Source of the DNA: Salinivirgaceae bacterium
GTDB lineage: Bacteria > Bacteroidota > Bacteroidia > Bacteroidales > SZUA-534
Reading direction: 5' to 3'
Assembly (NCBI GenBank): GCA_016342715.1
Contig: JAEINW010000032.1
Span: 1 to 32,297, forward strand
DNA: 32,297 nucleotides
Shown in pieces: positions 1-32,297 of this stretch (its first letter is position 1; each line of letters opens with the position of its first letter). The translations under genes and the position numbers were made by a program. The notes under the pieces are model-generated. The model saw only the letters and a program-made list of their open reading frames with translations, was not told the origin of the DNA and did not search any database.

Positions 1-73
1 GCCTTTAAACTAACTTTAAATCAACAATAGTAAGACTTATAGATGTTTTTACCATTAATTTTGTCCATTAAGC

Positions 74-229
74 CTAAGTTCCATCAGTTTGCAAAGCACT
101 TGCAATTTGGGTGTCGTGACCCATAATATCGCCCATAAATAACAGGCTAAGGGTTTGGACGGAATCCTGAGTTTGAGAAAACACATAGGAGCTTACTAAG
201 ATTAAGGGAATAATTAGAAAATTTCTCAT
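74..229 (-). pseudogene. Truncated CapA-family (poly-gamma-glutamate capsule synthesis / metallophosphatase-like) N-terminal remnant
   Basis: Minus-strand reading from ATG at 229 gives MRNFLIIPLILVSSYVFSQTQDSVQTLSLLFMGDIMGHDTQIASALQTDGT*: signal peptide followed by the 'LSLLFxGDIMGH' opening typical of Bacteroidetes CapA proteins, then a stop. The remaining ~70 nt to the window edge show no continuation in any frame I read. Confidence 0.55.
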
Positions 230-330
230 TGTAAATCAATAAAATTAAACGTTGGCTAATTTATCAATTACAATGAGAAAATCCTATTGTTTATTTATTG
301 CAAGCAATGCTTGTTGTGCTTTTAATTTAT

Positions 331-1668
331 TTATTTAAAATCAATATAATCAGCTGGATTTACTTTCTCTCCATCTTTGCGGATTTCGAAATGTAAATGT
401 GGACCTGTTGACATTCCAGTGTTTCCAACCAAGCCAATAATATCGCCTTGTTTCACAATATCGCCAACTGCTACTTTAAATTCAGACAAATGGGCGTATA
501 GTGTAAGCATATTATTTTCGTGCTCAATGGCAATTAAATTTCCGTAGCCTTCATCACTGGGTCTTACTTTAACAATTTTCCCTTCAGCAGCAGCAATAAT
601 TTCGGTTCCTGTTTTAGCCTTTAAATCAAATCCTTTATGAAAAATATTTTTTTTCGTTATTGGATTATACATGTTTTCATACTTAGCTGATATTTCATAA
701 TTGGTTGATGATATCGGTTCAATAAATGATGGATCCTTTTCAATAGCTGAACTTTGGTCAATAGTTGAAGAATTTTCTTGTAATTCAGTTTCTGAATTGC
801 AGGCAAAGGTTTGGATTAATAATACAAATGCGGGTAACAATAATAAATATTTAATACTCGCTAATTTCGATGATCTATTTTTAGTTATCATGGTTATTCT
901 GTTTTTTAAAGTTGAACAATAAAAATTATTAGATAACCCGATCAAGGTGTACTTTTCGGTATTCGCAGCCAAAAGTTTAAGATAATCAATAGTAGTATGA
1001 GCATCTTTAGCAACTTTTTTATCGGCCAAATATTCGTGTACGCTTTTAATCGAGTTTTTGAAAGAATAGACAAAAGGCACGAACCACAAGCAAATACAAA
1101 AAAGTTCAGTTAATAGTAGATCAATAGAATGCCATTGTTTGGCATGAATGCGCTCATGTTCAATAATTGGATGCATGTCAGCAGAGCTGTATTCATCTTC
1201 CGGAAGAAAAATCCAATTAAAGAAGGAGAATGGAGGTAAATGTTTTGGAGTAATTATTATTTTATTAACTCCATTTATAATTTTTTTATGTTGTTTGTAA
1301 AGATTAAAAATTCGTATTAATTGAATACTTGCTTTTAGTAAAAAAAATATTAGTCCTATTAAATAGATGAAAGACAGTATTTTCCATGCACTAAATGTTT
1401 TTTCTGTAGTTGAAACATCTGTTGGAATATTTAATACAATAATTTCATTAAAAGATCCAATTTCAAATACTTTAGAGGTGGTTTTTGCAAAATATTCAGT
1501 AGAGTTAAATTCCAGTAATGGAATTATGGCTGAAGAGATCATGATTACAAGTAGGAGTATTCTATTCAAATTATGAAAGGTATTTTTACGGAAGAATATC
1601 CAATAAGTACAGTATAATATTGAAAATATGATACTCACTTTCAATAAATAAAACCAATAGTTATCCAT
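331..1668 (-). CDS. M56 family (BlaR1-like) membrane metallopeptidase with C-terminal M23 peptidase domain
   Basis: 445 aa; N-terminal TM helices, HExxH motif in 'IIEHERIHAKQWHSIDLLLTE' (M56); C-terminal 'FHKGFDLKAKTGTEI...YAHLSEF...TGPHLHFEIRKDG' (M23/LytM HxxxD and HxH motifs). Adjacent to a BlaI-type repressor. Confidence 0.9.
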   Translation of the reverse strand: MDNYWFYLLKVSIIFSILYCTYWIFFRKNTFHNLNRILLLVIMISSAIIPLLEFNSTEYFAKTTSKVFEIGSFNEIIVLNIPTDVSTTEKTFSAWKILSFIYLIGLIFFLLKASIQLIRIFNLYKQHKKIINGVNKIIITPKHLPPFSFFNWIFLPEDEYSSADMHPIIEHERIHAKQWHSIDLLLTELFCICLWFVPFVYSFKNSIKSVHEYLADKKVAKDAHTTIDYLKLLAANTEKYTLIGLSNNFYCSTLKNRITMITKNRSSKLASIKYLLLLPAFVLLIQTFACNSETELQENSSTIDQSSAIEKDPSFIEPISSTNYEISAKYENMYNPITKKNIFHKGFDLKAKTGTEIIAAAEGKIVKVRPSDEGYGNLIAIEHENNMLTLYAHLSEFKVAVGDIVKQGDIIGLVGNTGMSTGPHLHFEIRKDGEKVNPADYIDFK

Positions 1669-2050
1669 GTTGCTCTTGATCTTTTATATCGTTAATCTTT
1701 TGTTCTACTATTCTCTTTATTTCCTCTAATTCGGTTAAATTCATTTCTTTTTCACTAGTAAAAAAAGAAGCGAATTTTGTGATGGAACCATTAAAGAAAT
1801 TCTTAACAATACCTTTGAAATGATTTCCAAAGTATTCATTTTTTTCAACCAATGGATAATATTCGTGAATTTTACCATAGGTATTAAATGAAATAAACTC
1901 CTTTTTTACCAACACTCTAATTACTGTTGATATGGTTGTGTACGCAGGTTTTGGTTCAGGAAATTTGTCAACAATATCTTTTAAAAAAGCTTTTTCGAGC
2001 TTCCATAAATATTGCATTACTTGTTCTTCGGCCTTTGTTAATTCTTTCAT
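1661..2050 (-). CDS. BlaI/MecI/CopY family transcriptional regulator
   Basis: 129 aa; 'LTKAEEQVMQYLWKLEKAFLKDIVDKFPEPKPAYTTISTVIRVLVKKEFI' winged-helix of the BlaI family; overlaps the start of the M56 gene by 8 nt. Confidence 0.92.
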   Translation of the reverse strand: MKELTKAEEQVMQYLWKLEKAFLKDIVDKFPEPKPAYTTISTVIRVLVKKEFISFNTYGKIHEYYPLVEKNEYFGNHFKGIVKNFFNGSITKFASFFTSEKEMNLTELEEIKRIVEQKINDIKDQEQHG

Positions 2051-2082
2051 AAAACAAATATAACTATATTTTTAATTATACA

Positions 2083-2096
2083 ACTATAAATATAGT
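2083..2096. promoter_or_regulatory. Candidate BlaI-type operator (ACTATA-AA-TATAGT dyad)
   Basis: Perfect 6-bp inverted repeat with 2-nt centre, about 33 nt upstream of the BlaI start codon; a second related half-site (aactatatttttaa) lies between it and the gene. Confidence 0.45.
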
Positions 2097-2119
2097 AATA
2101 AGATGAAAAATAATCCAAA

Positions 2120-2151
2120 AATTGTCATTAGCAACTGGCAAAATGACAATT
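2120..2151. repeat. Inverted repeat 1 (AATTGTCATT...AATGACAATT)
   Basis: 10-bp perfect stem 2120-2129 / 2142-2151. Confidence 0.6.
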
Positions 2152-2206
2152 CGACATAGAAACACTAACTATCAGTAAACACTGAAAGGCAAGAATTTCT
2201 ATGTCG
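2152..2206. repeat. Inverted repeat 2 (CGACATAGAAA...TTTCTATGTCG)
   Basis: 11-bp perfect arms 2152-2162 / 2196-2206, directly abutting inverted repeat 1. Confidence 0.6.
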
Positions 2207-2231
2207 GGATTTTCTCGATACGCCATTCGGC

Positions 2232-2270
2232 ATTTGTCATTAAATATTTTTCAAATCTATAATGACAAAT
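2232..2270. repeat. Inverted repeat 3 (ATTTGTCATTA...TAATGACAAAT)
   Basis: 11-bp perfect arms 2232-2242 / 2260-2270; shares the TGTCATT core with inverted repeat 1. Confidence 0.6.
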
Positions 2271-2314
2271 CTCGGATAATTTAAAACGTATTGTTTAAGA
2301 ATTAGTTATAGGAG

Positions 2315-2345
2315 AAAAAAAAGACCGGAAATTTTTCCGGTCTTT
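2315..2345 (-). terminator. Intrinsic terminator of the 4628-aa gene
   Basis: AAAGACCGGAAA/TTTCCGGTCTTT dyad (2320-2345) just downstream of the stop; on the minus strand it is followed by a U-run (plus-strand run of A at 2315-2320). Confidence 0.85.
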
Positions 2346-2351
2346 CTTATT

Positions 2352-2612
2352 TTATTGAACGATTACTTTTTTAATAAATCTATTTTTAGTAGTTGAAACA
2401 GTAACAAAATATATTCCTTGCGGTAAATTATCAATAGCTAAAGGAATCAGGTTTACCTTTTTATTTTCGGGAACTAATAATGATGCATTAAAAATAGTTT
2501 TCCCGTAATGATCAGTGATATGAATATTGATAGATGTATATGGTTCTAATTTTAGTAAATCGAGTAGTAACTCACCATTATTATAAGGGTTAGGGTAAAC
2601 ATTAATTGACTC
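2352..2612 (-). other. T9SS type A C-terminal sorting domain of the 4628-aa protein
   Basis: 'YPNPYNNGELLLDLLKLEPYTSINIHITDHYGKTIF...LPQGIYFVTVSTTKNRFIKKVIVQ'. Confidence 0.85.
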
Positions 2613-5170
2613 TTCGGTTAGATAATTATCATCCCAATCTACTTTTATTATTTTGTGATATTCATATGCACCATTATAATCCACTTGTTTTAGTCTATAA
2701 TAAGCTATTCCAGAAATTGGAGTTTTATCGGTAAACATATAATCAATTTGATTAATGCTTGTTCCGAATCCGTTGACCTGACCAATTTTAGTGAAATTTG
2801 TGGCATCTGTCGAGCGTTCTATCTCAAAATAATCATTATTAAGTTCCGTTAAAGTACCCCAAAGTAATTCGACATCATCGATTAATGAATTGGCTGTAAA
2901 GTAAATTAATTCGATGGGTAGCGGAACGTCTGGACCTTCTCCTGTGAGATCACTAAAAGAGGTATGCCCAATGTATGATAATGTATTTGTTGTACTGTTA
3001 TTTGTTCCTCCCAGAGCATCGCCTGATATAGAGAATTTTCTTGCTTTTAAAGCAGTTTCATCTCCGGTTATATCAGATTCTGCATAATTATAATTCACAT
3101 CGTAGTTAATGGTTCCAGAAATACCCGATTGATGTAGTATCCAATATCTTGATATGTAATTATCAAAGGTAACACTGCCATGTTTTGATGCTCTTAAGTT
3201 AAGTGTAACATAAGACGAGCTTAATGTACCTGTATTCAGCGTGAATGCAAAAGGAGAATAGGTGCTTGCATCTCCAACAGGAAAGGTTTTTGCACTTGGA
3301 GTTGCTCCAATATTTGACTTAACCACACCTACGCTTTGTGCTTGAATATATGAATTAGATCCACCTCCTATAATTGCGGCATTGGCTTCTAAAGTTAAAT
3401 CGTTTGTACCAAGTACAATATCACCATTACTTAAGTCAAGTGAATTAGAAATTATTACATCACTGGCCAGTGTAATATTATTGCCTGTATTATTAACCAT
3501 AAGATTATAAAAAGTTTCGGCATTGGTAGTATTAATTGCTTGTGCACTAGTTCCATTAAAAGTAACTGAGCTATTTTGTTCATTAAAAACACCTGAACTT
3601 GTCCAGTTTCCTTTAAGTTCAACACCGTAGTTATTTGAAGTTGATTCAAATACTACTGAATTATCGGCAATAATAAAGTTATTATTAATAATAATATTAC
3701 CCGTGAGGTATTTATTTCCACTACTTTCAAGTTTCAGATTGTAATATTCCATACCTGTAATACATTGATCACCATTTTTAACATATTCAATGGTATTACC
3801 CGCTTGACTCACATCAATGGTTGATCCTGAACCAAAAGTTATACATCCATCGTCCAGTGTTAAGGTGTAGCCTCCTAAATCCAGCGAAGCTGCATCTTTT
3901 AATACGAGACTACCTATGGTTGTGTTTGCTGTTAAAAACATGGGATGCCCAATTGAAATAATAGCTGTTTCACCGGAACCTGGGACTATATTTGATGCCC
4001 AGTTTGCAGCAAGGTTAAAATCACCACTAGTAGACATATCCGTTGTATTTTGTGTTGCACCAATGGTAAAGTAGTTTCCATCTGCAAGAACTATATCGTC
4101 TACCTGAAATAGACTACCCGATACACTATACATTGGAAAGGCTACTGAACCTGTAGTAAAATCTCCATCAGAATCCACTAATAAAACAAATCCTGGGTAA
4201 TCGGCAGGTCTGGCCGGTAATAAGGTAGTGTCGAGTGTAATACTAATTGTACCAGGCGTACCTGTAATTCCAACTTTCCATTCTCTGGATATACGTTCGG
4301 TTCTTATGTTTGGCTGATCAATAGTGTTCCAAGTATCGATTGAAGCACCATCGTGTGCAATTAGCAAATAGTCACCAAATCCTATGGTAGAAGGATTACT
4401 GATGGTAATCATTTGAGCTGATTGTGCCTTTAGATGTAAATTAGAAGCATCATCTTGTCCAATTCCGGCTAAATCTTCGTTGTGAGTTGCTTGATGCGCA
4501 TAAAGATCATTACTAATTGTGATGTCATATTTTGCGGCTAAATAGTTTTGAACTATTTTTTCCTGTGAAGTGTTTAACATGGAATTATAAAATACTATTT
4601 CACCAATTTCACCTGTAAAGAAATTAGCACTACCCGCTGCATTTGAACCAATTTTTCGCGTGCCTCCAATAGCTGTTTCTGTATAATTATCGGTACCTAA
4701 TGAGGTTCCATTTCTAAAAACACTGGCTGTATTTGTCCCTGATTCCAGATAAAATTCTAGCACTTGCTTATTAGTACCTGTAATTTGAGGTCCTTGCCAT
4801 GCATTACTGGCATCGTAATAGGAACCTGAATTATTTTCGTTGTGTCTTAAGATAAAGTCTGTAGTATTATTTGCTTCAAATAAATTCTGGTCGAGGTTTG
4901 TAGATGATGATTTGTAGGCATAGAATATGGTATAGTCATCGGCACCCGATGTGATATTGTCGGCTGTAAAATAATCGTTTCCGTCAAACTGAACCGTTGC
5001 TTTTCCATTAAAATTAGCATCTGCTGCAATTAAGCTTGGTTGGCTTGCGCCAGCAGAACTTACATCAAAATCATTTCCCGATTGATCTTCCCAAGTGGCA
5101 ATATCTGTTATTTTATCGGCTCTTAACCAAACAAATAAATTATCGCTATTGCCCACACCACCAGGACCAA
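2352..5170 (-). repeat. Module 5 of the giant protein (GPGGVG/LamG-like unit, no Calx-beta, then beta-helix-like region and sorting tail)
   Basis: Starts at 'GHIGPGGVGNSDNLFVWLRADK'; contains 'EDLAGIGQDDASNLHLKAQS' and 'REWKVGITGTPGTISITLDT', as in the other modules. Confidence 0.75.
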
Positions 5171-8100
5171 TGTGACCTGCCTGATCGTTGTCGTTTATGG
5201 TATACGTAAATGTAGTATTTCCGCCTAAAATTGAATTTACAGGACCAGATATAGTAACAACCACCGTTTCAGTACTTTCAAGTGTATTGTCATCAATTAT
5301 TTGTAAAAGAATATCTTCTGATAATTGACCTGCAGGAATGGTAAGGGTTCCATTAGCTAAAATAAAATCGTTTCCATTTGATGCTGTACTTGCTATAGTA
5401 GCTACATAATTGACTTGTACATTTGAACCTGAAGTTTCATTTAGTTCTAATTCAATTTGGACGGGTGACATGTTCTCCTCTCCAAAACCTGTAGTTGCGC
5501 TAAATTGAACTTCAGGAGCCGGATCGTTATCGGTAATTGATAAGACGTATTCTAAATTCGTTCCTAGGTTTGCATTTGTTGGATTTGAAAGACGTATGAC
5601 AATATCTTCAGGGTTTTCATACATGGAATCGTCTGTTAAGGATACATCAAATGTTGTGGTAGATGCGTCTTTAGGTATGGTTACGGTCCCTGATAATACG
5701 GCAAAGTCGTCTCCTTCAGTAGCTGTACTTGTTTCATAAACACTATATTGGGCTGTGGTTGGATTTGTATTATCCACATCATTTAGTTCAACGGTAATGC
5801 TAATGGTGCCATCACCTTCATCGTGAGTGCTTGAAGTGTTTAATAGATATATTTTTCTATCGTTGTCGTCATCATTAATTGTGAATGTATAAATGACTTT
5901 GGTTCCTAAAGTTATATTTACTGAAGGGTTGAAAATAGTTACTTCAAAAGTTTCCGATGATTCAAGAAGAATATCATTAATAATTCCAGGGATTATTTTT
6001 GCTGAACTTTGACCGGCTGATACTGTTAGTGTACCAGAAGGTAGTAGGTAGTCAACATTACCACCAATTGCATCACCTCCAGAAATAAAATAATCAACCG
6101 TAACATCTTCGCCTCGGGTGAAGTTAAGTTCAACTTCAATATTTGGATTTGTACCCGATTCAATTCCTACATCGGAACTTAAAGAGAACTCAATAACAGG
6201 CTTACCACAACCAATAGCAATAAAGTCACCACTTGCAAGAGTTATTGGGTCACTCACATAAAAATCATCAATAGCAGAATATTCTAGCTGGTAAGTAGTT
6301 GCTCCATATCTAAAATCTCCGTCATTATCAATCCATATAACATACTGATCAAAGTTTGCTGGCGGGGCAGGGAGGTTATTGTGATCAATTTTTAGAATTA
6401 CTGTACCTGGAGTTCCTGTAACTTCGGTTCTCCATTCTCTAGCCAATCGTTTTACATATTTTCCGCTATTTGGAGCTTCACTAACTGTCCAAGCAGAAAT
6501 GTCGCCATTGTCATGACCAGAAAAAACGTAATCGCCAATGCCTAAAGAACTGGCACTACTAACCATTAAAATACTATCAGACATTGCTGTAAGATGCATG
6601 TCATCGGCACCTTGTTGACCTATTCCAATAAGATCATTGCCATGAGAACCATCATAACTATATAATTCTGTGTTTGTGGTTTTCTGGTATTTTGCCGCTA
6701 AATAGTTTTCAACAATTATTCTTTGGGTATTATTTAAAGGTTTGCTAAAAACAATAATTTCTGAAATATTACCGACAAAATCACTAACTGCTTCTGCCGT
6801 GTATTTGCTACCAATACTAAAGTTATTAGCTAAGGTCATCACATTATAATTATTGTCTCCGTTAAGATACAAACCATCTCTGTAGACTTCTGACTCTGGA
6901 TTAGCTTGAGCATCAAATATCCATGACATAATATTTTCATTGGTACTTGAATTCCCGGTTAAGCGCCAGGCATTTGAATAATACAAACCTGAAGTATTCT
7001 GATTTAATGCAAAACGATTGCCATTACCGGAATTGTACTGATCTGTCAAAAATTGACCACTGGCTTGTTCTACAGCACTAAAGAAAGAATAATTTCCCAG
7101 GGAATTAGAGAAGAGCACCGGAGCTCTTAAACCAAGCTGTGATGAAGAAATTGAGATGGATGGCTTTGAATTGAAATTATTTTCATCGTATTCAGGAGCA
7201 GTTAAGCCTGAACCTATTGAGGTAAAATGCATGTTATTTCCTGAAATATCTTTCCATTCAGAAATTGCATCACCATCATTAGGGCTTGCAACGCCTGATC
7301 CGTTAACTTTTGTAGCATCTAACCAAAGTTCAACAATTTCTTTGTCGCCAACACCACCGGGTCCGTAATATCCCACTAAAGCATCATTGTCGCTTATGGT
7401 AACGGTGTGTTGTTGATTTGTGCCTAAAGTAGCTCCGGTTGGAACTGAAATGTCTATTATGACAGTTTCAGCACTTTCCTCAAGAGCATCATCTGTAAGT
7501 GCCACATTTATAGTACCCAGTAAATTGCCTTTATTAATTGTTAAGGTTCCGTTGGTAAGTACATAATCTATTCCACCTCCTGTTGCTGTACTGGAAGCAT
7601 TCACGGCATAATCAATGGTGACATCTTGTCCCGATGAATTTGATAATTCAACAACAACTGCTGCATTTACGGCACCCTCATCAATATTTGATGCTGTTGT
7701 TTGTAATTGTATGCTTGGTGAATTGTCGTTATCATTTATGGTATAGGTATAAGTAATATCGGTTCCTAAATTTGCATTTGTTGGATTCGATAGTGTTATA
7801 ATAATGGTTTCAGTATCGGCTTCATCTAATACATCATCTAATATATCAAAAGTAAAGGTGGCTGTTGACTCGGTAGCCAATACTTCAACAGTGCCGGCTG
7901 TTAATACGTAATCGGGTGATGGATTTGCTTCAGCGGTACCTCCTGTTGCTGCATAATTTACCGTTGTTGCATTTGTAGCATCAACACTGTTTATTTCAAC
8001 GGTAACGGTTATTGTCCCTGCATCTTCATCACCACTATCGCTTACTGATTGAAATTCAATTTTCCTCGGATTGTCATCGTCATGGATAGTATAGGTAAAT

Positions 8101-11100
8101 ACTGAATCTGCGCTAAGTGCATATCCTGAAGGAACGTTTCTTAATGCTAATACAAAATTCTCATCGGATTCAACATAGGTATCGTTAATAATTCCCGGAT
8201 CAATATTCACTGAGGTTTGTCCTGCTAATATAGTAATGCTTCCATTGGCTAATGAATAGTCAACATTTCCGCCGGTAGCTGTTGAAGACTTGATTACGTA
8301 ATCTAATTCAACATCAACGGATGAAGCATAATCCATAATTATAGCTATGGTATTTGAGCTAGTTTCAAAGCTATTGTCGCTGATTGAATTGAAAGAAATG
8401 TTACGCTTAATAATTCCAATAGCCACATAATCGCCCATAGTAAGAGCAATATTTGAAGCTTTGTATTCGCCATCAACCAGAGTTGTATTATATACGGTTG
8501 CATCGGCTGAAAAATTTCCATTGGCATCTACCATAATAATATAGTCATTATAGTCTGCTGTTTTAGCAGGTAACATGGTAGTGTCAATTGAAATGGTAAT
8601 GGTGCCCGGAGCTCCGGTAACACTATAACGCCATTCGCGAGTAAGTCTTTGAATTGAAGCACCAGCGGGTACATCTGTTGCTATCCAACTAGCGGAAGAT
8701 GCATTGTTATGTCCAAACATGATATAATCGCCATCGGTTAAAGTGCTGGCATTGTTAATGGTAACAAAGCCCGCTTTAGCAGCGATATGCATATTACTTG
8801 CATCTTCTCTACCGATACCAGCTACTTCAAAGCCATGTGAAACATCAAAGTTATATAAATCGTTTGCAATTGTTAAGTTGTATTTTGCTGCCAAATAATT
8901 GTTTAGAATATTTATTTGTGCGTTGTTTACCGCTTTTGTGTACATAATAAATTCAGCAAAATCTCCCTGAAACGGATGAGTTTCCTGTCTTCCTAGATAG
9001 AATTTGTAATCAGGATGATTGGTGAACGCAGATGTTCCGGCCACAGTTTTTACTGAGGTATTATCTTTCCATACTTCTTTACCATAGGTTGTTCCTGCTC
9101 TATAGGTAAATAAACTGGCACTACCTATCCAACTTGATTGGTATCCGAAGCTTATTCGTCCTTCAGCACCACAACATTGACCTATATCGAAATAAGTGGT
9201 TCCATTCCAAGGAATGTGTGAAGTGAAACGATTGGTTCCTGGCCAAGCTGTTGGCGAGGTTCCAGTGGTATACATATCGGATTGTTGTGTCAGGTTATCG
9301 TGTGTGGTTATGGTAAGTGTTGTAGCTTCATTGTATGGGAAGTAAGTTGCACTTAATGGGGCTACTGTGACCAAGGCATCATTTACATTTTCAAAGCTTA
9401 CTACCGAATGACCATTTAATTCAGCTTCACGCCAAATGGGTTTTGCGGTTGTTGCAGGTACCATATTTAAACCCGAAATGCCAATCATATTATCCCAAGC
9501 TGTTATTCCATTTGATCCATCGGTGCTTATTCCATCATCTCCTCGTAGCCATAAAACCAGACTTCCTGTTCCGTCAGCAGAACCGACTCCACCCGGTCCA
9601 TCAAATCCTTCGTCATCGTTATCGTTAATTGTAGTGGTATGAGAAGTTGTTGCTCCCAAAGTAGCTCCCGTAGAACCACTTATTTCTAATATTATTGTTT
9701 CTGGTACTTCAATTTCTGCATCATCAATAATACTAAAAGTAATATTTGCTGTTAAATCTCCTTTTTCAATTGTGCACACATTCGAACTTATAATATAATC
9801 TGTTCCACTTCCAGTTGCAGTTCCACCAGTTGCAGTATAGTTTACGGTAACATCGTAGCCAGAGGCATTGTTAAGTTCTAAAGGAATTATTATGGTATTT
9901 GTTCCTTCATTAATATATGATGCAGCATCCACAAATGAAATTGTAGGAGCTGTATCGTCGTCAAGAATTGTAAATGTAGTTGACGATTTGGTTCCAATAT
10001 TGGCTCCAATGGGATCTGATAAGGATATTTCTAATGTTTCATCCAGTTCATCATTTAAATCATTGGTAATTTTTATTGCAAAAGTAAGGCTTTGGTTTCC
10101 TGCAGCAATAGTTGCTGTGCCTGAAAAACCACTATAATCAACTCCACTAGTAGCTGTTCCTCCAGAAGCATCATAGTTAACTGTTGTAACTGAACTATAA
10201 TCAATTTCGTTCACGTATACGGTCAATAATAAAGTATCCATAGTTTCTGCACCTGATGATGTGATTGCTTCTTCAATATCAATACTATAGAATGTTGCCG
10301 GGTTATTTTGATTGTTGAATTCGGTTAATAACCAATCAGCACTTAATGGGTTTTTGCTAATACGTACTTCATCTAATTGACCATCAATTCTTTTGTTGGA
10401 TTCTCCATAAGCAACTTCACCTCCAATAGATAAATTTCCGTAGTCTTGTCCCCAAGTTCCTCCATCAGTAAGATCACTTATCCCTAAAATACCATTTAAA
10501 TAAATGTGACGGTTTTGGCTGGTGATATCTGCAACACCCGCTACATAATACCAGGTACCATTATTTAAGTTAGCATTTTGGTTAAGGCTAACATCGTTCA
10601 TGCCTCTTGAAGCAAAACGAAGATCTCCAGCTCCTTCTGAGCCAATATCTAAAAAGTAACCACCATCATTGTTAGCATCATCACAAACAATGCGACCAGC
10701 TTGTGTTCTATCGGTAGGATTTATCCATGCAGTAATAGTGAAATCAGTAATAAGATTTGGAAAATCTGGTAATTCAATGTAGCTATTTCCGTCAAAATAT
10801 TGTCCATCTCCAATTTTTGCACCAACAACATCTGTTGAACCGCTATTGAAGCCATTTTCTTTATTAGGACTGGCATCGTTTACATCATTATGTAAATGCC
10901 ATACTCCATAGTATTCTGTCCACACATCATCAGTTGACGGGTTAACCGTAATATTTGCATTACCATAATACATTTCCAACTCAGTATCACTGTTATATGC
11001 TAAAGTTGGTATTTTTACCCAAGCTACATATTCACCAGTAGTAGGGTCATATTTTTCAATTTCGTGGCTTAACCAAATTACCGTATCTTTTAAACTAAAT

Positions 11101-14100
11101 GCAATATCATAACCATTGGCATTTTGTACCGTAGCTTTTAATTCGGTAGCTTCAGCTCCCGTTATTGATATTAATACCGGAAAGTTGATTAAATCAGTTG
11201 ATCCAGCAATTTTTGTATTATCGATAGTAATGGTTCTTTTTGCACTGTAATCATGAGCTGATCTAAATTCTACTTCTCTGGTATTGTCATTATCTTGAAT
11301 TCGGTACGTATGTGTACTGTCGGCACCAATTTGAATTCCAGCAGGAGCATTTCTAAGTGCTAATATCAGGTTTTCTTCATTTTCAATTATAGCATCGTCA
11401 ATAATTCCAGGAGCAATAGAAACTGAAGTTTGACCTGCAAGTATGGTAATGTTACCATCTTGTAAGGAATAGTCTGCATTTCCGCCTGTTGCAGTACCTG
11501 ATTTTATAATATAATTGACGCTAAGATCTTCACCATTTGGAATGTTCAAATTGACCACGATGTTTTTAGAAGAGGCTTCGTCTGAATTTGTTCCAATTGC
11601 ATCAAAAGAAATGGTTCTGATAGCCGTACAAATAGCCATGTAGCTACCATCATTTATTGCTACATTAGAGGCAATGTATTCTCCATTAACTAATTCTGTG
11701 CTGTAAGTAGTTGCACCAGAAGTAAAATCTCCATCGTCGTCAATAGTTATAATATACTCAGTATAACTGCTTGGTTTATTTGGTAAATAAGTGGTGTCAA
11801 TACTAATAGAGATAGTTCCCGGAGTTCCTGTAATATCAAAACGCCATTCACGAGCTACTCTACGCACGCTATCTGTTGGAATAACATTAGTTTTGCTCCA
11901 AGTAGTTATATCTTCGTTGTCGTGACCAAAGAACATGTATTCTCCATTGTCTAAATCACTGGCATTATTAATGGTAACCGCATTTGCTTTGGCTGCAATG
12001 TGATAATCGCTAACACTTTCTTGTCCAATACCGGCTACATCGTGACTGTTTGATGCTTGAAAAGCAAACATATCATTAGTAAGACTGGAACCGTATTTTG
12101 CTGCTAAATAATTATTAATAATGTTTATTTGTGTATTATTAATAGGGTTCTTAAATAAAATATGTTCAGAAATATCTCCCTGGAATTTATTCCCATCGTA
12201 TCCACCAATAGCATAATCGTAACTCGCATGGTTTGTAATAGTAGAAGTACTGTTTGTTGCATCTGTTTGCACAATTATATTATCTTTCCAAACATCCTTG
12301 CCTTCAGTGGTGCCCGCTCTATAGCTAAAAACCTGCCAATCGCCAATCCATGTTGGATCATATGTAAATAGAACACGTGCATCAGTTTCACAACAAACTC
12401 CTATATCAAAATATGTGGTATTATTCCAAGGCATATGCGCTGAAAAACGACTAGCACCTACCAAAGGGACTGTAGAATAAGAACAAGATTGTTGACTTGA
12501 GTTATCGTGTCGGGTTACCGTGAAAGTGGTAGCTTCATTCCTGGGGAAGTATGCAGCACTTAAAGTAGTATTTGTTTGTAATCTGTCGTTGCTTACTCCA
12601 AAACTTATTTCAGCGTGCCCATTTGCAGCTAAGTCGTTCCATTTGGGTTCGTTTAACTCAGCATATAAGTCAAGTTCAGGAATGTTTACCAAATTGCCCC
12701 ATTTTGAAACTGCATCGGAACCATCTTTTGTGATTAAAGAATCGGCTACAATCCACATTACAAGGTTGCCGGTTCCATCTAAAGACCCAACACCTCCAGG
12801 TCCTTCATAACCTGCATTATCGTTATCGTTTATAATAATGGTTGTTGTTGTATTTGCACCAAGTGTAGCTGTAATTGGCGTTCCTATAGCTAAATCTAAT
12901 AAAATAGTTTCTTGAGACTCAATATCAGAATCATCTACAATATTGGCTGAAATATTAGCACTTAATTCACCAGCCTCAATGGTTACAGAACCGTTTGTTA
13001 ATAGATAATCTGTTCCTGATCCAGTAGCAGTGCCTCCCGTAATGGTGTATTCTACAATTACATCTTTACCCGATATTTCACTTAATTGAATAGGTATTGA
13101 AAGTAAGTCAGCTCCTTCATTGATGTACATGGTTGTATTAAGATACTGTACAGTTGGAGCATCATCATCATCGAGTAGGGTAAAAGTCAGGCTTTTGTTG
13201 GTTCCTAAATTAGTGTTTGAACTAGGGGTAGATAATTCAATGGTAATTGTTTCATCATTTTCGTCTACCAAGTCATTAATAATATCTAAAGTAATTTGTG
13301 TCCTATTTTCACCACTAGGAATAGTAGCAGTTCCGCTAGCCATGACATAATCGGTACCACTTTCAGCAGTTCCTGAAACTACGGCATAATTAACGGTTGT
13401 TGGATTTGAACCATCAATGGTATTTATTTCAATAGTAATAACTAAAGAATCAACAGATTCAGCATATCCACAAACTGCAGCTTGTTCTGCACTAATACTA
13501 AAAAATGTAGCGGGATCATTTTGATTCGCAAATTCAGTAGCAATCCATTGCGCACTTACTGCTTTTTTAAAGTGACGCGTTTCATCAATAAGACCTCTCA
13601 TACCTCTTGCTGTCATGGCTCCAGGATTTCCTGGTAAATTGACATTGTCAGGATAATCAGCATCTCTTGGATCATCACTAAAATCTTCACTTGGACCCCC
13701 AATAATACCGCTTCTATTAAGGTTACCTAATCCAATAACGGTTCCCAAACTATTTGCTTGTTGGAATACGCCATCAAAATATATATTATAAAGCCCATTG
13801 TTGAATGTGGCTACTAAATGATGCCAATTTCCATCGTTTAAATCCTCATTAGTGTAGATGTCCGCATTTCCAGCGTCGGTTGCAATATCAAAGTCAACTA
13901 TCCCACCTTTTCCGCCGAGGGAGTTAATACCCATTCTCCAAAATTCACTTCGGTCGTATGAATAAACCGTATTTTTACCATTGTCGGTTGTTTTTATCCA
14001 TGCAGAAATAGCAGTTTCGCTTATGAATGTTGCCGGTGTAAAAACCAGATTATCAATAGCAATGTATTCATCAGATCTTCTGTCAAAATTAATTGCTCCT

Positions 14101-16238
14101 CCTATCTTACCTGTTTCTAAATCATTAGCAACTAACCCGTTGGCAGCTCTACCATTATTTCCATTTCCCGATTGATCAATAAATTGAGGGGCTGTTCCAG
14201 TGGGATCGGCATCGAGATGAATTACTGTATGGTATAAATCAGTATTCCATACCTTGGTTGACGAAGGGTTTTGAGTAATGGTAGCATTGCCATAGTACAT
14301 TTCAATTTCAGTGTCTTCAGTACACGAAAGTTTATCAAAACGAACCCAAGCAAGTAATGTTCCTGTTGCAGCATCGTAGGATTGTATTTGGTGATCTAAC
14401 CAATTATGAGAGTCTTTTAAGGTAAAACCAATATCGTAAGCATTTGCATTTGCAACCCCTGCCAATAAATCGGCATCGGCAGTTATTGAAATTAATACTG
14501 GGAAATTTTCATGGTATGATGTACCTGAAATTTTAGTATTATCAATGGTAATAAGTTTTTTATATGAATAATCACAGGGGGTATGAAAGGCAATATTTCT
14601 ACCAGCAGCATTGTCATCATCGTTTATTGTATAGGTATGTGTAGTATTTGAACCTAACACACAATTTACCAAAGGAGCAACGAGATCCATAATTATTGTT
14701 TCGTCAAGTTCTTCGGTTATATCAGCGGTATTTATGCTTGCCGATATGTTAGCTGAAGTATTTCCTGAAATAATGGTTGCTGTTCCGTTGGCTAAAGTAT
14801 AATCGGTACCTGTGCCGGTTGCGGTTCCTGTAATGTCATAATCAACCAATATGTTTGAATAAACAGCGTGGCTAATACTAATAGTAGCAGTACCCGGTGT
14901 AATTGATTCAAAAGCTGCTGAGCTTAGCGATGTAAAATTTACTTCAGGTTTATAGCTAGTAATGCACAAAAAGCTACCATCTGTAATAGTAACGCCTGTG
15001 GCTTCATATTCTCCACCATTTTCTGTAAGTGAATAAGCAATGGCACCATTACTAAAATCTCCATCTTCATCTATCCATAATAAGTAAAAATCAAAATCAG
15101 TTGATTTTGTTGGTAATACTGATTCATCTAACGATATAGTGACTGTGCCAGGGTCACCAGTTACGTCAAAACGCCACTCACGAGCCAAGCGTTCAAAGCT
15201 TGTATCGCCATTAGGTAATTCTGTTGTTAGCCATGAAGCACGAGATTTGTTGTCGTGTCCAAAAATAATGTATTCATCATTACTTAAGCTACTTGGTGTT
15301 TTTATGGTCAATATACTGTCTGATTTTGCCTGAGTAGTAGATTCTCCAGCACTTTGTCCAATTCCAGCTATATCGTAGTGATGCTTTGTGTCAAAGGCAT
15401 AAAAGTCGTTTGCAGCATCCATCGCAATGTTAAATTTTGATGATAAGTAGTTATCAACAATTACTTTTTCAGCCGCATTAAGTGCTTTACTATAGGCAAT
15501 TACTTCTGCAATTTCTCCATCCCAACTTTCCGATCCTTGGCGTCCAATACCAAATGCTCTCCAATCTTTTATGGTACCATCATAACCCAGTACAGAACCG
15601 GTAGATGTTCCATTTACATACTGATTCAATTGTAAATCAGTAGCATTTGCCATATTAGAGACAAAATAATTTACTCCACCACTTAATTCTATATTTTGAG
15701 CAAAACTATTCTCTGTTCCGTCAGTTTCACAAAACCTTCCCCATAATTCGGCACTTGTTGCACCAAGCCATATTCCAATACTTTTGTCACTTGTTGTTTG
15801 TGTAAAAGGCCTTCCATTTGGACTGGCTTGTAATATTCCCGTATTATTTACATAGTTGGAAGGGCTAATAACCACATATATTGTTGCTTCATTTTCAGAT
15901 CCATCAGTAACACCATTAGCAAGAAGGCGGTCACCATTTGTACGCACATAATGCAATACGGGGTAGCCGTTCATTAGATTTGTACTGTCTAAATAGGGTT
16001 TATTTGTTGCTTCTGTAGCATTAATTCCATTTCCACTTTGATCGAGCCAAAATTCAATGTCATCATTGTTTTTAGCTGTATTTCCTGTAGATTTCTCAAG
16101 GCCAATTCCAGCTTTTAACCATAATTCTAAAGATGAAGTTCCATCGTTTGTTCCAACTCCACCAGGACCCGTTTGAGCATATCCTGATGTAGATGCGAAA
16201 AATGCGCATATAATAATGAAAAGGTCTTTAAGTTTCAT
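2352..16238 (-). CDS. Giant secreted modular protein: LamG-like, DUF2341 and 12 Calx-beta domains, T9SS type A sorting domain
   Basis: 4628 aa; signal peptide MKLKDLFIIICAFFASTSGYAQ; five 'GPGGVG..LWL' module starts; repeated Calx-beta signatures ('..TATGSGTDY..NG..TI..G..SANI...DD..IE..ETI...TINDNDN'); two DUF2341-like segments ('ITIDNTKI...NFPVLISI...MYYGNA'); C-terminal 'INVYPNPYNNGELLLDL...GIYFVTVSTTKNRFIKKVIVQ'. Confidence 0.95.
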   Translation of the reverse strand: MKLKDLFIIICAFFASTSGYAQTGPGGVGTNDGTSSLELWLKAGIGLEKSTGNTAKNNDDIEFWLDQSGNGINATEATNKPYLDSTNLMNGYPVLHYVRTNGDRLLANGVTDGSENEATIYVVISPSNYVNNTGILQASPNGRPFTQTTSDKSIGIWLGATSAELWGRFCETDGTENSFAQNIELSGGVNYFVSNMANATDLQLNQYVNGTSTGSVLGYDGTIKDWRAFGIGRQGSESWDGEIAEVIAYSKALNAAEKVIVDNYLSSKFNIAMDAANDFYAFDTKHHYDIAGIGQSAGESTTQAKSDSILTIKTPSSLSNDEYIIFGHDNKSRASWLTTELPNGDTSFERLAREWRFDVTGDPGTVTISLDESVLPTKSTDFDFYLLWIDEDGDFSNGAIAYSLTENGGEYEATGVTITDGSFLCITSYKPEVNFTSLSSAAFESITPGTATISISHAVYSNILVDYDITGTATGTGTDYTLANGTATIISGNTSANISASINTADITEELDETIIMDLVAPLVNCVLGSNTTHTYTINDDDNAAGRNIAFHTPCDYSYKKLITIDNTKISGTSYHENFPVLISITADADLLAGVANANAYDIGFTLKDSHNWLDHQIQSYDAATGTLLAWVRFDKLSCTEDTEIEMYYGNATITQNPSSTKVWNTDLYHTVIHLDADPTGTAPQFIDQSGNGNNGRAANGLVANDLETGKIGGAINFDRRSDEYIAIDNLVFTPATFISETAISAWIKTTDNGKNTVYSYDRSEFWRMGINSLGGKGGIVDFDIATDAGNADIYTNEDLNDGNWHHLVATFNNGLYNIYFDGVFQQANSLGTVIGLGNLNRSGIIGGPSEDFSDDPRDADYPDNVNLPGNPGAMTARGMRGLIDETRHFKKAVSAQWIATEFANQNDPATFFSISAEQAAVCGYAESVDSLVITIEINTIDGSNPTTVNYAVVSGTAESGTDYVMASGTATIPSGENRTQITLDIINDLVDENDETITIELSTPSSNTNLGTNKSLTFTLLDDDDAPTVQYLNTTMYINEGADLLSIPIQLSEISGKDVIVEYTITGGTATGSGTDYLLTNGSVTIEAGELSANISANIVDDSDIESQETILLDLAIGTPITATLGANTTTTIIINDNDNAGYEGPGGVGSLDGTGNLVMWIVADSLITKDGSDAVSKWGNLVNIPELDLYAELNEPKWNDLAANGHAEISFGVSNDRLQTNTTLSAAYFPRNEATTFTVTRHDNSSQQSCSYSTVPLVGASRFSAHMPWNNTTYFDIGVCCETDARVLFTYDPTWIGDWQVFSYRAGTTEGKDVWKDNIIVQTDATNSTSTITNHASYDYAIGGYDGNKFQGDISEHILFKNPINNTQINIINNYLAAKYGSSLTNDMFAFQASNSHDVAGIGQESVSDYHIAAKANAVTINNASDLDNGEYMFFGHDNEDITTWSKTNVIPTDSVRRVAREWRFDITGTPGTISISIDTTYLPNKPSSYTEYIITIDDDGDFTSGATTYSTELVNGEYIASNVAINDGSYMAICTAIRTISFDAIGTNSDEASSKNIVVNLNIPNGEDLSVNYIIKSGTATGGNADYSLQDGNITILAGQTSVSIAPGIIDDAIIENEENLILALRNAPAGIQIGADSTHTYRIQDNDNTREVEFRSAHDYSAKRTITIDNTKIAGSTDLINFPVLISITGAEATELKATVQNANGYDIAFSLKDTVIWLSHEIEKYDPTTGEYVAWVKIPTLAYNSDTELEMYYGNANITVNPSTDDVWTEYYGVWHLHNDVNDASPNKENGFNSGSTDVVGAKIGDGQYFDGNSYIELPDFPNLITDFTITAWINPTDRTQAGRIVCDDANNDGGYFLDIGSEGAGDLRFASRGMNDVSLNQNANLNNGTWYYVAGVADITSQNRHIYLNGILGISDLTDGGTWGQDYGNLSIGGEVAYGESNKRIDGQLDEVRISKNPLSADWLLTEFNNQNNPATFYSIDIEEAITSSGAETMDTLLLTVYVNEIDYSSVTTVNYDASGGTATSGVDYSGFSGTATIAAGNQSLTFAIKITNDLNDELDETLEISLSDPIGANIGTKSSTTFTILDDDTAPTISFVDAASYINEGTNTIIIPLELNNASGYDVTVNYTATGGTATGSGTDYIISSNVCTIEKGDLTANITFSIIDDAEIEVPETIILEISGSTGATLGATTSHTTTINDNDDEGFDGPGGVGSADGTGSLVLWLRGDDGISTDGSNGITAWDNMIGISGLNMVPATTAKPIWREAELNGHSVVSFENVNDALVTVAPLSATYFPYNEATTLTITTHDNLTQQSDMYTTGTSPTAWPGTNRFTSHIPWNGTTYFDIGQCCGAEGRISFGYQSSWIGSASLFTYRAGTTYGKEVWKDNTSVKTVAGTSAFTNHPDYKFYLGRQETHPFQGDFAEFIMYTKAVNNAQINILNNYLAAKYNLTIANDLYNFDVSHGFEVAGIGREDASNMHIAAKAGFVTINNASTLTDGDYIMFGHNNASSASWIATDVPAGASIQRLTREWRYSVTGAPGTITISIDTTMLPAKTADYNDYIIMVDANGNFSADATVYNTTLVDGEYKASNIALTMGDYVAIGIIKRNISFNSISDNSFETSSNTIAIIMDYASSVDVELDYVIKSSTATGGNVDYSLANGSITILAGQTSVNIDPGIINDTYVESDENFVLALRNVPSGYALSADSVFTYTIHDDDNPRKIEFQSVSDSGDEDAGTITVTVEINSVDATNATTVNYAATGGTAEANPSPDYVLTAGTVEVLATESTATFTFDILDDVLDEADTETIIITLSNPTNANLGTDITYTYTINDNDNSPSIQLQTTASNIDEGAVNAAVVVELSNSSGQDVTIDYAVNASSTATGGGIDYVLTNGTLTINKGNLLGTINVALTDDALEESAETVIIDISVPTGATLGTNQQHTVTISDNDALVGYYGPGGVGDKEIVELWLDATKVNGSGVASPNDGDAISEWKDISGNNMHFTSIGSGLTAPEYDENNFNSKPSISISSSQLGLRAPVLFSNSLGNYSFFSAVEQASGQFLTDQYNSGNGNRFALNQNTSGLYYSNAWRLTGNSSTNENIMSWIFDAQANPESEVYRDGLYLNGDNNYNVMTLANNFSIGSKYTAEAVSDFVGNISEIIVFSKPLNNTQRIIVENYLAAKYQKTTNTELYSYDGSHGNDLIGIGQQGADDMHLTAMSDSILMVSSASSLGIGDYVFSGHDNGDISAWTVSEAPNSGKYVKRLAREWRTEVTGTPGTVILKIDHNNLPAPPANFDQYVIWIDNDGDFRYGATTYQLEYSAIDDFYVSDPITLASGDFIAIGCGKPVIEFSLSSDVGIESGTNPNIEVELNFTRGEDVTVDYFISGGDAIGGNVDYLLPSGTLTVSAGQSSAKIIPGIINDILLESSETFEVTIFNPSVNITLGTKVIYTFTINDDDNDRKIYLLNTSSTHDEGDGTISITVELNDVDNTNPTTAQYSVYETSTATEGDDFAVLSGTVTIPKDASTTTFDVSLTDDSMYENPEDIVIRLSNPTNANLGTNLEYVLSITDNDPAPEVQFSATTGFGEENMSPVQIELELNETSGSNVQVNYVATIASTASNGNDFILANGTLTIPAGQLSEDILLQIIDDNTLESTETVVVTISGPVNSILGGNTTFTYTINDNDQAGHIGPGGVGNSDNLFVWLRADKITDIATWEDQSGNDFDVSSAGASQPSLIAADANFNGKATVQFDGNDYFTADNITSGADDYTIFYAYKSSSTNLDQNLFEANNTTDFILRHNENNSGSYYDASNAWQGPQITGTNKQVLEFYLESGTNTASVFRNGTSLGTDNYTETAIGGTRKIGSNAAGSANFFTGEIGEIVFYNSMLNTSQEKIVQNYLAAKYDITISNDLYAHQATHNEDLAGIGQDDASNLHLKAQSAQMITISNPSTIGFGDYLLIAHDGASIDTWNTIDQPNIRTERISREWKVGITGTPGTISITLDTTLLPARPADYPGFVLLVDSDGDFTTGSVAFPMYSVSGSLFQVDDIVLADGNYFTIGATQNTTDMSTSGDFNLAANWASNIVPGSGETAIISIGHPMFLTANTTIGSLVLKDAASLDLGGYTLTLDDGCITFGSGSTIDVSQAGNTIEYVKNGDQCITGMEYYNLKLESSGNKYLTGNIIINNNFIIADNSVVFESTSNNYGVELKGNWTSSGVFNEQNSSVTFNGTSAQAINTTNAETFYNLMVNNTGNNITLASDVIISNSLDLSNGDIVLGTNDLTLEANAAIIGGGSNSYIQAQSVGVVKSNIGATPSAKTFPVGDASTYSPFAFTLNTGTLSSSYVTLNLRASKHGSVTFDNYISRYWILHQSGISGTINYDVNYNYAESDITGDETALKARKFSISGDALGGTNNSTTNTLSYIGHTSFSDLTGEGPDVPLPIELIYFTANSLIDDVELLWGTLTELNNDYFEIERSTDATNFTKIGQVNGFGTSINQIDYMFTDKTPISGIAYYRLKQVDYNGAYEYHKIIKVDWDDNYLTEESINVYPNPYNNGELLLDLLKLEPYTSINIHITDHYGKTIFNASLLVPENKKVNLIPLAIDNLPQGIYFVTVSTTKNRFIKKVIVQ
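5171..7365 (-). repeat. Module 4 of the giant protein (LamG-like + Calx-beta A-B-C)
   Basis: Starts at 'GYYGPGGVGDKEIVELWLDATK'; 'NDLIGIGQQGADDMHLTAMS', 'REWRTEVTGTPGTVILKID', then three Calx-beta units. Confidence 0.75.
7366..9600 (-). repeat. Module 3 of the giant protein (LamG-like + Calx-beta A-B-C)
   Basis: Starts at 'GFDGPGGVGSADGTGSLVLWLRGDD'; 'FEVAGIGREDASNMHIAAKA', 'REWRYSVTGAPGTITISIDT', then three Calx-beta units. Confidence 0.75.
9601..12805 (-). repeat. Module 2 of the giant protein (LamG-like + Calx-beta A + DUF2341/LamG insert + Calx-beta B-C)
   Basis: Starts at 'GYEGPGGVGSLDGTGNLVMWIVADS'; contains 'SAKRTITIDNTKIAGSTDLINFPVLISI...LEMYYGNANITVNPS'. Confidence 0.75.
12806..16170 (-). 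repeat. Module 1 of the giant protein (LamG-like + Calx-beta A + DUF2341/LamG insert + Calx-beta B-C)
   Basis: Starts at 'GPGGVGTNDGTSSLELWLKAG' directly after the signal peptide; contains 'SYKKLITIDNTKISGTSYHENFPVLISI...IEMYYGNATITQNPS'. Confidence 0.75.
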
Positions 16239-16478
16239 ATGTAGATTATTTAATAGTGTTTTGTATAAGGAAACGAGAATAGTGCTTAGTAGTTATTTGT
16301 TTTTGATTAGTGAATTGAATTAACTGACGAATATAAATATGAGGTTTTCTTAAAAGAATAGCTCAACTTTTGAAAACTTACAATATGTATTTTAACTTCG
16401 TTGAGGGGGCTAAAGCCGTTCATAGTGCAAATCAGTTTTTTTCAGCGTTATCCCTGCGGCAGGCAGGAGCGTTCTCTT

Positions 16479-16528
16479 CTTTCAACTTAGCTAAGCGATC
16501 TCGTTAGCGATAGCGAATAATTTGAAAG
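16479..16528. repeat. Intergenic REP-like dyad element
   Basis: Outer arms CTTTCAA (16479-16485) / TTGAAAG (16522-16528) enclosing an imperfect inner dyad GCTAAGCGA..TCGTTAGC. Confidence 0.4.
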
Positions 16529-16620
16529 TGTACAGCTAAAGTTTTTCACTTTTTTGACAGCCTCACTTAATTATGTCTATTTAGTTTCATAAGTATTGTT
16601 CAATTATTTTAGTGCTAATT

Positions 16621-16671
16621 AGAAAAATTCTTCACAGAGCTATTGTTTGAAAAATATTAGCTCTGTGAAGA
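16621..16671 (-). terminator. Intrinsic terminator downstream of the 2905-aa gene
   Basis: 14-bp perfect stem TCTTCACAGAGCTA / TAGCTCTGTGAAGA (16629-16642 / 16658-16671), flanked by AAAAA on the plus strand (U-run on the minus strand). Confidence 0.75.
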
Positions 16672-16710
16672 TTTGCTAAAGTCATTGAATTTAACTGAAA
16701 AATATGTTTA

Positions 16711-16735
16711 ATCTTGGGCAATATTTACCCAAGAT
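16711..16735 (-). terminator. Second hairpin immediately after the stop of the 2905-aa gene
   Basis: 8-bp stem ATCTTGGG / CCCAAGAT (16711-16718 / 16728-16735); weaker U-run. Confidence 0.45.
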
Positions 16736-16744
16736 GTTTTAATA

Positions 16745-17003
16745 TTACTCAACAATAATTTTCTTAATAAATTTAGCTTTTGATGTCACTACTGTTAAGA
16801 AATATATTCCCTTTGGTAATTGATCAATTGCCATTGGTATTAAATTCATTTTCTTTCTGTCAGGAACATTTATTGAAAATTTAGAAACCATATTCCCTTT
16901 AAAATTTGTAATCATTATTGTTATTGATGTATATGGTTCCAATTCTGTAAATATAAGGGTTAAATCACCGCTAATATATGGATTTGGATATATTTGAATT
17001 TCA
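16745..17003 (-). other. T9SS type A C-terminal sorting domain of the 2905-aa protein
   Basis: 'IQIYPNPYISGDLTLIFTELEPYTSITIMITNFKGNMVSKF...LPKGIYFLTVVTSKAKFIKKIIVE'. Confidence 0.85.
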
Positions 17004-20000
17004 TCATCTTCACCCAGAACAAACTGATCCCAATCTACTTTAATGGTTTTGTGAATGGTAAACTTGCCATCATAATCCACTTGTTTTAAACGATAATAGG
17101 CTATTCCATCAACTGGTATTTCGTCAAGAAAAGTATAATCTATTTGAGCGGTGCTATTTCCAAAGCCACTAACCTTGCCAATGGTGTAAAACATTTGAGC
17201 ATCCTCGGAACGCTGAATTTCAAAATAATCATTATTTTTTTCTGATGCGGTTCCCCACATTAATTCAACATCATCAATGTTTGAGTTAGCAGCAAAATAT
17301 ATTAACTCAACAGGTAATGGGTTTGATGCGTCACCAGAACCCAGAGTTATAATTTTTTCGGAGAAAGAAACTGCTGTGCTAGAGGTAAATGATCCACCCA
17401 TTTGAGTATGTCCGGCACTAAATGTTGTTCCACCAAAATTATCCCACGATGCTCCGTTCCAAACCACAACTTTAAGTTTTTCACGTTCTGTTTGGTCTGC
17501 CGATACATCACTATTCCCATTCCAACTTAAACTAATGTTGGCATTTGAAGAGCCGTTGTCAGTAATTTTCCAGTATTCTTTTGTACTAATACTAGTAATT
17601 GCTAGCGCATCAGTAGGGTTAAGATTTGTAACCAAACTTTCAGCAGTTGCGCTGGTATGTAAATATTCTACATCCCAGGTCAAACCTGCTGTTGATACAT
17701 TATGTACACCTGCATAACCCCATTGTCCATTTGTTCCTACTGGGAATATAAATTCGTCACCACTGTTGGCTAGAACTTTTGATAATTTTCCGTTAATATA
17801 TGATGATGATGAACCATTTTCAGGAGTAATCATAGCATCGGCCTCCATTAATAAGGTATTTGTACCTGGGTTTATTAACCCTGAGGTTAATGTTAATTCA
17901 TTGTCGATTGTTACGTTTCCGTTTAGGTTTAAGCCATTTGCATTAGCCAATTCAAAATTATTAAAGGCTGATGCACCAGAAAAGTTTCCATTAACTGTTT
18001 GTAGAGCATTTCCATTAAGAAGTATTTTAGCGGTACCAGATCCACCATCAAAAGTACCTCCTGCATATGTAAAGTCGCTTTCAATAAAAATATTTCCTCC
18101 TGTTCCGGTGTTGAAAGTTCCTGAGTTAATTACAAGTTCACCAAAAATATCATTACCACTCGATTCGCCATTATAGGTTCCACCATTGACGGTGACAATT
18201 CCATCAATATCAATTATATTGTTTTTACCACTATTAAAAATTCCGTTAGTGATATTTAGATTTCCTTGAACAGATAGATCCTTATTTGAAGCATTATCAA
18301 AGTCTGGGCCGTTGAGGTTGAAATTTTCACAAATTACAACATCGTTATTAGCCAGCTCTTTGGTTCCTGAACCACTTAGTGTTAAATTCCGCAGCGATGT
18401 TAATCCCGACAATATATTGTAATTTCCTGAACCCGTATATTCAATGCCGCCACCTGCACATGAGAAAAATGTTAAGTAATCTCCTGCTGGAAAACTAATG
18501 CTTGATGAATTACTCACTATTTTAATATTGCCCGTACCATTTACGGTTCCTAATCGGTGATGTTCAGTTCCTTCTATAGTTAGTGTAGCCCCTGATTGAA
18601 TCTCAGTTTTATATAAATTAACATCATTAACGTTAAAAGTCAATTCGTCTCCTGTTGATACAATTAGCACAGCCCCTGTTGGTGCAACACCATCGGTTGG
18701 TAGCAATTCGTTAAAAGTGTTAGCATTAGTAATATTTCCTGAGCTATTTGTAGTGTATGTGGCTACATTATTGGGGATGGCATTGTCTATTCCAGCAAAA
18801 TAATCACCACTAAGGTCATTGTCAGATACTGAATTAAAGCTATATGTGACGGTTTGTGAAGCTTCGTCAACTTCACTAGTTGAATATTTATTTATTAATT
18901 CTGTAGGATTATTTTCTGATAAAATACGTGCAGCAATATAATCTGATAGGGCATATCCACCTTCAGTAATTAAGGCATCATTTTCATCATATTTTAAGAT
19001 TATATCCGAAGTAAAATTAGTTAATCCATTTGAACGCAATATCCAATAATATTGTAATACATTATTAATGTCTCCGCTTGCTAGTTCATCGCTTCCATCA
19101 TTAATAACCGGATGATACTCGTTTGCTGGTCGCACGATGAAACTTCCTTCTGTTGTTCCGCTTGTTTTACCTGAACTTGATAAATTAAGAGTTACAGGTG
19201 TATATTTTGACTGACCAATGGGGAAAATAAAATCAGTTGTATAATCGACTGAAAAATTCTTTTTAATACCATTGTCCTGAAAGGAACTATTGGTTTGAAT
19301 CATATTTAGAAGGGTGAAAGATTCCACTTCTTCGATAATGGCGTTTGAGCCAAATTCTAAAAGACTTCCACCTATATTAAATACGCCACGTTGTAATCGT
19401 AATTTTGTGTCAATAACAAAACTATGATCGTTATTTGAAACTTTTACACCATTGCTATTATTTATGGTCATAATTCCTATATGACTTGACCCTATTGTGC
19501 TTCGTTGTAAATTTTGCTGGCTTGCACCTAAAAATTGGAGACCATAACCAGAAGAACTTATACAGGAACCATCGATGGTAACATCACCTAGTAAATTAAT
19601 TGAATAAGAATCTGAATTTAAAGTTCCAGCACTTATTACTAAATTATTATTTATGCTTATGTCTTTTTCTGCCGATAAGGTTCCTGTACCTGATTTTATT
19701 AAGTTGTAAAAATCTTCTGTGCCGCTACCTGAAATGCTTTGGGCATTTTCTGAATTAAAGGTTGTTGTATTTGCACTACTTGTATAATCTCCATTATTTA
19801 TTAAATTTCCACCAATTGTTACATTTAATGAATTGCCATCAAATGTGGCATCAGTACCAATGGTTAGATTGCCTGTTAAGGTTAATGGTAGTGATTCTAA
19901 AATAAGATCCAGATTATCGGTTAAACTGCCATCGGCAAATAAGGTTAAATTATTTAATGGAATACTAGAATTGATTCCAAAATTATTTTGAGCTTCTGGA

Positions 20001-23000
20001 GTATTTTCGTTTCCAATAGTTATAGTCGAACCAGTAACATCATTACTGGTAGGGTTCAAATATAAGGCTGCCATTGCTGGAGAACTTCCGTTTTGTCTTA
20101 CTATGGTTAGTGATCCGTTTGTATATGTAAAATCACTACCATCGTTTAAAACCTCAAGCATTCCTCTGTTTGGTTCATAATCATTGATGTCTGAATTCAC
20201 ACCAATAATAACATTTCCACCAGTCTGGTTATAAGTTAGTACCCCTGAATTATTTGTGGTTAAGCGTCTAATTTGGGTTCCTACTTTTAGCGTTCCGCTT
20301 GCAACGAAAAGTTTTGCATTACCCGATGAGCCATATTGAATAAAGTTATCGTTAGAACTTCCATCTTCCAAATCAAGCGTTCCTCCATTGATGGTTAACA
20401 GACCATCCAAAGTTATTCCACCTTCGGTTCCAGTACAATTTAAGGTTCCAGCAGTAAGTTCTAATGCGGCTGAGCTAGGAATTGAAAATGGATTTCCAGT
20501 GGTTAAATTGATATTTATATCTGCATCATTTATTATTAGTTTACCATTTTGTAGGTCAAAGGATTTATTAGCTATTGTATTTGTTGCTCCTTTTAAGGTA
20601 AAACTTTCATTAAATGAAAAGCTATTTGTTTGATTAAGACCTTTATTAACAATAACTCTGTATAACTCTGGTTCTGCTGTTGAAGTTCTTGAGTAATAAT
20701 TATCAGATGCCCCTTGTAATTCAAGTATAACTCTTTCTGTGCTATTTGAGTTCCATAAATCAATGGCATGCGAGTTATCTGAGCCATGCAAAAGATTACC
20801 TTTTAAAATTATTTTATGTTCCACATTGTTAGTTCCCAAAGACTGAACTTGCAAATTCCTATCTCCTAAATTACTCACTGGGTCGATTGTAAAATCAATA
20901 TTTCCATTTACAGTTAAAGTTATTGCCATTGCTTGACTTGGTAATTCAACGGTTCCTCCCAACCAAGTGCCGATTACTAAATTACCTTGAATGGTAGCAT
21001 CTTGCATGAATTTAACCGTACCATTTCCTTGGATAATTACATTTGCGTTGGTTGAAATTTCCTGATCGATGGTGTAAGTAGCCGATTCCATCATTAAATT
21101 GGGGATTGGTGTTGGAATTGCATTTAATGTGTTGTTACCTCCAAAGTATAAGAAGTATGAATCCTGATTGCTTCCAAAATCACCAAAATCGCCATTAACT
21201 ATTGGAGCAGCAGGAGCATTAAACGAAATCATTCCAGTTCCAGAAACGGTGCCTAAATTAAAAGTTCCCGCAATTAAAAATTGGAGTCTTGCTACATCTT
21301 CAGATCCTGCATCAGGGTAAGTGTCATAATCATGACTGAACTTTACAATTCCTATGTCAGGAATAGCTGCTTGCACATTTACTCTGTTTCCATCTTGAAT
21401 AATAATAATGCTACCAGCTACTGGTACCTCTTGGGTTCCATTACCAGTTGGGTCATTTTTCGACCATGTTGCGGCAGTATTAAAATTACCGGCTTGGCGA
21501 GAATAATAAACATCAGGTGCTCCAGCAAAACGGCTAGGGTTTCCTGCTGTATAGCTTGCTTCTTCTAAAATAAATCCATCGTTAAAAGTAATTTCATTGC
21601 TTGTTTTGTTATACCCGTTTTCTGTTGATTGAGAATATGGGTCAATATCTAATACTTTTCCTGCTTTAAAATTATTAACATTACCACCATCTTCATCCGA
21701 TGCATCATGGGTGAATATATAAGATGAAATTGTTGGTAACTCTGTAAAATCTGAGTATTGAACTTTCCAATAATATGATAAAATATCTCCACCATTTCCA
21801 ATAGTCATTGGAAGCTGTGCATCGGCAACTGAAATATTAATATATCCATCATCACTGAAATTTGATAGGGTTGCAACAGCTGGTGTATATCTTATGGTTG
21901 CATTAGCATCAGTACCCAAAGGCAAGGTAATTGTTTCATTGGCATCGATGTACATATTTAATCCACCATCTGATGCATTACCAGATGTTTGAATCATTTT
22001 GGAGTTATCAAAAATGCCCGAAATACTTGCATTTGATCCGAATAGAGTAAGCTTTTCTGAATTAATATCGAATATACCATCGCTAAGGGTTAAGGTTCCA
22101 GTAATATTTAAGTCTCCAGATAAATTTACATTATTCGTATTATCAATATCCATATTTTGAATGATACCGTTATCGGAGCTTAAGTTTTGCAGCGAAGAGC
22201 CATGTAAATAGATTTTTCCTGTATTGTCAAATTTACCTACTGAATCGGCAATAAAAACATCTCCATTTAGTTCTGCTGTGAATTCTCCATAATCAAAAAC
22301 ACCTTTTTCAAGACGGAACTCACCATTTACTTTAAATGCAGTGGCTAGTCCTTCAACGATAACAAAATTTTTATCATTCACAGTTTTGTTCACAATAACA
22401 TTATTAAACAATTGTAGGGTTGGTAAGTATAAATTTGTTTGTTTTGAGCCTCCAAAGGTTGTGGTATTATTTCCGGTAGTATATGTGGCTCCCGATGAAA
22501 TATTTAGGTCGCTTCCTATGCTAACGTCAAATCCATTGGCATTAAAGTCTTCATTTTCAATAACTAAATCGTTATTTAACTCAATGTTAGATAATAATTG
22601 AATATTATTGTTTTGATTGTTCCGTAAAATAAAATTATGAAAAGGAGCTGTTGTTGATATGGTTGCCGTGGCAGAAGTTCCTGAAAGATTATCTAAAATA
22701 ATGGTTCCTCCAGAAACATTTATATTTGTGGGAGCGCAGGCAATTGATATTGCATTTACAGCCCCATTCGAAAGATCATTTAAATGAATGGTGCCACCTT
22801 CCATAGTAAATCCACCCAATTCGGCACTTAAATCAAATATTGCAGCATCGGTTCTATTGTTTGTTAAATAAAAATCGCCACCAGTATGGGTGTAATTCAT
22901 TTTTGCTGTGGCAGAACTGGCTGCACCGCTAATTCTAAATTGAGAGGCGTAAACTTCACCACCGTTAATTTCCAATGAATTGGCTGATGATTCTGCACGA

Positions 23001-25462
23001 TAAACAATACCATGTGAGTACGAAGTATGGAAGGTTCCTTTATTTATTTTCAATAAACCGTATAAATAGATTCCTTGGGTTCCATCTCCATCATTAATAC
23101 CATTAGAACTAGAGTAGGATAATCCTGAATAATCAATGGCATTATGAACATCAACTATTGAGGATACTGCGGTTACAGAAACAAAAACATTGTCGCCATT
23201 AAGAATAAGTGCAGCATTTGCACCAATGCTGTAATCTCTGGTTCCTTCAACTAAAGTTGGAATATTTATATAACCCTCTAGGGTTAATTTACCAGCCTTA
23301 ATCCATAAAGATTTTCTGTTTTCAGGATTTTGCTCATCTGTTATATCCCACTCTGCATTATTATCACCAAATAAAGAGAAATAGCTTTTGTTGGTGGCAT
23401 TTATTGTTAAGCCATAGGTTTGATTACTTCCTTTATCAATAACTAAATAATACAAATCAGTAGTTCCTTCGCAATAAAATGTATTGTTTGAGGCTCCACT
23501 AAAAACAAGTGAAACGGCTCCATTGCTTGTTCTTGTAATATAATCAGGACTAGTTTCGTTCGTTAATCGCATACTTCCTTGATTTGTAAAATCGCCTAAA
23601 ACGGTGAAAACATGAAAGTATTTGTGATAATTTCCATATCCACTTGAAGCTACAGCATCGGTTGCATTTGCAGTTCCAACTGAAATTGAACCTGTACTTT
23701 CAATAGTAACATTCCCTGAAACTGCCAGATTTAATGTAGTGCTTGATGAATTATCATTAATTTTAAAATCGCCATTTTCAACAATTAAATTATTGTTAAT
23801 TGTGTAATCAGCTAATAAAGTAGCGGACCCACTTGATAAGTTTATAGATAAATTGTTAAAAGTTCTTTCTTGATTTAATTTTATTCCATCGCCATATATT
23901 TCTACTGTTCCACCATTTTCAGCATCTGTAAAATTGGTGGCTGTTGCACTCGGAAAATTATCTTCAGCACCAGTTCCAGGGTCATAGCCTGACATTAAAA
24001 TAGTTCCATCTCCATTAATAACATTAAAATTATGATCATGCGAAGAGCTAAGGTCTAATGCTCCGTATATATCTAATTTACTAATTTCTATTTCATTGTT
24101 AGACGACAGAATGGTAATTTTCTTACCCGATGGAATGGCAACATAATCTGTGGCTGAAGGAATTTGAGAATTAGAATTCACATACAAAGGATTGCTTGCT
24201 CCATCAAGAGTCCATGAACTTGCATCGCTCCAATTACCTAATGTTGAATAGGCGTACCATGTTTTTGGTGGAATTGGTGGAGTCTCTGAAAATTCATTAA
24301 TTCTAAAATTATCAAAAGCTACCCCATCGTCATTTCCACTGCCATTTGTTCCGAATAGCATTTTAAACTTTACGTTGGCATTATTTTCAAGTTCCGCAGG
24401 TAATTCTAATGATGCCGTTTGCCAAGCTAAATTATCTCCTGTCCAACCGTCGGTATTATTGGCAATTCCATCAATATCAGCATCATTATACCAATTTGTG
24501 CCTTGTCCAACAGCTCCTAGTGCCGCCCAACTTGTTCCATTGAAATATTCAATAGTTACTCCATCATTTGCTTTGGTGTTATATCTTAAATCAAATTGTA
24601 AAACTAAGTTGCTTTTTCCAGTTAAATCAAATATACCGCTGGTAACTGTTGCATTGGTGTTACTGCTATAATTATTAAATGGAGTGTTGTGCCAATAATT
24701 TCCATCGCTTCCGCTGAATTGGGCATCGGCTGCATTATCTCTTACCCAGCCTGATGAAGAACTCCAACCTTCATTATCGGTATCAAATGTTTGAGAAAAT
24801 GCACTTGTGGTATAGTATCCGGTAATTTTAAAATTGTCAAACCCAACACCATCCTTTTTTACACTTCCATCACTTGCAAATCTTACTCTAAACTGTACGG
24901 CAGAATTATCTTCCAATTCCGAAGGTAGACTTAATGATGCAGTAGTCCATGTATCATTATTTCCTGACCATCCATGAATATTGTTACCAAGAGCATCCAC
25001 ATCCGAATCATCATACCAATTGGTTCCATCACCAACTGAACCAAGAATATTCCAACTTGAACCGTTATAATATTCAATATTAAAACCATCCCATCTACTT
25101 TCCGAATTATAACATATATCGAGTTCTAATGTTAAATAACCATAATTTGATAAATTAATTACCTCACTTGTTACATAAACATCCATATCATCAACATAGT
25201 TATCAAAGGGATCGGTATGCCAATAGTTACCATCGCTTCCAGTAAATTTAGTGTCGGCTGTATTATCTCTTAACCAACCCGACGAGCTTGTCCAGCCTTC
25301 ATCATCAGTATCAAAATTGTAAGTTGCAACCGTGTTCTGTGATTTTACAGAAACAACAAATAACAAAAGTAACACAACTAATAATGGTAACTTAAACACA
25401 TTGATTGAATTTTTCATTGACGTGTTGCGACCATGTCTGACAGCAAAGTTTAAAGATTTCAT
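16745..25462 (-). CDS. Giant secreted beta-helix/adhesin-like protein with T9SS type A sorting domain
   Basis: 2905 aa; likely true start at the internal Met (ATG at 25417) giving signal peptide MKNSINVFKLPLLVVLLLLFVVSVKSQ; two tandem ~170-aa 'FDTDxEGW' domains; long repetitive 'SGNVTI..GS..NNNLVI..GTL' beta-solenoid-like body; C-terminal 'IQIYPNPYISGDLTLIF...GIYFLTVVTSKAKFIKKIIVE'. Confidence 0.93.
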   Translation of the reverse strand: MKSLNFAVRHGRNTSMKNSINVFKLPLLVVLLLLFVVSVKSQNTVATYNFDTDDEGWTSSSGWLRDNTADTKFTGSDGNYWHTDPFDNYVDDMDVYVTSEVINLSNYGYLTLELDICYNSESRWDGFNIEYYNGSSWNILGSVGDGTNWYDDSDVDALGNNIHGWSGNNDTWTTASLSLPSELEDNSAVQFRVRFASDGSVKKDGVGFDNFKITGYYTTSAFSQTFDTDNEGWSSSSGWVRDNAADAQFSGSDGNYWHNTPFNNYSSNTNATVTSGIFDLTGKSNLVLQFDLRYNTKANDGVTIEYFNGTSWAALGAVGQGTNWYNDADIDGIANNTDGWTGDNLAWQTASLELPAELENNANVKFKMLFGTNGSGNDDGVAFDNFRINEFSETPPIPPKTWYAYSTLGNWSDASSWTLDGASNPLYVNSNSQIPSATDYVAIPSGKKITILSSNNEIEISKLDIYGALDLSSSHDHNFNVINGDGTILMSGYDPGTGAEDNFPSATATNFTDAENGGTVEIYGDGIKLNQERTFNNLSINLSSGSATLLADYTINNNLIVENGDFKINDNSSSTTLNLAVSGNVTIESTGSISVGTANATDAVASSGYGNYHKYFHVFTVLGDFTNQGSMRLTNETSPDYITRTSNGAVSLVFSGASNNTFYCEGTTDLYYLVIDKGSNQTYGLTINATNKSYFSLFGDNNAEWDITDEQNPENRKSLWIKAGKLTLEGYINIPTLVEGTRDYSIGANAALILNGDNVFVSVTAVSSIVDVHNAIDYSGLSYSSSNGINDGDGTQGIYLYGLLKINKGTFHTSYSHGIVYRAESSANSLEINGGEVYASQFRISGAASSATAKMNYTHTGGDFYLTNNRTDAAIFDLSAELGGFTMEGGTIHLNDLSNGAVNAISIACAPTNINVSGGTIILDNLSGTSATATISTTAPFHNFILRNNQNNNIQLLSNIELNNDLVIENEDFNANGFDVSIGSDLNISSGATYTTGNNTTTFGGSKQTNLYLPTLQLFNNVIVNKTVNDKNFVIVEGLATAFKVNGEFRLEKGVFDYGEFTAELNGDVFIADSVGKFDNTGKIYLHGSSLQNLSSDNGIIQNMDIDNTNNVNLSGDLNITGTLTLSDGIFDINSEKLTLFGSNASISGIFDNSKMIQTSGNASDGGLNMYIDANETITLPLGTDANATIRYTPAVATLSNFSDDGYINISVADAQLPMTIGNGGDILSYYWKVQYSDFTELPTISSYIFTHDASDEDGGNVNNFKAGKVLDIDPYSQSTENGYNKTSNEITFNDGFILEEASYTAGNPSRFAGAPDVYYSRQAGNFNTAATWSKNDPTGNGTQEVPVAGSIIIIQDGNRVNVQAAIPDIGIVKFSHDYDTYPDAGSEDVARLQFLIAGTFNLGTVSGTGMISFNAPAAPIVNGDFGDFGSNQDSYFLYFGGNNTLNAIPTPIPNLMMESATYTIDQEISTNANVIIQGNGTVKFMQDATIQGNLVIGTWLGGTVELPSQAMAITLTVNGNIDFTIDPVSNLGDRNLQVQSLGTNNVEHKIILKGNLLHGSDNSHAIDLWNSNSTERVILELQGASDNYYSRTSTAEPELYRVIVNKGLNQTNSFSFNESFTLKGATNTIANKSFDLQNGKLIINDADININLTTGNPFSIPSSAALELTAGTLNCTGTEGGITLDGLLTINGGTLDLEDGSSNDNFIQYGSSGNAKLFVASGTLKVGTQIRRLTTNNSGVLTYNQTGGNVIIGVNSDINDYEPNRGMLEVLNDGSDFTYTNGSLTIVRQNGSSPAMAALYLNPTSNDVTGSTITIGNENTPEAQNNFGINSSIPLNNLTLFADGSLTDNLDLILESLPLTLTGNLTIGTDATFDGNSLNVTIGGNLINNGDYTSSANTTTFNSENAQSISGSGTEDFYNLIKSGTGTLSAEKDISINNNLVISAGTLNSDSYSINLLGDVTIDGSCISSSGYGLQFLGASQQNLQRSTIGSSHIGIMTINNSNGVKVSNNDHSFVIDTKLRLQRGVFNIGGSLLEFGSNAIIEEVESFTLLNMIQTNSSFQDNGIKKNFSVDYTTDFIFPIGQSKYTPVTLNLSSSGKTSGTTEGSFIVRPANEYHPVINDGSDELASGDINNVLQYYWILRSNGLTNFTSDIILKYDENDALITEGGYALSDYIAARILSENNPTELINKYSTSEVDEASQTVTYSFNSVSDNDLSGDYFAGIDNAIPNNVATYTTNSSGNITNANTFNELLPTDGVAPTGAVLIVSTGDELTFNVNDVNLYKTEIQSGATLTIEGTEHHRLGTVNGTGNIKIVSNSSSISFPAGDYLTFFSCAGGGIEYTGSGNYNILSGLTSLRNLTLSGSGTKELANNDVVICENFNLNGPDFDNASNKDLSVQGNLNITNGIFNSGKNNIIDIDGIVTVNGGTYNGESSGNDIFGELVINSGTFNTGTGGNIFIESDFTYAGGTFDGGSGTAKILLNGNALQTVNGNFSGASAFNNFELANANGLNLNGNVTIDNELTLTSGLINPGTNTLLMEADAMITPENGSSSSYINGKLSKVLANSGDEFIFPVGTNGQWGYAGVHNVSTAGLTWDVEYLHTSATAESLVTNLNPTDALAITSISTKEYWKITDNGSSNANISLSWNGNSDVSADQTEREKLKVVVWNGASWDNFGGTTFSAGHTQMGGSFTSSTAVSFSEKIITLGSGDASNPLPVELIYFAANSNIDDVELMWGTASEKNNDYFEIQRSEDAQMFYTIGKVSGFGNSTAQIDYTFLDEIPVDGIAYYRLKQVDYDGKFTIHKTIKVDWDQFVLGEDDEIQIYPNPYISGDLTLIFTELEPYTSITIMITNFKGNMVSKFSINVPDRKKMNLIPMAIDQLPKGIYFLTVVTSKAKFIKKIIVE
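24295..25336 (-). repeat. Tandem duplication of a ~170-aa N-terminal domain in the 2905-aa protein
   Basis: 'FDTDDEGWTSSSGWLRDNTADTKFTGSDGNYWHTDPFDNY...DGVGFDNFKI' followed by 'FDTDNEGWSSSSGWVRDNAADAQFSGSDGNYWHNTPFNNY...DGVAFDNFRI'. Confidence 0.85.
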
Positions 25463-25598
25463 AATGGATGTTTTTTTGTTTGCACTCGTAAATTCTAATT
25501 CATCTACGTAAATTAGATGATTTCGTCTGTTACTATTTTATTAAAGTTACAAAAAAATTGACGATTGATTCTTTTTTAAAGGTGAAAATAATATTGGA

Positions 25599-25636
25599 AT
25601 TGATATATGTTTTCGTGCTGTCTAACATATATCAAT
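25599..25636. promoter_or_regulatory. 13-bp perfect dyad in the divergent intergenic region upstream of the oxidoreductase gene cluster
   Basis: ATTGATATATGTT (25599-25611) / AACATATATCAAT (25624-25636), 12-nt spacer, about 150 nt upstream of the PsrA-like ATG. Confidence 0.45.
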
Positions 25637-25786
25637 GTAAATTACAGAAATACAGCCATATAGAAAAATCTACATATGTAAATAACGTAGAATCAATCTA
25701 AATTACGACCAAACAAAAACAATCGTAAAAATATGTCGTTAATGACATTAATATTAGTAATATTAAGGATATGAATAATTAATAGT

Positions 25787-28030
25787 ATGAAAACATCCCG
25801 GAGAGATTTTATTAAGATATCAGCATTAGGGCTAGGGGCCGCTACTCTTAGTGCTTCGGTAGCAAAGGCGGCTACTAAGTCGTACTTTGGAACTGAGAGA
25901 TTAAATAAGCTTATGACCCATAGAACTCCAACATACTGTGAGGTTTGTTTTTGGAAATGTGCTGGATGGACTTATACCGATGGAGCAGATAACATAAAAA
26001 AGATAATTGGTCATCCCGATGATCCACATTGTAATGGGCGTTTATGTCCTCGTGGAACCGGTGGAGTTGGCATGTATCATGATGAAGATCGCTTAAAAAC
26101 TCCATTAATACGGGTTAAGGATGAAAACGGCAATCAAACTTATAGGGAGGCTACTTGGGATGAAGCCTTTGATAAGATTGCTGAAAATATGCAACGAATA
26201 GCCAAAGAACATGGACCAGAATGCATGGCACTATTTACTCATGGTTCTGGGGGTGCGTTTTGGGGACATTTATTAAAAGCATATGGATCAAAAAATATTG
26301 CAGCACCTTCGTATGCACAATGCCGTGGCCCGCGTGAGGTTGCTTGGATTGGAACTTTTGGCGAAGGTTTAGGTTCTCCTGAGCCAACCGATATTAGAGA
26401 CACAAAATGTTTGGTGTTGATAGGTTCACATATTGGCGAAAATATGCACAATGGGCAGGTTCAAGAAATGAGCGATGCCATTGATAAAGATGCAACTATC
26501 ATTACAGTTGATCCTCGTTTTTCAACAGCAGCGAGCCATTCCAAATACTGGTTACCAATTAAACCAGCCACTGATATTGCACTTCTTTTATCATGGATCC
26601 ACGTATTAATAAAGGAAGGATGGTACGATAAAAAATATGTTGAGAAAAATACTTATGGTTTCGATCAGTTAAAAGCTCATGTAAAATCATATACTCCAGA
26701 ATGGGCGTATGGTATTACCACTATAAAACCCGATGTAATTCGAAAAACAGCTCGCGAAATGTACAACGCGGCTCCTTCGGTAATTGTGCATCCCGGAAGA
26801 CATGTTACCTGGTATGGTGACGATACCCAACGGTTACGTGCTGTGGCAATTTTAAATGCCTTGTTAGGAAGTTGGGGACGCAGAGGTGGATTTTATATAG
26901 GTGATGGAATTTCAATTCCTTCGTTTCCGCATCCCGAATATCCAAAACCAACAAGAACTTGGCGCGATGCGATGCCCGGCAAATTTCTTTTGGCCGATTC
27001 AGCATTGGCTAATGGCGTTTGTGATGCTACCATACCATCTATTGAAAGTGATTGTTCCATTAAAGGTTGGATAGTAAATGGTACAAATTTAATATTCACA
27101 CTTCCTGATATAGAAAACACAAAAAAGGCTTTACAAAATCTCGAGTTTTTGGTGGTAGTTGACACCATGCCAATGGAAATTACTGGCTATGCCGATGTGG
27201 TATTGCCTGAATGTACGTATTTAGAAAGATACGATAGCATTCGTACTTCAAAGCATCGGGAGCCAACCATAGCATTACGAGCACCTGCCGTTGAACCAAA
27301 ATATAACTCAAAACCCGGTTGGTGGATGGCAAAAGAGCTGGGACATAAATTAGGATTAGATGATTTTTTTAAATACGATCATATAGAGGAAGTTTTAGAT
27401 TGGCAACTCAAGAAAGTAGGTAGTTCATTGGAAGAAATGAAAAGAATTGGTGTTAAAAAATTAGAGAGAGATGCTTATATTCCTTTATATTTCAATGAGA
27501 ATGAAGATATAGGATTTTTTACCAATACGGGCAAAATTGAATTGTATTCAACCTCTTTTGCAGAGGAAGGTTTTGATCCTATGCCAAAATACACGGCGCA
27601 TCCAGAGCCTCCTGAAGGTTATTACCGTTTAAATTATGGAAGAGCTCCGATGCATACTTTTAGTCGTACCGCAAACAATCCGAATTTAACCGATTTAATG
27701 GATGAAAATTCAGTTTGGGTGAATCCAAAAGTGGCCAAGCTTTGGGGCTTAAAAAATGATCAGCGTGTATGGCTTGAAAATCAGGATGGCATAGTTTCGT
27801 CATTTTCTATTAAAGTTCGTATAACTGAACGCATTCGTTGGGATTCAGTATATATGGTACATGGTTTTGGCCATAAAAACGAGAAGCTAACCAGAGCCCA
27901 TGGAAAGGGAGCTAGTGATTCGGAATTAATATCAAATGTAATGGTCGATCCTATAATGGGAGGTACCGGTATGCGTGGAAATTTTGTTACTTTTCATGTT
28001 GATAAACCAGAGAAAGGAGGGCTGTTATGA
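25787..28030 (+). CDS. TAT-exported molybdopterin oxidoreductase catalytic subunit (polysulfide/thiosulfate reductase PsrA/PhsA-like)
   Basis: 747 aa; TAT motif SRRDFIKIS; N-terminal FeS motif 'CEVCFWKCAGW...CNGRLCPRG'; 'SYAQCRGPREVAW' with a Cys at the likely Mo-ligand position; molybdopterin-binding C-terminal domain. Confidence 0.9.
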   Translation: MKTSRRDFIKISALGLGAATLSASVAKAATKSYFGTERLNKLMTHRTPTYCEVCFWKCAGWTYTDGADNIKKIIGHPDDPHCNGRLCPRGTGGVGMYHDEDRLKTPLIRVKDENGNQTYREATWDEAFDKIAENMQRIAKEHGPECMALFTHGSGGAFWGHLLKAYGSKNIAAPSYAQCRGPREVAWIGTFGEGLGSPEPTDIRDTKCLVLIGSHIGENMHNGQVQEMSDAIDKDATIITVDPRFSTAASHSKYWLPIKPATDIALLLSWIHVLIKEGWYDKKYVEKNTYGFDQLKAHVKSYTPEWAYGITTIKPDVIRKTAREMYNAAPSVIVHPGRHVTWYGDDTQRLRAVAILNALLGSWGRRGGFYIGDGISIPSFPHPEYPKPTRTWRDAMPGKFLLADSALANGVCDATIPSIESDCSIKGWIVNGTNLIFTLPDIENTKKALQNLEFLVVVDTMPMEITGYADVVLPECTYLERYDSIRTSKHREPTIALRAPAVEPKYNSKPGWWMAKELGHKLGLDDFFKYDHIEEVLDWQLKKVGSSLEEMKRIGVKKLERDAYIPLYFNENEDIGFFTNTGKIELYSTSFAEEGFDPMPKYTAHPEPPEGYYRLNYGRAPMHTFSRTANNPNLTDLMDENSVWVNPKVAKLWGLKNDQRVWLENQDGIVSSFSIKVRITERIRWDSVYMVHGFGHKNEKLTRAHGKGASDSELISNVMVDPIMGGTGMRGNFVTFHVDKPEKGGLL

Positions 28031-28560
28031 GATATGCAATGGCTATTGATACAAAAAAATGTGTAGGTTGCAGCGATTGCGTTGTCGCTTGTCAAACCGA
28101 AAATGATGTGCCTATTGGATATTGTCGCGATTGGGTAGTTGAACTAACCACCGGAACCTATCCTCAATTGGAAACTGAAATACGTTCAGAACGTTGCAAT
28201 CATTGTGATAATTCGCCTTGTGTGCGCTGCTGTCCTACGGGAGCCAGTCATTATGGCGAAGGTGGAATTGTTTTAGTAACCAAAAATAAATGTATAGGTT
28301 GTTCAGCCTGTATTGAATCTTGTCCTTATGATGCCAGATTTACGCATCCCGATGGTTATGTTGATAAATGTACTTTCTGTTTACACCGTGTAAAAAAAGG
28401 AATGGAACCAGCTTGTGTGGCAGTTTGCCCAACAAAATGCATGTATTTTGGCGATTTAGATGATCCCAATAGTCCGGTTTCAAAGGTACTGAAAACAAGA
28501 AAATACAAAGTGTTAGCTCCTGAAGCAGGAACTAAACCAAATGTTTATTATTTAATATAA
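28027..28560 (+). CDS. 4Fe-4S electron transfer subunit (PsrB/PhsB/NrfC-like)
   Basis: 177 aa; four ferredoxin-type Cys clusters (KKCVGCSDCVVACQ, RCNHCDNSPCVRCCP, KCIGCSACIESCP, DKCTFC..PACVAVCP); start overlaps the upstream stop (ATGA). Confidence 0.93.
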   Translation: MRYAMAIDTKKCVGCSDCVVACQTENDVPIGYCRDWVVELTTGTYPQLETEIRSERCNHCDNSPCVRCCPTGASHYGEGGIVLVTKNKCIGCSACIESCPYDARFTHPDGYVDKCTFCLHRVKKGMEPACVAVCPTKCMYFGDLDDPNSPVSKVLKTRKYKVLAPEAGTKPNVYYLI

Positions 28561-28572
28561 AAGATGCAAGAT

Positions 28573-28677
28573 ATTAGTATCAAGTATCAAGAAGGAAAAT
28601 ATTGCTTAATAGCTAAATGTAATCTTGATACTTGAATCTTTTTTACTTGATACTAATTACTTAATACTTGATACTAT
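28573..28677. repeat. Heptad-periodic degenerate repeat (ACTTGAT/ACTTAAT), with an inverted copy, in the intergenic spacer
   Basis: Inverted copy TTAGTATCAAGTATCAAG at 28573-28591; direct copies ...cttgata cttgaat ctttttt acttgat actaatt acttaat acttgat acta at ~28624-28675. Confidence 0.7.
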
Positions 28678-28682
28678 AAAAA

Positions 28683-29624
28683 ATGAAAGAAGAATTAATT
28701 ATTAGCGGAAGAATGAATCCTAAAATTGACCCGGTACTTCATGCCTGGGGCTGGGAGATTCCAACCTATTTATTTCTTGGTGGTTTAGCCGCAGGATTGC
28801 TTTTTTTTGCCGGATTATATTATTTATTGGGTAAAGAAAAAGTGTATTCGGTAGCCGTAAGAAAAGCACCTGTTTTAATACCTATTATTTTAGTAGTGGG
28901 TTTACTCGCCTTGTTTATTGATTTGCATCACAAGCCTTACTTTTGGAGACTTTATACTACCATAAAAATTCAATCGCCCATGAGTTGGGGAGCTTGGACA
29001 TTAATGGCTGTAACTCCATTATCAATGGTTTGGGCGGCAATTAATATACGAGAATGGTTCCCAAATTGGGATTTGAAATATACTTGGATTAAAGATATTG
29101 AAGAATTCATTACAGGATATAAAAAATACATGGCATGGGCTATGGTATTGTTTGGTGTTATTTTAGGTATCTATACCGGAATATTACTATCGGCATTTAA
29201 TGCGCGTCCTCTTTGGAATACTTCAATTTTAGGACCTTTGTTTTTAGCTTCAGGACTCTCAGCTGGATCGGCTGTAATTATGCTGTTATCAAAGAATCAT
29301 AATGAGCGAAAAGTATTTGCTAGAATAGACTTGATATTAATTGGTATAGAATTATTCTTTATCGTTCATATGTTCATGGGATTTCAGGCAAGTACGCAAG
29401 TTCAGATTGATGCATCACATATATTTCTGGGGGGTGAATTAACTGCAGCATTTTGGATTTTTGTAGTTGTTTTAGGAATGCTTGTTCCCGCGGCACTTGA
29501 AGTTATGGAATTGAGAAAAATAAAAGTGCCTGTAATCATTCCGGTGGTTTTAATTTTATTTGGCAGCTTTATGTTGCGATGGTTAATAACCTATGGGGGA
29601 CAATTAAGCAGGTACCTGTACTAA
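28683..29624 (+). CDS. nrfD: NrfD/PsrC family integral membrane quinol-interacting subunit
   Basis: 313 aa; multiple TM helices; 'WGWEIPTYLFLGGLAAGLLFFAGLYYL' opening typical of NrfD/PsrC; directly downstream of A and B subunits. Confidence 0.88.
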   Translation: MKEELIISGRMNPKIDPVLHAWGWEIPTYLFLGGLAAGLLFFAGLYYLLGKEKVYSVAVRKAPVLIPIILVVGLLALFIDLHHKPYFWRLYTTIKIQSPMSWGAWTLMAVTPLSMVWAAINIREWFPNWDLKYTWIKDIEEFITGYKKYMAWAMVLFGVILGIYTGILLSAFNARPLWNTSILGPLFLASGLSAGSAVIMLLSKNHNERKVFARIDLILIGIELFFIVHMFMGFQASTQVQIDASHIFLGGELTAAFWIFVVVLGMLVPAALEVMELRKIKVPVIIPVVLILFGSFMLRWLITYGGQLSRYLY

Positions 29625-29649
29625 CACAATTGATAAATATAATAAATCT

Positions 29650-29768
29650 CAATACTTTTTTTATACTAAAATACTTGATACTTAATACTAATTGCTTGAT
29701 ACTTAATACTAAAATACTTAATACTTGATACTAATTTTTTGATACTTATAACTTGACACTAAATACTA
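29650..29768. repeat. Heptanucleotide-periodic degenerate tandem repeat (GATACTT/AATACTA)
   Basis: aatactt gatactt aatacta attgctt gatactt aatacta (a) aatactt aatactt gatacta ... gatactt ataactt gacacta aatacta; mostly 7-nt phase with few slips. Confidence 0.8.
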
Positions 29769-29776
29769 TTTAAAAT

Positions 29777-30292
29777 ATGAAAAAGAATAAATACATAAAT
29801 CCATATCTCGGAGGCGTATTGCTGGGATTAGTTTTATTGGCTTCTAATTTTATTTCAGGAAGAGGATTAGGTGCTAGTGGAGCCTTAAAAAGTGTGGTTG
29901 TACAGGGTGTAAATATCATTACTCCAGATCATGCTGAAAACGCTGTATTCTATAAAGAATATAACGATGCACACAAGAAAGGACCAATGAAATCGTGGTT
30001 GGTATTTGAAATGCTGGGTGTTGTGGTTGGTGCCTTTGTTAGTGGAGCATTAGCCGGAAGACTTAAATTTAAAGTGGAACATTCTCCAAAAATTACGTCA
30101 AAACGACGATTGGTTTTTGCTTTAATGGGAGGGGTTCTTTTTGGTTTTGGTTCACAATTAGGAAGAGGTTGTACTTCTGGCTCTGCATTGAGTGGAATGG
30201 CCGTGCTTTCAGTTGGAGGAATTATTACCATGGCTGCAATATTTGGTACAGGCTATGCTTTAGCTTATTTCTTCCGTAAAAATTGGATCTAA
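29777..30292 (+). CDS. YeeE/YedE family half-transporter (TsuA-like sulfur-species permease)
   Basis: 171 aa; 'GRGLGASGA' and 'GFGSQLGRGCTSGSALSGMAVLSVGG' YeeE/YedE signatures with a conserved Cys. Confidence 0.88.
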   Translation: MKKNKYINPYLGGVLLGLVLLASNFISGRGLGASGALKSVVVQGVNIITPDHAENAVFYKEYNDAHKKGPMKSWLVFEMLGVVVGAFVSGALAGRLKFKVEHSPKITSKRRLVFALMGGVLFGFGSQLGRGCTSGSALSGMAVLSVGGIITMAAIFGTGYALAYFFRKNWI

Positions 30293-30298
30293 ATTAGT

Positions 30299-30367
30299 CA
30301 GCAGTTCTCAGTCTCCAAGTCCACAGTCTCTATAAATAGGCTGCCAACTGAAGACTGAAGACTTGAA
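30299..30367. repeat. Second heptad-like degenerate repeat (CAGTCTC / ACTGAAG) with partly inverted halves
   Basis: cagttct cagtctc caagtcc acagtctc ... actgaag actgaag acttgaa; left and right halves are partly reverse-complementary (CAAGTCcacAGTC vs GACTgaaGACTTG). Confidence 0.6.
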
Positions 30368-30435
30368 AATAGAAAGTAGAATAGATTAGAATAAAGGAAA
30401 AGATAATTATTAATACAATGATAAAATAAGAAAAT

Positions 30436-31026
30436 ATGGGACCTTTAATAGTTAATGAAATAATATCGTCGAGTGTTAACTTTTTGATGGCTTTTTTAAT
30501 AGGAATAGGTTTTGGTTTTGTGCTTGAATCAAGTGGATTCTCGTCTAGCAGAAAACTGGCCGGAGTATTCTATGGCTACGATACAGTAGTGTTAAAAGTA
30601 TTTTTTACCGCCGCAATTACCGCTGCCATCGGATTGTTGTTTTTTAGCCTTTTTGGTTGGATCGATTTAAGCCTAGTTTATGTGAATCCAACATTTTTGC
30701 CATCGGCAATAGCCGGAGGCGTAATTATGGGAGCAGGGTTTATTATGGGTGGTTTTTGTCCAGGTACTAGTGTTTGTGCAGCAGTAATTGGAAAAATTGA
30801 TGCCATGGTTTTTATTGGCGGTATTATTCTTGGAATTATTGTTTTTGCTGAAGGCTATCCTTTATGGGAAAGTTTCTATAAAAGTGGATTCATGGGCACA
30901 CCAAGAATGAGCGATTGGTTAGGTTGGTCGCAAGGAGTTTTTGCATTTGTTATGGTGCTTGCGGCATTTGCCATGTTTTTTATTGGTGAGTGGGCTGAAA
31001 AAAAATTTCCACAAAAAGAATATTAA
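30436..31026 (+). CDS. YeeE/YedE family half-transporter (TsuA-like), second subunit
   Basis: 196 aa; 'GAGFIMGGFCPGTSVCAAVIGKIDAMVFIGGIILG' YeeE/YedE signature; N-terminal 'GFGFVLESSGFSSSRKLAGVFYGYD'. Confidence 0.88.
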   Translation: MGPLIVNEIISSSVNFLMAFLIGIGFGFVLESSGFSSSRKLAGVFYGYDTVVLKVFFTAAITAAIGLLFFSLFGWIDLSLVYVNPTFLPSAIAGGVIMGAGFIMGGFCPGTSVCAAVIGKIDAMVFIGGIILGIIVFAEGYPLWESFYKSGFMGTPRMSDWLGWSQGVFAFVMVLAAFAMFFIGEWAEKKFPQKEY

Positions 31027-31031
31027 ATCTT

Positions 31032-31048
31032 ACCTAAGTTGAGCGATT
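31032..31048. repeat. Copy of a 17-bp ACCcAAaTTGAGCGATT repeat family
   Basis: acctaagttgagcgatt; 2 mismatches to the 32245-32261 copy. Confidence 0.4.
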
Positions 31049-31179
31049 TGAATAAAATGAAAAGCGCTATACTTAGAGTTAACCCCGACCTAGAAATTGT
31101 TGGTTTTCACAATTTGAGTGAAATGAAAAATTTGAAAACCTTACAATAACTCAGTCGATTGAGCAGAATAGCGATAGCT

Positions 31180-31196
31180 AATCGCTCAATTTGGGT
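31180..31196. repeat. 17-bp repeat, inverted relative to 32245-32261
   Basis: aatcgctcaatttgggt is the exact reverse complement of acccaaattgagcgatt. Confidence 0.6.
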
Positions 31197-31227
31197 CTTA
31201 GTTAAAAACACTATAAATTTTGTTAAA

Positions 31228-31872
31228 ATGAAAGATTTCTTTAAAAATATTAAACCACGAATAATTCTCGCAATAGGTATTATTCCCCTAGCTTTAATGC
31301 TTGCTTTTGTGCCTGAAAATAGAACAGTTCCTTATAAACTTACTATTGAAGAATTAGTTAACCAGATAACCGAAGGTGCACAATACTTTACTGCCGACCA
31401 AATTGCCGATTACATTGTGCAAAAAGATCCATCGATTCAATTAATTGATGTTCGCTCAAGCGATGAGTTTGATTCGTATCATTTGCCCGGAGCAATAAAT
31501 ATTCCTTTGTCAGATATTCTTTCGGAAGATTTGGAGGGCTATCTTGATCAGGATGTGAAGAACAATGTATTTTACAGCAATGGTACTGTTAATGCCAACC
31601 AAGCATGGATTATTTGTAAGCAGCGTGGATTTAAAAATAATTATGTATTGCAAGGAGGACTTAATTATTGGGCCGAAAATATTATCAATCCTCAAAAGCC
31701 TGACGACATTGCGCCAAGCGACGAATTTGCCAAGTACGATTTCAGAAAAGCAATGAGCGCCGCTTTAGGAGGAGGTACACTAGAAACAAAAACAGAAGAA
31801 GTACAAACTAATGCTGCATTGCCAGCTATAACAAAAAAGAAAAAGAAGAAAAAAGCTGCTGGAGGCTGCTAA
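31228..31872 (+). CDS. Membrane-anchored rhodanese-like domain protein with Ser at the catalytic Cys position and a poly-Lys/GGC C-terminus
   Basis: The ORF track begins at a TTG (31159); the more plausible start is ATG 31228 (214 aa). N-terminal TM 'IILAIGIIPLALMLAFV'; rhodanese motifs 'QLIDVRSSDEFDSYHLPGAINIPLSD' and 'VLQGGLNYW'; loop 'VFYSNGTVNANQAW'; C-terminus 'ITKKKKKKKAAGGC'. Confidence 0.88.
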   Translation: MKDFFKNIKPRIILAIGIIPLALMLAFVPENRTVPYKLTIEELVNQITEGAQYFTADQIADYIVQKDPSIQLIDVRSSDEFDSYHLPGAINIPLSDILSEDLEGYLDQDVKNNVFYSNGTVNANQAWIICKQRGFKNNYVLQGGLNYWAENIINPQKPDDIAPSDEFAKYDFRKAMSAALGGGTLETKTEEVQTNAALPAITKKKKKKKAAGGC

Positions 31873-31904
31873 TAGCTAAAAGTACTTAATGCATAAATTT
31901 TTAT

Positions 31905-31943
31905 AGACCTGCTTGGATTAAATGCCTTTCAGGTCTTGTTTTT
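31905..31943 (+). terminator. Intrinsic terminator at the end of the sulfur gene cluster
   Basis: AGACCTG (31905-31911) / CAGGTCT (31930-31936) followed by TGTTTTT. Confidence 0.7.
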
Positions 31944-32178
31944 GCAATAGTGCTATTTAGTTGGTTTGCTTGCTAAGCATCTCCAAGATGCTAAGTAACT
32001 TACATTAAACTAATTTTCATTCATTGTCAAGAAAGGCTTCCATTAAGTTTTATTTTTTCATTTAATTTTATATGGTTATCCCTATGTCAACCTAAATTAA
32101 AAAATTAGAAAAGGTGGTTTAAAAAAGTCGGTTAATACATTCAGACAATTAATTGCCTGTAAGGCATATTTATTTCAG

Positions 32179-32197
32179 CCGGAGGCATCGCCTCCGG
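32179..32197. repeat. Hairpin CCGGAGGC-atc-GCCTCCGG (REP-like)
   Basis: 8-bp perfect GC-rich stem in AT-rich DNA, preceded by a smaller TGCCT/AGGCA hairpin; no T-run. Confidence 0.5.
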
Positions 32198-32244
32198 TAT
32201 TGAACATGTGAAAAATCGTTGCAGAAATATTAATGATAATTGAT

Positions 32245-32269
32245 ACCCAAATTGAGCGATTCTCGCTCA
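32245..32269. repeat. ACCCAAATTGAGCGATT repeat with internal hairpin TGAGCGA-ttc-TCGCTCA
   Basis: 7-bp perfect stem (32253-32259 / 32263-32269); exact inverted partner at 31180-31196. Confidence 0.6.
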
Positions 32270-32297
32270 CGATTTAGTTCTTGTAAGTATTTCACTG

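Follow-up and report, generated by a model that had tools for sequence, protein, structure and literature searches.

What might a rhodanese do once its active-site loop holds no cysteine, and why should such a protein end, after a run of lysines, in Gly-Gly-Cys? The question is raised by rhd, the last gene of a near-invariant operon, psrA-psrB-nrfD-YeA-YeB-rhd (YeA and YeB being the two halves of a YeeE protein), in the stretch of DNA analysed here, 32,297 nucleotides of a Salinivirgaceae contig (the window).

A rhodanese fold without its catalytic cysteine

The frame of the gene, rhd1, opens with an ATG at 31228 and runs for 214 codons to a TAA stop at 31870-31872; its landmarks are as follows.

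31228..31872, forward strand: rhd1, predicted membrane-anchored rhodanese-fold protein of 214 aa with a Ser loop and a K-rich GGC terminus (ORF read)
31261..31317, forward strand: hydrophobic segment near the N-terminus, residues 12-30, by hydropathy a predicted anchor whose charges suggest N-in/C-out
31423..31677, forward strand: rhodanese domain, residues 66-150 (PF00581, E 7e-16)
31576..31578, forward strand: Ser117 (AGC), standing where a catalytic rhodanese has its loop Cys (ORF and orthologue comparison)
31747..31860, forward strand: variable, basic, low-complexity linker, residues 174-211, including KKKKKKK at 31834-31854 (conservation profile)
31861..31869, forward strand: terminal Gly212-Gly213-Cys214, proposed end of a sulfur-bearing arm (96%, 99% and 99% conserved)

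A Pfam scan of the product returns Rhodanese (PF00581) alone, at 58.9 bits against a cut-off of 22.2, and the motifs LIDVRSSDEF, HLPGAINIP and LQGGLNYW are all in place; the active-site loop reads NVFYSNGTVN, with Ser117 at the first position, where a catalytic rhodanese has its cysteine. The protein ends in KKKKKKKAAGGC (in a fuller reading, ITKKKKKKKAAGGC), its last cysteine being encoded by TGC at 31867-31869. The earlier note had thus read both ends of the problem exactly: a serine in the loop between intact motifs, and a cysteine as the last residue after poly-Lys-GGC. None of the NCBIfam models scores above its cut-off, and the protein therefore belongs to no curated family; an AlphaFold model, computed with three sequences as input, is poor (mean pLDDT 45). 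Judged by its profile matches, the product is a rhodanese by fold, without the defining residue of a catalytic rhodanese, and not a SoxY by family.

Pattern and family searches covered the window's own genome. GGC followed by a stop is matched 28 times in the DNA, and the long frames ending in this way are rhd1 and that of one other protein, a putative SlyD-like protein ending in CCGGC; a genome-wide sorting signal is thereby rejected for this genome. Its other readable rhodaneses keep the loop cysteine (HCLLGR, VCYTGQ, YCWTGQ, FCSSGV), and none of them has a terminal one. As a separate observation, AATTGAGCGATT occurs in three copies, one with a mismatch, at window positions 31037, 31180 (reverse strand) and 32250; two of them lie in the gap preceding rhd, and the third belongs to a downstream hairpin. 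This triple occurrence is reached by 0 of 100 shuffles.

The operon and its cassette

Upstream of rhd1 lie the other genes of the operon.

25787..28030, forward strand: PsrA/PhsA-type molybdopterin subunit with a twin-arginine N-terminus, RRDFIK (2vpw_A, E 6e-199, full length)
28027..28560, forward strand: PsrB-type 4Fe-4S subunit (profile matches)
28683..29624, forward strand: NrfD/PsrC-type membrane subunit (PF03916, E 1e-43)
29777..30292, forward strand: YeA, membrane protein like the C-terminal half of YeeE/YedE, PmpA-like (profile matches)
30436..31026, forward strand: YeB, membrane protein like the N-terminal half of YeeE/YedE, PmpB-like (profile matches)

The molybdopterin subunit has the FeS and NrfD partners expected of the PsrA/PhsA type; against the PhsA model it reaches E 1e-138, which is below the cut-off of that model, and as a putative PsrA/PhsA-type enzyme its substrate could be polysulfide, thiosulfate or another compound. 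The two YeeE halves match Sulf_transp (PF04143) at E 2e-22 and 2e-12. In terms of TsuA, YeA is the counterpart of the C-terminal half and YeB that of the N-terminal half, and each has an invariant cysteine: Cys132 of GRGCTSG in YeA (104/104) and Cys108 of GGFCPGT in YeB (103/103). The exact gene order PsrA-PsrB-NrfD-YeA-YeB-Rhd is found in 87 of 108 loci and recurs outside the taxonomic order, and Psr genes adjoin the YeA-YeB-Rhd cassette in 93 of the 108, counts which describe psr operons that have rhd and not all psr operons, the loci having been sampled via rhodanese matches. Loci without the exact order are mostly cut by a contig end or have no Psr.

In other loci a related cassette lies next to an octahaem cytochrome that matches the tetrathionate reductase family model TIGR04315, with E values from 1e-173 to 3e-177. 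ORFs with eight haem motifs stand beside the cassette in 12 loci, and the octahaem loci also hold a thiosulfate-reductase-like cytochrome b; some cassette loci have neither Psr nor the octahaem cytochrome. Two unrelated S-S-bond reductases thus share one kind of tail.

A carrier might serve the YeeE pair only, bringing periplasmic sulfane sulfur to the channel for import, as has been proposed for SoxYZ and SoxT, while the adjoining Psr would produce or use up the same compounds with no docking of the tail. The YeA-YeB-Rhd core is indeed constant with or without Psr (which is missing in L050, L051, L136, L141, L143 and L142), YeB is fused to Rhd, with the tail kept, in about ten loci of the phylum and in L049, and the channel cysteines are invariant; the regular presence of Psr beside the cassette (93 of 108) nevertheless speaks against it. 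A TusA-family protein (PF01206) was also not found in the window's own genome by a search that was positive in 11 of 14 control genomes, so that the YeeE pair seems to be without a TsuB/YeeD partner, and import through a TsuB-like partner to a cytoplasmic acceptor is weakened. A role confined to the channel is therefore rather unlikely.

Other features of these neighbourhoods may be recorded here. In L090, L105, L127, L128, L130 and others, the psr operon has beside it, divergently oriented, a Rieske protein and a cytochrome b with a fused multihaem portion, which is ExtM-like and has about nine CxxCH; degenerate TACTTGATACTTAATACTAAT repeats occupy intergenic gaps of the psr operon (window 28625-28679 and 29660-29771); and a secreted, repetitive protein of 2905 aa with an apparent C-terminal sorting domain is encoded upstream of the operon (window 16745-25462, reverse strand).

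Conservation of the loop and the terminal cysteine

Of 393 genomes searched within the same order, 144 held relatives at E <= 1e-15, and most of the alignments extended to the last residue. Orthologues were taken as the genes directly downstream of the YeeE pair in about 100 neighbourhoods; the 92 linked to Psr share a mean pairwise identity of 40%. At position 117 these have Ser in 87 cases, Gly in three, and Ala and Thr in one each, and Cys in none, while the terminal cysteine is present in 91 of 92. The single exception, L044, encodes a tail (KKAVQGGCS) in another frame, and a frameshift is therefore likely. The terminal cysteine is followed by zero or one residue and is the sole cysteine after residue 40 in 54 of the 92. 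An internal one, Cys130 (IICKQRG), which the earlier note had flagged, is kept in only 34% of orthologues and is thus unlikely to matter.

The conservation of the tail is sharply uneven: the mean frequency of the top residue is 0.63 in the domain and 0.32 in the linker (residues 184-210), and it rises to 0.96, 0.99 and 0.99 for the terminal Gly-Gly-Cys, directly preceded by the roughly 27 residues that form the least conserved part of the protein. From the conserved YxFR motif, which marks the end of the folded part, to the cysteine there are 34-52 residues (median 39), which if fully stretched would reach about 130 angstrom, by arithmetic at 3.4 angstrom per residue. The terminal cysteine is found in 92 of 93 Psr-linked orthologues. 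Among unrelated ORFs of 150 aa or more from the same loci, a cysteine within the last two residues occurs in 6 of 584, so that the terminal cysteine is not due to chance; the corresponding Fisher p of 3e-105 is indicative only, because the compared sequences are related.

Distribution across Bacteroidota

A phylum-wide search with a 17-row alignment matched 55 of 396 genomes at E <= 1e-18 and returned, besides the window, 29 loci from other families and classes of Bacteroidota, 28 of them with a readable frame (L187 being excluded). All 28 have a basic end closing in GGC, EGC or DGC, and all have Ser, Gly or Ala in the loop, never Cys; the terminal cysteine is the only conserved one of these rhodaneses. 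The co-occurrence of loop-cysteine loss with a terminal cysteine, which the earlier note had singled out as the point to check, thus holds throughout the phylum, alongside the YeeE pair and Psr genes. Codons and residues of the tail differ between its occurrences across the phylum, and an origin in reading errors or poly-A slippage is rejected on this ground.

This distribution suggests a hitherto unrecognised type of swinging-arm sulfur carrier. In the open-access literature on rhodaneses with YeeE, Psr, a terminal cysteine or an octahaem reductase, the arrangement was not found described; the protein would best be called a new variant of sulfur carrier, and many of its members are likely annotated simply as rhodaneses, an activity that is probably absent.

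Tandem paralogues carry the same tail

In many genomes the first rhodanese (R1) is accompanied by a second in tandem (R2), with Gly, Ala, Tyr, His or sometimes Cys in its loop. There is also a third (R3), a lipoprotein-like double rhodanese, in several instances with a visible canonical Cys loop. Among closed frames, the tail is found in 50 of 59 R2 and 18 of 33 R3. Since the loops of the paralogues vary while the tail stays, the constant element is the tail and not the serine. The tandem paralogues do not show a strict exclusion between loop cysteine and tail: 7 of 56 have a loop cysteine together with the tail and 3 of 56 have one instead of it, so that the relocation is no strict swap. The earlier suggestion that the thiol may have moved from the loop to the tail has, with this amendment, strong support from sequence evolution, through the coupling of loop-cysteine loss and terminal cysteine. 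As a whole the earlier interpretation is partly supported, since sulfur on that cysteine and its passage between the YeeE pair and Psr are putative. A loop cysteine without a tail, which the earlier note had named as contrary evidence, occurs only in the R2 of L116, L123 and L129, where the neighbouring first rhodanese keeps its tail and has no loop cysteine.

The tails of R1, R2 and R3 within one genome also resemble each other, matching at 9-10 of 13 positions as against 6-7 for shuffled pairings. R1 and R2 share 10.4 of 13 positions, as against 6.7 for shuffled genomes, a value reached by 0 of 5000 shuffles, and R1-R3 and R2-R3 behave alike; the shuffle ignores relatedness, and some of this matching may stem from gene conversion or from a recent duplication.

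Two groups of paralogues differ at their ends. The R2 of L116, L123 and L129, with LYCRxK or LYCKGG in the loop, lack a GGC tail and instead share the conserved end DFDEECPDLN; the R3 of L094, L106 and L111 are double rhodaneses without a basic tail, yet their ..VCD ends agree with those of their neighbours, GGCD or GGCN.

The paralogues bear on a further explanation, by which the protein would be a non-catalytic sensor or adaptor, with a Ser loop for binding an oxyanion (thiosulfate, for example) and a tail cysteine that is only a redox switch. The YSNG[ST] loop is well conserved among R1 orthologues, as this would lead one to expect, but the conserved operon contains no regulator and the tail is conserved on paralogues with differing loops; we regard such a role as very improbable.

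Predicted location, and the tail as a possible tether

Several features point to the periplasm. All 108 R1 orthologues have an N-terminal hydrophobic segment, with an N-in charge bias in 88; in most YeB-Rhd fusions inspected, six hydrophobic segments precede the rhodanese by hydropathy, which places it on the side of the YeeE N-terminus, i.e. outside. Together with the lipoprotein-like starts of R3 and the twin-arginine motif of PsrA, hydropathy and charge thus lead us to infer a periplasmic rhodanese domain.

The tail could, instead of carrying sulfur, be a tether keeping the rhodanese domain within the reductase/YeeE assembly, its terminal cysteine being lipidated or forming a stable disulfide, or its poly-Lys binding the membrane. 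A poly-basic stretch with a terminal cysteine is also found at the membrane-targeting ends of some eukaryotic GTPases, and over the 25 residues preceding the cysteine, 86 of 91 orthologues have more K+R than D+E; the basic residues are replaceable, though, and the cysteine is kept where they go (EEEEEEEEGC, TGGGGGGGC). A second anchor would moreover be redundant, since these proteins already have an N-terminal anchor, a lipobox-like start (R3) or a fusion to a multi-pass channel half, and the tail is absent from the other proteins of the window's genome. Tethering is accordingly an unlikely function. That one tail is common to three kinds of membrane attachment, a single anchor in R1, a lipoprotein-like one in R3 and a polytopic one in YeB-Rhd, argues that the tail is not an anchor but a functional arm or docking element, recognised by a partner that all of them share.

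A proposed sulfur-carrying arm

The protein is probably a membrane-anchored periplasmic sulfur carrier, with a rhodanese body and a terminal Gly-Gly-Cys arm, whose partner would be Psr, the YeeE pair or both. The rhodanese fold, having given up its loop cysteine, would serve as the body that binds substrate or partner, and the sulfur would be held on the terminal Gly-Gly-Cys of a flexible, mostly basic tail of about 40 residues. Once loaded with sulfane sulfur, as a persulfide or as a thiosulfate or polysulfide adduct, the tail cysteine would swing into the active site of the PsrABC-type reductase of the operon, to the outer mouth of the YeeE channel, or to both; this two-piece channel has its two conserved cysteines intact. 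The carrier would thus work like the GGC arm of SoxY, within a reductive system of the kind in which Sud-type rhodaneses partner Psr. It is from the observed loss of the loop cysteine, the conserved terminal cysteine, its linker, the operon and the matched paralogue tails that we infer sulfur on Cys214, its handover to PsrA or the YeeE pair, and the direction of its flow.

A broader proposal is offered tentatively, as somewhat less than probable: that Bacteroidota evolved, independently of SoxY, a swinging-arm carrier from a rhodanese stripped of its cysteine, and that the split YeeE channel and the tailed rhodaneses form a portable module that plugs into at least two unrelated reductases, the molybdenum Psr and the octahaem cytochrome. 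If so, these enzymes would use protein-bound and not free sulfur compounds, and an enzyme fold would have become a carrier, in convergence with SoxY, when its nucleophile was shifted to a disordered tail. A carrier of this kind would bear on two questions: how sulfane sulfur, being sparingly soluble or unstable, is delivered to Psr-type enzymes, and with what partner a YeeE-type channel exchanges it. The phylum-wide carrier would have one obvious working residue, encoded by the terminal codon, on which both questions would turn.

Comparison with known systems

The earlier note had compared the tail with that of DsrC. DsrC/TusE works through a cysteine on a flexible C-terminus, but it is cytoplasmic, has another fold and two tail cysteines, and a Pfam scan of the rhd1 protein gave no DsrC family match; the closest analogue of the tail is instead the C-terminal GGCGG of SoxY, which binds the sulfur substrate (PMC6067878) and whose GGC has been called the functional motif (PMC11237559). 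In both, a cysteine for the sulfur substrate (putatively so in Rhd) lies at the extreme C-terminus, flanked by Gly-Gly, in a protein that is extracytoplasmic (here by prediction). The body here is a rhodanese domain, whereas the SoxY domain PF13501 was not matched in the Pfam scan; no SoxZ partner is seen, the arm follows a long, mostly basic linker, and rhd is linked to reductases and not to the Sox oxidation set. No SoxY was found in 20 genomes of the family, a search in which the control genomes were equally silent, and no Sox genes (SoxZ, SoxXA, SoxB) were identified among the annotated neighbours.

Sud of Wolinella succinogenes, a rhodanese-type protein, passes polysulfide sulfur to Psr (PMC2754497). 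Here, too, the gene of a rhodanese-type protein is associated with psrABC, and the entry 1qxn, named sulfide dehydrogenase, is a weak sequence match to the rhd1 protein (E 0.002). We take 1qxn to be Sud. The single cysteine of Sud sits in the rhodanese loop, whereas here the loop cysteine is gone and the only conserved one lies in the terminal tail. Going by the title of a 1999 paper by Klimmek, cited in PMC2754497, Sud reportedly works through its single cysteine. The reductase resembles PsrABC/PhsABC in its FeS and NrfD subunits and in the full-length match of its Mo subunit to PsrA of Thermus thermophilus (2vpw), and differs in the fixed cassette of YeeE pair and tailed rhodanese appended to its operon. 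As in PmpA/PmpB, a YeeE split over two genes with one key cysteine per half (PMC11582611), and as in SoxT/TsuA, YeA and YeB together give a YeeE with one invariant cysteine each; at 171 and 196 aa the halves here are longer, and in many cases a tailed rhodanese is fused to one of them. SoxYZ, in turn, has been proposed to feed the YeeE-type SoxT (PMC11582611). By analogy, three elements would thus meet in the one cassette described here: the arm of SoxY, the supply of Psr by Sud, and the feeding of SoxT by SoxYZ.
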